This document shows positions 1 to 52,513 of a DNA stretch of 52,513 nt, piece by piece. The position numbers and the translations under genes were made by a program. Every line of letters begins with the position of its first letter. The first letter of the stretch is position 1. The notes under the pieces are model-generated. The model was not told the DNA's origin and ran no database searches. It saw only the letters and a program-made list of their open reading frames with translations. The stretch comes from a virus: positions 1-52,513 of the IMG/VR virus record IMGVR_UViG_3300025151_000049; one strand, written 5' to 3'.

Positions 1-1
1 T

Positions 2-2593
2 TCTGCTTTTTTTAGTGGTATGTTGTCAGACTTTCAAATGTGGAACTCTACATGGACAGCAGAAGACGCAGAATATGATTACCTTAATCCAGAACAATTA
101 GCATTAAATAGAGGTGGTACATCACTAACTAACTCTAATCTTAAACTATGGTACCCAATGAATGAAGGTCATAGAGGTGATCAGTCTTATGTACTTGATG
201 CTTCTAATACAGGTATATGTGATAATATAGTTGATTCGGGAATAACAGGAGGAACAACTAAAGATGGTTGGGTAGATTTTGATACTGGAGATACTCAAGT
301 GACTGTAGATTCAGATTTAAATGCTATTAAATATACTTATTTAGATTCTACAAGTGGAATGTATACTTATTTAAGAGATAGTTATATATTGACAAAAGAT
401 TTAACTGTAGGAAATGTATATAAGATTTCATATAAAGTTAAAGTATCTGATTCTTCTTTTAATGTAAACTTTAAAGTTCAAGGAGGAAGTGTAACAGGCG
501 CACCTCAAGGTGGCGCAACTAACTCTACTGAATTTGTAGAGCAAAGCTTTAACATATTAGCAACTGATGCAACAGGTCACTATATATTTAGCGCATTAAC
601 GGGAACCTTGGTTTCTGGGCAATCTACTGTATGGTTAAAAGATTTTAAAGTAGAGCCAATAAACGATAAACACAACGCAACAACTGTATTTTATGGTGAT
701 GATTTATTTGATAGTGGTGTTGGAGATTATGGAGATAGCACAGGAGCGTGGGTTGCTGAAGGAAATAATACTATAGCTAACGATACTAGTGCTTTAAAAA
801 TTACTTATGTAGATGATGATGATGGTGCTAAATTGTTTTTAAAAGATTCTGCAGACTTAACGACAGATTTAACTGTAGGTAGAAGATATAGATTAACATT
901 TACATATAAAGTAAATAAAAATGATGGTGGTGATTTAAGGGCGCAAATAAATCAAGGAGATGGTACTTTTCAAACTACAGGTATTCTTTCACAAACAAGT
1001 TTTACAACTATTACAAAAGATTTTACTGCTATGCATGCTACTAATGCTAATTTTAGATTTAATCAAATGGATTCAGGCGATATACTTCATATAAAAGATG
1101 TATCTTTAAAAGAAATAGGTATAGCATCAGGATGGACAGATGCAGACCAACAACTTGATATACCTCAAACAGCGTTGCAGTCTTATAATCAGTTGGCTTG
1201 GAATCATAACCCTGCTCCATCAAACCATCCAATAGGTACAGTAGCTTATTCTCCAAATTTTGGAACTGATAGTTTTGTTGTTAGTTTTAGTATGTTTCCT
1301 AATGTAGCTGAAGATGCTAGATTTATGTTTCAAAATGAAAGTGGAAGTGATGGTAGATTTGTGTTTTACTACGAAAATACTAAAGAATTAGAAATTTATG
1401 TAGACTCAGAATCTAGTACTAGTTATTTAGATATAACAGGTACAATCCTTGAGCCTGGACAATGGCATCATATTATAGCTGTATTTAATAGAACCGCTGG
1501 TACAGTAACAGCTTATGTAAACGGAGAAGCTCAATCTCAATCAGCAGATATATCAAGTGTAACTGGCACTATAAATGGAGGCGGTCAATTTCTTCCATAT
1601 AGTTTTAGTAATACTGATGATTTTCAAGGATGTTTGACTGAAATAGCTTTTTGGAAAAATACTACATTTAGTGATTCAGATGCAAATGAACTATATAATG
1701 AAGGTTTAATTTTAGATGCAAGAGAGCATAGTAAATCTTCTACTTTAATAAACTATTGGAAAAATAATGGTTTAGCTGAATGGGAAGATTTAGTTGGAAG
1801 TAATAATTTAAAAAATAATAATATGACAGAAACAATGCTTATTACAGCAGGTGTAGACAGTTCAAGAGATTCACAAGGGTTTTTTATGAATAGACAAAGA
1901 ACTGCTAATAGTTTGAATTTAAATAATTTGCATGGTTCATCTGTAGATTCTCCTACTTCTTATGTATTGGTAAAAGACTCTCCTTCTTTTGACCATGTAG
2001 ATACTAGTAAAAGCTATTTTTCTATTTCGCTGTGGTACAAAAGGGCTAATTTAAGTGATGAAGGAGTTTTATTTGCTAAATATGATACAAATAGTAAAAG
2101 AGAATTTAATATTGAAATGAGAGGTGATGGTGCGTTTGAAATGCAATATGGAGCAAATAGTGGAGCAGGATATAATAGAATTAAAGCACGAACTGGAGCT
2201 CAAGATGATACTGATTGGCATCATATAGGATTTGTATATAATGGTAATTCAAGTGATCCAGAAACACCAGAAGCTTGGGCTTCTGATGCAACAGGTAGAT
2301 TCCAAATGAATGGGAGAGTTAGAGTATGGATAGATGGAACTGAAATAGCAGACGGAGCAGATGAATGGCAATGGACTGCAGGAACAAGTGGTCATGAGGC
2401 AGTGCCTCCAGCACAAATTACTGAATTATCTTCAGATGTTTCAATTGGAAATATTTTAGCAACTGGAGCTCCCTATAATTCAGATGCTTATTGGTTTGAT
2501 GGACAAATAGATGATGTATTATTTTATTCTAAATCATTGTCAGAAGATGAAATTAAAAGAAATTATAAAGCAGGTAAAAGGAGTCACAAATAA
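2..2593 (+). CDS. LamG/concanavalin-like tail fibre or host-binding protein, 5' end missing
   Basis: The reading frame is open to the window edge (first complete codon at base 2), so the ATG at base 20 is internal and the N-terminus is missing. The visible ~863 residues look modular. After the end of one LamG-like sandwich come two related beta-rich modules (about residues 95-215 and 225-370), each containing a 'LTxDLTVGxxYxxxxxYKV' segment as in carbohydrate-binding jelly rolls. Two LamG-like domains follow (about 400-560 and 660-857) with the hallmarks W-H-H-I, a V/YVNG-type turn and FxGxxxxxxFW/Y. Such proteins are typical phage fibres or surface glycan binders. The gene sits between connector genes (via the other window end) and the tail genes, and its stop overlaps the next start (TAATG). 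It is probably the continuation of the partial gene at 52102-52513. The exact ligand cannot be inferred. Confidence 0.8.
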   Translation, partial: SAFFSGMLSDFQMWNSTWTAEDAEYDYLNPEQLALNRGGTSLTNSNLKLWYPMNEGHRGDQSYVLDASNTGICDNIVDSGITGGTTKDGWVDFDTGDTQVTVDSDLNAIKYTYLDSTSGMYTYLRDSYILTKDLTVGNVYKISYKVKVSDSSFNVNFKVQGGSVTGAPQGGATNSTEFVEQSFNILATDATGHYIFSALTGTLVSGQSTVWLKDFKVEPINDKHNATTVFYGDDLFDSGVGDYGDSTGAWVAEGNNTIANDTSALKITYVDDDDGAKLFLKDSADLTTDLTVGRRYRLTFTYKVNKNDGGDLRAQINQGDGTFQTTGILSQTSFTTITKDFTAMHATNANFRFNQMDSGDILHIKDVSLKEIGIASGWTDADQQLDIPQTALQSYNQLAWNHNPAPSNHPIGTVAYSPNFGTDSFVVSFSMFPNVAEDARFMFQNESGSDGRFVFYYENTKELEIYVDSESSTSYLDITGTILEPGQWHHIIAVFNRTAGTVTAYVNGEAQSQSADISSVTGTINGGGQFLPYSFSNTDDFQGCLTEIAFWKNTTFSDSDANELYNEGLILDAREHSKSSTLINYWKNNGLAEWEDLVGSNNLKNNNMTETMLITAGVDSSRDSQGFFMNRQRTANSLNLNNLHGSSVDSPTSYVLVKDSPSFDHVDTSKSYFSISLWYKRANLSDEGVLFAKYDTNSKREFNIEMRGDGAFEMQYGANSGAGYNRIKARTGAQDDTDWHHIGFVYNGNSSDPETPEAWASDATGRFQMNGRVRVWIDGTEIADGADEWQWTAGTSGHEAVPPAQITELSSDVSIGNILATGAPYNSDAYWFDGQIDDVLFYSKSLSEDEIKRNYKAGKRSHK

Positions 2594-2946
2594 TGGCACA
2601 TTATGAAATGTATTTTTGTATACCTAGCAGTGCATTTAACAGTGCTGTTGGTGACAAGATAAAAGGGTTATACCCTATAGTAGAATCAGTTAATGAAGAA
2701 ACTGATGAAATAACTTATATGTCAGCACCTACATGGTATGATATTATAATGAGCGGTCAAGTAGGTCCACCTAGGTATTCACACGATAAGTCTTATGTTA
2801 TTATTAAAGGTGAATGGTCTATGAAAGATGGTGTATTATCAGAACTTATGTCACTAGGTGAAGGATTAAATTATCCTAACTTTACTGTATTAACACAACA
2901 AGAAGCAAGAGTGCTTGCTAGTAGCAGCACATTTACAGGAGAATAA
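2593..2946 (+). CDS. Small protein of the tail-fibre operon, unknown function
   Basis: A 117-residue protein whose ATG overlaps the preceding stop by one base (TAATG) and whose own stop overlaps the next start in the same way, so it is translationally coupled within the fibre cluster. No signal peptide or membrane segment is visible. The sequence is mixed alpha/beta, with WYDII and YVIIKGEWS segments. The position directly after a fibre suggests a fibre chaperone or small tail accessory protein, but this rests only on context. Confidence 0.7.
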   Translation: MAHYEMYFCIPSSAFNSAVGDKIKGLYPIVESVNEETDEITYMSAPTWYDIIMSGQVGPPRYSHDKSYVIIKGEWSMKDGVLSELMSLGEGLNYPNFTVLTQQEARVLASSSTFTGE

Positions 2947-3107
2947 TGGATATAGATACACTAAAATCAGTAGCTGTAGGTAGTGGTGGTATAACAATAC
3001 AATTTTTAGATATGTTACCAGATATGGTACGTGTAGGGGTTGGAATTATTACTATCGTATATTTTGGTTATAAAATAGCATTACTAAGAAAACAATTAAA
3101 AAACTAA
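2946..3107 (+). CDS. Single-membrane-span small protein, holin-like candidate
   Basis: A 53-residue protein beginning at the A of the previous stop codon (TAATG). It has a short N-terminal region, one hydrophobic segment of about 18 residues (about 29-46, VRVGVGIITIVYFGYKIALL) and a basic tail (RKQLKN). This size and topology fit phage holin-like or pinholin proteins. A second small membrane protein lies 800 bp downstream, and the endolysin lies elsewhere (39670). The lysis role is inferred from topology only. Confidence 0.6.
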   Translation: MDIDTLKSVAVGSGGITIQFLDMLPDMVRVGVGIITIVYFGYKIALLRKQLKN

Positions 3108-3126
3108 ACTAACAAAAGGGGGAGTT

Positions 3127-3903
3127 ATGGATAAAGGAGTTGTAAAAAGAGTCGTAGTAACGCCAGATAAACATTTTCCGTTACATGATCAACCAGCCAT
3201 AAATTGTCTAAAAAAGACAATAGAAGTAGTTAAACCAGACGCTTATGTAGATTTAGGCGATGTAGGGGAATGGGAAGCATTTAGTGCATGGAAGTTTAAA
3301 AGAAAAAAAGCTCCACCACTAGAATATTTAATAAAAGATTTTGATAAGGATGTAAAAGATGTTAACAAAGGAATGGATCAGATTGATGAGTCTTTGGACA
3401 AAGCAAACTGTAAAGAAAAGTATATTACTGAGGGTAATCATGACAATTGGCTTAATTTGGCAGTTGAGAAATATCCCTATATTCCTCAGTATAGATTTGC
3501 TTCTGCTGTTAAGCTTTCTGACCGTGGGTACAAATATATACCCTTCGGGAAACACCTTAAATTGGGAAAACTATACTTTTATCATGGCCATCAATATGGT
3601 GGTCAATATCATGCTGCTAACCATATTCGGAAACTTGGATGCAATATAATGTACGGGCATTGGCACGATTTACAACAGATGTCAATGACTCACATGGATG
3701 GACCGAAAAGTGCTTGGAGTATTGGATGTTTAAAAGATATGGGACCAAAGTCAAATGAGTGGTTGGATAATAGAAGAATTAATTGGGCTCATGCTTTTGC
3801 CATCGTTGATTTTTACGCTAGAGGGCTGTTTACAGTTCATATTATCCAAATTATTAACGGAAGAACATCATTATGGGGAGAGCTAATAGATGGGAATAAA
3901 TAA
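3127..3903 (+). CDS. Calcineurin-like metallophosphoesterase
   Basis: 258 residues preceded by a strong GGGGGAG ribosome site. The motif series of binuclear metallophosphatases is present in order: PDKHFPLHD near the N-terminus, a GD motif (DLGDVG, about 42-47), GNHD (about residues 104-107), a YHGHQYG histidine and a terminal GHWH. The family hydrolyses phosphomono- or diesters with two metal ions; the substrate cannot be told from sequence. It lies in the late operon between two small membrane proteins, an unusual place for a nucleic-acid enzyme, so a virion-associated or lysis-time role is possible. The stop overlaps the next start by one base. Confidence 0.88.
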   Translation: MDKGVVKRVVVTPDKHFPLHDQPAINCLKKTIEVVKPDAYVDLGDVGEWEAFSAWKFKRKKAPPLEYLIKDFDKDVKDVNKGMDQIDESLDKANCKEKYITEGNHDNWLNLAVEKYPYIPQYRFASAVKLSDRGYKYIPFGKHLKLGKLYFYHGHQYGGQYHAANHIRKLGCNIMYGHWHDLQQMSMTHMDGPKSAWSIGCLKDMGPKSNEWLDNRRINWAHAFAIVDFYARGLFTVHIIQIINGRTSLWGELIDGNK

Positions 3904-4196
3904 TGGATATGATTACAATATTGGAAGAATTTGGCTTACCCGTGGCAGTAGCCATGGCGTTCGGGTTCTTCATTTGGAAACAAAACAGGTTCATCCAACA
4001 TACTCTTATGCAAGAACTAGACCAAGACTTCAAGAGGTTGGAAGGTATTATTATTAAGCTGATAGATCAGCAAAAGATAATACAAATCGAACAGAAGGGG
4101 TTAAATAGGCAATATAAAGCCTTAGTGGAGATAATAGCCACTTTATCAGGAAATGGCCTAAAACATAAGTTTCTGCGCAAAACAGAAGAAGATTAA
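3903..4196 (+). CDS. Membrane-anchored small protein with coiled coil, holin-like candidate
   Basis: 97 residues coupled to the phosphoesterase gene (TAATG). An N-terminal hydrophobic segment (about 10-25, FGLPVAVAMAFGFFIWK) is followed by a long charged helix with heptad-like hydrophobic spacing and a basic tail. This resembles small YvrJ/BhlA-type holin-like proteins (N-terminal span plus cytoplasmic helix), though no family-defining motif was found. Base composition is a little richer in GC than the neighbouring fibre genes. Confidence 0.65.
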   Translation: MDMITILEEFGLPVAVAMAFGFFIWKQNRFIQHTLMQELDQDFKRLEGIIIKLIDQQKIIQIEQKGLNRQYKALVEIIATLSGNGLKHKFLRKTEED

Positions 4197-4212
4197 GTAA
4201 AAGGAGATAGTT

Positions 4213-4311
4213 ATGCCATACGGTAAAGGTACATATGGGTCTAAAGTAGGAAGACCTCCAAAAAAAAGAAAACCTGCTAAACCTAAACCTAAAATGAAAA
4301 GGAGAAAATAA
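4213..4311 (+). CDS. Very small basic protein (32 aa)
   Basis: Thirty-two residues starting after AAAGGAGATAGTT, a strong ribosome site. It begins MPYGKGTYGSKVGRPPKK and continues as an almost pure Lys/Arg/Pro tail. The stop overlaps the next ATG (TAATG), which supports real translation. Short MPYGKG-type basic proteins recur in structural regions of phages. A nucleic-acid- or capsid-binding role is plausible but unproven. Confidence 0.65.
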   Translation: MPYGKGTYGSKVGRPPKKRKPAKPKPKMKRRK

Positions 4312-4487
4312 TGGTAGACATGATTATAGCTTACCTAAAAAGTAATAGAGAAGAAATAATTGATGGTATTAACAAAAAAGTTAATTTACCTTTAATTTCT
4401 GAAGCTAAAGAAGAAAAAATCTTTGGTTCTTTATTTGATGCTTTCATGGAAGTACTTGAAGGCGTATTGAATAAAAAAGGTAAGTAA
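4311..4487 (+). CDS. Small helical protein (58 aa), unknown function
   Basis: Starts in the stop codon of the basic mini-gene and ends immediately before the ATG of the tail nozzle gene, so it is embedded in a tight operon. The sequence is amphipathic helix throughout, acidic in the middle and basic at the C-terminus. No recognised domain. Confidence 0.65.
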   Translation: MVDMIIAYLKSNREEIIDGINKKVNLPLISEAKEEKIFGSLFDAFMEVLEGVLNKKGK

Positions 4488-7400
4488 ATGCCAAAAGAAA
4501 TCTTAAAAGTTGATTCTTTTGAGGGGGGTATTAATTCTAAGCGTCAAGCAAGAGACGTTGAGGATAATGAGTCTCCAGTCATTGTAGATACCAATGTAGA
4601 TACTATTGGTAAAATATCTTTGTCTGGAGGCAGTGTCCCTTATATTTCAGAAGCATCTCCTATTAATATAAAAGAGCCTGGTTATGGTTTAATGATCACT
4701 AATACGGATTATGATATTGTATCTAATCCAAATAGTGATGATTCAGAAACTACTACAGGATTAATGGGAGGATCATATTTTCATCCAGAAGGATTAGGTA
4801 TTGGTGGTAAATTTAGTTTAAATAATCTGAGATTATATGAGTTTAGTGAAAATCCAGGTATAGAAGCAATATTTAAATTATATGATCCACCAGAATTAGA
4901 AACTGATTTAGGTAATACTCCTAAATTACTTATAAGAGAGAATGAAAACGAAACTTGGACAGAGCTAACAGATGGGCTTGATTTATATGTAAATCCAGAT
5001 AATGTAACTGGTCCAATAAGGCCTTTATTTGAAAAGATAAATGGTGCTTTTAGGATTCAAGATACAAATTTTCAAAATAACAATAACTTTACTAAATGGT
5101 TTGGAGTAATTGATGACACTAAATTTATGGGTCCTAAAAATATAAATTTTGATGATAGATATGCTCCATCTTGGTCTTCTGTTAGAGCATGGTTATACAC
5201 ACATGCGTATCCTTCTTCTCCTTACATTGTAGATCGTGGTATATCTCAAGAATTAAATGGAGAACACTTTTCTATAATTCAGAGCTGGGAAGATATACTT
5301 AGTGGAGATATTAGTGATTATGCAAGCACAATAGATGAAGCTGTCGATCTTGCAGAAACTGATATAAATGTTACAACTGGCACAGGGTCAACATTTTCTG
5401 CAGGGGACTTATTAATATTTGCTCACGTAGATGGTCTAGAGTATGATTTTGAAAATGATGAATTTATAGATCCATATTTTGTAGGGACACATGAATTAGT
5501 TATAGTTGATAGTGTTTCTAGTGATGTTTTAACAGTAACAAGAGCATTTTCAGGAGGTCAGCAATATAAATTTGCACAGGGTGATTTAGTTTTTAAAATT
5601 GGTTCTTTTAATGGACAATGGGATGGAGGTGTTCATGATGATATATTTGGACCTAAAAATTGGGGTTATATGCAAACAAGCTCAAACTCTGTTTCTTCTA
5701 CTATGATACCATTTTCAGCAATTGCTAATGATTTTAGCATTTCTACAACTTACGATGATACAAATCCTAGTTTAGTTGCTGATAATGCTACTGTTTCAAA
5801 TGCAACCCAATATGATGCAGATGCAGATACAGGATGGGGTAGAGCAACAGATGGTGTGACAGGATGGTGGAATGAATTTGATGGGGTTCAATTTATGTAT
5901 GAGTTTGTTGATGAAGCAGCTACTGGTACTACATTTTTATTAGGCCATAGATATGATTTTTATATTTCAGCAATTTATGATCAAGCTCCTGGTTCAGCAC
6001 TTTCTCAAGAATCTGCTTTAAAAAAGATTACTCCTGGTAATAGTGGTCCATTAAGAAGAAATTCTAATTTATATGCTACTCTTACAGTAAAATGGACAGG
6101 AACAAATGAAGATGGAACTTATAATGCAAATAAGCCTTGTAATAGTACTTCTGATAATACTGCTAACTCTGAAGCTACAGATACATCAAATCCATTATAT
6201 AATAAATCATTACATATAAACCCTAGAGTTACAGGAGTTAGAATTTATTGTAAAGATTCTACAGAAAATACAGATCCTAAACTTTTATTAGAAGCTTGGT
6301 TTGATCAAGAGGGTGGCGTAAGAAGACAAGATGCATCTAAATGGCAACCTTGGTGTCCTATTAACTATGGAGACTCATCAAATGTAAAACTATCTTATTA
6401 TAGACTTGGTGCAAAAAGTGACTACTTTACAGCAGTTGATTCTCCTCATTATTTAAATTTATACAAAATAACTGGAGCTCATGTTTCAGATACTTCTAGT
6501 GACACATCTCAAGAAGAAGCTTTCTTTTTTGAAGGTCCACCAGTAGGGGTAGGTTATAGAGATGAAAATAATCATGATGGAACTAGATTAGAAAATATAA
6601 AATATAAAACTTCTGCTACAGTAGGAGGTGTTAGATTTGTAGGAAATGTTATGATGCCTGGAAATTCTTTTGGTCAAGGAGCTCAAAATAGAGTGTATGG
6701 AGATAGGATGTTACAATGCTCAGTATCAGGCGCTGTAGATAGTTTTCCTGCAAATAATTGGATAGATGTAGCTTCTGATGATGGTGATGAAATTACTCAC
6801 TTGCATGCTTATAATGATAATTTATTACAATTTAAACATAATGTATTGTATGTAATATCTGTTTTTAATGAAAAGAATATAAGTCCTACTGTTATAGGAA
6901 CGTATAAACATAAAGGTGTATCTAAAAATTATCACGTAACAGATATAGAAGGTGGTGTAGCTTGGATTAATAAGTTTGGAGCTTTTATTTATGATGGTTC
7001 AGCAGTTACAAATATATTATATGAAAAAATTTCAAAAAATGAATGGAATTGGAGTGAATACAAATCTATAGGTTATGACGCTATTTCAAGAAAACTTATT
7101 ATTTTAAATGATATAAATAGTGGATCTACTGTAGATGGGTGGAGTTATTTTATAGATACTGGAGCATGGACTAAATTATCAGACAAATTTTCTGTAGCAG
7201 GATTAAAATCTAACTTTCAAACTAACAATGAAGGTAATTTAATATTTACAACTTACAATTCTGCTTCTGCTTTTGACAATAGAGTTAATGGATTAGTTTT
7301 CCAAAAAACAGGGGACATTACTACTGGGGAACATATGATTTCTTGTGCATCTGATACTCCATTAGATCAAAATGGTAATAATTTTTCTTTTAATGACTAT

Positions 7401-8750
7401 GTTTCAGAAAATGGTAAAGTTTTAAATATAACAAATACAGGAATAAGTCAATCTGATGCAATTACTTTAAATGCTAAATTTACACATGTTTATGTAAGAA
7501 GTGATTGGAATTTTGTTGGAGATAATTTAAATAAACTTATTGTAAGGTTAAATATTGAAGAATCACATCTTAGTAGAGGAGACTATTTATATATTAATCC
7601 TTCTAGCTCAATATATGTTACAGATTCTTTAAATACAAAACGTGAAGTTGAAAATATGGAAGGTGTTTGGGAAATAGAAGAGGTTAGCTTTGCAGCAGAT
7701 GGTAACATTACTGATGGAGAAGGTTTAACAGATTTTCCTAATTGGTTTTTAATTAAAAAACATACAAATCTAATTTCTTCTGGACCAGGACATTCTTTAG
7801 TAAAATTAGGTGGTAATGAAAGTAATTTAATGCTACTTGAAGATACATTGTTAGAATTGACTGATTTGTCAGGAAATGCAAACCCTATAACAGTTTGGGA
7901 AACTTTAAGACAAAATAGATACAATTCTTTAAATCTTGTAAATACTCATTTAATTCCTAAACATAATTATTTTGATGGAAATTACTATATTAAACAAGTT
8001 ATAGATGATGGGAAGGGTGTTATTGTTTCAAAAGATTATGGTGAAGCTAGGTATGGATATAATGATGAAACTGGGTATCAATTTAAATATACAAGATTAT
8101 ATCAAAACTTTTTAAACCAATTATTACCTGAATCAACTCCTACTATTGTTCAAACAAATGCAGATTATTATCCTGGATTTATATTTAGTAATTTTCAAGT
8201 TTTTGATAGAAATTCAGTAGGTAGTAAGTTTTTTGAAATTAGAACAAAAGAATTAGATTTTGAGAAACCAGGAAGTAATAAACATATACATAAAGTATAT
8301 ATTACATATGAATGCAATCAATCTCTTCCAGTTGTAAAAGTAGTAGGTATAGTTAAAACAGAAGATGGTACCTTTGCAATATATCCAAATATAGATAAAT
8401 CAAAATATTATGGAGTTAATTATATAGATTTATTATCAGATATTCAAATAAATTCTAACTTGCAAGATGGAGATATATATTCTTTAAGCTCTACAGAAAG
8501 TGGAGAACATGTAGCTTCTATAGTTTTTAATGATCCAGACAAGTTGTTAAAAAAGGCTAAATCATTTCAAGTTATATTAATTAATTCAACAAAATCAATT
8601 ATAGATGAAAATATGCAATATGTATCTAATTCTTCTCAAGACGTTTTAGAATCTGCAATTCCTGCAGGTGGTGGAGGATTAATAGAAACTAGTCCTAATT
8701 TTGTTTTAAATGATATTAATATAGTTTATAAGGAAAAACGTGTTAAATAA
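4488..8750 (+). CDS. Large tail nozzle / stabilisation protein
   Basis: 1420 residues. The N-terminus (DSFEGGIN followed by DVEDNESP, VDTN, GKI) matches the pattern common at the start of podovirus nozzle and stabilisation proteins (T7 gp12 and P22 gp10 type), where FxGGIN and a NE/N...G.L segment recur. The rest is beta-rich, with repeated aromatic and Asp/Asn turns consistent with a tail hub or beta-propeller, and includes a fold-typical 'ITHLHAYNDNLLQFKHNVLYVIS' region near residue 770 (nt ~6790-6860). Position after the connector/fibre genes and before the ejection proteins fits the podovirus tail. The length exceeds T7 gp12 (794 aa), so extra domains are likely. Confidence 0.65.
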   Translation: MPKEILKVDSFEGGINSKRQARDVEDNESPVIVDTNVDTIGKISLSGGSVPYISEASPINIKEPGYGLMITNTDYDIVSNPNSDDSETTTGLMGGSYFHPEGLGIGGKFSLNNLRLYEFSENPGIEAIFKLYDPPELETDLGNTPKLLIRENENETWTELTDGLDLYVNPDNVTGPIRPLFEKINGAFRIQDTNFQNNNNFTKWFGVIDDTKFMGPKNINFDDRYAPSWSSVRAWLYTHAYPSSPYIVDRGISQELNGEHFSIIQSWEDILSGDISDYASTIDEAVDLAETDINVTTGTGSTFSAGDLLIFAHVDGLEYDFENDEFIDPYFVGTHELVIVDSVSSDVLTVTRAFSGGQQYKFAQGDLVFKIGSFNGQWDGGVHDDIFGPKNWGYMQTSSNSVSSTMIPFSAIANDFSISTTYDDTNPSLVADNATVSNATQYDADADTGWGRATDGVTGWWNEFDGVQFMYEFVDEAATGTTFLLGHRYDFYISAIYDQAPGSALSQESALKKITPGNSGPLRRNSNLYATLTVKWTGTNEDGTYNANKPCNSTSDNTANSEATDTSNPLYNKSLHINPRVTGVRIYCKDSTENTDPKLLLEAWFDQEGGVRRQDASKWQPWCPINYGDSSNVKLSYYRLGAKSDYFTAVDSPHYLNLYKITGAHVSDTSSDTSQEEAFFFEGPPVGVGYRDENNHDGTRLENIKYKTSATVGGVRFVGNVMMPGNSFGQGAQNRVYGDRMLQCSVSGAVDSFPANNWIDVASDDGDEITHLHAYNDNLLQFKHNVLYVISVFNEKNISPTVIGTYKHKGVSKNYHVTDIEGGVAWINKFGAFIYDGSAVTNILYEKISKNEWNWSEYKSIGYDAISRKLIILNDINSGSTVDGWSYFIDTGAWTKLSDKFSVAGLKSNFQTNNEGNLIFTTYNSASAFDNRVNGLVFQKTGDITTGEHMISCASDTPLDQNGNNFSFNDYVSENGKVLNITNTGISQSDAITLNAKFTHVYVRSDWNFVGDNLNKLIVRLNIEESHLSRGDYLYINPSSSIYVTDSLNTKREVENMEGVWEIEEVSFAADGNITDGEGLTDFPNWFLIKKHTNLISSGPGHSLVKLGGNESNLMLLEDTLLELTDLSGNANPITVWETLRQNRYNSLNLVNTHLIPKHNYFDGNYYIKQVIDDGKGVIVSKDYGEARYGYNDETGYQFKYTRLYQNFLNQLLPESTPTIVQTNADYYPGFIFSNFQVFDRNSVGSKFFEIRTKELDFEKPGSNKHIHKVYITYECNQSLPVVKVVGIVKTEDGTFAIYPNIDKSKYYGVNYIDLLSDIQINSNLQDGDIYSLSSTESGEHVASIVFNDPDKLLKKAKSFQVILINSTKSIIDENMQYVSNSSQDVLESAIPAGGGGLIETSPNFVLNDINIVYKEKRVK

Positions 8751-9327
8751 AATGAAAAATAATACAAGTATGATTACTTCTGGTCCTAATCCACCTAGGA
8801 AAACTGATGGCGTTTCAGGATCTATACATGTTTGTTTTAATAGTAATGTTCCTACTTTGTATGCTAAATATAAAGGATCTTGGTATAAAACAACATTAGA
8901 AGCTATGAATGCTGTAGATAGAAAAGAATTATTAAGAGTTGTAAAAATACATCAATGGTATGCAACAGATGGAAATGCAGACTATATTCCATTTGGAGCA
9001 TCACAAGTAGAAAGTGACTCAACAACAGATTCTTTAAATGATGATACATTATTTATACCTCCATATGATGGAGAATTAGAATCTATAGTTATTGTATCAG
9101 CTACAGGTATGGGAGCAGCAGCAGGTAATACTAGAATACAATTAAGAGTTAATGGTACAAATGGAGCCTTTATTCAAGAAACAATTGCTAATGAGCTTCC
9201 TAAAAAATATACATTTAAAAAAGATAATACATTTAGAGCTCATGATAGAGTAAGGATTAAAATTACACCAGGTGCAAATCCTAAAAATGTTACTGCTACA
9301 AGTATCTGGAAATATAAGGTTGCATAA
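8740..9327 (+). CDS. Tail fibre or tip accessory protein, unknown fold
   Basis: 195 residues overlapping the nozzle gene by 11 bases; a second in-frame ATG at 8752 would remove the overlap. The first 60 residues contain a GSIHVCFNSNVPTLYAKYKGSWYKTTL segment, and the C-terminal half is a beta-sandwich-like region ('DGELESIVIVSATGM' to the end). This resembles small fibre-tip or receptor-binding domains in marine phages, but no named family is certain. Confidence 0.65.
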   Translation: MLNKMKNNTSMITSGPNPPRKTDGVSGSIHVCFNSNVPTLYAKYKGSWYKTTLEAMNAVDRKELLRVVKIHQWYATDGNADYIPFGASQVESDSTTDSLNDDTLFIPPYDGELESIVIVSATGMGAAAGNTRIQLRVNGTNGAFIQETIANELPKKYTFKKDNTFRAHDRVRIKITPGANPKNVTATSIWKYKVA

Positions 9328-9372
9328 TTACTATGAGAGTTGCTATATTAAATTGGTATAAAGGAGACAAAA

Positions 9373-10026
9373 ATGGCTAGTTTAGGTCGTCAAATAAACA
9401 GAGCAAAGCGTAAAGCCGCTATTAAAAACTTAGAAGCTTTAAGAGCCTTACAAGCAAGTCAAGCTGAATCTCGTATAGGAGGTTCAATGGGAAGCCTTTT
9501 AGGAAGAGTTGGAGGCACGCTTTTAGGTGCATTTACAGCAATGAACCCTATTATGTTAGCATTAGCTGCAGGAGCATTAGCTGGTGGAGGTCAGTACTTA
9601 GGAGGCCTTAAAGGAGCCAAGAAGACGGATAAAAAGAGAAGAAAATTAATGGAAAATATGAATTATGGATATGGCACTGCAGAACTTGGAAGAGCTGCTG
9701 AAGATATGGGAGATCAAGTTACTAATTTAAGAGATTCTTCAATTCAAACAGGAGTAACAGATGCTGCTAGCACATTTGCTTTAGCTAAAGGTAGTCAATA
9801 TTTAAAAAGCCTTGGACAAAAATCAAGAATAAGTAAGGATGTGGGGAAAATTATGGAAGGTGCAGATGATATGGATATAACTAATATTGTAAAAAGTACT
9901 GAAAAGTTAAATAAAACTTATAAGCCAATGAGTGGCGCAGAGTACTTAGGTAAAGTTATAGGAATGAAATCTGATAATGATCTCATGAAAAAATATAAAG
10001 CAGATTTAGCAAAATTAAAAGGATAA
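9373..10026 (+). CDS. Internal/ejected virion protein candidate with Gly/Ala-rich membrane-active segment
   Basis: 217 residues with a ribosome site AAAGGAG. A very basic N-terminal helix (about 1-35) is followed by a Gly/Ala-rich hydrophobic stretch (about 37-80, LLGRVGGTLLGAFTAMNP and LALAAGALAGGG), then a hydrophilic helical tail. That organisation, and the place directly after the tail genes and before two giants, resembles small ejection proteins of podoviruses (P22 gp7/gp16, T7 gp14 type). Function is inferred from composition and position. Confidence 0.6.
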   Translation: MASLGRQINRAKRKAAIKNLEALRALQASQAESRIGGSMGSLLGRVGGTLLGAFTAMNPIMLALAAGALAGGGQYLGGLKGAKKTDKKRRKLMENMNYGYGTAELGRAAEDMGDQVTNLRDSSIQTGVTDAASTFALAKGSQYLKSLGQKSRISKDVGKIMEGADDMDITNIVKSTEKLNKTYKPMSGAEYLGKVIGMKSDNDLMKKYKADLAKLKG

Positions 10027-10029
10027 ATT

Positions 10030-11052
10030 ATGTCAGATTATAGTAAATATTTTACAGGGGACAGATACGAAGGTGGATTAGGTATTAATGCAACCGAAGA
10101 AAATTTAATGAGTTTTCTTGGTACACAAATGCTAGAAGGTCGATATGCAGATTATTATGATTCTTACAATCCTACTATGTTTGGAGAATCTTTAACTGGA
10201 GACATGTTAGTATCAGGAGGGCAAACAAGAGATGAAATAGCAGCAATATTTAACGATTATGGATATGCGGGTGGTGAAGGTCGACTTGGTTCTGTAATAG
10301 GAGCTTCAATGAATGCTTTTGAAAGAGAAACAGGTATAAAAATAAGTAAAAATGAATCATCAAATTTTTCAGATTCTGCTTCACAACAATATTTAGAATG
10401 GCTAAAAGGATGGATGGAAGAAAGTGGTCTAGATTATAATTATAATATTGTTAAAAATTTTTTTACTACTTACGGTGGAAGTCCTAAACAGTTTTATGAA
10501 GATAGAACTAAAGATACCATAACTGCGGGGTCTGCCTTTATAAGTACTGAAAATATGGGGGAAGGAATTAATCCAGGATATGGTTTATATGCAGCAAGTG
10601 AGTATAGTGGTATAGATTTCGATAAAGGACCAGATTATGATCCTAAATTATTTACTACTTTTGCAGATTATAAAAGAGATGTTTTTAACAGAGGTACTAC
10701 TATAGATACTTTAGGCTCTAAATATGAATCAAGCTTACAAGACTTATCTGATCTTGGAACAGAATATGGCAAAACTATGGGTCAGCAAAATATACAATTT
10801 GGAAGAACAGGATTTTCAGGGTCTGGTATAGATACTAGATCTAGAGCAGAAATGCGAGATTTTTATTCAACTGGATATAAAAAAGGTGAAAGTATAGCAG
10901 GTGAAGATTTTAGAGCAATAGGTAGAGAATTAGAAGGATATGCAACTACAGACCAAACATTTACTGATTCTTATTTAGAAAGTATTTTTGGAGCAGGATC
11001 TGCATATGATACTTATATAACAAGTTTAGATGAATATGCTTCAGGAGAATAA
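10030..11052 (+). CDS. Virion protein of the internal/ejection block, unknown function
   Basis: 340 residues, three bases after the previous gene. It is rich in Gly, Ser, Tyr and Asp, with no membrane segment and no enzyme motif. The middle is helical and the C-terminal third has a 'GRTGFSGSGIDTRSRAEM' segment of the type seen in internal core proteins. The operon position between the small ejection protein and a coiled-coil protein suggests a core or ejection-associated component. Confidence 0.6.
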   Translation: MSDYSKYFTGDRYEGGLGINATEENLMSFLGTQMLEGRYADYYDSYNPTMFGESLTGDMLVSGGQTRDEIAAIFNDYGYAGGEGRLGSVIGASMNAFERETGIKISKNESSNFSDSASQQYLEWLKGWMEESGLDYNYNIVKNFFTTYGGSPKQFYEDRTKDTITAGSAFISTENMGEGINPGYGLYAASEYSGIDFDKGPDYDPKLFTTFADYKRDVFNRGTTIDTLGSKYESSLQDLSDLGTEYGKTMGQQNIQFGRTGFSGSGIDTRSRAEMRDFYSTGYKKGESIAGEDFRAIGRELEGYATTDQTFTDSYLESIFGAGSAYDTYITSLDEYASGE

Positions 11053-11054
11053 TA

Positions 11055-12374
11055 ATGGCTGAACAAATAGAAGGAAATATATGGGTTGAATTAGATAGAT
11101 TGTCTAGAGAACATTTATCTAAATCAGCTTTATTAGCTCAATCGGCACAAATACAAGACGAACAGTTTGTTTTACAATCAGAAATAGCTGCTGCAGAAAA
11201 AGAATTAGATAGACAACATGAAAAGAATGTTCAGGCTCTTGAAGTTAGTAGAGTTCTTTATGATCAAAAGTATACTACATTGCAAACTAAAAAAAGTGAG
11301 CTAAATAAAAAAGTAAATGAAAGTGAAGTGAATAAACTTGCTTTTAGTATGCTAAAAGGTAAAGATAGTTCTGATACAGATGCTACTGCATTTAGTATTG
11401 TAGATGCTTACAAATCAAATTCTATAGATGCTATTGATACTGAAATTAAAAATTTAAATAATGAAATTATAACTATACAAACTCAAATGGATAGCTTAAA
11501 TGACGAAATCACAAAAGTTAACTTAGGTTCTGAGCAATTAAAAAGTTTAGCTTTAATGGTAGAACCATCAGAAGGTTACTATACTCCAGATGATATAAGT
11601 TCATTAATTACTGAAATACCTAATATAGATGGAAAGCAGATTACTTCTACAGATTTAAGTAACGCAATATCAGAATACGGTAATAAAACATTATCTCCAG
11701 ATAATATAGGATTATATGATTTCACAAAAGATGGTGTATTAGATAAAAATGATGCACTTTATTTTAATGCTTTAACAGATTTAACTGAGCAATTTCCAGA
11801 TGATAGCACTAAAGTAGGTAATGATGCTTTAGATGTTTTAAGTGATTTAACATTTACAACGAGTGGATTAGAAACTTTAAATAAAAGTTTAAGAACAGAA
11901 CAATTGTTATCTGGTAGTTCTAAAATGCTTACTTATAATTTAACAAAAACAACAGAAGCTAGAGATAAAGCTTATGGCGGTATTATGAATGTTTTAATTG
12001 ATGTTGATGAAGATGGTGCAACAAGTATTAATTCTAATTTAAGAATAATGTATAATCAACATTTAGGAGAACAAGGCTTAAATACTACTAGCTTAAGAGA
12101 GAAACCTCTTGCAGATTTTGAGAATGTAATTAATTATTTAAGTTCAGCAAGAGATGGTCAAGATATGTTAGAAAGATTAGAAGAGATGAGCATGAGTCAG
12201 CCTAGTATAATAGAGTTTTTAAAATCTAAAATTCCTAGTCTAGGAAAAAGTGTTTATGACTTATCAAGATTTACTGATGAGTTAAACGCTTTAGAAGGCA
12301 ATACACAAGAAGTGAGATATGAGCAAAATGAATCTGATGGTTTAAGTGAAATAGATAGAATATTAGGATTGTAA
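11055..12374 (+). CDS. Coiled-coil internal virion protein candidate
   Basis: 439 residues. The N-terminal ~160 residues are a long heptad-rich coiled coil (repeated Leu/Ile with Lys/Glu, 'KKSELNKKVNESE'), and the rest is acidic helical sequence. A DFTKDGVLDKNDALYF segment (about residues 223-238) resembles a calcium-binding dockerin/EF-like DxNxDG loop, but only one copy is seen. The stop codon overlaps the next start (TAATG). Likely a structural core component; no catalytic motif. Confidence 0.6.
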   Translation: MAEQIEGNIWVELDRLSREHLSKSALLAQSAQIQDEQFVLQSEIAAAEKELDRQHEKNVQALEVSRVLYDQKYTTLQTKKSELNKKVNESEVNKLAFSMLKGKDSSDTDATAFSIVDAYKSNSIDAIDTEIKNLNNEIITIQTQMDSLNDEITKVNLGSEQLKSLALMVEPSEGYYTPDDISSLITEIPNIDGKQITSTDLSNAISEYGNKTLSPDNIGLYDFTKDGVLDKNDALYFNALTDLTEQFPDDSTKVGNDALDVLSDLTFTTSGLETLNKSLRTEQLLSGSSKMLTYNLTKTTEARDKAYGGIMNVLIDVDEDGATSINSNLRIMYNQHLGEQGLNTTSLREKPLADFENVINYLSSARDGQDMLERLEEMSMSQPSIIEFLKSKIPSLGKSVYDLSRFTDELNALEGNTQEVRYEQNESDGLSEIDRILGL

Positions 12375-13312
12375 TGGAAGAGTATGATTTTAATTTAGAT
12401 GTAGCATCAATGTATATGATGTATGATGATCCAGAAACTTCTGATCAGGCAAAAATTATATATGAAAAATTGAACAAGTTATTGCCTATAGTTCAAAAAT
12501 TAAGTGGCTTGGGTAAAATGGCTAATGAAGAAAGTTATAATGCTGCTATCGATAAAATAGAAAATAACTTAATACCAGGTCAAAAAGTAGACATATCTGG
12601 TATTCAAGAATACTATAATCATGAAGGAATGCCTTTTCTATATGATGACCAACTAACTAACAGTGAAGAAAAAGAACAAAGATTAGAATCTTTAAGAAAT
12701 TACTCTATGTGGGAAGCTGGCAGTATAGAGCTTGGCATAAAAGCTTTAAATGAAAATCTTGACAATATTAGTTCTGTTATGGCAAAAGATAAAAATAAAG
12801 AACACTATTTTGGTCAACCATATGCTCATTTCTTCTTACCAGGACTTGAAAATCCTGAAATAGCTGATGAATTAGAAGAAACTGAAGAAGGTAAAGGAGT
12901 TTATAGTATTGTAACTAAATCATTGATAAGTGGTGATAGAACTGAAATGCAAGAGAATAGAATAAAATCTAATAAAAGCTTTGGTGATAAATATGGATTA
13001 TCTAATCAAGATTGGGAAGATTATTATAAAGGGTCAAGAGATTATGCTTCTGATGAAATAGTAGCATCTTTTGGAACTGATATAGATATAGATAGAGTAA
13101 TACCTAATAATGATGATTTATTAAAATTAAATAATGAATTAGATATATACATGACTCAATCTGCTCATGGTAAGAATTACGATAATTTAAAAATTATTGA
13201 TAAAAATTTAGAAAATTATAATACTGAACATTCAGAAATAACTGAAAGATTAAATAATTTAAACAATCTAAATACATATATAAGAAAACAACTAGAATTT
13301 ATAGGGGACTAA
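12374..13312 (+). CDS. Acidic virion-block protein, unknown function
   Basis: 312 residues, strongly acidic and almost entirely helical, translationally coupled to the gene before it and abutting the giant gene after it. No transmembrane segment or recognised domain. By context it is part of the same internal-protein complex as its neighbours. Confidence 0.6.
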   Translation: MEEYDFNLDVASMYMMYDDPETSDQAKIIYEKLNKLLPIVQKLSGLGKMANEESYNAAIDKIENNLIPGQKVDISGIQEYYNHEGMPFLYDDQLTNSEEKEQRLESLRNYSMWEAGSIELGIKALNENLDNISSVMAKDKNKEHYFGQPYAHFFLPGLENPEIADELEETEEGKGVYSIVTKSLISGDRTEMQENRIKSNKSFGDKYGLSNQDWEDYYKGSRDYASDEIVASFGTDIDIDRVIPNNDDLLKLNNELDIYMTQSAHGKNYDNLKIIDKNLENYNTEHSEITERLNNLNNLNTYIRKQLEFIGD

Positions 13313-16300
13313 ATGGGTTTAAGTTTTGAACAAACTACTAGAAATAATTTATTTGATAGTGGTATTGGCAACTCAGACGGGAAAACACCAGATTATTTAT
13401 CTACTTTCGCAAAAGAAGATTTTTCTAATAAAATACATGCTAATAGAAGTAAAAGAGAAGACACAGGTTCTTTAACTGATGCCTTTATTGGATTTACAGC
13501 TGGTGGAATAGAAAGTTTTAGTTTTGGCGCAATAAGGCCTGATGATTATTTTGGTTATTCTGAAGATGAGCAAACATTAGCTTATAGATTAGGTAAAGGA
13601 GCTGGTACTGCAGCATCTATGGTTGCTCCTATAGGTCCATTTGGATTAATAGCAAGAGGTGGTAATGCTGCAATTAGAGCAACTAAAGGTAGTACTGCAA
13701 TTGCTAAAGAAGCTATTAAACAAACATCTAAAAAATTTGCAACAGGTTCTTTAACTACTAATGTTATAAACAAAGAGCTTAAAAAACAACTTCTAAAAAA
13801 TGACGCATCTAAAAGATATTTAACACAACATGGTATAAATGCTGAAGAATTAGCAAAAAATAATAAGTTATTACAAGATAATCTAGCTGCAAGTTTAAAA
13901 GCTGGTTTTGAAAAAAGTGGTCAACAAGTTAGTGATAGAGTAGTAACTAGAATTACTAGAGATATTGCTGATCAATTGCGTAAACCAGGAGTTCATTTAA
14001 ATACTATAGAAGATTATGTTCAAAGCCTAACAGGTAGTTCAGGATTTGCTGGTAAGTTTGCAGGTATGGCAGCACAAGATTTTTATGTATTTATGATGCA
14101 TAATACAATAACAAGTGGTATAGGATCTTTTATCCATGGAGATGAAATAGGGACTATGTCAGATATTGGAAAAAGAATTGCTGGTAATTTAGCATTATCT
14201 GGAGCCTTTCCTTTAATAAGAGCGATTCCTGGAGGAGGGAAATATACTCTTAGACAAGGAGCTGATTTATTTAAAACAAAAACTGGTCTTAATACATTTA
14301 GAAATAACTTTATGAGACAAGATTATAAAAAGCTAGTATCCACAAAACAGGGTGAGGAAGATGCTAGAGGATTAATTGCTATGATGTTAAAAGGATCAGA
14401 TTTAAATGCTAGAAATTATAGTTTATTAGGAGGCTATAAGTATAAGGTTACTAATGCTGATAAAACAACTAAAGAAATTGGTATAAATACTATATTAAAT
14501 AACTTAGCTGATCCTAAAAGAATGCCTAAAGAGCAAGTTGTTCAGATTTTAAATCAAATGAGAAAACATTCTGATAAAGCATTTAATAAATGGGGGGCAG
14601 GTTATTTAGCAGAAATGGCTAATGTAGGTCAATTAAGTAGAATGGTATTAGGTATGTTTGCTATGAATGCTGAAACATGGGCTTATGGAGGCTTTGAAGG
14701 GTTAACTATACCTGAAACATTCCAACATCTTGCTATTGGTGCAATGATGGCTAAAAGTAGAGGATTATGGGATAAAGATAATGTAAGTAATTGGGCTAGA
14801 GATTTATCTAACTATAAAGAACTTTCTTATAGATTAAATATGGATACTTCAAACTTACATCAATTAGTAAAAGCTTATAATAAAAATACAAAAATTGGGG
14901 AAACATTTGGTATCTCAATGAAAAATACTGCTGTAGGTAGTGGTATATATGATATAGTATATGCAGATAATGCAAAAAATGATCAAACATATACAGATGT
15001 AGCTGATGGGTTAGTACCTCCAGAAAAGGTAGAGTATGTAAATCAAATGATACAGGTTGCACAAACTATGAAGTCAGGAGTAGTAAGAGATCCTTCTTTA
15101 ATTGACAATATAGATGTTAGAAGATTATCTAAAGCACGTATAGAAGAACTTTATGATAACTTTAGAGAATTAGAATTTAAAGATGGCTCTTCATTAAAAG
15201 ACTTTAGTGCTCCTGATGTATTTTCTCATTTACAAATAGAAGCTTCTGAAGGTATTGGAAATAAATTTAAAGCTTATTTATTAGATGTTGCAGAAGCAAC
15301 AGGTTATCCTTTAGTTTATAATGAAACATCTGATAAGTTAGAAGTGTTTCCAGTAGAGTTTTCTGCAGATGATTTTAGTGTAAATGGACAATATCAACAC
15401 AATTTATTAAAGTTTAATGATTTTATACTTAATCTAGAAAGTCATGGGTTAATTACTAGAAAAAGTAACACAGAATTTAAACAATCTTATTTTGTTAAAG
15501 ATAATAAAGTTGTAAGAGAATCTGTAGATAATGTAGATGTAGCTTCTAAATTAGAAGATATTACAGAAGGTTATATTAATAATATAGTAAAAGGTGCATT
15601 AGGTCAAAATAATGCTTATTTTGATATATTATCGCATGATAATCCTATGTTAAAACAATGGTTATCTGGTAATGCTGCTAAAAATAGAGATAGAATATAT
15701 AAAATTTCACAAGGTAGAACTACAGGTGATGATAGATTTGCTACTCCAGAACAACAGTTTATAGATGTTGTTGGTAATGTTTTTAGATTAAATAATCAAA
15801 GAGCAACTGGTCCTATAGATGATATTGATAAAGGAGCTTTTATTGCAAGGCCTCCTAAAATTATAGCAGATGAAACTACTAGTGACAAGGAAAGTAAATC
15901 TCCAGCTTATATTGATAAAGTTGATAATACTCAATTAAAATTAAATAATATTTATGAAGTTATGAGAGCTGGTCATACTGGAAGAATAGAACAAAGTGGA
16001 CAACAGCATAAAATACCATTAAAAGATGCAGAAGCATTTGTAGAAATGTATGAAAATTTGGGATTACACCAACCTTCTGATCCTTTGTATGACTTTGGTT
16101 ATTATAATGATTTGCAAAATTATGTTGCTAGAAGAGCTTTGGCTGCTCAAAACTTTAATAGTGAATCTTTAGCTATTGTAGTTGCTGCAAGAGATAATGG
16201 TTTATTTGATTTAGAAAACCAAACTATAATGTCTCCTAAAGCTGTTGCAGATGCGCTTATAGCAAATAATGAATTTTCTGCAAACGATCCTGAATATAGA

Positions 16301-19300
16301 GCATTAGTAGAAAAATATGAATATATATTTAATAAGATTTCAAATCATCCTTCTATAAAAATTAGTGATGATTTAATGATTGGAATGAATAATGAATTAA
16401 TATCTGCTAAATCTATTGAAAGTATATTTAATGTTACTCAAAAAGGGTTATCTGGAAAGATATTTAAAGACGTAAATGATGCTATAAATAATATAAAATC
16501 TTCTTTAAAAACAGAAGAATTGGCTGAAATAGGTGCAGAAATTATAAGGTTAACTGAAGATGTTACCACTTATATAGATCAATTAGCTATGACAGGTGCA
16601 CAAGCTGGTGATCCTACTATACAGAAAGCATTAGTTGATTTTCAAGATGGGTATACAATATTATTAGAAAATATTAATAATAAGGTTGCTGGATCTCAAG
16701 TTGTAAAAGCTGAAATTAGTAAGATGGTTAATGAGCTTACTCTAATTCAAAAAGTGTATAATGAAAATCCTGCTATTGCTGGTCAAAATAAATATAACCC
16801 TGCAACGTTATTAACTATGGGTGAGTCTATTCAGCGTGTATTATTAAATGAAAAAGAAAATCAAATACAAGCTGTTGAAACATTAGAAAGAATTGCAAGT
16901 TTAAAGAATCATGCTTTAGGAGGAGGAGAGTTATTAAAATTACATTCTATGTTATTACGTAAATTATCTGTTGATTTAAATAGACCAGAAATGGTTACTA
17001 CGATGAGTGTTAATGAAGCTATTGCAGAGTATACAAATAATAAAAGTTTTGAAAATTTAAACAACGTTGTAAAACTTGTTCAAAGTGTAGCTGCACAGAG
17101 ACAAAGCATGAAACAGTTTGAAAGAGATATTACTGAGAATGCAAGTAAGTTAGAAGATATTGTAAAGGATAAAGCTCATAATAGAAATGATACTCCTATG
17201 CATATTATTAGAAAGTTTAATTTACATGATACTGAAAATCCAAATCAACTATCAATGCAATTTATTGAAATGTTAAATGATTATGTAAATGTTCCAAATC
17301 CAGAAAATGAAAATAAACTAAATCAATTTATTGTTGACAGAGTATCAGCTATTTATGGAGCTCCAGGAAGTAAAGACTTTAATTCAGCTTATTCTGAACT
17401 TATGGTACAATGGCCTGTATTATCTAAACAGTTTGCTAGTATGAATCATATAACTACAGAGTATACTATAAATGGAAATAAAATAGACTATGACAATTCA
17501 ATGCCTGTTAGAAAAACTTTATTAGGTGTAGCGTCTGATTTTATACAATCTTTTAACTTTGAAGGATTAGGTTACATAAATAACAATATTACTAGAGACG
17601 GTAGAAAAGGTCTTTTAAAAGATTATAGTAAAGAAGATTTAGAAAATATTGTCAATAATACACCTGTTATAGATAAAATGCTTGCTGATAGACTTTTAAA
17701 CAACCCTGAAGATGCTGAGTTTATAGTCTCTGAAAGTCAAGAAACTGGAAATAAAAGCAGAGAATCTAATTTTATATTTGATGGAATAAATAAAATGGTA
17801 TTAGATGTTCATGCAGGTAACCCACTTTTAATACCTATAAGTGATAATAATATAAAATCTATAAATGATAAATTTGAAGTTTGGTATGATAATAAATTAG
17901 AAAGATTAGATGTATTATCTGATACAGCTACTAAGAGAAACTTTGTAAAAAGTGTAGAATCATTAGTTTCTAAATTAGGAAGTGAAAATGCACAAGCTAA
18001 AATGATTTTAATGTCTTTAGATGTTGTTAATTCTGCTGGTTTTGATAAAATATTTAGTCCAGAAATGTTTCCAACAAATGATATTACTAATCAAAGATAC
18101 ATGGCTCATGCAGATAAATTATTAAAAATAAGTAAACAATCTGATAATACTAATTATGTAAAATTTGCAAATAAAGACTTAGATGGTTTGACAAATTTAA
18201 GAGGCATTGATCCAGAGCTTTCTAGAATATCTTCTAAGTTTAAATCAAATGGTATAAAAATACAATTGATTACTGATGAAGATATGGGTAGGTTAAAAGA
18301 AAATCTTAATTATCCTACAAGTAATAGAAAACAAGTTTTTGACATGTATAATGAGATTGTTACAAATAAAGATAATAAATATTCTGAAGATCATGTAAAT
18401 GCTGCAAAAGAAACTCTAGCAGAGCTTGAAGCTATGGGACCAGAATCAAGTCTAGCAAGTTCTATACTAGATGGTAGTGGAATTATTATAGACCCTGATT
18501 TTTCTTACTTTAATGGATCTATTCATGGTGATAAAAACTTAAAAGCTTTTAAAAATAACATATCATATAGTAGTGAATTTTTAGGTTCTGCAACAGGACA
18601 TCAAGGTATTATAAGTAAATTCTTTTTACATGAAAATCCAATGATTTCTAATGATAAGTCTTTATATAAGCTAAGAAAAGCTGGTGTTACAATTGTAATG
18701 GGAGAAAGTAGTGCAAAAGCTTTTTATGGATTAGATAGAAATGGTGGTAAGATTATACCATATGAATTAGATCAAAATAAGAACTTTATAGAAAATTTAG
18801 CAAGTATTCCTGCTGACAATATGCGAGGTGTAATGGAAATTCCTTTTGAATCTATGGGATTTGGTTATGCTGCTAAACCAGGAGAACAAGTAATACTTCC
18901 TCATAGTGTTACTGATTTTATGAATGCAAATCAAATATATAAATATAGAACACAACAAGCTCTTCTTGAAAATATTAGAAAATTAAACTCTGCTAAAAGT
19001 AATTTAGAAAGATTTGAAGATGAGACTCAAGCTTTAGTTTTATTTGATAGAGCAGTAGAACAAACTGGATATGATTTTTCAGCAGGAGAATTAGGTCTTG
19101 CTCAAATGGCTTTAAAATCAGGTATCTTTAGTCATCATAACCCTATTATAAGAAAAGGAGTTATGAATTTATTTAATGGATTAGTGTTTGATAAAATAAG
19201 AAGACCTTTAACTAATAGAGGGCAAGATACATATATTATCCCAGATGCTTATTCAGAACATCCTTCTCCTACATTTAGAACAGTTTATGAAAATACTCCT

Positions 19301-22300
19301 ATATCAAAAACTAGTGATGTTAAAAATAGAAAAGTATTTAGAGTTGTTAATAATTTTGGCTATACTTCTATAGCTGATAGAATGGGCAAAACTCCAATAA
19401 GAAGTATGAATGATTTAGATTTTGTAGCTAATATAAATGGTAGAGACATTATATTTAGATATGATGGTAAAAATTTACAAATTATAGATCATATTTCTGA
19501 TATGGCTAAAGCTCATAAAGGTAAAGGGTATTATTTTGGTGGTGATATAACCCCTCAAAAACCATTAGATGATTATTCCTTATCTAAAAGTGAATTAGAA
19601 TCTCTAGAATTATTTGTAAAATCATACGATTCAGCTATATTTAAGAGTGACAATATTGATTATAACACATTAACATTAAAAGGTATGGTAGATTTATTAT
19701 CTAAAGGAACTTATGATATATCTGATGCAAACAACAAAATAAAAACTATTGATTTATCAAAAAATCCTTTAATGTATATAGCAAAAAAATATGATATTGG
19801 ACTTGGTGTACAGTCTTTAGCTATTCCTAAGAAAAGTTTTGATTTAGGTTTTAACAGAATTAAATCAGTTTTATCAGAAGACTTTGGGAACTTATCTATA
19901 ATAAATGCTCATGACTTAAGAATTATGCATCAAAGAGATTTTGATGGAGACCATTTATATCAGTATAGTGGTAATGAATTTGAAGTTTTAAGATATGCAG
20001 TTGCAAGAATGGGAGTTATTGAGGATTATGATATTCTTCCTAGAACACCTCAAAAATCGAATATTTTAGGATTTGATAAGAATGGTACAGTTGGAGCTGT
20101 TCCTTCTGAAATGGGCATGACAAACCTCAAAAAGGGTGTTTTTGCAAATCAATATGGCATTGGAGAGACTGTAACTCTTAAAAATCTAACTAATATGGCT
20201 AGAAATATTGGTATAGAATTTAACCATAAAGATGGTACAATAAGTGAATTTAGAGAAATAGGGGCAGTAGATGGTATAAATCGCTTATTTACTGATCCTG
20301 AATTTTTAGCAGCTAAAGCAATGGCTGTGCTAAATCAAAATGAAGTAGATTATTGGGGTGGAAAACACGCATTAGCAGAAATAGTAAAAGAAGCTATATT
20401 AACTGGAGATGTTCCTAAAAAGTTAAAAGACCAACTTCCATTTGAGATAAAAGGTGTAATTAGTAATGCTGAAAAATTTAGACAAAGAAGTAATCAAAAT
20501 AATGTAAAATCAAATAGTATAAACGAGGCTAATTTATATAGAGATTCTAGAGATATTATATTAAATGCTTTAAAAAGAGCTTCAGCTATTATGAATAATC
20601 CATTTAATGAAGGTGGTCAATTTACACCAACAGATTGGTATTTAAAGAACTCATATAACGATTTAAGAGCATTCTTACAAAATCCTAATGAATACATTGT
20701 TAGAAGATTATTTTCTAAATATAGAGGTAATCGTTCTGTATTAAATGAAATAGTTAATATGTTCTATAATCCAAAAGCAAAGATTGGGTTAAATGAGCGT
20801 TCTTCTGCAGAATTTATTATTAACAATGCTAGAAAAGGTAATGTTCCATCTCCTGATAATAAATTAATAACATTTAAAAATGGTGTAAGAGGTAACAAGG
20901 GATATAAAAATGTTAAAGAATTAATGAGCATAGATAACTCAACATATTTATTAAATGAAGTTAATGATAAAGGATTAATAAGAGATAAAGATTACTATGG
21001 TGACATGTTAGAAACTAATGATTTAAGTTTATCTGATGTAGTTTCATTATCTGGGAATCTTTTAAATAGAGTTATGATGTATAAAGCTTATTTCCCTAAC
21101 TTAGAACCTCATAAAGCAATGAATCAGGATATGGCTACAGATGATTATTTTGATATGCAAATGCCTTTAAAAGTATCTGGAACTAAAAAACAGATGTCTT
21201 GGAAAGATGTAGAAGTTAGATCTGTCACTAAACATATTTTAGAAAAAGATGCTTCTAGACTAAGGGTAGAGATTGCTAAAATGAAAGGGCTTCCTGGTCG
21301 TGTAAATGAGTATGAAAAAACTGTATTAGAAACTAAATTAGGTGATATAGAATCTACATTAAAGGTTCTTGATGATATATCTGTAAAAAGTATTTTTGAT
21401 CAAAACAATATTACAGGCAAAAAACCAGAAGATAATATTTTTACTTCTTTTTATAAGAAAACAGGTAAACAAACTCACAGAGGTAAAGGAGTCTTTCATT
21501 TATATAGAGTAAAAGGATTATATTTAAATACTGATAGTGTTAAAAATCTAAACTTTAAACAACTAGAATATATAGATAAAATAAAGCCTGGAGATATGAC
21601 AACTTATTATAAGGGGTATACTTATATTAGAGTTAATAATCCTCTTCAAAGAAGATATATAGGAGATAATGAATCATTACATGCATTAGGATTGTTTGAT
21701 TATATTAATGCAACAACTCATGCAGAACAAGTTGTTAAGCGTCATGAAGTATCAGAGTTTTATGATAGTGTTTATGAAATGCATAAAATTATAAATGAAG
21801 ATTACCATCTAACTAGAAGAGCATTAAAAGATGAGCCTGCATCTAAAGCGGAAGCATTTGAGTGGGCTTCTAGAAGAGATAAAATGGAACTTGAATCGTG
21901 GTTAAATAGATGGAATAAAAAACCTGATAATATGGAAAACTTATCTGATGATCAATACAACGCAATTGTAAATAAAGATATTAAATTATTAAAGTTATTA
22001 ATTAAACCTTTACATGCATCTGGACAGTATGTTAGTGTAGATAATTTTGATTTACCATATTTATATATGAATAAACAAATACAAAAAGTAGCTTTAAATT
22101 ATTTAGTAGATGCAGAATATGTTGAAATGAGTAATGGGAAACCTATATTACCTCCTGAATTTGAAAAAATGTATGATCATCAAAGAATATATGTTAAAAC
22201 AAGTCAAAACATAAAAACTTCAGACCAAGATATGATTAGAATGGAAAAACATAGACAGTCAGCTATGCAAACTAAAGATACAGACTTTTTTAGATTAGGC

Positions 22301-22495
22301 GAAGTATCTTCATCTGCAGAGTATTTATTTATGGATTGGGGATATGTTGACTGGACATCACATATAAGATTACCTGAAATGCAATATCCTGGTAAAGTTT
22401 ACAAAAGAAGTGCTACAAATAGCGTAAATAAAAAGACTAAACAAATATTTAAGAAGAAAAGAAAAAACAAACGTGATTATTGCGTTAATAAATAA
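13313..22495 (+). CDS. Giant virion protein with DFDGD two-barrel RNA polymerase signature
   Basis: 3060 residues, the largest gene (17% of the window). The N-terminal ~130 residues hold Gly/Ala-rich hydrophobic stretches ('GGIESFSFGAI', 'GTAASMVAPIGPFGLIARGG') as in ejected proteins. Residues 2209-2213 (nt 19937-19951) read DFDGD inside 'IMHQRDFDGDHLYQY', the metal-binding loop of double-psi barrel A in beta'-like and crAss-phage/QDE-1-like RNA polymerases; an 'IPKKS' segment lies upstream as expected for that barrel. About 400 residues earlier, 'VTIVMGESSAKAFYG' (Lys at 1802) followed by 'IPADNMRGVMEI' could be the lysine-bearing barrel B. Order and spacing fit single-chain two-barrel polymerases. 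The C-terminus is very basic. Seen: motifs. Known: such polymerases are packaged in crAss-like phages. Inferred: this is an injected RNA polymerase. No T7/N4-type motif series was found. Confidence 0.65.
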   Translation: MGLSFEQTTRNNLFDSGIGNSDGKTPDYLSTFAKEDFSNKIHANRSKREDTGSLTDAFIGFTAGGIESFSFGAIRPDDYFGYSEDEQTLAYRLGKGAGTAASMVAPIGPFGLIARGGNAAIRATKGSTAIAKEAIKQTSKKFATGSLTTNVINKELKKQLLKNDASKRYLTQHGINAEELAKNNKLLQDNLAASLKAGFEKSGQQVSDRVVTRITRDIADQLRKPGVHLNTIEDYVQSLTGSSGFAGKFAGMAAQDFYVFMMHNTITSGIGSFIHGDEIGTMSDIGKRIAGNLALSGAFPLIRAIPGGGKYTLRQGADLFKTKTGLNTFRNNFMRQDYKKLVSTKQGEEDARGLIAMMLKGSDLNARNYSLLGGYKYKVTNADKTTKEIGINTILNNLADPKRMPKEQVVQILNQMRKHSDKAFNKWGAGYLAEMANVGQLSRMVLGMFAMNAETWAYGGFEGLTIPETFQHLAIGAMMAKSRGLWDKDNVSNWARDLSNYKELSYRLNMDTSNLHQLVKAYNKNTKIGETFGISMKNTAVGSGIYDIVYADNAKNDQTYTDVADGLVPPEKVEYVNQMIQVAQTMKSGVVRDPSLIDNIDVRRLSKARIEELYDNFRELEFKDGSSLKDFSAPDVFSHLQIEASEGIGNKFKAYLLDVAEATGYPLVYNETSDKLEVFPVEFSADDFSVNGQYQHNLLKFNDFILNLESHGLITRKSNTEFKQSYFVKDNKVVRESVDNVDVASKLEDITEGYINNIVKGALGQNNAYFDILSHDNPMLKQWLSGNAAKNRDRIYKISQGRTTGDDRFATPEQQFIDVVGNVFRLNNQRATGPIDDIDKGAFIARPPKIIADETTSDKESKSPAYIDKVDNTQLKLNNIYEVMRAGHTGRIEQSGQQHKIPLKDAEAFVEMYENLGLHQPSDPLYDFGYYNDLQNYVARRALAAQNFNSESLAIVVAARDNGLFDLENQTIMSPKAVADALIANNEFSANDPEYRALVEKYEYIFNKISNHPSIKISDDLMIGMNNELISAKSIESIFNVTQKGLSGKIFKDVNDAINNIKSSLKTEELAEIGAEIIRLTEDVTTYIDQLAMTGAQAGDPTIQKALVDFQDGYTILLENINNKVAGSQVVKAEISKMVNELTLIQKVYNENPAIAGQNKYNPATLLTMGESIQRVLLNEKENQIQAVETLERIASLKNHALGGGELLKLHSMLLRKLSVDLNRPEMVTTMSVNEAIAEYTNNKSFENLNNVVKLVQSVAAQRQSMKQFERDITENASKLEDIVKDKAHNRNDTPMHIIRKFNLHDTENPNQLSMQFIEMLNDYVNVPNPENENKLNQFIVDRVSAIYGAPGSKDFNSAYSELMVQWPVLSKQFASMNHITTEYTINGNKIDYDNSMPVRKTLLGVASDFIQSFNFEGLGYINNNITRDGRKGLLKDYSKEDLENIVNNTPVIDKMLADRLLNNPEDAEFIVSESQETGNKSRESNFIFDGINKMVLDVHAGNPLLIPISDNNIKSINDKFEVWYDNKLERLDVLSDTATKRNFVKSVESLVSKLGSENAQAKMILMSLDVVNSAGFDKIFSPEMFPTNDITNQRYMAHADKLLKISKQSDNTNYVKFANKDLDGLTNLRGIDPELSRISSKFKSNGIKIQLITDEDMGRLKENLNYPTSNRKQVFDMYNEIVTNKDNKYSEDHVNAAKETLAELEAMGPESSLASSILDGSGIIIDPDFSYFNGSIHGDKNLKAFKNNISYSSEFLGSATGHQGIISKFFLHENPMISNDKSLYKLRKAGVTIVMGESSAKAFYGLDRNGGKIIPYELDQNKNFIENLASIPADNMRGVMEIPFESMGFGYAAKPGEQVILPHSVTDFMNANQIYKYRTQQALLENIRKLNSAKSNLERFEDETQALVLFDRAVEQTGYDFSAGELGLAQMALKSGIFSHHNPIIRKGVMNLFNGLVFDKIRRPLTNRGQDTYIIPDAYSEHPSPTFRTVYENTPISKTSDVKNRKVFRVVNNFGYTSIADRMGKTPIRSMNDLDFVANINGRDIIFRYDGKNLQIIDHISDMAKAHKGKGYYFGGDITPQKPLDDYSLSKSELESLELFVKSYDSAIFKSDNIDYNTLTLKGMVDLLSKGTYDISDANNKIKTIDLSKNPLMYIAKKYDIGLGVQSLAIPKKSFDLGFNRIKSVLSEDFGNLSIINAHDLRIMHQRDFDGDHLYQYSGNEFEVLRYAVARMGVIEDYDILPRTPQKSNILGFDKNGTVGAVPSEMGMTNLKKGVFANQYGIGETVTLKNLTNMARNIGIEFNHKDGTISEFREIGAVDGINRLFTDPEFLAAKAMAVLNQNEVDYWGGKHALAEIVKEAILTGDVPKKLKDQLPFEIKGVISNAEKFRQRSNQNNVKSNSINEANLYRDSRDIILNALKRASAIMNNPFNEGGQFTPTDWYLKNSYNDLRAFLQNPNEYIVRRLFSKYRGNRSVLNEIVNMFYNPKAKIGLNERSSAEFIINNARKGNVPSPDNKLITFKNGVRGNKGYKNVKELMSIDNSTYLLNEVNDKGLIRDKDYYGDMLETNDLSLSDVVSLSGNLLNRVMMYKAYFPNLEPHKAMNQDMATDDYFDMQMPLKVSGTKKQMSWKDVEVRSVTKHILEKDASRLRVEIAKMKGLPGRVNEYEKTVLETKLGDIESTLKVLDDISVKSIFDQNNITGKKPEDNIFTSFYKKTGKQTHRGKGVFHLYRVKGLYLNTDSVKNLNFKQLEYIDKIKPGDMTTYYKGYTYIRVNNPLQRRYIGDNESLHALGLFDYINATTHAEQVVKRHEVSEFYDSVYEMHKIINEDYHLTRRALKDEPASKAEAFEWASRRDKMELESWLNRWNKKPDNMENLSDDQYNAIVNKDIKLLKLLIKPLHASGQYVSVDNFDLPYLYMNKQIQKVALNYLVDAEYVEMSNGKPILPPEFEKMYDHQRIYVKTSQNIKTSDQDMIRMEKHRQSAMQTKDTDFFRLGEVSSSAEYLFMDWGYVDWTSHIRLPEMQYPGKVYKRSATNSVNKKTKQIFKKKRKNKRDYCVNK

Positions 22496-22504
22496 AGGGG
22501 ATAA

Positions 22505-25372
22505 ATGTCGTTTACTTTAAGTATAAATGGTTGTGAATCTGTAATGTCTCCAGAGGTTCTTTCTAATAGGAAGAATCTTGAAAAGATAATTGATAAATTT
22601 AATAAGTTACCTAGGACAACTAAAATGTATGGTAAAATACAAACTTTAGAAGACCAAAGTCCTGCAACTAGAGCTTTAGATAGATTTGCTAAAGATATAG
22701 ATCCAAATATTGCTTTTGATGAAACTTTTATTTTAGATAAAGGGCAACTTAGAAGACTAGAAATTAGACTTGATCAACATGAAAGACAAATGGGGAACAA
22801 GTTATATTATTTAGAATCTTTGTATAAGTTACCTCATGCAATAATGCGTAAAACTCCAGTAGGTTCTGACTTTATATATTCAATTGATCAAGCTAAAAAC
22901 TACGAAAGAAATAATACTATTAACTTGAATAATAAAATGAAAGCAATTAGTAAATATTTTAGAAGAGCTAATTTAGACTATGGTATAGAGCAAGGGTTTT
23001 TTACTAAAACTCAATCAAAAAGATTAGTAGAGTTAGAAAATAAGTTAAGTAAAAATGCACAAGATATTGACGCTGTTCAAGAAATATCTAATGAAATAAA
23101 TAAAGTTATAGAGGGTGGAGATGGTAGAGTATTTAGAGATTTTACATATTTAACAAAATTAAACAACACTGATTTTTCTAATGCAATTAAAGCTGGAGTT
23201 AGAGATGATGCAGATCCAGGAAGGTTTGGAGAAGCTTTTAGTCCTAATGTTATTAAAGCTGCAGAAACAGCAAGGCAATTATTAAAAGACTTAGGTTCTG
23301 TTAACTTTGCTGCGCTTGAACAATTAAGAGATGCTGTATGGGTAAAAACAACAGGCATGTCTTATTCTGATAATCGTAAAATGGCTAATTTTAGTCCGTA
23401 TTTAAAATCATTTGATAAATCTATATCAGATGCTAAAAACAGATTAAAAATTGGTATGAAAGAAGGTGGTTATTTACCTGAAGTTTCAATTGAGAATATA
23501 ATAGAATTGAAATCTAGAGCAGATAAAATATTAGCAGAAAATAACAATGTTATATTAGAAAAGTTAATAGATGATTTAGCTGTTGATATACAAAGCATGC
23601 TTAAAACAGACTTACCTGCAAATATAAAAGCTAGAAATGATTTAATAAATAAAAATTACTCTAAAAATCCATTATTCGTCTTAAACGAATATGGACAACA
23701 AGCAATACAGTTTAATAAATTAAGCACTATTACTAATTCTTATCAAAAAATACTACAAACTATTACTAAGCCAGATATTGGTGTAGAATACTTAGAAGGA
23801 TTAAGTAACTTTGTTCATGATGAATATACAATAGCTACAAAAGGATTGGCTAATAGACCTGAAGTAGTAAATAGATTTATTAGAACAGTAAAAGTAGTTG
23901 AAACATTAAAAGCTATGTCATTAGGTGTTCCAGGAGCTTTAAGAAACGTTGCTGGTATGCAGTTCTTTTTAGTTAATATGGGTAGACAAAGAATAAAAGA
24001 AGCTAATCTTATGTACAATACAGGAGTATATGAAGGTGATAGCGTTCGAAGAATTGTTAACTCAATAGCTCAAAAACAAGGTTTTGATTTTGGTGACTTA
24101 GGTGCAGAACTTGTTACTGATGGACTTATTACTAAAGATCAGTCTCAAAAATTAGATTTTAAATTTAATATTGAAACTGGAAGAATTGAAGCTAAAGAAA
24201 AAGGCAATAAAACTTGGGAAAAAATTGAAAGCTTTATGGAAGGTGCTACTAAAAAGGGATTGGTTTTACACACTATAGGTGAAAACTTTATTCGTAAGCA
24301 TATGTATAGACTTGCTTTAGTAGAATCTTTAGAAACTTATAGAAGTCAACCTGAATATTGGGCAAAGCACGGAGGTCATAAGCTTACAGCTGATAATTGG
24401 CAAGGAAATAAATTAGCTCAAACAGCATCTAAACAGGCATTATTTATAGTTAATCAAATGGCTGGTGAGTATGCTCTTCATGCTAAATCTAGACTTTTAA
24501 CAGGAACTCCAGGAAAAATAAATAAAAATAGTAAAATATTAAATCCTGTAGAAACTGGATTAACAGCAGTAACTTCTTTAGCAACAGGACTTTTGCATTA
24601 TCCAATGTTTATAACTGATATGCAATATAAAAAAGTTGAAGGTGCACTACATGGATTGGCTGGTGGAAAGATAGGTGCTAGACAAATATACTCTCCAGAA
24701 GCTCAATACTTAGCTAAATACGCAGCTTTTTATTCATTTATACAAATGCTATCAATAGGATTTAATGCAGATTTAAATAGATTATTTGAAAATGATACAA
24801 TTGAACGTGTAAAAGACATGTACAGAGAAATTAGTGGACCGTCACCAGATGATTTAAATTCAGATGGAACATTAAAAGATTCTGCTGCAGGATATTATGG
24901 TGTATTAGGACAATTTACTGGTCCTTTAGTTGATGATTTAGCATTTGGTATGATGTCTGTAGGGCTTATGGGAATGCCAGACAGTTGGTTTTCAAGAACA
25001 ATTTTAGGTTATGATAGATATTTAGAAGATAGTGGTGCAGATGCTAAAGAAAGAGCTTACTGGAATAGATTAGGTACAGCATTTGGATTTTTTGGAAATA
25101 AAGTTGTTCCAGCTATGAGAGATGGAAGAGGACTAGATGTTATTGCTCATTCTGTTGGGTTATGGCCTAGTGCTTATACAAGATCTGGTAGAGAGCTTGT
25201 TAATAAAGCTGTAGGTACAGTCACACCTTATAAACCTTTTAAATCTTCTAAGAAAAAGGCTAAAAAGAAATGGACTGATATACAGAATCAAAATAAATCT
25301 AAAAAAAATATGACACCTATAGAAGCTTTAGAACAACAATTAAGAGATATAAATACTAGGTATGATTTTTAG
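22505..25372 (+). CDS. Large virion/ejection-associated protein (955 aa)
   Basis: Starts nine bases after the giant gene with AAGGGGAT as ribosome site. Mostly helical. Residues ~120-150 contain 'KLPHAIMRKTPVGSDFIYSID' and the C-terminal third has hydrophobic Gly-rich stretches (TAVTSLATGLLHYPMF, 'VDDLAFGMMSVGLMGMPDSWF') that could insert in a membrane, then a Lys-rich tail. This composition and its place as last gene of the late operon fit a DNA-ejection protein acting with the giant protein. No enzymatic motif recognised; a large-polyvalent-protein-type C-terminal domain is possible but cannot be proved by eye. Confidence 0.6.
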   Translation: MSFTLSINGCESVMSPEVLSNRKNLEKIIDKFNKLPRTTKMYGKIQTLEDQSPATRALDRFAKDIDPNIAFDETFILDKGQLRRLEIRLDQHERQMGNKLYYLESLYKLPHAIMRKTPVGSDFIYSIDQAKNYERNNTINLNNKMKAISKYFRRANLDYGIEQGFFTKTQSKRLVELENKLSKNAQDIDAVQEISNEINKVIEGGDGRVFRDFTYLTKLNNTDFSNAIKAGVRDDADPGRFGEAFSPNVIKAAETARQLLKDLGSVNFAALEQLRDAVWVKTTGMSYSDNRKMANFSPYLKSFDKSISDAKNRLKIGMKEGGYLPEVSIENIIELKSRADKILAENNNVILEKLIDDLAVDIQSMLKTDLPANIKARNDLINKNYSKNPLFVLNEYGQQAIQFNKLSTITNSYQKILQTITKPDIGVEYLEGLSNFVHDEYTIATKGLANRPEVVNRFIRTVKVVETLKAMSLGVPGALRNVAGMQFFLVNMGRQRIKEANLMYNTGVYEGDSVRRIVNSIAQKQGFDFGDLGAELVTDGLITKDQSQKLDFKFNIETGRIEAKEKGNKTWEKIESFMEGATKKGLVLHTIGENFIRKHMYRLALVESLETYRSQPEYWAKHGGHKLTADNWQGNKLAQTASKQALFIVNQMAGEYALHAKSRLLTGTPGKINKNSKILNPVETGLTAVTSLATGLLHYPMFITDMQYKKVEGALHGLAGGKIGARQIYSPEAQYLAKYAAFYSFIQMLSIGFNADLNRLFENDTIERVKDMYREISGPSPDDLNSDGTLKDSAAGYYGVLGQFTGPLVDDLAFGMMSVGLMGMPDSWFSRTILGYDRYLEDSGADAKERAYWNRLGTAFGFFGNKVVPAMRDGRGLDVIAHSVGLWPSAYTRSGRELVNKAVGTVTPYKPFKSSKKKAKKKWTDIQNQNKSKKNMTPIEALEQQLRDINTRYDF

Positions 25373-25378
25373 GAGAAT

Positions 25379-25410
25379 AGGGTGCAACCGAAAGGGAGGT
25401 CACACCCTTT
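25379..25410. terminator. Candidate convergent terminator/hairpin
   Basis: Between the converging late (+) and early (-) operons. AGGGTG (25379-25384) pairs with CACCCT (25403-25408), and an alternative stem AAAGGG/CCCTTT (25391-25396 with 25405-25410) exists. No long T-run follows on either strand, so it may be a weak or factor-dependent terminator. Confidence 0.35.
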
Positions 25411-25424
25411 GTCATGGACGACAA

Positions 25425-25595
25425 TTATAAATTTTCTTCTATTTTAATTGCAAATCTAAAAGTTAAATTAATTATACTAAAAGCAATTCCAATACCTAAT
25501 ATATCTGTACTATGCAAAACTAAGGTAAATGGAAAAAATCTTAACTCTATATAACCATCATGTATATATATATTAAATAATTCTTTATGATTCAT
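25425..25595 (-). CDS. Small protein with hydrophobic core (56 aa), last early gene
   Basis: Starts inside the stop of the upstream nuclease gene (ATGA overlap). Begins MNHKELFNIYIHDGYIELRF and continues with a hydrophobic stretch (DILGIGIAFSIINLTFRFAI). Predicted to be mainly beta with possible membrane contact. Function unknown; the overlap and frame integrity support it. Confidence 0.6.
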   Translation of the reverse strand: MNHKELFNIYIHDGYIELRFFPFTLVLHSTDILGIGIAFSIINLTFRFAIKIEENL

Positions 25596-25936
25596 TTGTC
25601 CCTCTCAATCAAATCTATAAAGTGATCAAATTCTATTGCTACATATATTTTAGATCTATTTCTTTTAAAAACTAAAACAGGTTGTCTATCATCACTATTT
25701 CCATCTGCCTGTTCTAAAGATTTCCAAAGATTCAATCTTTCTTGATTTTTACATTCAAAGCTATATCTTATAATCTTTTTAGCTGCTGGTGATAATACAA
25801 TATCTTCACCACTCATACCCATAACTTGGGATTCAATATCATTCGTCTCAAGAATCTCCGTATACACAGAGCGAAGGCGGTCCCTCACTAAGTTCTGTAG
25901 TTTCCTGCCTTTGTTTTTTGCGGAACGCGCTTTCAT
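25592..25936 (-). CDS. PD-(D/E)XK nuclease, Holliday-junction-resolvase-like
   Basis: 114 residues with a GGGAGG ribosome site. Motifs: an N-terminal basic helix with Lys/Arg (AKNKGRKLQNLVRD), then SGED-I (Asp45), LSPAAKK, and E-C-K at 61-63 followed by a Gln-Ala helix ('WKSLEQA'), then the strand PVLVFKRNRSKIYVAI. This is the classic E...D...ExK arrangement of small phage PD-(D/E)XK endonucleases, used in recombination or in debranching DNA before packaging. It overlaps the upstream gene by 89 bases in another frame, which is unusual but supported by both starts. Confidence 0.8.
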   Translation of the reverse strand: MKARSAKNKGRKLQNLVRDRLRSVYTEILETNDIESQVMGMSGEDIVLSPAAKKIIRYSFECKNQERLNLWKSLEQADGNSDDRQPVLVFKRNRSKIYVAIEFDHFIDLIERDK

Positions 25937-26105
25937 ATTCTCCCTCCCTTATTTTTTTTAAAGCATTATTCTTCTCTATATCTTCACCATCAAGATCTCT
26001 ATATTGGCCATCACCAGTTATTTCATAACTATCTGGATGTAAGTCTTTGTATGTTTCTATCATACTATCAATATCTCTTTTTAGTTTTAATAAATCTTCT
26101 ATCAT
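25848..26105 (-). CDS. Small acidic helical protein (85 aa), unknown
   Basis: Start chosen at ATG 26105 (MIEDLLKLKRDIDSMIE) behind TAGGAGACAAT; a longer reading from 26141 would run through a GAAA-loop hairpin. The protein is a charged helix with a short C-terminal tail. Its last 89 bases overlap the nuclease gene in a different frame, so the C-terminus may be dictated by the nuclease. Function unknown; proximity suggests a recombination accessory role. Confidence 0.6.
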   Translation of the reverse strand: MIEDLLKLKRDIDSMIETYKDLHPDSYEITGDGQYRDLDGEDIEKNNALKKIREGEYESAFRKKQRQETTELSEGPPSLCVYGDS

Positions 26106-26122
26106 ATTGTCTCCTAGTGAAA

Positions 26123-26136
26123 CCCCCTTTCGGGGG
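26123..26136 (-). other. GAAA-tetraloop hairpin between early genes
   Basis: On the minus strand CCCCC-GAAA-GGGGG, followed by TTTC, lies just after the stop of the winged-helix-like gene (26143) and 18 bases before the next start. It is a perfect 5-bp G-C stem with a GNRA loop in AT-rich surroundings. It could be a weak terminator, an mRNA stabiliser or a processing site. Confidence 0.6.
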
Positions 26137-26142
26137 CACACA

Positions 26143-26427
26143 TTATATTAGTTTCCATGTATGAGTCATCTTACCCCATACACCTTTTCTCATTATGTTT
26201 GTTTTCTTAAGTTTACCATCATTAGTTAAGTTAGTCATAGCTCTTCTAATGCTAGTAATAGGATATGTAGTTTCTGAATTGTCAACTAATATGCCCTGTA
26301 TTTCATCAGGACTTAAGTTTCTTTTATAATGATTAAATATAGCCATTATAACTTCTTCTTGTTTATTAGATGATTCTATGCTGCTTTTAAGTACATTTCC
26401 TGTTTCGTTGTTAGTGTTGTAGTACAT
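26143..26427 (-). CDS. Winged-helix-like DNA-binding protein candidate
   Basis: 94 residues coupled to the gene before it (TAATG). From about residue 23 the pattern 'QEEVIMAIFNHYKRNLSPDEI ... SIRRAMTNLTNDGKLKKT ... GVWGKMTHTWKLI' matches a winged-helix fold: three helices (the third, SIRRAMTNL, as recognition helix) followed by a beta hairpin with a Lys-rich turn. It resembles phage replication regulators of the MarR/IclR-like wing type. Could regulate early or late transcription; target unknown. Confidence 0.6.
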   Translation of the reverse strand: MYYNTNNETGNVLKSSIESSNKQEEVIMAIFNHYKRNLSPDEIQGILVDNSETTYPITSIRRAMTNLTNDGKLKKTNIMRKGVWGKMTHTWKLI

Positions 26428-26630
26428 TATATAATCTCCAATCCTAATCTATGTAAAGCTGCATTAACTTTTTCTCTCATTTTAATTAGTTCTTTATACA
26501 TGTCTTGTTGCTCATTTACTATACTATCAGCAAGTTTGTTTAACCTATCTAAAGTCTCATCTACATCAAGCCTTTTTTTCTTAGGTTTTATTTCTTTTTT
26601 TACTACTTTTCCTTCTGCTTTGTAGCTCAT
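26427..26630 (-). CDS. Small coiled-coil protein (67 aa)
   Basis: Basic N-terminus (EGKVVKKEIKPKKKRLD) followed by a heptad-spaced helix (LDRLNKLADSIVNEQQDMY and onward to LHRLGLEI). It overlaps both neighbours by one to four bases. Probably oligomeric; no known family. Confidence 0.6.
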   Translation of the reverse strand: MSYKAEGKVVKKEIKPKKKRLDVDETLDRLNKLADSIVNEQQDMYKELIKMREKVNAALHRLGLEII

Positions 26631-26794
26631 TTTTTACTCTCCTTTTGTTTTTCTCTTAGCATTTTTTGGTATTCATATCTACATCTTTTAGCATACATTC
26701 TAGGTGTATAGTGAGTGTAGTCACGTTCTTTGGGATTTTGACCTAAACCTATATCCGTTCTATTCATAAAATGTACAAATTCACTAGCCCTCAT
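26627..26794 (-). CDS. Small basic protein (55 aa)
   Basis: Start chosen at ATG 26794 (MRASEFVHF), which overlaps the stop region of the primase-helicase gene; a TTG eight codons upstream is less likely. Ends in a Lys/Glu/Arg-rich helix. Contains 'DYTHYTPRMYAKRCRYEY'. Function unknown. Confidence 0.5.
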   Translation of the reverse strand: MRASEFVHFMNRTDIGLGQNPKERDYTHYTPRMYAKRCRYEYQKMLREKQKESKK

Positions 26795-28556
26795 ATGGAA
26801 CCATTCGTAAGTTATCAAATCCTAGTTTAATATTCATTGACTCTTTTTCTCTGTTCTTATCACTTACAAGCTGCAACATTTGTATCTTACCTTCTTGATC
26901 CTTAAATGGTTTAAGAGATAATATTTTATTTGCATTGTAAGCAACTCTAAATGAGCCTCTAGATGAAGCTATATTCATACCTTCTACCATAGCTTGTTTA
27001 CTAATCTCACTAACAGTAAATACAATTACATTATGTTTTACTGCAAGTTCCATTAATGCTTGACTAGCTTCCTCAACTTTCATGTTATGATCGTTCTTTT
27101 TGCTCCTAAATAGCCCCATATGGTCAACAACTACTATTTCTGGCTTAACAGGTAGGGTAGCAATTCTTTTCTCTAATTCATGTGTATATAGAGATCCAAA
27201 ATCTACAGTTAGCCAATCAAACTTCTGACTAATACCATTGTTATACTTTCTATAATGTTCTGCTAATTCTTCTTCTGACATACCAGTTTCAATCATAGCA
27301 AATCTAGACCATATTTGTCTAGGTGACATCTCCATTTCTATAAAGTATGTTGGTCTTTTAAATGCAACCATCATATTTTGTAGAAACATTGTTTTCATAG
27401 AAGCAGGAGGAGCCTGTAAGATTACTACTTCGCCTGGATATATAGGAAAATCACATCCATAGGCTTCTTTAAAGTTTATAGGATTTAAATCTCTTTTATA
27501 GAACTCAATCATCTCTTTTTCCATAGATTCTGCATCCATAGTATTTTGAGACTTCTTAGATTTAAATAATCTACATGTATTTTGACAATGCTTATCCATA
27601 AGTACGTCATTACAACCATATCTATAGCCATTACCATCATGCCCTTCGTAACAATTATCAATAATTGCATCTAATTCTTTTTGAGTAAATGGTTTTTCTT
27701 TACTATCTACTCTTTCTCTCCAATCATTCATAATCAGTCTGACTGTTTCCTCTGGGTATAGCCATCTCATCCATGCTGATAGTCTAAGTGCTACCATATG
27801 TCTGCTACCAATAACACTACCGTATAACATTCTTTGTATACATGGATAATTCATTGGATCTGGTTGTCTACCTTTAGAGGAGACAGGCTCCTCAATCAGC
27901 TGTGTTTTGTGCGAAGATTGCTGATTTGCTCCTAATACATCAAATACAACATTACATTCAATGTCATCATTTAATACTTTTTGTGGTTGTTTAGCATAAG
28001 ATTCTAATTCTTGTAAAAACTCATTATCATCTTTATCTAATACATTTATAATAGGATCAATCTGAACTTTATATAAATTAGATTTACTATTTTTAGTATT
28101 TAACAACCTTATAATTCTTGTTTTATCTGTAACTGATGGATCTGCATACTCAAATATACCTTTACTAGTCAACTCTTGTTTAACCTTCATATGTAAATCA
28201 TCACATGGCTTCCATCTAAAAGCAGATGAGTGTATACCCACATGAAATCCTGTGCCACTAAAATACGTATTATAGGCAAGATTCATATCTTCTAGTATAA
28301 CGTATAGCCCTAACAATTTATCTCTTGCATTTAAGCTGTTTGTCCCATCTACATCTAATATAAATTCATCAGGCATATATATTAATCCTGTATATCCTGC
28401 TAATTTACCCTTTTTTTGTACATAATCTTGTACTGATTCATCATAATCATACAAAGATACAAATGTATCTCTATCTAATCCCATCCACTCACTAGCTTTA
28501 GAAGCTTCTTGAAAATGGCATCTATTTGATAAACCAAATGCAAATTCTTTTATCAT
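26784..28556 (-). CDS. AEP-type primase fused to DnaB-like helicase
   Basis: 590 residues. The N-terminal half has archaeo-eukaryotic primase motifs: hDhD as FILDVDG (Asp68, Asp70), SGTGFH (His105) and 'DPSVTDKTRIIRLLNT' (about 139-153). A four-cysteine cluster (C302, C315, C324, C328) is a likely zinc site. The C-terminal half is a RecA/DnaB-like ATPase with 'GEVVILQAPPASMKT' as Walker A (382-389) and 'EIVVVDHMG' as Walker B. The loop has Met where Gly normally precedes the catalytic Lys (SMKT). The enzyme would synthesise primers and unwind DNA at the phage fork. It lies next to SSB and ERF genes. No DNA polymerase is encoded nearby, so the host polymerase is probably used. Confidence 0.85.
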   Translation of the reverse strand: MIKEFAFGLSNRCHFQEASKASEWMGLDRDTFVSLYDYDESVQDYVQKKGKLAGYTGLIYMPDEFILDVDGTNSLNARDKLLGLYVILEDMNLAYNTYFSGTGFHVGIHSSAFRWKPCDDLHMKVKQELTSKGIFEYADPSVTDKTRIIRLLNTKNSKSNLYKVQIDPIINVLDKDDNEFLQELESYAKQPQKVLNDDIECNVVFDVLGANQQSSHKTQLIEEPVSSKGRQPDPMNYPCIQRMLYGSVIGSRHMVALRLSAWMRWLYPEETVRLIMNDWRERVDSKEKPFTQKELDAIIDNCYEGHDGNGYRYGCNDVLMDKHCQNTCRLFKSKKSQNTMDAESMEKEMIEFYKRDLNPINFKEAYGCDFPIYPGEVVILQAPPASMKTMFLQNMMVAFKRPTYFIEMEMSPRQIWSRFAMIETGMSEEELAEHYRKYNNGISQKFDWLTVDFGSLYTHELEKRIATLPVKPEIVVVDHMGLFRSKKNDHNMKVEEASQALMELAVKHNVIVFTVSEISKQAMVEGMNIASSRGSFRVAYNANKILSLKPFKDQEGKIQMLQLVSDKNREKESMNIKLGFDNLRMVPYEG

Positions 28557-28557
28557 A

Positions 28558-28758
28558 TTACTCCCCTTTTTTTGTAGTAGGTTTATGTAATTTACTTAAA
28601 TCAATTAAAGTATTATAAGGCCAAGACATTTCATTCTTTAATCTCAATGCTCTATCATAAACATTTTCTCTACTTTTATTTTTTCTTTTAGTTTTATTAG
28701 CATTTTGAGCGCCTTTTTTTGATCTTGATTTATCTCCTAATTTTGCTAAACCTGCCAT
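28558..28758 (-). CDS. Small very basic protein (66 aa)
   Basis: ATG at 28758 behind GAAAGGAGAAAAT; a longer form upstream lacks such a site. First 35 residues are almost all Lys/Arg/Ser/Asn (KSRSKKGAQNANKTKRKNKS), then a helical part with WPYNTLIDLSKLHK. Separated by one base from the primase-helicase start, so probably a nucleic-acid-binding partner or leader of that gene. Confidence 0.6.
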   Translation of the reverse strand: MAGLAKLGDKSRSKKGAQNANKTKRKNKSRENVYDRALRLKNEMSWPYNTLIDLSKLHKPTTKKGE

Positions 28759-28842
28759 ATTTTCTCCTTTCAAATTTTTGGTAACTCCTGCAACTTCCAG
28801 CCAGGCAATGTTCAACATATGATTTACTCATTCAAATATAGG

Positions 28843-28875
28843 AGTTCTAATGGAATAGAACTTTTGAAATGTCAA
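28843..28875 (-). promoter_or_regulatory. TTGACA box with adjacent 7-bp palindrome
   Basis: On the minus strand TTGACA (28875-28870) is followed by AGTTCTA-N6-TAGAACT (28862-28843), upstream of the primase operon. A clear -10 box at 16-18 bp is missing, so it is either a regulated or non-sigma70 promoter, or the palindrome is an operator/attenuator. Only the sequence motifs are certain. Confidence 0.3.
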
Positions 28876-28928
28876 ATAGCAAACTGAGTGCTATTTAGGG
28901 AGTTTTTATACTGTTACCAAAATCTTTT

Positions 28929-29026
28929 ATATAGAGAGCCTCACATATTCCTTTGCCTTCGTTATCGCAGGAAACCCGCTAAGTGTCTTCTCGGGACTTA
29001 CAGGACCAGTTGTTGGCTCTCTATAT
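28929..29026 (-). ncRNA. Structured intergenic element closed by a perfect 12-bp stem
   Basis: ATATAGAGAGCC (28929-28940) is the exact reverse complement of GGCTCTCTATAT (29015-29026), enclosing 74 bases with an internal hairpin (TAAGT...ACTTA around 28980-29000). It occupies the 285-base gap 28759-29043 just downstream of SSB and upstream of the primase operon, without a gene. It is not a tRNA: no T-arm or CCA-type end is visible. Candidate 3'UTR or leader structure, small RNA or origin element. Confidence 0.5.
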
Positions 29027-29043
29027 TAGTTAACAACAATCAA

Positions 29044-29568
29044 CTAGAATGGGACTTCGTCATCATTACTAGTTGTACTCTCGGAGGTATCTTCATTTTG
29101 TAACTTATTTGCTACGAACTTATGAAAATAATTCTCTGCAGCGCCTTTCCAATAAGCAACATCATCATCAGAAAATGTTTCTAATTGATTCTCAAATGCT
29201 GTTGGAGCAACAGATGATAATACTCTACTGTATTTACCATCTTTATAAAAGTAAACATTTACTTTTTTACCAATCAAGCTTTGTGCGCTATCATCAATTT
29301 TTACTATACTATCACCATCAGGTCCATTTAATACCTCAGCTATACCAGCATTAGCAAATCTGAATAATCTACCTATAGCAAATTCTTCACCATCTTTACC
29401 TTTTTTCTCGTATATTCTTAGGTTAAGTGAATCTGGATATTCATTAAAGAAACAATCGATGTATTTAGTGCCATTAAAGTCACCATATGCAGCTTTTGTT
29501 ATCTCTACTTCTTTCCATCCTGGAGTAAATTTACCACCAGTTTGTTTTTTAATTGTTATTGTTCGCAT
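29044..29568 (-). CDS. Single-stranded DNA-binding protein (SSB-like)
   Basis: 174 residues with a beta-rich N-terminal domain and a low-complexity Ser/Thr/Asp linker ending in the acidic tip DDEVPF, the standard SSB C-terminal interaction motif (DDDIPF type). It is coded directly after the ERF annealase and upstream of the primase-helicase, exactly where an SSB is expected. The OB fold itself is inferred. Expected role: coat single-stranded phage DNA and recruit host repair or replication proteins by the tip. Confidence 0.8.
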   Translation of the reverse strand: MRTITIKKQTGGKFTPGWKEVEITKAAYGDFNGTKYIDCFFNEYPDSLNLRIYEKKGKDGEEFAIGRLFRFANAGIAEVLNGPDGDSIVKIDDSAQSLIGKKVNVYFYKDGKYSRVLSSVAPTAFENQLETFSDDDVAYWKGAAENYFHKFVANKLQNEDTSESTTSNDDEVPF

Positions 29569-29577
29569 TTCTTCTCC

Positions 29578-30081
29578 TTATGATTTACGAATTGAGTTAG
29601 CATCATCATCAAATTGTGCAATACCTACCATAGATGATAGACCATATCTTCTACCATATGTAATCGCTGAACCGACACCTTGTGCGTCAACTTTTGCAAG
29701 TGGTAGTTTAACTTTTGATCTAATCCATTGACCTGATGAATGCATTAGTGTTGTTGTTACGCATACTGCACCTTTAATAGGCTCATTACCTTGAGTAACA
29801 GATAATCCATTTTTACTCAAATATGGGAACGAAGCCTTGATTACAGCGTGTAAATCTGCATAATTAGATTTAAAGAATGGATTTGTGCTCTCTTTTTTTG
29901 CACCTTCCATTTCAGTTTGAGCTTTTGCAAGTGCGCCAGCTAATTCACCAATTTCAGGTGATTTCCAAGCATCAGGTGTTTCGTCTACTAAAACTTCTAA
30001 GCCTGCATTTTCATGCTTTTCTTTACTTTCTAGTATGTCTTTTACAACACCTGTTTGTTTAGATATATCAATGTTTGACAT
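29578..30081 (-). CDS. ERF-family single-strand annealing protein
   Basis: 167 residues. The ERF pattern is clear: NPFFKSNYADLHAVI, then PYLSKNGLSVTQ, a TLMHSSGQWI segment, and GSAITYGRRYGLSSMVGIAQFDDDA at the C-terminus. ERF anneals complementary single strands during phage recombination, circularisation and replication. The usual C-terminal extension is short here. Lies between E1 and SSB genes. Confidence 0.92.
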   Translation of the reverse strand: MSNIDISKQTGVVKDILESKEKHENAGLEVLVDETPDAWKSPEIGELAGALAKAQTEMEGAKKESTNPFFKSNYADLHAVIKASFPYLSKNGLSVTQGNEPIKGAVCVTTTLMHSSGQWIRSKVKLPLAKVDAQGVGSAITYGRRYGLSSMVGIAQFDDDANSIRKS

Positions 30082-30100
30082 CTTCTCTCCTTATGTTGTT

Positions 30101-30134
30101 GAACAGGGCAAACATTAGAGTATCTACCCTGTTC
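30101..30134 (-). other. 8-bp stem-loop in the ERF gene leader
   Basis: GAACAGGG (30101-30108) pairs with CCCTGTTC (30127-30134), loop 18 bases. It lies 19 bases upstream of the ERF start codon, in the 90-base gap after the E1 gene. Candidate mRNA processing site or translational control hairpin. Confidence 0.6.
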
Positions 30135-30171
30135 TATTTTATCGATTGAACCCTAAAGAAGGGTTTCTAAT

Positions 30172-30825
30172 TTAAGAAACTAATTTCTTTTTATCAAGTA
30201 TTAATGTTGAAAAATTGAATATAATTTCTTTGAAGTATGGTTGTTTCATAACTATGTTCTTAACAGTATTAGTTATAAAGCTGCCACTCATATTACTACA
30301 ATAAGATGTAGCTTTACGAGTACATGGTTCTGGATCAGAGTCTTCATCAGAGTACCAATCTTTCTCATATTTTTTAACAGTAATATTATCATATATGTAC
30401 TGTTGATACTGATCTGCACCCATCCTACCATCAATAACAAATGTTGGTTTATCAGGGCATTCTGCAAGTAATTTAACTATTTCCATACGAGCAGACATAC
30501 TATCTAAACCAAGTATAAGTATATCTTCTTTACTGCCCATATAACGATTAAATTTACTATTTACAAGCTCAATTTCAATAGAGCATTCTATTTTTTTGAT
30601 GTGTGTGTATAAAGCATCAACTTTAGATTTACCAATATCTTCATCTACATATTGACTAACACCTACATTTTCTATTCCTACTTTATCAAAATCATAAAGC
30701 GTAAATCTATCAGCACCAAGTCTTGCAAGCTGTGTGGCTACGGAGCTGCCAATAGCCCCGCAACCTACAACATGAAACATAATACCTGATATATCTGCTA
30801 TGTCTTGACTTCTTAAGTTTCTCAT
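30172..30825 (-). CDS. E1-like/ThiF-family ubiquitin-activating enzyme
   Basis: 217 residues. Rossmann nucleotide loop GCGAIGS (21-27), acidic strand end YDFDKVGIENV (44-54, Asp45 and Asp47), Gln58 at the NLxRQ position, DIGKSKVDAL (63-72, Lys66), and GLDSMSAR (106-113, Asp108 and Arg113) are the ThiF/MoeB adenylation residues. C168 in PEPCTRKATSYC (and C176) is a candidate catalytic cysteine. The arginine of the common NLNRQ motif is replaced, so ATP contacts may differ. The enzyme would adenylate the C-terminal Gly of a Ub-like protein. Its ATG overlaps the JAMM gene stop (ATGA); the Ub-like and E2-like genes lie in the same operon. Confidence 0.92.
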   Translation of the reverse strand: MRNLRSQDIADISGIMFHVVGCGAIGSSVATQLARLGADRFTLYDFDKVGIENVGVSQYVDEDIGKSKVDALYTHIKKIECSIEIELVNSKFNRYMGSKEDILILGLDSMSARMEIVKLLAECPDKPTFVIDGRMGADQYQQYIYDNITVKKYEKDWYSDEDSDPEPCTRKATSYCSNMSGSFITNTVKNIVMKQPYFKEIIFNFSTLILDKKKLVS

Positions 30826-31790
30826 ATAGTATATCCTCCATAAGATCGGTTATAAGACATTGCATCAAGAACACTTTCAGCAATATCTAAGTATTTTGGA
30901 TCAATACAATTTATTAGTTCCCATGGTTCTCTATCCATTTCTATAAACTCTTCAAGCTCTTTCTTGTTTAAAGTATCTATAGCAAGACCATAAGGTTCTA
31001 TTAGTTTGTTTGTATGTGTTACTGCTGATTTATACTTATGCATATTCCAATCACCTAAATTGAATTGCCTGATAAATTCTGTTATTTTACCACAAGCATA
31101 CTCATGTTTAGCTTCAAAGTTAATTATTTCTTGTTGTGTTGGTTTTAGCCCTACTTCTAAATCATCATCAAGCCAATTATATGTAGCCCAATTATAATTA
31201 CCAATTGATAATTGTTTTTGATTTTTTGATTGTAACACAGATCCACCAGATTTGTAAGAACTTATATTTGTATAAGCACGCTTCCTACATTTAGCTTTAA
31301 CTTCTGTAACTATCTCAAGTGGTATTTCTACTTCAGGTGTATCATCTAGTATTTTAATTTCAACATCTTGATGTACTTCTACTGGCTTCCATACAGATAT
31401 TCTGCATTTATATTCCTCTTTTAGATTAACAACAAGTGCAAATGAAACATCTGATTCACCTTCACCATACTCATCAATACTAGATAAATCTGTACCACTC
31501 CAGAATGCATCCATTGTATGATGACTGTGCCACCAACAGAATCTAAACTTCTGTTCTTTGTATTTCATAGCCATTTGAGTATAATACGTAGCCAATTCTT
31601 CTTTATCTAGGTCACACGTAGTTCCTGCTATTTCTTGTGGTAATATTACTGGATTTTCAATAGTCCAATCACCATCTTCATCTTGTGTTACTACAGCCAT
31701 ACCACCTATCTCAGCTTTTTCTGTGACATAAGCAGCTTTAGCATAATTTATAATCTTATCCCAAGATTCTTTATGTATTAATATTTCCAT
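30822..31790 (-). CDS. JAMM/MPN+ metallopeptidase (deubiquitinase-like)
   Basis: 322 residues. The N-terminal ~110 residues hold a complete JAMM site: E27 (EIGG), H88-S-H90, then seven residues, S98-x-x-D101. The domain begins at MEILIHKESW, and an extra ~200 residues follow with no recognised fold (two Cys, C-terminal YGGYTI). JAMM enzymes cleave isopeptide or alpha-linked bonds after Ub-like Gly-Gly, which fits trimming of the DQ tail of the 34171 protein and removal of conjugates. It overlaps E1 by four bases. It is far from the tail genes, unlike lambda-K-type tail peptidases. Confidence 0.92.
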   Translation of the reverse strand: MEILIHKESWDKIINYAKAAYVTEKAEIGGMAVVTQDEDGDWTIENPVILPQEIAGTTCDLDKEELATYYTQMAMKYKEQKFRFCWWHSHHTMDAFWSGTDLSSIDEYGEGESDVSFALVVNLKEEYKCRISVWKPVEVHQDVEIKILDDTPEVEIPLEIVTEVKAKCRKRAYTNISSYKSGGSVLQSKNQKQLSIGNYNWATYNWLDDDLEVGLKPTQQEIINFEAKHEYACGKITEFIRQFNLGDWNMHKYKSAVTHTNKLIEPYGLAIDTLNKKELEEFIEMDREPWELINCIDPKYLDIAESVLDAMSYNRSYGGYTI

Positions 31791-31814
31791 TATTCCTCCT
31801 TAAAGTTAATTAAG

Positions 31815-31866
31815 TGTGCCCTGCTCGGTAGTTCTATTTCACACTGACGGGAGACTCACGGACACA
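31815..31866 (-). other. Stem-closed element in the JAMM gene leader
   Basis: TGTGCCC (31815-31821) faces GGACACA (31860-31866): six Watson-Crick pairs plus one position that is C-A in plus-sense but G-U in minus-strand RNA, so it is stable only in the transcript of the operon. It encloses 38 bases and ends 25 bases upstream of the JAMM ATG. Confidence 0.5.
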
Positions 31867-31868
31867 TC

Positions 31869-32738
31869 TTAAAATATGTATCTTATTTCTTGCCACGGTA
31901 ATATTGCATTGTGGCTATGTTTCCAAGCATCAATCAATCTACGTTTTAACTCATACTGGTATCTTATATTAACATTACCATATTGAGATGTTTTTTGTTC
32001 TTGGATTTTAGGCTTCCAAAGCAAGTCTTCTGCTTGTTTTGTACTTTCTTTTTTCATATTGTGTTCGTGCATATCATGATTATGTGTAAGAAATATAGCC
32101 TCACACTTAACATGTTCTTTTATAGCATCATCTACATATTTATCTACTTGTTTAAATAGATTTTGATACAATATACCAGCATCTTCTTCTACAATTATAG
32201 GTGAATAGTTAATGTGAACATCATAACCTGCAATCCAAAACTTGTTAATAGCTTTTAGTCTATCAGCAATTGTTGATGTACCAGGCTCTAGTATATTAGC
32301 ATACTTTTGTGGCATTACACTAAATCTAATACGTATCTTACGATTAGGATTGTAGTCTAATAAGTCCTCATTAACATATTTAGTAGCTGCCGTGCCCATA
32401 GCTCTATCATTGTTCTTAAAATAGTCAAACAACATCTTCCAATCATGATATTGTGCATGTTTTACATAGTCTTCATTACAACTGAAGTCATATGTGTAAT
32501 ATTTATCATGTGTCTGATCAGGTTCTTTAGGCCATTTTAAGTTACCATTGTGAGCATCTATAGTATCTATAATTTCTTGTGTATTTGTTGCTACTGATAG
32601 ACCTGTTTTTAAATGTCTACGCATATAACAATAACTACATTTGTATTCACAACCAAAACCAAAGGAAGGCGTAATAAAATTACTACTACGCCCTGAATCT
32701 CTGATTGTCATTGCTTTACGTCTTACAAAGTTAGGCAT
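31869..32738 (-). CDS. Radical SAM enzyme, spore-photoproduct-lyase-like
   Basis: 289 residues. The Cx3Cx2C iron-sulphur motif is intact at C30-EYK-C34-SY-C37 in the sequence FGCEYKCSYCYMRR, with a Gly/Asn-rich SAM region and further conserved-type segments (YYTYDFSCNEDY near 84). The F-G-x-x-C-E-Y-x-C-x-Y-C context resembles the SPL family, which repairs UV lesions or does related radical chemistry. Within this operon between the E2-like and JAMM genes it may act on DNA, RNA or a conjugated protein; target unknown. Confidence 0.88.
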   Translation of the reverse strand: MPNFVRRKAMTIRDSGRSSNFITPSFGFGCEYKCSYCYMRRHLKTGLSVATNTQEIIDTIDAHNGNLKWPKEPDQTHDKYYTYDFSCNEDYVKHAQYHDWKMLFDYFKNNDRAMGTAATKYVNEDLLDYNPNRKIRIRFSVMPQKYANILEPGTSTIADRLKAINKFWIAGYDVHINYSPIIVEEDAGILYQNLFKQVDKYVDDAIKEHVKCEAIFLTHNHDMHEHNMKKESTKQAEDLLWKPKIQEQKTSQYGNVNIRYQYELKRRLIDAWKHSHNAILPWQEIRYIF

Positions 32739-32747
32739 ATAACCTCC

Positions 32748-34055
32748 TTACATTTCGTCACCTTGTGGTGATTCATCAGGCCAATCTTGTTCACGATCAC
32801 CTTGTATTGGCATTTCACCACCATGAATATTACCTGTTGATGTATTAATACCACCCATTCTAGTAGCCCATTGAAGTGTTAATTGTTCAGCCTGTTCTGG
32901 TGATACTGGTTGAGGATATGCATCTTTATACATACTACATCTAGATCTAAGTGCACATTCTGCTGTATCACAATAATCATCTTCACCTGATGGAGTATAA
33001 AAGCATTCATCTGGTGTACTAGTACCAAATATAGCTCTAAAATCATCATTTATTACCTTTGGCTCACCATGATATGAAGCTTTAATATTGTGATATGGAT
33101 TAGTATTATTAGTATATCTAGTAGCCCAATTAGGTATTTGAATTAGCAAAGATGTTAAATCATATCTACCCATAGCATTACTTATATTTGTTGCATCATC
33201 ACCCCAGCATACACTATTACCAAATATATTACCACTATCTCTGTAATGATTTCCAGATATATAAGGAAACTTTAATCTACCTCTATCATCAAAAGGATAA
33301 ACAAGACCATAGTTATAAGTATTAAACCTTGGGTTATCATAACTAAGTTTATTTGTTATCATATCTTTAATTGGATAGCTTATTATATTTAATTCAATCT
33401 GCATATCACACGGTATATCAGCAATATGTGTAGCTTCTGTTTGTGCTCTTGTATTTGCACTACTATACACTTTAATAGCTGGGGGTGAAAATATAATTGA
33501 TGTGTTTAATATATATCTTTGATTTGATCTACTACTAGGATGTGCATATAATCTATACCATATTGAATTATACATATCTATTCCATCTGCTACTGGCGCT
33601 ACTTTTTCTCCTTGTTCTGATAAGTAATTTTTAAATGTATCTTTATACTCTACAAGAATACTAGGATCATCTAGCCATTCTTCGTTATAATAACGCAAAT
33701 TAGTTATCATATTATCCATTTCTCTTAACTCAGTTTTTATCCAATCCCAACGGTTTAATCTAAAATAATCTTCACGTGATAGAAAATTATACATACCACT
33801 AGGTTTACGTTCAAATCCTAAGCCTCTCATCATTAAATTTGCTACTTTATCATATGTACCACGTTTCCATTTAAATGTTTTAGTAATCTCTAAATCTGCA
33901 TGATACTGTGTGTTAAATCTGTTTAGTCTTTCCATAATATCTGCTTGGGGACCGAAATATATGTGATCACCAAGATCTTCTGTTTCTATAGAATCAATTA
34001 CATCATTAATATCTGTTGATTCTACAATTAAATCGTAAGTATTATAATCTACCAT
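32748..34055 (-). CDS. E2-like (UBC-fold) candidate protein of the Ub-like cassette
   Basis: 435 residues from ATG 34055 behind GGAGGAGAGA; an in-frame GTG further up lies inside the leader hairpin. The region around residues 195-330 fits a UBC fold: beta strands with paired aromatic/Pro residues (SIIFSPPAIKVY; LKFPYISGNH), His270, then after 12 residues Cys283 in GNSVCWGDD, followed by a helix (RYDLTSLLIQIPNW) and NPY. The H...C spacing (13) is slightly longer than the classic HPN...C (~10), and no HPN tripeptide exists. The C-terminal 100 residues have a Cys-rich patch (CDTAECALRSRC), possibly a metal site. The N-terminal 190 residues are unassigned. The operon context supports an E2 role; sequence alone is moderate evidence. 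Confidence 0.5.
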   Translation of the reverse strand: MVDYNTYDLIVESTDINDVIDSIETEDLGDHIYFGPQADIMERLNRFNTQYHADLEITKTFKWKRGTYDKVANLMMRGLGFERKPSGMYNFLSREDYFRLNRWDWIKTELREMDNMITNLRYYNEEWLDDPSILVEYKDTFKNYLSEQGEKVAPVADGIDMYNSIWYRLYAHPSSRSNQRYILNTSIIFSPPAIKVYSSANTRAQTEATHIADIPCDMQIELNIISYPIKDMITNKLSYDNPRFNTYNYGLVYPFDDRGRLKFPYISGNHYRDSGNIFGNSVCWGDDATNISNAMGRYDLTSLLIQIPNWATRYTNNTNPYHNIKASYHGEPKVINDDFRAIFGTSTPDECFYTPSGEDDYCDTAECALRSRCSMYKDAYPQPVSPEQAEQLTLQWATRMGGINTSTGNIHGGEMPIQGDREQDWPDESPQGDEM

Positions 34056-34074
34056 TTCTCTCCTCCAAAAGTTA

Positions 34075-34154
34075 TATAGGGCTGATTGACCCTCGTTAGT
34101 GTATACTCTCGCACCTAGGTCGGTATTTTTCTCGCCTGTCACTACAGCCCTATA
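34075..34154 (-). other. 10-bp stem-closed leader of the E2-like gene
   Basis: TATAGGGCTG (34075-34084) is the perfect reverse complement of CAGCCCTATA (34145-34154), enclosing 60 bases that include a palindromic ACCTAGGT (34113-34120). It fills the 115-base gap between the Ub-like and E2-like genes, ending 19 bases upstream of the ATG. Candidate processing or translation-control element. Confidence 0.6.
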
Positions 34155-34170
34155 AGTTATAAATTAATAA

Positions 34171-34389
34171 TTACTGGTCACCGCCAGACTTATTATTATT
34201 AACAGCTGCAACAATATCACCTTCAGAAATAGCGTGAGTATTAGTTACAGATACACCGTTAACAGCAACAGATGCATTACTACTAATATCATCTGGAAAC
34301 TCTGCTCTTAATTGTTCAACGGTTTCAGCGTTAGTTTGTCTCTCTACAAAGCCGCCACCTTGTAGGAATTTTATAGTTTTAGTTGCCAT
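34171..34389 (-). CDS. Ubiquitin-like beta-grasp protein with C-terminal Gly-Gly
   Basis: 72 residues behind AAAAGGAGGCCAC. Begins MATKTIKFLQGGGFVERQ (beta strand and turn), has a helix 'AETVEQLRAEFP', then strands 'SVAVNGVSV', 'HAISEGDIVAAV' typical of ThiS/MoaD, and ends NNNKSGGDQ (Gly69-Gly70-Asp71-Gln72). ThiS/MoaD proteins end exactly in GG, whereas here two residues follow, as in precursors that need a JAMM or Ubl protease. The operon contains JAMM, E1 and E2-like genes, so it would be the modifier protein. It could alternatively be a sulphur carrier. Confidence 0.72.
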   Translation of the reverse strand: MATKTIKFLQGGGFVERQTNAETVEQLRAEFPDDISSNASVAVNGVSVTNTHAISEGDIVAAVNNNKSGGDQ

Positions 34390-34400
34390 GTGGCCTCCTT

Positions 34401-34577
34401 TTAGTGTTCATACGATGAATATTGAGATTCTTCAGCCAATTGGTCAAAGAAATCATCAATAAGTTTATAGTTAGTTTTTATTTGTTTTTCTATTGTCTCT
34501 TTTACCTCACCATCTGGTAAATATTTGACAGTTTTCTTTAAAAGAATAGTATTTGCTTCTACATTGCCAATATCCAT
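34401..34577 (-). CDS. Small acidic helical protein (58 aa)
   Basis: Starts in the stop of the gene above (TAATG). Sequence 'MDIGNVEANTILLKKTVKYL' then acidic helix, ending DDFFDQLAEESQYSSYEH. Eleven bases upstream of the Ub-like gene's ATG, in the same transcript. Function unknown; could be a modification substrate or regulator. Confidence 0.6.
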   Translation of the reverse strand: MDIGNVEANTILLKKTVKYLPDGEVKETIEKQIKTNYKLIDDFFDQLAEESQYSSYEH

Positions 34578-34783
34578 TATAATCCCATCCTTAATCTAAT
34601 AGAGCCTATAATAGATTTTAGTTCTTCTATTTGATCACAAGCATAATTACAATTTTCGTTGATTCTGTTTATATCTTCTTTCATTGTGTCGATATGATTA
34701 AGAATATAGTCCATAGAATCATCTTTTTTAGTAGTTTTACTATTTTTTTTAGGTTCTTCTCTATCTATTGGCTTATCAGTCAT
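34577..34783 (-). CDS. Small coiled-coil protein (68 aa)
   Basis: Start chosen at ATG 34783 (MTDKPIDREE) behind GGAGAAAAT; an ATG 12 bases upstream is also in frame. Charged N-terminus, then a helix (YILNHIDTMKEDINRINENC) with heptad spacing and two Cys. Unknown function. Confidence 0.6.
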   Translation of the reverse strand: MTDKPIDREEPKKNSKTTKKDDSMDYILNHIDTMKEDINRINENCNYACDQIEELKSIIGSIRLRMGL

Positions 34784-34922
34784 TATTTTCTCCATTTGTT
34801 ATCAGTACTAGCTCATCAATAAGCTTATTTAGCTCTATTTTTAGCTTAGATTGCTTATTTTTATTGATTATTATGTCTCTTAAGACATCTTCTTCTGTTC
34901 TTGCTGGTAAAAACGTTAACAT
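34776..34922 (-). CDS. Small charged helical protein (48 aa)
   Basis: ATG at 34922 behind GGAGGATTT; overlaps the previous gene by seven and the next by eight bases. Sequence MLTFLPARTEEDVLRDIIIN then Lys-rich helix, ending ITNGENND. Helical and charged; no family recognised. Confidence 0.55.
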   Translation of the reverse strand: MLTFLPARTEEDVLRDIIINKNKQSKLKIELNKLIDELVLITNGENND

Positions 34923-35413
34923 ATTATAAATCCTCCTGATTCTAGACAAAATTTAGCAAAATTCTCTACATTTTCTTTTGAAAACGGATAACTTGATAAG
35001 AATTTTAGATCATCATCTTCAGATTCTTGCAATTTTTTGTTTTTTTTCTTTACATGTTCTTCCCATTTATCAACAGTACCATCTGCAAGCAATATTTCTA
35101 GTTGTGTACCTATTTTAGCAGCGGTTTCTTGATCAATTTCTTTTCCATCATTGTAAGATCCAGCTTCAAACTGTTCTTCTGTCATAAAATCACAATTATT
35201 GCACACAAATGACCATAATGGCCTCCACCACCACACATTATTACGAAAATACACACCTGGATTGTCTTCATGGTATCTTTCCATGTCTTTAAAGTACTTT
35301 TTACGTCTTTCTATGTTCTCATCCTTCCATAAATCACTATCTTCTTTAAAATACTTGTATTCAGACTCATGTTTGTGTATTTTAGGGTTCATACCACTTA
35401 AATCAAATCCCAT
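34916..35413 (-). CDS. Conserved phage protein of unknown function (GFDLSGMNP family)
   Basis: 165 residues, beginning MGFDLSGMNPK with the aromatic-rich core YFRNNVWWWRPLWSFVC and a C-x2-C pair (CNNC), a pattern I recognise from many phage genomes without known function. The last third is a charged helix. It lies in the early operon, two bases after the preceding gene. Confidence 0.75.
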   Translation of the reverse strand: MGFDLSGMNPKIHKHESEYKYFKEDSDLWKDENIERRKKYFKDMERYHEDNPGVYFRNNVWWWRPLWSFVCNNCDFMTEEQFEAGSYNDGKEIDQETAAKIGTQLEILLADGTVDKWEEHVKKKNKKLQESEDDDLKFLSSYPFSKENVENFAKFCLESGGFIIC

Positions 35414-35414
35414 A

Positions 35415-35780
35415 CTACTTCTCCTTATTTTTAAACACTTTAATTACCTCATCAAGCAATGGATGTGGTATATCAGCGTCTACTACGTTATCTCTATAAA
35501 ACTTAGTTATTTTATAGTTATTATTTAATGCATCTTCAAATATGCCATTACATATAGGACAATATTGCCCTTCTTTTTGTGTTTTAGCACATTCTATAAG
35601 CCATTTAAATGATTTTTCATCTTGACTTACAAATTCATCATTGATATATATTCCTGTTAAGGCTCTGTTCCTAATCAGTGTATAGTTAGGATCAAGATCA
35701 CCATCTGGTTCAATGTGGTTTGTTAGTTCAAGTTGTCTGTTATTTCTATGATATATAACATAATTAATCGTGGAGGTCAT
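35415..35780 (-). CDS. Small protein with CxxC (121 aa), unknown
   Basis: ATG at 35780 overlaps the preceding membrane mini-gene by 17 bases. Contains CPIC (about 73-76) and one more Cys, a possible metal site, in 'EGQYCPICNGIFEDAL', then an acidic tail. No family recognised. Confidence 0.6.
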   Translation of the reverse strand: MTSTINYVIYHRNNRQLELTNHIEPDGDLDPNYTLIRNRALTGIYINDEFVSQDEKSFKWLIECAKTQKEGQYCPICNGIFEDALNNNYKITKFYRDNVVDADIPHPLLDEVIKVFKNKEK

Positions 35781-35853
35781 CTATACCTGCCCTTGTTAAT
35801 AGTAACCATAGTATTCCTAAAGCTATTATTAACATTGATATTAATAAATACAT
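35764..35853 (-). CDS. Tiny single-span membrane protein (29 aa)
   Basis: ATG behind AAAGGAGAATAAT at 35853. MYLLISMLIIALGILWLLLT then RAGIDDLHD: a single hydrophobic helix with a short polar tail. Its overlap with the next gene supports translation. Unknown function. Confidence 0.55.
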   Translation of the reverse strand: MYLLISMLIIALGILWLLLTRAGIDDLHD

Positions 35854-35872
35854 ATTATTCTCCTTTAAAAAT

Positions 35873-35928
35873 TAACACCCACCAACAGGCCGAAGCCCTA
35901 AGTGCAGTACTATCGATGATGGGTGTTA
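35873..35928 (-). other. 9-bp stem-closed leader of the membrane mini-gene
   Basis: TAACACCCA (35873-35881) pairs with TGGGTGTTA (35920-35928), enclosing 38 bases containing a C-TTCG-G type loop within GGCTTCGGCC. It ends 19 bases upstream of the 35853 start. Confidence 0.6.
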
Positions 35929-35933
35929 TGTTA

Positions 35934-35971
35934 ACCTGTAGCTGTTTTGAGCCTTGTCTACTCCTACAGGT
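35934..35971 (-). other. 8-bp hairpin at the end of the 35964 gene
   Basis: ACCTGTAG (35934-35941) pairs with CTACAGGT (35964-35971). The 5' arm on the minus strand includes the stop codon TAG of the gene above; loop 22 bases. No T-run follows. Candidate processing or partial terminator, immediately followed by the next stem-closed element. Confidence 0.55.
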
Positions 35972-36137
35972 CTACTCTCCTACCAATTCCTTTAGACATT
36001 TTAAACTGAAACTTCTTAATATCCTTATCTAATGCTTCCAAGGCTTTAGTCTCAGTCTCAATCTTAGAAATTATTTTGGCTTTTGCCTCTTGTAGTCGCT
36101 TGACTATCTCTAACATTTCTGTATAATTACCTGCCAT
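35964..36137 (-). CDS. Small coiled-coil protein (57 aa)
   Basis: ATG in the preceding stop (TAATG). Begins MAGNYTEMLEIVKRLQEAKA, then a charged heptad helix rich in Lys and Glu, and ends 'GIGRRVDL'. Unknown function. Confidence 0.6.
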   Translation of the reverse strand: MAGNYTEMLEIVKRLQEAKAKIISKIETETKALEALDKDIKKFQFKMSKGIGRRVDL

Positions 36138-36319
36138 TACTTATCCTCCTCTACATAGAATGGATCATCATACTTCTCAGCGTACTGCCGCTGCATTTTT
36201 CTAATTTTCCAATCATCATTTAATTCTTTAAAGAACATAAGTAAGCCATGTATTGCCATAGTAAATGTTATAATACTTATAAGACCAAGTATTAACAGTA
36301 CAAATGATTCTATATGCAT
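36137..36319 (-). CDS. Small single-span membrane protein (60 aa)
   Basis: Sequence starts MHIESFVLLILGLISIITFT, a strong hydrophobic span, followed by an amphipathic charged region ('FKELNDDWKIRKMQRQYAEKYDD'). Overlaps both neighbours. An early inner-membrane protein of unknown role. Confidence 0.65.
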   Translation of the reverse strand: MHIESFVLLILGLISIITFTMAIHGLLMFFKELNDDWKIRKMQRQYAEKYDDPFYVEEDK

Positions 36320-36492
36320 TTTTCTACTACCTTACTACCTTTCCCAAGAATTATAACAGACTTAGCCTGCTTTCTTGATTTAGCTTTCATTATATCTTTT
36401 CTAGCAATAAGAAATGCCTTCAAGATATTATCTAAACTATCGTTCTCTATTATTGATTCTGGTAATACATTAAAAACTTCTTTCTTTCCCAT
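36310..36492 (-). CDS. Small protein (60 aa), unknown
   Basis: ATG at 36492 preceded by AAAGGAGATCCTACC. Helical sequence with Lys-rich C-terminal half (ARKDIMKAKSRKQAKSVIILGKG). Overlaps the next gene by ten bases. No recognised family. Confidence 0.55.
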   Translation of the reverse strand: MGKKEVFNVLPESIIENDSLDNILKAFLIARKDIMKAKSRKQAKSVIILGKGSKVVEKCI

Positions 36493-36534
36493 GGTAGGAT
36501 CTCCTTTTATTAACTGTTTTATATTAACTGTTTA

Positions 36535-36693
36535 ACACACCAGCCCTGGTGATTGCTTTAGCTTAGTGACCATAAAGGTTCTATCGGTAGCATCCATCAA
36601 CAGGGCCGAGATTGGTATCTAATAGTGTTCTAAATATACTCCCTAGGTAGTACATAACCTGTCAAGGTTCACTTTCGAATCGCTCCAGTGTGT
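36535..36693 (-). other. Structured non-coding leader region
   Basis: The ~208-base gap 36493-36700 contains no gene. ACACACC (36535-36541) can pair with AGTGTGT (36687-36693) with one G-U in minus-strand RNA; inside, GCCCTG (36543-36548) pairs with CAGGGC (36601-36606). Looks like a multi-branched leader of the gene at 36492. Upstream copies of AACTGTTT... near 36521-36533 are short direct repeats. Confidence 0.4.
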
Positions 36694-36700
36694 CGGGTAT

Positions 36701-37519
36701 TTATGATTCTTTTTCTAAACTTTTTTCATAATCATCATAATCATCTGCATCTACTAAATCTTCATATACATGAACTAATAAACTATATAAATGCTCTTTA
36801 TCATTATCTTTATACCATTTTATGTAGTTTTTTAGAAAATGTTCAACATCACCTAAATCTACATCTTCAACTTTAAAATTTGGCTCATAATAGCTATAAT
36901 TACCTCCTGCAAGATGAGGTTGTTCACTAACATTATGCATGAATCCACCTAAAGAATAAACAATATCAGCAAAACATCTAGCAAAGTCTATTGGTTTAAG
37001 TTTCCCACTAAAAGCAGGATAATTACCCCAATAATCTTCATAACATCTTGAAGCCATATATATTTTATTAGGCCAATCATAATTTGTACGAACTCTATCA
37101 TAAACAAATTGTCTAATACATTTAATAATGACCTTTTTATTGTCAAAAGGCTGCCAAGAATTATCTTTATGAGTATAAACTACTTTCCATTGATTTTCTA
37201 TAAAATATCTTCTAAATAACTGGCACATTTTATCAATACCAGAAAACATACTTGTTCTAGGTGTCATTCCAGTACTGTTATTGTTGTGAAATATATTTAT
37301 TTGTTCATAGTCTAATACCATTTCATTTCTTACTCTGTCAACTATTTCTTTAAATATTACATATTCTTCACCAGATATATCACTAGCAAGGTTCATCACC
37401 TCTATAGCTTTATCTAAAACTTCTTCATCATCTTCATTTCTTATAATTGTGTCAAGTAATTGATTACCTTCTTCATCTACACAACTATGATCTGCATATC
37501 TATCATATTCTTTACTCAT
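36701..37519 (-). CDS. Early protein of unknown function (272 aa)
   Basis: 272 residues, acidic, with no membrane segment. Features: His/Cys near the N-terminus (ADHSCVDEEGNQ), a GMTPRTSMF segment, and aromatic clusters (SRCYEDYWGNYPAFSGK; YSYYEPNFKVED). No motif of a known nuclease or polymerase. Because it has its own long non-coding leader it may be abundantly or separately expressed. Confidence 0.6.
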   Translation of the reverse strand: MSKEYDRYADHSCVDEEGNQLLDTIIRNEDDEEVLDKAIEVMNLASDISGEEYVIFKEIVDRVRNEMVLDYEQINIFHNNNSTGMTPRTSMFSGIDKMCQLFRRYFIENQWKVVYTHKDNSWQPFDNKKVIIKCIRQFVYDRVRTNYDWPNKIYMASRCYEDYWGNYPAFSGKLKPIDFARCFADIVYSLGGFMHNVSEQPHLAGGNYSYYEPNFKVEDVDLGDVEHFLKNYIKWYKDNDKEHLYSLLVHVYEDLVDADDYDDYEKSLEKES

Positions 37520-38109
37520 TTGTTCTCCTTATTGGTTTGAGAGTTATTAAATTATTAGAGACGTTTATATTTATTGTGGTAACGTCTCCAAAACCACTCA
37601 AGAGTCATCCGAATACCCCAGGTTTAGGAGCATGCTTTTAGACCTCCCGCTACAGGTAAGCTTGTTGTTTTCTAGGCCCAGAAATTTCTCTCTACCTATA
37701 GTCTACCTCACGTGTGATAACATCTCAGCCGACATCAGTATCGACCTCCGTTACCAGATAAATTTAATACTTGTAGTTAATCCGTCTAGGCGCTATGTAA
37801 CACTAGCTATATTATATTATGCTTTTTACTAATATTGTATACCACAGTCCTGCATAACGCCTATTATTAATTATTTGTGCATTTTTAAGGAGAACGCACA
37901 AACTCACAACGTAATAAGATTACATTTTCTAAGGCTAATCTCATGCCTGGATCATTCTATTTCAGATGAATGATAGAACTGAGGACTTTTCTTCTTAGAT
38001 AAGAGCTTAGTGTGCCTATCTCACTAAACAATACTACATATATGACCTTATTTACCCATGCCTCATATTTATTATAGTTACGACATGCATGTTTTGGTAG
38101 AGCCAGGTA
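37520..38109. promoter_or_regulatory. 590-bp non-coding region with several hairpins
   Basis: The longest gene-free stretch of the window. Perfect stems: GAGACGTT/AACGTCTC (37558-37565 with 37581-37588, about 40 bases before the 37519 start), TTTGTGC/GCACAAA (37874-37880 with 37896-37902), and ATCATTC/GAATGAT (37951-37957 with 37968-37974). Minus-strand TGGTATACA (near 37840) resembles an extended -10. Candidate early promoter cluster, replication origin or processing region. Confidence 0.5.
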
Positions 38110-38244
38110 TTATAACCCAGCTCTTTTAATAACATTATAACACTTATCACTAAACTCTTCGAGATTAGCAGTATAAGCCTCATAACGTTCGATTAACTCT
38201 TTATATCGAGCAATCTCAGCACATTTAGTGCATTTGGTATCCAT
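38110..38244 (-). CDS. Small CxxC protein (44 aa)
   Basis: Start chosen at ATG 38244 behind GAGGAGGTGTCT. MDTKCTKCAEIARYKELIER with one CxxC and a later Cys, then a short helix and basic end. The single CxxC could bind zinc only as an oligomer. The 234-base stretch 38245-38478 between this gene and the upstream gene holds only AC-rich repeats and the hairpin at 38426. Confidence 0.5.
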   Translation of the reverse strand: MDTKCTKCAEIARYKELIERYEAYTANLEEFSDKCYNVIKRAGL

Positions 38245-38425
38245 AGACACCTCCTCTCTAACTCTTAACGAGTTCCCACAGAGAGAATACTTGTTTGGTA
38301 TAAGTTTATATATATACTTACACACACATGCACACGTATAGAATGCGTCTTATACTGTTTTATGTATTTATTGTAACACACACACCACAATACGTCTCAA
38401 CTTGTGCTAAATGATAATAATTAAA

Positions 38426-38462
38426 TATATAAGGGGAAACTAAATTAGAATCCCCCTATATA
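38426..38462 (-). terminator. 12-bp hairpin after the first early gene
   Basis: TATATA-A-GGGG-A (38426-38437) pairs with T-CCCC-C-TATATA (38451-38462). The single imperfect pair becomes G-U only in minus-strand RNA. Located 16 bases past the stop of the gene at 38479 and followed by AT-rich sequence without a clean U-run. Candidate terminator or processing signal. Confidence 0.45.
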
Positions 38463-38478
38463 TAATCCAAAAAACAGA

Positions 38479-38823
38479 TTAATTATTACCAATGTACATC
38501 AATCTAAGTTCTGCTTTCCATTCTTGTTTAGAGATTTCTCTACCAAACTCTCTGTAAGCAGACCAACCTAGATCTTGTAAGTCTTTAAGCTCTCTACGTT
38601 TAGCAGCTTTAGACTTAGTAGGATGCATTACAATAGCTGTCCTTTGTGACTTAAGTATCTCTAGGACATTATCAGTCTCACCCTTTGATACTAACTCAGG
38701 AAGGTCATTGATGCTATACACCCTTTCATCTCTTGTTGTACCCATATCCACTGGTTGTACAATAATGGACTTACGTATAACTTGTGAAGCACCATTATCA
38801 ATTGTTTTATTATCATCTGACAT
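38479..38823 (-). CDS. First early gene, unknown function (114 aa)
   Basis: The first minus-strand gene after the divergent region. Contains a basic segment KSKAAKRRELKDLQDLGWSAY and an acidic N-terminus (MSDDNKTIDNGASQ). It might be an immediate early host-takeover or transcription-modulating protein because of its position; no known domain. Confidence 0.6.
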   Translation of the reverse strand: MSDDNKTIDNGASQVIRKSIIVQPVDMGTTRDERVYSINDLPELVSKGETDNVLEILKSQRTAIVMHPTKSKAAKRRELKDLQDLGWSAYREFGREISKQEWKAELRLMYIGNN

Positions 38824-38898
38824 TTTATTCTCCTTATATTAAATAATAAACACAAATATAATACAACTAAAATGAAAAATAACGTAATCACGATAGTG

Positions 38899-38916
38899 AA
38901 AAACCCTTCATAAGGG
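38899..38916 (-). terminator. Short intrinsic-terminator-like hairpin in the early leader
   Basis: Minus strand CCCTT-ATG-AAGGG then five T residues. Stem of 5 bp and loop of 3 bases, short for a terminator but with the T-run. Could be an early attenuator; the 5-bp stem with 3-base loop is also the shape of N4-type promoter hairpins. Confidence 0.4.
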
Positions 38917-38979
38917 GTGGGTGTATATTAGAACACCACACACTAAAATTGCACAATTTTTAAAAGTTGCTTTTCAAAC

Positions 38980-39008
38980 TTAACTTTTTGTAAATTATAT
39001 TGTAAAAT
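38980..39008 (+). promoter_or_regulatory. Candidate sigma70-type late promoter
   Basis: TTAACT (38980-38985), 17-base spacer, TAAAAT (39003-39008) upstream of the first plus gene at 39025, followed by AAAGGGGGGGC as ribosome site. Both boxes match the consensus in four to five of six bases. The distance to the ATG would give a very short leader. Confidence 0.35.
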
Positions 39009-39024
39009 AAAAGGGGGGGCTTAA

Positions 39025-39255
39025 ATGGCTAAAGGTAAAAATAAACCTAAACTAACAAACAAACAAATAGAATACCACTTAAATAATCTGTATAAGGCTA
39101 TTACTCAAGAAAGTAATACTCTTAGTACCACGATGCAAGTATTAACAGACTTCATAGAATTTTCTAAAAAAACTGATGATTTTCAAGAATTTATACAAAA
39201 AAAGTATAAAGATTTAGAAGATAAGAAAGAAAAGCCTAAAATAATTACAAAGTAA
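39025..39255 (+). CDS. Small coiled-coil protein, first late gene (76 aa)
   Basis: Ribosome site AGGGGGGG. Lys/Asn/Gln-rich start, heptad-like helix (YHLNNLYKAITQESNTL), and basic end. Typical small early-late regulator or scaffolding-like protein; no family recognised. Confidence 0.6.
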   Translation: MAKGKNKPKLTNKQIEYHLNNLYKAITQESNTLSTTMQVLTDFIEFSKKTDDFQEFIQKKYKDLEDKKEKPKIITK

Positions 39256-39314
39256 GTATTGCTTTTAATATAATATATTCACTAAACTATAGAATATTAT
39301 ATGAAAGGGCTTAA

Positions 39315-39509
39315 ATGAAAGATGGTAATACTAAATATATATTAACTATAGAATTTAATCCCGATACAGAAGAAATAGAAATAGTAGAAGAAACTATTAT
39401 AGAACCTTCTCCATGTCCTATTATATTTAAAGGTAATTTGGAAGTGTTAGATTATATAGATGATGAGCATATCTCTAAAATAACTGTGTATGAGATAGCA
39501 GAATCATAA
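39315..39509 (+). CDS. Small acidic beta-rich protein (64 aa)
   Basis: Ribosome site AAAGGGC. Alternating charged and hydrophobic residues (DTEEIEIVEETIIEP, EHISKITVYEI) suggest a small beta fold. Function unknown. Confidence 0.55.
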   Translation: MKDGNTKYILTIEFNPDTEEIEIVEETIIEPSPCPIIFKGNLEVLDYIDDEHISKITVYEIAES

Positions 39510-39515
39510 TTTAAT

Positions 39516-39530
39516 TTGACCTTCGGTCAA
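39516..39530. other. 6-bp hairpin with 3-base loop
   Basis: TTGACC-TTC-GGTCAA (GAA loop on the minus strand), between two small late genes and 25 bases before the 39555 start. No T-run follows. Its geometry equals the promoter hairpins of N4 virion polymerase; it may equally be a plain stem-loop. Confidence 0.5.
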
Positions 39531-39554
39531 GTTACCAGCATAACAAAGGAAAGT

Positions 39555-39719
39555 ATGTCTAAAAATAAAAAGACACAGATTAGAAAGACTGTTGACACTA
39601 GTTCTTCAAAGGTATATTTAAAACAACAAATATCCGATAACATACAAAGAAGTAGGTTAAGGAGAAAAAATGCTAACAGTAAAGCTATTACTGATTATAT
39701 TAGGAAGTATTTTAAATAG
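39555..39719 (+). CDS. Small basic protein (54 aa)
   Basis: Start chosen at ATG 39555 behind AAAGGA; a TTG at 39516 would pass through the hairpin. Lys/Arg-rich (MSKNKKTQIRKTVD; QRSRLRRKNANSK) with amphipathic helix. Overlaps the endolysin start by 50 bases in another frame, so one of the two starts may be adjusted. Confidence 0.5.
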   Translation: MSKNKKTQIRKTVDTSSSKVYLKQQISDNIQRSRLRRKNANSKAITDYIRKYFK

Positions 39720-40341
39720 TATGACAGATTTTAATGAACAACAGCTAATATCTAGAGAGTTAGACTCTATGGGTAATTATGAAAATAGAACCCAGTCTAT
39801 ATATGACTCTATGTTAGTAGAAGCTTCTAATCATTGGGGTATACCTGCTACTAGAATTGATAATATTATTACTAAAATAGGTTATCATGAAAGTCATCAC
39901 ACTATGGATCCTATGATAAAACAAAGATTAAGTGATGGTACTGTTGGTCGTGGAAGAGGTATATTTCAATTTGAAGTAAGCTCAGATGATAAGCAAGGTG
40001 GTGGAGCAACAGCATTTAACAGAAGTGTAAATTATTTTAATAATAATGAAATACCTAAACCTGATTGGGTTTTAAATGCTAACTATGTTGATGATTTTGA
40101 TGCAACTACATTAGATAGTTTAAACCAACGTATACTAATGTTGGCTAACATGAGACAAGAGCCTGTAGTAACTGCTGAATCTATAAGTGATGTATTTACT
40201 AATGAAGATATTGCAGAATTTTGGCTAAATAGTCATTGGAAGGGTGATGTATCAGACAGACTTGCTAGGAAAAATAGTTTTCTTGGGTCTGTTAAAAAGT
40301 ATGATAGTGAAAACCCTACAGAAAATATGCTTTTTGAATGA
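39670..40341 (+). CDS. Endolysin/lysozyme-like protein with N-terminal hydrophobic signal
   Basis: 223 residues. Start at 39670 is backed by AAGGAGAAAAA; the alternative start at 39721 has a poor site and would drop the hydrophobic N-terminus MLTVKLLLIILGSILNS, a signal-anchor-like segment. The lysozyme/transglycosylase-like region contains Glu74 in IGYHESHH and GRGRGIFQFE (about 94-103), followed by a helical domain. It would cleave peptidoglycan at lysis or as a virion-associated lysin. It sits immediately before TerS (stop/start overlap ATGA). Confidence 0.75.
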   Translation: MLTVKLLLIILGSILNSMTDFNEQQLISRELDSMGNYENRTQSIYDSMLVEASNHWGIPATRIDNIITKIGYHESHHTMDPMIKQRLSDGTVGRGRGIFQFEVSSDDKQGGGATAFNRSVNYFNNNEIPKPDWVLNANYVDDFDATTLDSLNQRILMLANMRQEPVVTAESISDVFTNEDIAEFWLNSHWKGDVSDRLARKNSFLGSVKKYDSENPTENMLFE

Positions 40342-41078
40342 GATTTTATAAGGTTAACAAAATACAGCATGTCGTTTATGACGAAAGAAGCGAGTTACCT
40401 AATGATATAAAAATAAAACAATGGAGAAATGCTGAAGTTGGTGATTGGGTTGAAGCTGATGATGGATGTTTTATACAAATATTGCGCAAAGGAAAGATGG
40501 TCGTGCCGAAAGGGCGGAACAAGGTTAGGGAATATGTTGGCACGTGCACTGGTACTTTTCCAGTAACCTCCAAAGCGAAGATGGACACTTCGCGCAGACT
40601 CAATATTTACTCCTTTGGAGGGAGTAAGAGTTCTGCAGACGTTCTGCTAGATCGGACCGTACTGAGTAAGCATGAGCATCTATTTGTAACTTATATAGTA
40701 TCTGGGCTTAGTCCTCAGGAAGCTTATATAAAAGCTTTCCCTACAACTAATCCTGGATATGCTAAACAAAAGTCAGCGCAATTAGTAAAAACTAAAAGGA
40801 TTACTACAGCTATGAAAGAAGAATTAAAACCTATATTAGAAGATATAGGAATAGATGAAAAAACTATATTAGAAAACATAAATAATATAGCATTATCATC
40901 AGAAAAAGATGAAACAAGATTAAAAGCGTTATTTAAATTATCTGACATCATGGACTTAGAAGATAAAAATAAAACTACAGTAACGCAAGTAACTGGTGCT
41001 CTATTTCAAGGATTCCAAGATAAGGACTTGGTAAAAGTAGAGAGACCAAAAGATGCTTTAGAAGCAAAGGAGAAATAA
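40338..41078 (+). CDS. Terminase small subunit
   Basis: 246 residues, directly upstream of TerL (one gene between). From ~115 the typical pattern appears: LSKHEHLFVTYIVSGLSPQEAYIKAFPTT with a Lys-rich loop and later helices, the small-terminase fold that binds the packaging site and drives TerL. The N-terminal ~100 residues are extra and are encoded by a GC-richer patch (40495-40680) that also contains nested inverted repeats, a possible pac site. Recognises and cuts phage DNA at packaging. Confidence 0.8.
   Translation: MRFYKVNKIQHVVYDERSELPNDIKIKQWRNAEVGDWVEADDGCFIQILRKGKMVVPKGRNKVREYVGTCTGTFPVTSKAKMDTSRRLNIYSFGGSKSSADVLLDRTVLSKHEHLFVTYIVSGLSPQEAYIKAFPTTNPGYAKQKSAQLVKTKRITTAMKEELKPILEDIGIDEKTILENINNIALSSEKDETRLKALFKLSDIMDLEDKNKTTVTQVTGALFQGFQDKDLVKVERPKDALEAKEK
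40502..40621. other. Nested inverted repeats in terS, candidate packaging site
   Basis: CCTCCAAAG (40567-40575) pairs with CTTTGGAGG (40613-40621), inside it GCGAAG (40575-40580) pairs with CTTCGC (40588-40593). Just upstream are GCACGTGC (40540-40547, palindrome) and CGTGCC/GGCACG (40502-40507 with 40539-40544). The patch is visibly more GC-rich than the genome. Packaging sites often lie in or near terS. Confidence 0.4.
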
Positions 41079-41079
41079 A

Positions 41080-42063
41080 ATGGCGATATATCCAGAAGGG
41101 GCAGATTTGATTAGACCATCAGAGTATACTATGTCTGATCAAGAGATAGAGGATATGATAATGAATCAATTCTTAGAAGAAGAAGAAGACCTTATTGCAC
41201 CAACTCCTAGAGACCCTAATATAGATTATGGTAAAGGAGAAAGTGGTATTGTTGAAATGGAGGGCAGTACAATTAATTATACATTAGATAATCCTGATGT
41301 ATTGTTTCAAGAACCTCCTGCACCAGGTTACCATGAAATTGAAAGAGATGGAATTATGTATGGTGTAGAAATTATGGAAGATGGAAGTATAGGTTCTGTA
41401 GATACTTTGAGTGATTCTATTGTAGGTGGAGATTCGCCTATAGATGAGCAGTTTAGTCCTTCTGAAGGATTAAGTATAGATAATTATTCTGCTTATTCTG
41501 AAAAATTTGATGAATATTATAATCCTGAAACAGGAATGACTTGGGATGGTGCTAAAATAGATGTTGAAATTAGTCCAGGAGGACAAGATTTAAGTAGAAT
41601 GTTTTCTGCACAGGATTTACAAACAGGTGAACTTGTAGGAGACTTATTATTAGGAACATTAGCAACACCTTTTGTAGGACCTTTTCCACGTATGAAGAAA
41701 AGAACTGATTTTTTGACTACTAAACCTAGTTGGGGTACTTACAATAGAATGAAAGGTACTCCTAGAACAGATTTAAATATTAGACCTTACATTAATCAAT
41801 CTAAAGGGCCAGTGATGGATCAGGTTTTTAAAGGGCGTTTTTCAAAATACGATCCTAAATTGGGACCTTGGAGCAAAGCTGTTAATGCTCCTGTTAATCA
41901 GGGTGGCACAAGAATCCCAGGACCATTTAAAAGTAAGGATTTAATGGTACGTCCAACAATAAATGCTAAAAGAAATGATCCAATGACATCTTTTGATAAG
42001 GCGGTAGACAAAAAGACAATGCAACAAATACAAAAGATTCTTAAAAAAATATATGGAGAGTAA
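41080..42063 (+). CDS. Unknown protein between TerS and TerL (327 aa)
   Basis: 327 residues starting with AAGGAG. N-terminal 200 residues are acidic with many Ser/Pro/Asp, then a hydrophobic Gly/Leu segment (about 200-215, DLLLGTLATPFVGPF) and a basic C-terminus. No recognised domain; placement suggests a head or packaging accessory role. Confidence 0.6.
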   Translation: MAIYPEGADLIRPSEYTMSDQEIEDMIMNQFLEEEEDLIAPTPRDPNIDYGKGESGIVEMEGSTINYTLDNPDVLFQEPPAPGYHEIERDGIMYGVEIMEDGSIGSVDTLSDSIVGGDSPIDEQFSPSEGLSIDNYSAYSEKFDEYYNPETGMTWDGAKIDVEISPGGQDLSRMFSAQDLQTGELVGDLLLGTLATPFVGPFPRMKKRTDFLTTKPSWGTYNRMKGTPRTDLNIRPYINQSKGPVMDQVFKGRFSKYDPKLGPWSKAVNAPVNQGGTRIPGPFKSKDLMVRPTINAKRNDPMTSFDKAVDKKTMQQIQKILKKIYGE

Positions 42064-42065
42064 GT

Positions 42066-42239
42066 TTGAATAAGCCTAACCAGTTTAAAATAGAAACACC
42101 AGCACTTACTGTTGAATCAGATACTGATAGCCCTATATTTGACTTAGTAAGTGTTGTTCTTGTATTTGCTGTTTTCTTTGTAGGTATTAAAGTTTTAGGT
42201 ATATGGATAAAAGGCATATTAAAACGTGGCAAATATTAA
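42066..42239 (+). CDS. Single-span membrane protein with TTG start (57 aa)
   Basis: TTG start behind GGAGAG, no ATG available in the segment. A charged N-terminal part is followed by one hydrophobic span (VVLVFAVFFVGIKVLGIWI) and a basic tail (KGILKRGKY). Overlaps the terminase gene start by 14 bases. Holin-like in size and topology; lysis role not proven. Confidence 0.55.
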   Translation: MNKPNQFKIETPALTVESDTDSPIFDLVSVVLVFAVFFVGIKVLGIWIKGILKRGKY

Positions 42240-43788
42240 TACACAAAATGTAAGTAAAGCAGAAGAAGCTTTAATGCTTGCTAAAAATGATATGATTGCA
42301 TTTGGTAAATTATTTTTACCAGAAGATTTTATGAGGAGTGAAACTCCTTTTTTTCATTATGAGGTAGCTGACTGTATATCAGATAAAAGCATAAGACAAA
42401 TGGCTGTAATATTACCTAGGGGTCATGGTAAAACTGTGCTTACTAAATGTAATATATTAAACGATTTCTTATTTGCTGAAGAGCCTTTATTTTATGGGTG
42501 GGTTGCTGCCTCGTCTAAGATTAGTGTACCAAATTTAGACTATATAAAATATCATTTGGAATATAATGACAAAGTTTCGTATTATTTTGGTAATTTAAAA
42601 GGTAAAAAGTGGACAGAAGATGACATCGAACTTAAAAACGGGTGTAAACTTATTAGTAAATCAAATCTTTCAGGTATTAGAGGAGGTGCTAAATTACACA
42701 AAAGGTATGATCTCATTGTGTTGGACGATTTCGAGGATGAAAATAATACCGTTACGCCTGAATCTAGAGCTAAAATCTCGAATCTGGTTACAGCTGTTGT
42801 TTTCCCTGCTCTTGAGCCTGGTAGTGGTAGGTTGCGTATTAATGGCACACCTGTTCATTACGATGCTTTCATTAATAATATACTTGTTGGATATGATAAG
42901 GCAAAAGGTGAAGGGAAAGAAAAAGAATTTAGTTGGAGAGTGGTAACATATAAGGCAATCCAACCTGATGGAACACCATTGTGGGATTCTTGGTTTGGTC
43001 AAAAAGAGATGGATAGAAAGAAAAAGTTCTATGCAGACTCAGGACAACCACAGAAGTTTTATCAAGAATACATGATGGAAGTTCAAAGTGAAGAAGACTC
43101 TATATTTACTAGAGATCATGTAAAGTTTTGGGAGGGAGATTATAAATATGATGAAGAAGGGCAAATCTCATATATCATCACAAGTGATGGAGACGTTAAG
43201 CCAGTCAACATTTTTGCTGGGGTTGACCCTGCTACTGACAGTACCCGTAGGGATAGTGATTTTAGTGTTATTATCATTTGTGCTGTGTGCCCTGATAATA
43301 ATGTCTATGTTTTGGAGTATATTAGAATGCGTAGTTTACCAGTTCTTGGGATTCCTGGGGATAGCAAAAAAGGAATAGTTGATTATATTTTTGACATGAA
43401 TAAAAGATATAAACCAAGTTTATTTACTGTAGAAGATACTACTATGAGTAAACCTGTATTTCAAGCATTAAATGCTGAGATGAGAAGAAGAAATGATTTT
43501 ACTGTAAAATTTTGTGCAGAAAAACCTGGTAACAGAATGAGCAAAAGAGATAGAATACAAGAAATATTAGCACAAAGATTTTCAGTAGGGGGAGTATTTG
43601 TAAAGAAAAATATGTATGATTTACAAAGAGAGATTTATACATTTGGTCCTAGAATGGGACATGATGATACTATAGATGCTTTGGCTTATGCATGTAAATA
43701 TGCTTATCCTTTACAGTCTGTTAAAACAGATCAAAAGGGTAAAATGTATAAACATAAACCAAAAGCAAGAAGCTGGGTAACAGCATGA
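42226..43788 (+). CDS. Terminase large subunit
   Basis: 520 residues from GTG 42226 (a later ATG is possible). ATPase motifs: Walker A LPRGHGKT (63-70), Walker B (LIVLDDFED). The nuclease half has FAGVDPATD and the final DTIDALAYA. It powers DNA translocation and cuts concatemers; together with TerS it forms the packaging motor. The next mini-gene overlaps its stop by four bases (ATGA). Confidence 0.95.
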   Translation: MANINTQNVSKAEEALMLAKNDMIAFGKLFLPEDFMRSETPFFHYEVADCISDKSIRQMAVILPRGHGKTVLTKCNILNDFLFAEEPLFYGWVAASSKISVPNLDYIKYHLEYNDKVSYYFGNLKGKKWTEDDIELKNGCKLISKSNLSGIRGGAKLHKRYDLIVLDDFEDENNTVTPESRAKISNLVTAVVFPALEPGSGRLRINGTPVHYDAFINNILVGYDKAKGEGKEKEFSWRVVTYKAIQPDGTPLWDSWFGQKEMDRKKKFYADSGQPQKFYQEYMMEVQSEEDSIFTRDHVKFWEGDYKYDEEGQISYIITSDGDVKPVNIFAGVDPATDSTRRDSDFSVIIICAVCPDNNVYVLEYIRMRSLPVLGIPGDSKKGIVDYIFDMNKRYKPSLFTVEDTTMSKPVFQALNAEMRRRNDFTVKFCAEKPGNRMSKRDRIQEILAQRFSVGGVFVKKNMYDLQREIYTFGPRMGHDDTIDALAYACKYAYPLQSVKTDQKGKMYKHKPKARSWVTA

Positions 43789-43871
43789 TAGATTTAATTA
43801 AACTAAAAGACTTGGGGAAACCTAGTCAAGAAAATAATAACGAAGAAACCGAAGAGAACAAAGGAGAATAA
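43785..43871 (+). CDS. Tiny acidic protein (28 aa)
   Basis: Begins in the terminase stop (ATGA) and ends just before the next ATG. Sequence MIDLIKLKDLGKPSQE then Asn/Glu-rich. Its end supplies the ribosome site of the next gene, so it may mainly serve coupling. Confidence 0.45.
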   Translation: MIDLIKLKDLGKPSQENNNEETEENKGE

Positions 43872-44333
43872 ATGGCAACAAAAGTAACGCCAGCTACGCT
43901 CACAGTTAAGGTAAGTGAAACAGTCACACTAAATGGTGTAACATATGGTGGTTCTAATACTTTTAGAAAAACATCGTGTGGACAAGTAGATCAGAGAATA
44001 ATGTCAGTAGCTCATGATAGTAATGTTGAAATAGCTTCATTTGCAGCAGCAGATGCAAAAGGTGTTGTAGTAGGAGCAAATTTAAAATATTTTAGAATTA
44101 CTAACTTAGATGATACTAACTTTATTTCAGTAATAATATATGATTCTGGAGCAGGGCATGAATGTGCTATAAAAGTAGAGCCAGGATCTAGTTATTTCTT
44201 TACAACAGATGATTTTTATGCAAATGATGATTCTGATGTAGATTTTGCAGGAACATTAATTACTGCTGAAGCAATTTACTTAAGAGCTGACACAGCTGCA
44301 TGTGATGTAGAGTATATCATAGTAACAACTTAA
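43872..44333 (+). CDS. Beta-rich structural protein, decoration-like
   Basis: 153 residues upstream of portal, with AAAGGAG. Alternating hydrophobic strands and Gly turns; no enzymatic motif. Similar in type to the proteins at 49509 and 51735, suggesting a family of head or tail surface proteins. Exact place unknown. Confidence 0.55.
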   Translation: MATKVTPATLTVKVSETVTLNGVTYGGSNTFRKTSCGQVDQRIMSVAHDSNVEIASFAAADAKGVVVGANLKYFRITNLDDTNFISVIIYDSGAGHECAIKVEPGSSYFFTTDDFYANDDSDVDFAGTLITAEAIYLRADTAACDVEYIIVTT

Positions 44334-44344
44334 TATAGGTTAAT

Positions 44345-46735
44345 ATGGCAAAACGACAAGATAAAACTGCTCAAAGAGTACAAAGAATATTTAATTCTAT
44401 AAATACTCATACAAGAGCACAATGGGAATATATAAATCAAAAAGGGTTTGATTTTTCTAACGATAACCAACTTTCAGAAGAAGAAAGAATTGTTTTAGAA
44501 GAGCAAGGAATGCCTACATTTACTATTAATAGGATTACTCCTGTTGTAGAAATGTTAAATTTTTATGCTACAGCAAACAATCCAAGATGGCAAGCAGTTG
44601 CTTCAGAAGGCAGTGATACTGATGTTGCTGCTTTATTTGCTGATTTATCAGATTATATTTGGTATAATTCTGATGCAAGTACATTATATGCAAATGCAAT
44701 AAATGATTCTATTACTAAATCAATAGGTTATTTAATGGTAGGCATTGACCATGACCAAGATCATGGAATGGGAGAAGTTGTTATAAAACAACCAGAACCA
44801 TTTGATATATTTGTAGATCCAAAATCTAGAGATATGTTATTTCAAGATGCCTCTTATATAATGACTAGAAAAATATTACCTAGAAAGCATTTAATATCTT
44901 TATATCCTGAATATAAAAGACAAATTAATAATGCTAATACTGATAATAATAATATGTATGATATGTCTGAAAAATCATACGATTCCGCTGTAAAAGATTT
45001 TGCCTATAAAGATATAGATTCAACAGAATCTGTAGATCCTTCAACTGGAGAATATGATGATTTAATTGAATGTTATGAATTGTATGAAAAAGAAAAGCTT
45101 TTATATTATAACATATTTTTTAGAATACCTCCTGATGAAGAGCAAATTTCTAAAGCTAAAGAACAAGTTGCTTTTGAAATGCAAAAAATTCAACAAGAAA
45201 TGCAAGTAGAGTTTTTAGAGCAACAACAACAAATGCAACAAGCTGTTCAAGAGGGTAAGATGTTACCTGAAAGATTTGAACTAGAAGTTAAGAAGCTTCA
45301 AGAAATGCAACAACAACAATTAGTAGCTGCTGAACAATCTATGATGAGTAGAATAGTAGAGCAAAGTTCTATTATTGACAATCAAATTGTTACAGAAAAA
45401 GAATATAAACTAATGATTAAAGATGAAGATTTTACTAAACATCTTGTTGAGGCTATATCTTTTTATCAACCTAGAATCAAATTTACAAAAGTAGTAGGAG
45501 ATAAAACTTTATATGAAAAATATCTTCCTGCTAATATAACAGAGTATCCAATAGTTCCATTTCATTTTAAATGGACAGGAACTCCTTTTCCTATCTCTGC
45601 AGTTTCTCCACTTATTGGAAAGCAAAGAGAATTAAATAAAGCACACCAAATTATGGTACACAATGCATCTCTTGGAAGTAGCTTAAGATACTTATATGAA
45701 GAAGGTGGTATAGATACTGATTATTGGGAAAAATATTCTAGTAGTCCTGGAGCTTTACTTCCAATACGTCCAGGTGCAGCAACTCCAACACCAATACAAC
45801 CAGCCCCATTGTCAAATGCATTTTTTAGTATAGTACAAGAAGGCAAAGGTGATATGGAGTATCTTGCAGGTATATACAGTTCTATGATGGGTGACACAAA
45901 TAGACAAGCAGATACTTATAGAGGTATGCTTGCTATGGATGAGTATGGAACTAGAAGAGTAAAACAATGGCTAAATAATTGTATTGAACCAGGATTAAAA
46001 CAACTTGGTACTGTAATAATGCAATACTCTCAATCTTTATATACTGCAGAAAAAGTATTTAGAGTTGTTCAGCCAAATAACATTAAAGAATCAAAAGAAG
46101 TTAGTATGAATGTACCTATTTATAATGATTATGGAGAGGTTATAGGTAAATTTAATGACTATGCTACTGCTAAATTTGATATTAGAATAGTTTCTGGATC
46201 AACCCTACCAGTTAATAGATGGGCATATCTAGAAGAATTAAAACAATTATTAAACTTAGGAGTTATTGATGATATAGCTGTTCTTGCAGAAACAGATATT
46301 AGAAATAAGGAAAATATTGTGAAAAGAAAATCTATGTATGCTCAAATGCAAAGTCAATTATCTTCTATGGAAGAAGCTCTTAAAGATAAAGAGGGTGCAA
46401 TAGAAACTCTTGAAAGGCAACTTGTTCAAGCAGGTATTAAAGGTAAAGTAATGCAAGCTGAAATGGAAATAACTAAAAAGAAAGAACAAGAAAAAGCTAA
46501 TGTTACTGTTGAAGCAAATAAAATGAAAAATAATGCTATGACTCAACAGCAGATGTTAAAAAATGCAGTTAATAATGAACAAGAGAAAGCAAAAATTAGA
46601 GCTCAAGAACTTATGGGTAGAATGCAATTGTCTGCTCAAAGTGTTCAAGATCAAGCAAATTTAGATGCACAAGCCACTAGGGCAAATGCAGCTTTAGAAA
46701 GTAAACAAAGAAAAAACGTTGGAAATGATCAATAA
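44345..46735 (+). CDS. Portal protein
   Basis: 796 residues, P22-like large portal type: starts RQDKTAQRVQRIFNSI, has 'MPTFTINRITPVVEML', 'YLMVGIDHD', the 'EPFDIFVDPKS' segment, and a long coiled-coil C-terminus rich in Gln. The C-terminal helix is the barrel or tunnel. It forms the DNA entry/exit vertex, binding TerL and later the connectors. It is followed by scaffold and capsid genes, as expected. Confidence 0.93.
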   Translation: MAKRQDKTAQRVQRIFNSINTHTRAQWEYINQKGFDFSNDNQLSEEERIVLEEQGMPTFTINRITPVVEMLNFYATANNPRWQAVASEGSDTDVAALFADLSDYIWYNSDASTLYANAINDSITKSIGYLMVGIDHDQDHGMGEVVIKQPEPFDIFVDPKSRDMLFQDASYIMTRKILPRKHLISLYPEYKRQINNANTDNNNMYDMSEKSYDSAVKDFAYKDIDSTESVDPSTGEYDDLIECYELYEKEKLLYYNIFFRIPPDEEQISKAKEQVAFEMQKIQQEMQVEFLEQQQQMQQAVQEGKMLPERFELEVKKLQEMQQQQLVAAEQSMMSRIVEQSSIIDNQIVTEKEYKLMIKDEDFTKHLVEAISFYQPRIKFTKVVGDKTLYEKYLPANITEYPIVPFHFKWTGTPFPISAVSPLIGKQRELNKAHQIMVHNASLGSSLRYLYEEGGIDTDYWEKYSSSPGALLPIRPGAATPTPIQPAPLSNAFFSIVQEGKGDMEYLAGIYSSMMGDTNRQADTYRGMLAMDEYGTRRVKQWLNNCIEPGLKQLGTVIMQYSQSLYTAEKVFRVVQPNNIKESKEVSMNVPIYNDYGEVIGKFNDYATAKFDIRIVSGSTLPVNRWAYLEELKQLLNLGVIDDIAVLAETDIRNKENIVKRKSMYAQMQSQLSSMEEALKDKEGAIETLERQLVQAGIKGKVMQAEMEITKKKEQEKANVTVEANKMKNNAMTQQQMLKNAVNNEQEKAKIRAQELMGRMQLSAQSVQDQANLDAQATRANAALESKQRKNVGNDQ

Positions 46736-46774
46736 CTTATTGTAAATTTTCAACAAAAAAAACTAGGAGAGTAA

Positions 46775-47614
46775 ATGAATAACGAAGAAAGTAGCAACTC
46801 AACACACTATAGTGAAGACCCTACTACCGATTTTTTTGAAGCAATGGAGAAAGATGTAAACTCTATGGTTTCTGAAGAATCACAAACTAAACCAACTGAA
46901 GAGAAAACCCTCGGTACAGCTACTAACAAAGCAAGAGGCCCTCAAAGAACAGATTGGAAGAAGAGGTACCAAGATTCTAGCAGAGAAGCTAAACGTATGC
47001 ATAGTGAAATGCAGGAATTGAAACCTTATGCAGCCATCATACAAGCTATGAAACAGGATGGCGGACTTGTGGAACATGTTAGAGGATATTTAACAAATGG
47101 AGGTGGGAGCGCTTCAATACAAGACCAATTAGGTCTACCAGAAGATTATGAATTTGATGCTAATGAACTTGGTGATCCAAATTCAGATTCATCTAAAGTA
47201 TTGAATGCTCACGTAGACAGCTTAGTTCAAAGTAGATTACAACAACATAATCAAGCTCAAGCTCAAGAGATGAATAAGCAAAGAATTGCTCAAGCTAGAA
47301 TGGCTGAAGAGAAAAAATTCAGAGCTAATCATCCAGACATGAGTGATGAAGAATATGAAGTTATGATACAACAAGCTAGTTCACATAGACTTTCATTAGA
47401 AGATATTCATTATATCTTAAACAGAGATTCGGCCAATAACAAGGTAGCGACTAATGTTAAGAAAGATATGGTAGAGCAAATGAAAAATGCTCGGAACATT
47501 CCAACAAGTACAAGCGGATTAAATTCTGCTCCTACTGACAGAAATCCTAATGATAGTATTTTTGACACGTTAAAAGGAGTAGATGAGGAACTTGATAACT
47601 TGTTTGGCGAATAA
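46775..47614 (+). CDS. Scaffolding protein-like
   Basis: 279 residues with GGAGAG. Acidic/polar disordered N-terminus, a long coiled-coil centre (RYQDSSREAKRMHSEMQELK; QAQEMNKQRIAQARMAEEKK) and 'DTLKGVDEELDNLFGE' at the C-terminus. The place between portal and major capsid is typical of scaffold proteins. It would template procapsid assembly and then leave. Confidence 0.75.
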   Translation: MNNEESSNSTHYSEDPTTDFFEAMEKDVNSMVSEESQTKPTEEKTLGTATNKARGPQRTDWKKRYQDSSREAKRMHSEMQELKPYAAIIQAMKQDGGLVEHVRGYLTNGGGSASIQDQLGLPEDYEFDANELGDPNSDSSKVLNAHVDSLVQSRLQQHNQAQAQEMNKQRIAQARMAEEKKFRANHPDMSDEEYEVMIQQASSHRLSLEDIHYILNRDSANNKVATNVKKDMVEQMKNARNIPTSTSGLNSAPTDRNPNDSIFDTLKGVDEELDNLFGE

Positions 47615-47620
47615 CTAATT

Positions 47621-47658
47621 TAATAGCCAGACTTAAAAACATGAAAGGGAGTCTATTA
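47621..47658 (+). other. Possible RNA hairpin around the capsid ribosome site
   Basis: TAATAG (47621-47626) can pair with CTATTA (47653-47658), or AGACT (47629-47633) with AGTCT (47650-47654); the AAGGGAG ribosome site lies in the loop. May tune capsid translation; could also be chance. Confidence 0.25.
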
Positions 47659-49172
47659 TGGCTTTAAACGATTATGTACAGTTATCGGAATTAGGACAAG
47701 CGGATGTGCTTTCGAATGGTCCTGGTACTTCAACAGCTAATGTTGATACTGGTGATCTTCGTAGAAAGTATAACTTTGGTGACAGAGTTTCTGAACTTTC
47801 GATTGCACAAGATCCTTTTTTCCGATTTGTATCAAAAGTAGGTAAAAAACCTACAGACGATCCTTCTTTCAAATTTACTGAAAAAAGAGGGTCATATCAT
47901 AAAAGATATGCATATGTTGGTGCAGCAAAAAACAATTCTGGATCTTGGGTTACAACTTCTGACCTAGGTGCAGCTCCTGCTGTTTCGGACACATTGTATG
48001 TTCGTATGATAACAGACTATAAAAATTCTGGAAACCTTCAGAATGTTTATGGTAACACAGCAAACGATTTTGCAATTGGTGCTTCTGGCACTATGCCAAA
48101 ATTCTTTTTAGCTGGTCAATTAGTAAAAATACCTATGGCAGCTTCTGCAGGTGGTGATGTTACAGATTATCTTATTGGTAAAGTTGCAGCAACTCCAGTT
48201 GAATATGCTTATGCAGGTTCAGGTGATGACGCAACTGGCACATCAGCAAATCCTGATATGGTAGAATTACAATTAACAGTTATAAAAGCAGGTACTCGAT
48301 ACTTATCTGTATCAGCAAATATAGATGATGGAAATTATGTTCAAGCTACTAAAGAAATAGCAGCTACATTAGAACCACAAAGAACTTATGTTGTTGGTAC
48401 TGCTCACGCTGAAGGTTCTGGTTATCCTGAAACATGGATGGATCAACCATACTCTACTCAATATGGTGTTACTCAGATTTTTAAAACATCATGTGCTATG
48501 ACTAATACTGCAAGAGCAACGTCTCTTAAATATGAGTCTAATGAGTGGGCTAGAATCTGGAAAGAAAAGCTAATTGAGCATAAGTTTGATATTGAAACTT
48601 CGTTGTTATTTGGTACTCAAAGTGAAACTTATAACACAACACAAGGTGCTGTAGATTATATTCTTAATTATGGTAATCAATTTAGTTTAGACACAGCAAC
48701 TAAGACTTCTGATGATTTCTTAGATGATATGTCTAACTACATGGATCCAAGATATAACTCTCAAAGCGCTAATGTTTTCTTCTGTAATACAGCAGTATAT
48801 AACTGGTTACATAAAATGGGTGGATACTTCAAGAATAATCTTGAAATTTCTTCTAATTTTAGATCAGACATTGCTATGACTGGTAAGAAAAAAGTGTTTG
48901 GTGTAGATATTACTACATTCTCAACACCTTATGGTGACATGAATGTTGCAAGAAATATCCACTTAGATGGAACTAACATTAAAATGCTTGGTATTGATAT
49001 GAAGCATTGCGCGTATCGTCCACTTGTGGGCAACGGTGTTAACAGAGATACTTCAGTTTATGTAGGTGTGCAAACACTTGAAAACTCAGGTATTGACCGT
49101 AGAGTTGACTTAATCTTAACTGAAGCTGGGATGGAATGGGCTATGCCTGAATCTCACGCTATTTGGTTATAA
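47658..49172 (+). CDS. Major capsid protein
   Basis: 504 residues. Follows scaffold, has strong ribosome site, and shows capsid features: long N-terminal arm ('YNFGDRVSELSIAQDPFFRF'), beta-rich core, conserved-type 'DYILNYGNQFSLDTATK' helix region and 'RVDLILTEAGMEWAMPESHAIWL' end. HK97-like fold is inferred. It forms the icosahedral shell. Confidence 0.88.
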   Translation: MALNDYVQLSELGQADVLSNGPGTSTANVDTGDLRRKYNFGDRVSELSIAQDPFFRFVSKVGKKPTDDPSFKFTEKRGSYHKRYAYVGAAKNNSGSWVTTSDLGAAPAVSDTLYVRMITDYKNSGNLQNVYGNTANDFAIGASGTMPKFFLAGQLVKIPMAASAGGDVTDYLIGKVAATPVEYAYAGSGDDATGTSANPDMVELQLTVIKAGTRYLSVSANIDDGNYVQATKEIAATLEPQRTYVVGTAHAEGSGYPETWMDQPYSTQYGVTQIFKTSCAMTNTARATSLKYESNEWARIWKEKLIEHKFDIETSLLFGTQSETYNTTQGAVDYILNYGNQFSLDTATKTSDDFLDDMSNYMDPRYNSQSANVFFCNTAVYNWLHKMGGYFKNNLEISSNFRSDIAMTGKKKVFGVDITTFSTPYGDMNVARNIHLDGTNIKMLGIDMKHCAYRPLVGNGVNRDTSVYVGVQTLENSGIDRRVDLILTEAGMEWAMPESHAIWL

Positions 49173-49183
49173 GGAGGTTAATT

Positions 49184-49498
49184 ATGGCAATTCCAATGTA
49201 TGGACAAAACAAACAAGGTGATAATTTAAACTTATTTGCCAATGCTTTGTTAGCGTCTAAAACACATGATTATGGAAGTTTAGGTGACGAAGCTGACGAA
49301 GCTACAACAGTAGATTGTCCTGGCGCTGCTTTAGGTGATTTTGCATTAGCTTCTTTAAGCATAGATAATGAAGACATTATTATGTCTGCATCTGTCTCTG
49401 CTGCTGATGTAGTTACTGTAAATGCTAAAAACATTGGTGGCACCACTAAGGATTTAGGGTCTGCTACTATTCGTGTTTTAGTTATTAAAAAAGCATAG
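49184..49498 (+). CDS. Small capsid-associated/decoration protein (104 aa)
   Basis: Start at ATG 49184 behind TAAGGAGG, 11 bases after the capsid stop. Beta-rich, acidic ('DEADEATTVDCPGAALGDF'), ending KDLGSATIRVLVIKKA. Head decoration or stabilising protein by position. Confidence 0.65.
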   Translation: MAIPMYGQNKQGDNLNLFANALLASKTHDYGSLGDEADEATTVDCPGAALGDFALASLSIDNEDIIMSASVSAADVVTVNAKNIGGTTKDLGSATIRVLVIKKA

Positions 49499-49508
49499 GA
49501 GGTAGATA

Positions 49509-49931
49509 ATGGCTGACGGAAGTGGAACTAAGATAGCTGGCAGAGCAAATTATCAAACTGGAGAATATATCTTCAAAATGAATGATTCTGCAGCTTCTAC
49601 ACATAACCTAGAACCTGGAGATAGTGGAAAAACTTATTTAGTTCATTGCACTGTTGCCAGAACAATTAATTTACCAGCACCAACAGCTGGAGTTAGTTAC
49701 AAATTTGTTGTAACTGATTCTACTGCTGAAAGTACTATTAATGCTGAAAGTACTCAGTTATATGGAGTATTTACAGATGATAACGATTCAACTAATATGG
49801 CTGGAAGCACTACTATTACTATTGGTACTAGTGCTGCTTTAGGTGATTGGTTAGAGTTAGTTAGTGATGGTACTAACTGGTATGTTAAAGGTCAGTGTCA
49901 GCATGCAAGTGCAGGATTTACTGTAAGTTAG
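49509..49931 (+). CDS. Small structural protein with beta-sandwich (140 aa)
   Basis: ATG behind ATAGGAGGT. 'YLVHCTVARTINLPAPTAG ... YKFVVTDST ... WLELVSDGTNWYVKGQC' is a repeat-like beta pattern common in phage decoration or fibre-domain proteins (residues NLPAPT and TNWYV). Probably a capsid accessory. Confidence 0.6.
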   Translation: MADGSGTKIAGRANYQTGEYIFKMNDSAASTHNLEPGDSGKTYLVHCTVARTINLPAPTAGVSYKFVVTDSTAESTINAESTQLYGVFTDDNDSTNMAGSTTITIGTSAALGDWLELVSDGTNWYVKGQCQHASAGFTVS

Positions 49932-49955
49932 TATCTTAGTAATCATAAATTGTTC

Positions 49956-49998
49956 TGCCCCCCGCTGGGATTCTTCTCTCCCCCTGGGGGGTGGGGCA
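49956..49998 (+). terminator. GC-rich hairpin after the capsid cassette
   Basis: TGCCCC (49956-49961) pairs with GGGGCA (49993-49998), with further C-run/G-run pairing inside (CCCC-CTG-GGGG). It is by far the most GC-rich stretch in the window, followed by AAATAAAGG with no U-run. Candidate RNA terminator or stability element that separates high capsid expression from connector genes. Confidence 0.55.
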
Positions 49999-50011
49999 AA
50001 TAAAGGATAAA

Positions 50012-50752
50012 ATGACAATATTAGAAAAAACAAAACAATTAGTTCCAGAAGGTGTAGACGAAGTATCTGATGACTTTATTTTATCTTCATTAGAGGCAGG
50101 AGCTATAGAAATAAGTAATAGAGTTTTAGCTTTAAAACCAGCTGAATTGCCATTATTTTCAGAAACTAAAACAGTTGAAGATGAAAATGGTGTGTTAGTA
50201 TCTGGTGAAATTGTATCTGTTGTTAGGGAAAATGGTACAAAAGGGAATTATGAGCCTTGTAGTATTGTTGAGCCAACATTTAGATTTAAAGTAACAGATA
50301 CAGAGAGTTTGTTTTATAAGTCAAAATTTAATCCAGGATTTTATATTATACAAAAAGATAAAGAATTAGACCATACAGATACTTCAGGAACATCGGATGA
50401 TGGATCGTTTGAAGAGGGAGTAAGATTATATATTGTACCGTCACCTTCTTATGAAGAATCAACAACATATGAAAGAGGTTATGTTACAATAAGAAAAACA
50501 GATTATGTTATTGACAGTGATTCAGAAAATTTACTATATTTTCCTAGTAAATATGAATACTTATTGCCTTTATATGCAGCAATAAAGATTATTGAACATA
50601 AATTAAATCAATTAACATTTGAAGATGAAGATCAAGAATTGACAGAAACAATAGAAAAAGCAATGGAAAGTTACCTAACTCAATATACTAATGCATTTGC
50701 ATATATGGGTTCTACAACATCAGCTAAAAAAGGAGATGATGATGAAAGTTAA
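50012..50752 (+). CDS. Head-tail connector/adaptor-like protein
   Basis: 246 residues, ATG 50012 behind AAAGG. Helical, with 'LSSLEAGAIEISNRVLAL' and an acidic C-terminus. Position after capsid and before another connector-like protein suggests adaptor. No specific motif. Confidence 0.6.
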   Translation: MTILEKTKQLVPEGVDEVSDDFILSSLEAGAIEISNRVLALKPAELPLFSETKTVEDENGVLVSGEIVSVVRENGTKGNYEPCSIVEPTFRFKVTDTESLFYKSKFNPGFYIIQKDKELDHTDTSGTSDDGSFEEGVRLYIVPSPSYEESTTYERGYVTIRKTDYVIDSDSENLLYFPSKYEYLLPLYAAIKIIEHKLNQLTFEDEDQELTETIEKAMESYLTQYTNAFAYMGSTTSAKKGDDDES

Positions 50753-51023
50753 AGAATTAATGGAAAGAGTAGGTAGCAATCAAACTGGTAGAATAATTGC
50801 TTATATAAAAGATGGATTAAAAGAAATAAATGTATTATCAGAAACACATATTAGAAATGCTAAAATAGATATAACAGCAGATAAAAGGTTTTATGAGTTT
50901 CCTAATGAAATGTTAAAAATATTAGAAATTAGATGTAAAAATCATTTAAACAGTAAAGATGAGTATAGACAAGTCCCAAGACTTATATATGAACCTACTG
51001 TTAAAGATGCAGATGGAGTATAA
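50742..51023 (+). CDS. Small head-completion/connector-like protein (93 aa)
   Basis: ATG 50742 behind AAAGGAG, overlapping the previous gene by 11 bases. 'RIIAYIKDGLKEINVLSE...FYEFPNEMLKILEIR' has the style of connector adaptors (YI.DGL.EIN, Y.FP.EM). It probably binds the portal ring. Confidence 0.6.
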   Translation: MKVKELMERVGSNQTGRIIAYIKDGLKEINVLSETHIRNAKIDITADKRFYEFPNEMLKILEIRCKNHLNSKDEYRQVPRLIYEPTVKDADGV

Positions 51024-51689
51024 ATGGCTGTAAAACAATACGCATATTATATAAAAGGCAATAAATTTGCTATAGTAGAAAAAGATACAGAATTTGATAA
51101 TGATGTAAATAGTAAAGATTATGGTCCTGGTTCTGCTAGATCTCAATGGAAATCACCTAAAACAAGTGTGACAGATGGTATAGAATTGCAATATGTATAT
51201 AGTCCTGAATATAGAATAAATGATATTGATCATACTAATAATATTACTACTATAACGGAAGATGGTTATGGTAAAATTAGATTAACATTAGAAAGTTCTG
51301 TATCTCCTGCTCTTAGTAAAGGAGATTACATAGTTATAGATGGTCATAAAAATTTAAATGGACCTCATAAAGTTGCTCAAGATGCTTCTAGTACTAGCGT
51401 ATTTTTAACTACAAAATATAATGGAGGTGTTCAAAACTTTACTGGTACTTTACCATTTATTTATGAAGATGTAAGTTATTTGTCTGATGAAGATTCTCAA
51501 ATTGATCTTCCAGAATACCTTACAAATGCTTTAGTTTACTATGTAAAAGCTAAATTAGCAGAAGATATGAGAGATATGGATGGGAGAGAGTATTTTTTAA
51601 GAGAATTTAAAAGAATTTTAGAAAAACATAACAATACTCGTGTTGCAGGTGTTAGAAGAATGGCAACAGGAGTTCATTCAATAAGATAA
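51024..51689 (+). CDS. Tail/connector structural protein (221 aa)
   Basis: ATG directly after the previous stop. Beta-rich N-terminal half ('YIVIDGHKNLNGPHKVAQD') and helical C-terminus ('YLTNALVYYVKAKLAEDM', 'YFLREFKRILEKHNN'). The helix pattern (Y.L.NALV.YVKAKLAED) is common in podovirus head-tail proteins. Confidence 0.65.
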   Translation: MAVKQYAYYIKGNKFAIVEKDTEFDNDVNSKDYGPGSARSQWKSPKTSVTDGIELQYVYSPEYRINDIDHTNNITTITEDGYGKIRLTLESSVSPALSKGDYIVIDGHKNLNGPHKVAQDASSTSVFLTTKYNGGVQNFTGTLPFIYEDVSYLSDEDSQIDLPEYLTNALVYYVKAKLAEDMRDMDGREYFLREFKRILEKHNNTRVAGVRRMATGVHSIR

Positions 51690-51734
51690 ACGAGCCTATT
51701 CACGCACAGCCAGTGCTTAGGGCAGGAGGTAAAT

Positions 51735-52100
51735 ATGGCAGGTATAAGACCAGGTGGAGCACAACATTTCACCGTACAAGAAGCACAAAATACAACTTTA
51801 GGACAAGTTGGATCAATGTTCAATGATGGAACGTCAGCAATGGTGGCTCCAACAGGACATGTATTTGTAGCAATCACATTTATAACAGATACTACTTTTG
51901 ATTCATCTGGTGGTTTAATATCAGTAGATTCAGATAGATTTGTAAATACTGAAGCTGCAGCTAATCCGCTTGATGGAAGTTCTGGTGGTTTAGCATTAGA
52001 TAATAGTAATACTTTTCCAGCAGGAATGACTATTTATGGTAGATGGACCGAAATAGATCCCGCAACTGGTTCTGGATTAATTGCTTATATAGGTAAATAG
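51735..52100 (+). CDS. Small structural protein (121 aa)
   Basis: ATG behind GGCAGGAGG. 'RPGGAQHFTVQEAQNTTLGQV' then beta-rich; short 'DGSSGGLALDNS', 'GMTIYGRWTEIDPATGSG'. Similar in style to the decoration-like genes. Ends just before the LamG gene. Confidence 0.6.
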   Translation: MAGIRPGGAQHFTVQEAQNTTLGQVGSMFNDGTSAMVAPTGHVFVAITFITDTTFDSSGGLISVDSDRFVNTEAAANPLDGSSGGLALDNSNTFPAGMTIYGRWTEIDPATGSGLIAYIGK

Positions 52101-52101
52101 T

Positions 52102-52513
52102 ATGCCAAAATTAGGAATAGGCGCATCTATGACTTCATCAGGTCTAATAACACCTGGTATAGTAACAGATGACCTCGTACTAAAGCATAAATATGATGCA
52201 GGCAGTGTAATACCTGTAAGTGACGGTGCTGCATTTTTTGATGGTTCTAATGATTATATTGTAGCTGATGGAACTTCTATAGACTTTGGAACTAATGATT
52301 TTACTTTAAGTTTATGGTTTCATCCTGTAGGAGATAATACTGAAACTTATTTTATGTCTCAACATGCAAGTAATGACGATAGGTGGTATTTTAGATTAAA
52401 CAGTGATGGTAAAGTTCATTTTTATAGTAAAATTGATGGAACTGGCGCAATAGCATTAACTGGAACTAATGTTGTAGATGCTAATTCTTGGAATCATATT
52501 GTTTTTTCTGTTG
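52102..52513 (+). CDS. LamG fibre protein, 3' end missing at the window edge
   Basis: Starts MPKLGIGASMTSSGLITPG; the LamG-like domain begins about residue 45 ('AAFFDGSNDYIVADG', 'FTLSLWF') and runs to 'WNHIVFSV' where the window ends. The ending matches the middle of a LamG domain whose last strand (FFSGMLSDFQMW) appears at the beginning of the window. Likely the N-terminus of the gene at 2-2593, with about 0.1 kb missing. Confidence 0.75.
   Translation, partial: MPKLGIGASMTSSGLITPGIVTDDLVLKHKYDAGSVIPVSDGAAFFDGSNDYIVADGTSIDFGTNDFTLSLWFHPVGDNTETYFMSQHASNDDRWYFRLNSDGKVHFYSKIDGTGAIALTGTNVVDANSWNHIVFSV

Follow-up and report, generated by a model that had tools for sequence, protein, structure and literature searches.

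The window analysed here, i.e. the whole stretch of 52,513 nucleotides that makes up IMG/VR virus record IMGVR_UViG_3300025151_000049, contains on its minus strand, at positions 30172-34389, five ORFs located where a first-pass annotation made from the sequence had placed them. These encode the precursor of a ubiquitin-like modifier (UBL, 72 aa; 34389-34171), a cysteine-containing E2-like protein (434 aa; 34052-32748), a radical SAM protein of the spore-photoproduct-lyase (SPL) family (32738-31869), a JAMM/JAB (MPN+) metallopeptidase (322 aa; 31790-30822) and an E1/ThiF adenylating enzyme (217 aa; 30825-30172). The 4-base overlap announced between the last two is real, the JAB stop and the E1 start sharing an ATGA. 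The cassette is adjoined on the same strand by a replication module composed of an ERF annealing protein (30081-29578; ERF E=1.8e-24), an SSB-like protein (29568-29044; SSB phrog_378 E=0.01) and, further downstream, a primase-helicase-like protein with a DnaB C-terminal domain (28556-26784; DnaB_C E=1e-10). No Rfam family or tRNA was found in the window. The terminase of the window showed less than 26% identity to all of the matches listed. An assembly artefact or host contamination was considered and rejected, since the UBL, E2-like, JAB and E1 genes occur together on dozens of independent contigs and the window itself carries terminase, portal and capsid genes.

A beta-grasp fold had been proposed for the small protein and is what structure prediction returned: the AF2 model (pLDDT 82) had Caldiarchaeum ubiquitin (6fj7, E=9.7e-4) as its best PDB match using Foldseek, followed by Ub, NEDD8, SUMO and MoaD structures, and in Pfam the protein matched UBL-ThiS just short of the cut-off (E=4e-4). 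The C-terminus reads NNNK67-S-G69-G70-DQ. K67, G69 and G70 are invariant in 35 relatives, giving the pattern Lys-x-Gly-Gly, and the tails that follow range from 0 to about 60 aa with nothing in common beyond GG; judged from the alignment, such a variable tail after an invariant K-x-G-G is the signature of a trimmed precursor. The protein thus combines the two general attributes of a conjugated Ub-like modifier, a beta-grasp domain (AF2/Foldseek) and a processable diglycine (invariant K-x-G-G). It is also the most constrained product of the cassette, with a pN/pS of 0.17 (0.27-0.63 for the other genes).

The catalytic residues listed in the first-pass annotation for the two enzymes (E27/H88/H90/S98/D101 in the JAB protein, GCGAIGS/D108/R113 in the E1) are all present. 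In the JAB protein the five residues of the JAMM motif (E-HxH-S-D) are invariant in 16 relatives, which places it among JAMM peptidases; in Pfam it matched Prok-JAB/JAB, Prok-JAB falling below the cut-off (E=1.7e-4), and the best PDB match of its profile was the archaeal Rpn11-like 6fjv (E=9e-4). The E1 matched ThiF in Pfam (E=2.9e-19), and its profile matched UBA5, UBA6, MccB, MoeB and Cap2 in the PDB, UBA5 and UBA6 being the best. K68, D108, R113 and C168 are invariant among relatives, and the C168 column is conserved through the E1s of crAss-like phages, Fpv phages, a Xanthomonas phage, Roseburia and PRTRC elements. An adenylation site and a conserved candidate catalytic cysteine are thus both found, and C168 itself would be the residue that acts in catalysis.

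Since ThiS is the nearest Pfam family of the UBL and ThiF families are the nearest of the E1, the cassette could be taken for a sulfur-carrier pathway. The ThiF-like E1 would then activate the UBL as a thiocarboxylate donor of the ThiS/MoaD kind, a nucleotide, a tRNA or a small molecule would be thiolated, and no protein would be conjugated. JAMM peptidases do accompany ThiS in sulfur pathways as well (PMC1779556). We consider this improbable: every complete cassette holds a cysteine-containing E2-like partner, which would be of no use to a sulfur carrier; neither a rhodanese nor a cysteine desulfurase or cysteine synthase could be recognised in the vicinity; and the best PDB matches of the E1 profile are the UBA5/UBA6 structures named above. 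Membership in the ThiF family of thiamine biosynthesis was not found either (PRK08644, 78 bits versus a cut-off of 159), and no thiazole-synthesis gene was recognised beside the E1. The MccB match would fit a ThiF-type peptide maturation of the MccB/RiPP kind, with the small protein as the precursor peptide from which the E1 makes a modified product; this is highly implausible for a full beta-grasp domain that is strongly constrained along its length and paired with a JAB and an E2-like protein.

The start of the E2-like gene was set at the ATG at 34052, preceded by the Shine-Dalgarno sequence GGAGGAG, and not at the GTG at 34142, because the relatives align from that Met. Among 43 relatives, P263, C282, C366 and C372 are invariant and G284, W309, C350 and C361 at least 90% conserved. 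The putative active site runs F262-P263-Y-I-S ... C282-x-G284; most relatives have HPYIS or HPFIS, whereas the protein of the window has Phe in place of His. The elements follow in the order helix, beta-meander, motif with C282, then helices, and a C-terminal cluster of four cysteines (C350/C361/C366/C372) forms a putative zinc site. The gene diversifies fast (pN/pS 0.63), and distances among the E2-like proteins correlate with those among the JAB proteins (r=0.83).

For the earlier assignment of this protein as E2-like, what stands is the invariant C282 after the HP motif and the operon position; the proposed UBC fold is not supported by any counterpart in PDB or Pfam. A Pfam scan of 43 members matched no Pfam E2 family, Foldseek of the predicted fold against the PDB gave no match and hence no solved E2, hmmsearch of the PDB using alignments A1, A6 and A7 gave nothing firm, and hhalign against the crAss, Xanthomonas-phage, Roseburia and PRTRC-B proteins gave no firm link. 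Among 300 genomes of a single phylum no bacterial Prok-E2_B sequence turned up, and the control was silent as well. The HP...CxG motif, the operon position and a BFVD structural match of the model to the crAss/Fpv proteins that occupy the equivalent operon slot together suggest an E2. Against the conjugation reading count the missing match to a solved E2, the missing profile link to the crAss or PRTRC E2s, the Phe in the HP motif of the window and the fact that neither an E3 nor a proteasome-like reader gene could be recognised.

The SPL gene, with a CX3CX2C motif, belongs to the broad SPL family (Pfam SPL E=4e-21). It does not reach the equivalog level of spore photoproduct lyase: TIGR03886 gave E=2.7e-85 yet 287 bits for a cut-off of 438, TIGR04070 gave 69 bits for a cut-off of 400, and the protein is without some 60 N-terminal residues of the model. 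The first-pass annotation had counted it as a fifth component, which was rejected. It lies in the cassette, between the E2-like and JAB genes, in only 4 of 50 loci and is located elsewhere in L021, L046, L063, L068 and L075, and is regarded as an optional, accessory neighbour.

The conserved core is therefore four genes and not five. UBL-E2-JAB-E1 were found in that order in 44 of the 45 viral loci whose contigs extend 3.5 kb or more upstream of the E1, the sole exception being broken off by a contig end, and in 47 of 82 loci overall, the remainder being ended by contig boundaries. Co-conservation among related phages, which the first-pass annotation had made a test of its proposal, is strict, and E1 and JAMM genes without the others were never met in this phage group. 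Relatives with enough DNA downstream of the cassette carry the primase-helicase in 70/70 cases, SSB in 62/70 and ERF in 45/70. The quartet beside DNA-replication genes recurs in dozens of uncultured phages and also in laboratory-grown crAss-like phages. The same gene order was found in crAss001, DAC15, Kolpuevirus, cr111_1 and Flavobacterium phage Fpv3, near primase and uracil-DNA glycosylase (UDG) genes; crAss001, DAC15 and Fpv3 are cultured. Cultured carriers infect Bacteroides thetaiotaomicron and B. intestinalis or are Flavobacterium phages, and their genes are annotated as "thiamine biosynthesis", "metalloprotease" or "hypothetical". In the five phages with this order the UBL has KSGG, or KSGA/RSGA, ahead of a long extension; the Ala-ended forms are compatible with conjugation because CBASS conserves either Gly or Ala at the C-terminus that becomes conjugated (PMC10097602). 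A genome scan with the E1 profile gave a single related locus in a MAG (Roseburia, L038), which encodes a protein of UBL size without GG, an NPH..CFG protein, a JAB and an E1. A chance assemblage was rejected, given residues invariant over 13-43 relatives and a gene order that recurs.

Several known systems share part of this organisation. The plasmid-borne PRTRC (Iyer type 6d) operons likewise have separate Ub-like, E2-like, JAB and E1 genes on mobile elements, and their E1 is related (TIGR03736 E=7e-9; plasmid matches are annotated as PRTRC ThiF). They additionally encode a helical protein, whereas the phage cassette sits in a phage replication module with no recognised ParB, StbA or helical PRTRC protein, and PRTRC B and C have no profile match to the phage E2-like protein or UBL. 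All PRTRC model scores were under cut-off (PRTRC_ThiF 35 bits versus 145; PRTRC_A E=0.14), and the cassette was not classed as PRTRC.

Bil (ISG15-like), Bub and CBASS Cap2/Cap3 have in common with the phage genes the E1-E2-JAB logic and reversible conjugation proposed for the latter, and the phage E1 matches Cap2 structures. They are host defence systems, whereas the quartet is carried by a phage and comes without CD-NTase, E1-E2 fusion or their accessory proteins; PADLOC gave generic E1-E2 and JAB domain matches only, with none for the UBL or E2-like protein, no Bil/MBL partner gene was seen, and the 6A-MBL model scored 40 bits versus 320. The quartet might nevertheless serve counter-defence, by tagging or untagging host Ub-like defence parts (Bil, Bub, CBASS Cap2/Cap3) or by supplying a decoy UBL. 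The resemblance of the E1 to E1-E2 fusion proteins from established defence systems (PADLOC, E=3e-15) and the rapid diversification of the E2-like protein speak for this; we hold it unlikely, because the fixed replication-module position in two unrelated phage groups and the group-wide presence are unlike those of sporadic anti-defence genes, and nothing indicates that the hosts carry Ub-like defence systems. This alternative overlaps with conjugation as such, the pathway being real and its purpose anti-immunity.

Bil decorates attacking phages with its Ub-like protein, and a phage might itself put a UBL on virion or packaging proteins at assembly. The lambda/T1 tail modules do encode UBL-JAB pairs (TAPI-TAPK; PMC1779556), but these lack E1 and E2 and lie in the tail operon, whereas the quartet has all four genes and sits in the replication operon, on the opposite strand to and distant from the portal, capsid and tail genes, which makes virion decoration very improbable.

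We consider that the quartet encodes a complete, reversible Ub-like conjugation pathway that acts in the infected cell during genome replication, with a probability of about 0.78. This reading, the one first proposed for the locus, is retained because of the gene set and order, the invariant (and here intact) active-site residues, the diglycine with its variable tail, the beta-grasp prediction, the constraint on the UBL, the strict co-conservation within the phage group, the fixed site upstream of the replication genes and the recurrence in unrelated phages. The JAMM peptidase would cut off whatever follows the diglycine, in this case Asp-Gln, so that the UBL ends in Lys-Ser-Gly-Gly, after which the E1 would use ATP to adenylate the C-terminal glycine, probably holding the UBL as a thioester on Cys168 before it is handed to Cys282 of the E2-like protein. 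Substrate choice, in lieu of an E3, may fall to the four-cysteine site of the latter, probably a zinc site, and to its N-terminal domain, which is specific to the family. The E2-like protein would join the UBL to lysines of phage replication or recombination proteins and/or host proteins, from which the JAMM peptidase could take it off again. The position of the cassette suggests early expression.

Known cases of Ub-like conjugation in prokaryotes come from bacterial defence operons, from plasmids and from archaea. In the part of the literature that was searched, no UBL-E2-JAB-E1 system encoded by a phage was described, and a 2021 crAss survey makes no mention of ubiquitin, ThiF or JAB; this absence weakly suggests that the system is new. 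If phages do possess a full pathway of this kind, in a constant place beside their replication genes, viruses of bacteria would be exploiting Ub-like tagging to grow. Tentatively, a viral counterpart of ubiquitin/SUMO signalling could be a core and ancient part of the replication module in several unrelated groups of tailed phages, among them cultured crAss-like phages that infect Bacteroides of the human gut. Such phages would use a Ub-like protein of their own to tag their replisome and recombination proteins, perhaps also proteins of the host, and would then take the tag off again. The question of conjugation can be tested now, because the same gene order is present in the cultured Bacteroides and Flavobacterium phages. 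The Caldiarchaeum and eukaryotic ubiquitin operon shares with the phage genes the presumed need to trim a precursor, and differs by its E2 and by the phage context, in which no RING E3 was recognised; the quartet may be informative, too, about how the ubiquitin systems of eukaryotes arose, because its closest fold and JAB matches are archaeal ubiquitin (6fj7) and Rpn11 (6fjv).

The minus-strand gene block at about 38.8 to 25.6 kb of this 52.5-kb IMG/VR virus record, which includes genes for a DnaB-like primase-helicase, an SSB-like protein and ERF, has within it, in order of transcription, genes for a ubiquitin-like modifier precursor (UBL; 34389-34171), an E2-like protein (34052-32748), a radical SAM protein of the spore-photoproduct-lyase (SPL) family (32738-31869), a JAMM peptidase (JAB; 31790-30822) and a ThiF-type adenylating enzyme (E1; 30825-30172). 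Terminase, portal and capsid genes lie on the plus strand in the right part of the window. The E2-like start was reassigned to the ATG at 34052, since nearly all relatives align from that methionine and a strong ribosome-binding site precedes it. Each catalytic or motif residue named in the first-pass annotation was checked, and all are present.

Viral contigs were searched with E1 (30 loci) and with a profile (336 loci, 80 kept), and iterated HMMs of the UBL, E2-like, JAB and E1 families were run over all ORFs of the loci. The first-pass annotation had described a five-gene cassette; four of these genes belong together, in the constant order UBL-E2-JAB-E1, and, given E1 (by which loci were picked), all four occur in 44 of the 45 E1-bearing loci with at least 3.5 kb upstream. 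The contig of the lone exception (L048) stops about 1 kb short of E2; the remaining loci are truncated by contig or stored-data ends, and further contig sequence reveals the full quartet in L036. The fifth, the SPL gene, separates E2 from JAB in just 4 of 50 loci and is placed differently in others, and is therefore considered an optional neighbour. The JAB frame runs into that of E1 in 67 of 74 loci (an upper bound, using longest-ORF starts). All 70 loci with more than 2.5 kb downstream have the primase-helicase there, 62 with SSB and 45 with ERF. One 104-kb contig (IMGVR_UViG_3300030451_002683; L011 and L035) carries two differing E1-to-primase copies, whose E1s are 92% and 100% identical to that of the window; it may be a join of genomes from two related phages or a record of double length.

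A K-[STV]-G-G motif and a beta-grasp pattern are common to 35 diverse UBLs, with K67, G69 and G70 invariant. The protein stops directly after GG in L055, L066, L076, L079 and L084, and in the others it runs on through a tail of 1 to about 60 unrelated residues; judged from sequence, GG followed by a variable or absent tail has the look of a modifier precursor. The beta-grasp fold proposed earlier is supported by an AlphaFold2 model (pLDDT 82, tail disordered) and by fold search (top match Caldiarchaeum ubiquitin, then ubiquitin, NEDD8, SUMO and MoaD). Of five genes compared among 12 close relatives, UBL is under the strongest constraint (mean amino-acid identity 92%, pN/pS 0.17, as against 0.27 for ERF, 0.31 for E1, 0.37 for JAB and 0.63 for E2), as expected for a protein with several partners.

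JAB residues E27, H88, H90, S98 and D101 are unchanged in 16 members, and the JAB profile matches Rpn11-like 6fjv. GxGxxG, K68, D108 and R113 of E1 are unchanged in 17 members, and its profile matches UBA5, UBA6, MccB, MoeB and Cap2. E1 Cys168 is also kept in the E1s of crAss-like, Flavobacterium and Xanthomonas phages, of a Roseburia locus and of a PRTRC operon, and is thus the best candidate for the thioester.

In 43 E2-like members P263, C282, C366 and C372 are invariant and G284, W309, T317, P319, C350 and C361 nearly so. Most have HPYIS or HPFIS followed by VCxGD (FPYIS in the window), which recalls the HPN...C of ubiquitin-conjugating enzymes. The model (pLDDT 85) comprises a long helix, a strand run, a Pro/Cys loop and helices, a predicted order compatible with UBC; a Foldseek search with it found no solved E2. 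The downstream cluster C350, C361, C366 and C372 suggests a zinc site, perhaps serving substrate choice. In a near-identical relative (contig 3300002483_000056; L008 4586-6090, L007 8001-9490) a stretch around the E2 active-site segment is duplicated out of frame, breaking the reading frame, which appears to be an assembly fault.

Using tblastn, E1 matched 78 annotated phages, including Flavobacterium phages and crAss-like phages of Bacteroides. Going upstream from E1 (for which the annotation "thiamine biosynthesis protein" is frequent), the genomes of Fpv3, Kolpuevirus, DAC15, cr111_1, bajarodcaudo virus 1 and crAss001 encode first JAB, then a protein with invariant HSH ... C-x-G, and then one in which a UBL-like region at the N terminus is followed by a long extension; genes for DNA primase and uracil-DNA glycosylase are close by. 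The UBL-like region ends K-S-G-G in Fpv3 and K/R-S-G-A in the other five; since the conjugated CBASS cGAS C-terminus is Gly or Ala (PMC10097602), a terminal Ala should be no bar to conjugation. Between phage groups JAB homology is firm (hhalign E=5e-9), UBL similarity marginal (P=0.001), and E2 similarity structural only (BFVD matches to a cr128_1 protein and to a 420-aa protein equal in length to Fpv3 gp54). The Xanthomonas jumbo phage PhiXhv-15 (L100 1751-6506) encodes a UBL-like C-terminus ending exactly ASGG, an 892-aa Cys-rich HPHM...CLG protein and E1, annotated as hypothetical or thiamine biosynthesis; no JAB was recognised adjoining these genes. A Roseburia MAG locus, bacterial or prophage (L038 5822-8645), encodes a UBL-sized protein without GG, an NPH..CFG protein, JAB and E1, after which comes a reverse-transcriptase-like gene.

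The nearest systems in gene content are the PRTRC/type 6d operons that Iyer and colleagues described from plasmids (PMC1779556). However, PRTRC models score far below cut-off on the cassette, which also lacks the PRTRC partners. CBASS, Bil and 6A-MBL differ from it in architecture and partners. The phage UBL-JAB pairs of the Iyer paper sit in tail operons (PMC1779556). On these grounds the cassette is classed, from its predicted proteins, as a phage-borne, replication-linked Ub-like conjugation system, a variant among known Ub-like systems. Its mechanism, reasoned from active sites and precedent, is most likely one in which JAB would trim the UBL precursor, E1 would adenylate Gly70 with subsequent thioester formation, Cys282 of the E2-like protein would accept UBL and pass it to a lysine, and JAB would reverse the mark. 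Because the replication/recombination neighbourhood is constant in two unrelated phage groups, phage replication proteins are the first candidate substrates; alternatively, the targets may be host proteins or Ub-like defences of the host.

The SPL-family protein (31869-32738, minus strand) falls about 60 residues short of the TIGR03886 model at the N terminus and possibly acts in DNA photoproduct repair; its gene shifts relative to the cassette in L021, L046, L063, L068 and L075. The SPL and JAB genes are separated by 78 bases (31791-31868) that are possibly structured and have no Rfam match. A single 3060-codon open frame (13313-22495, plus strand), without annotation here, lies amid the structural genes.
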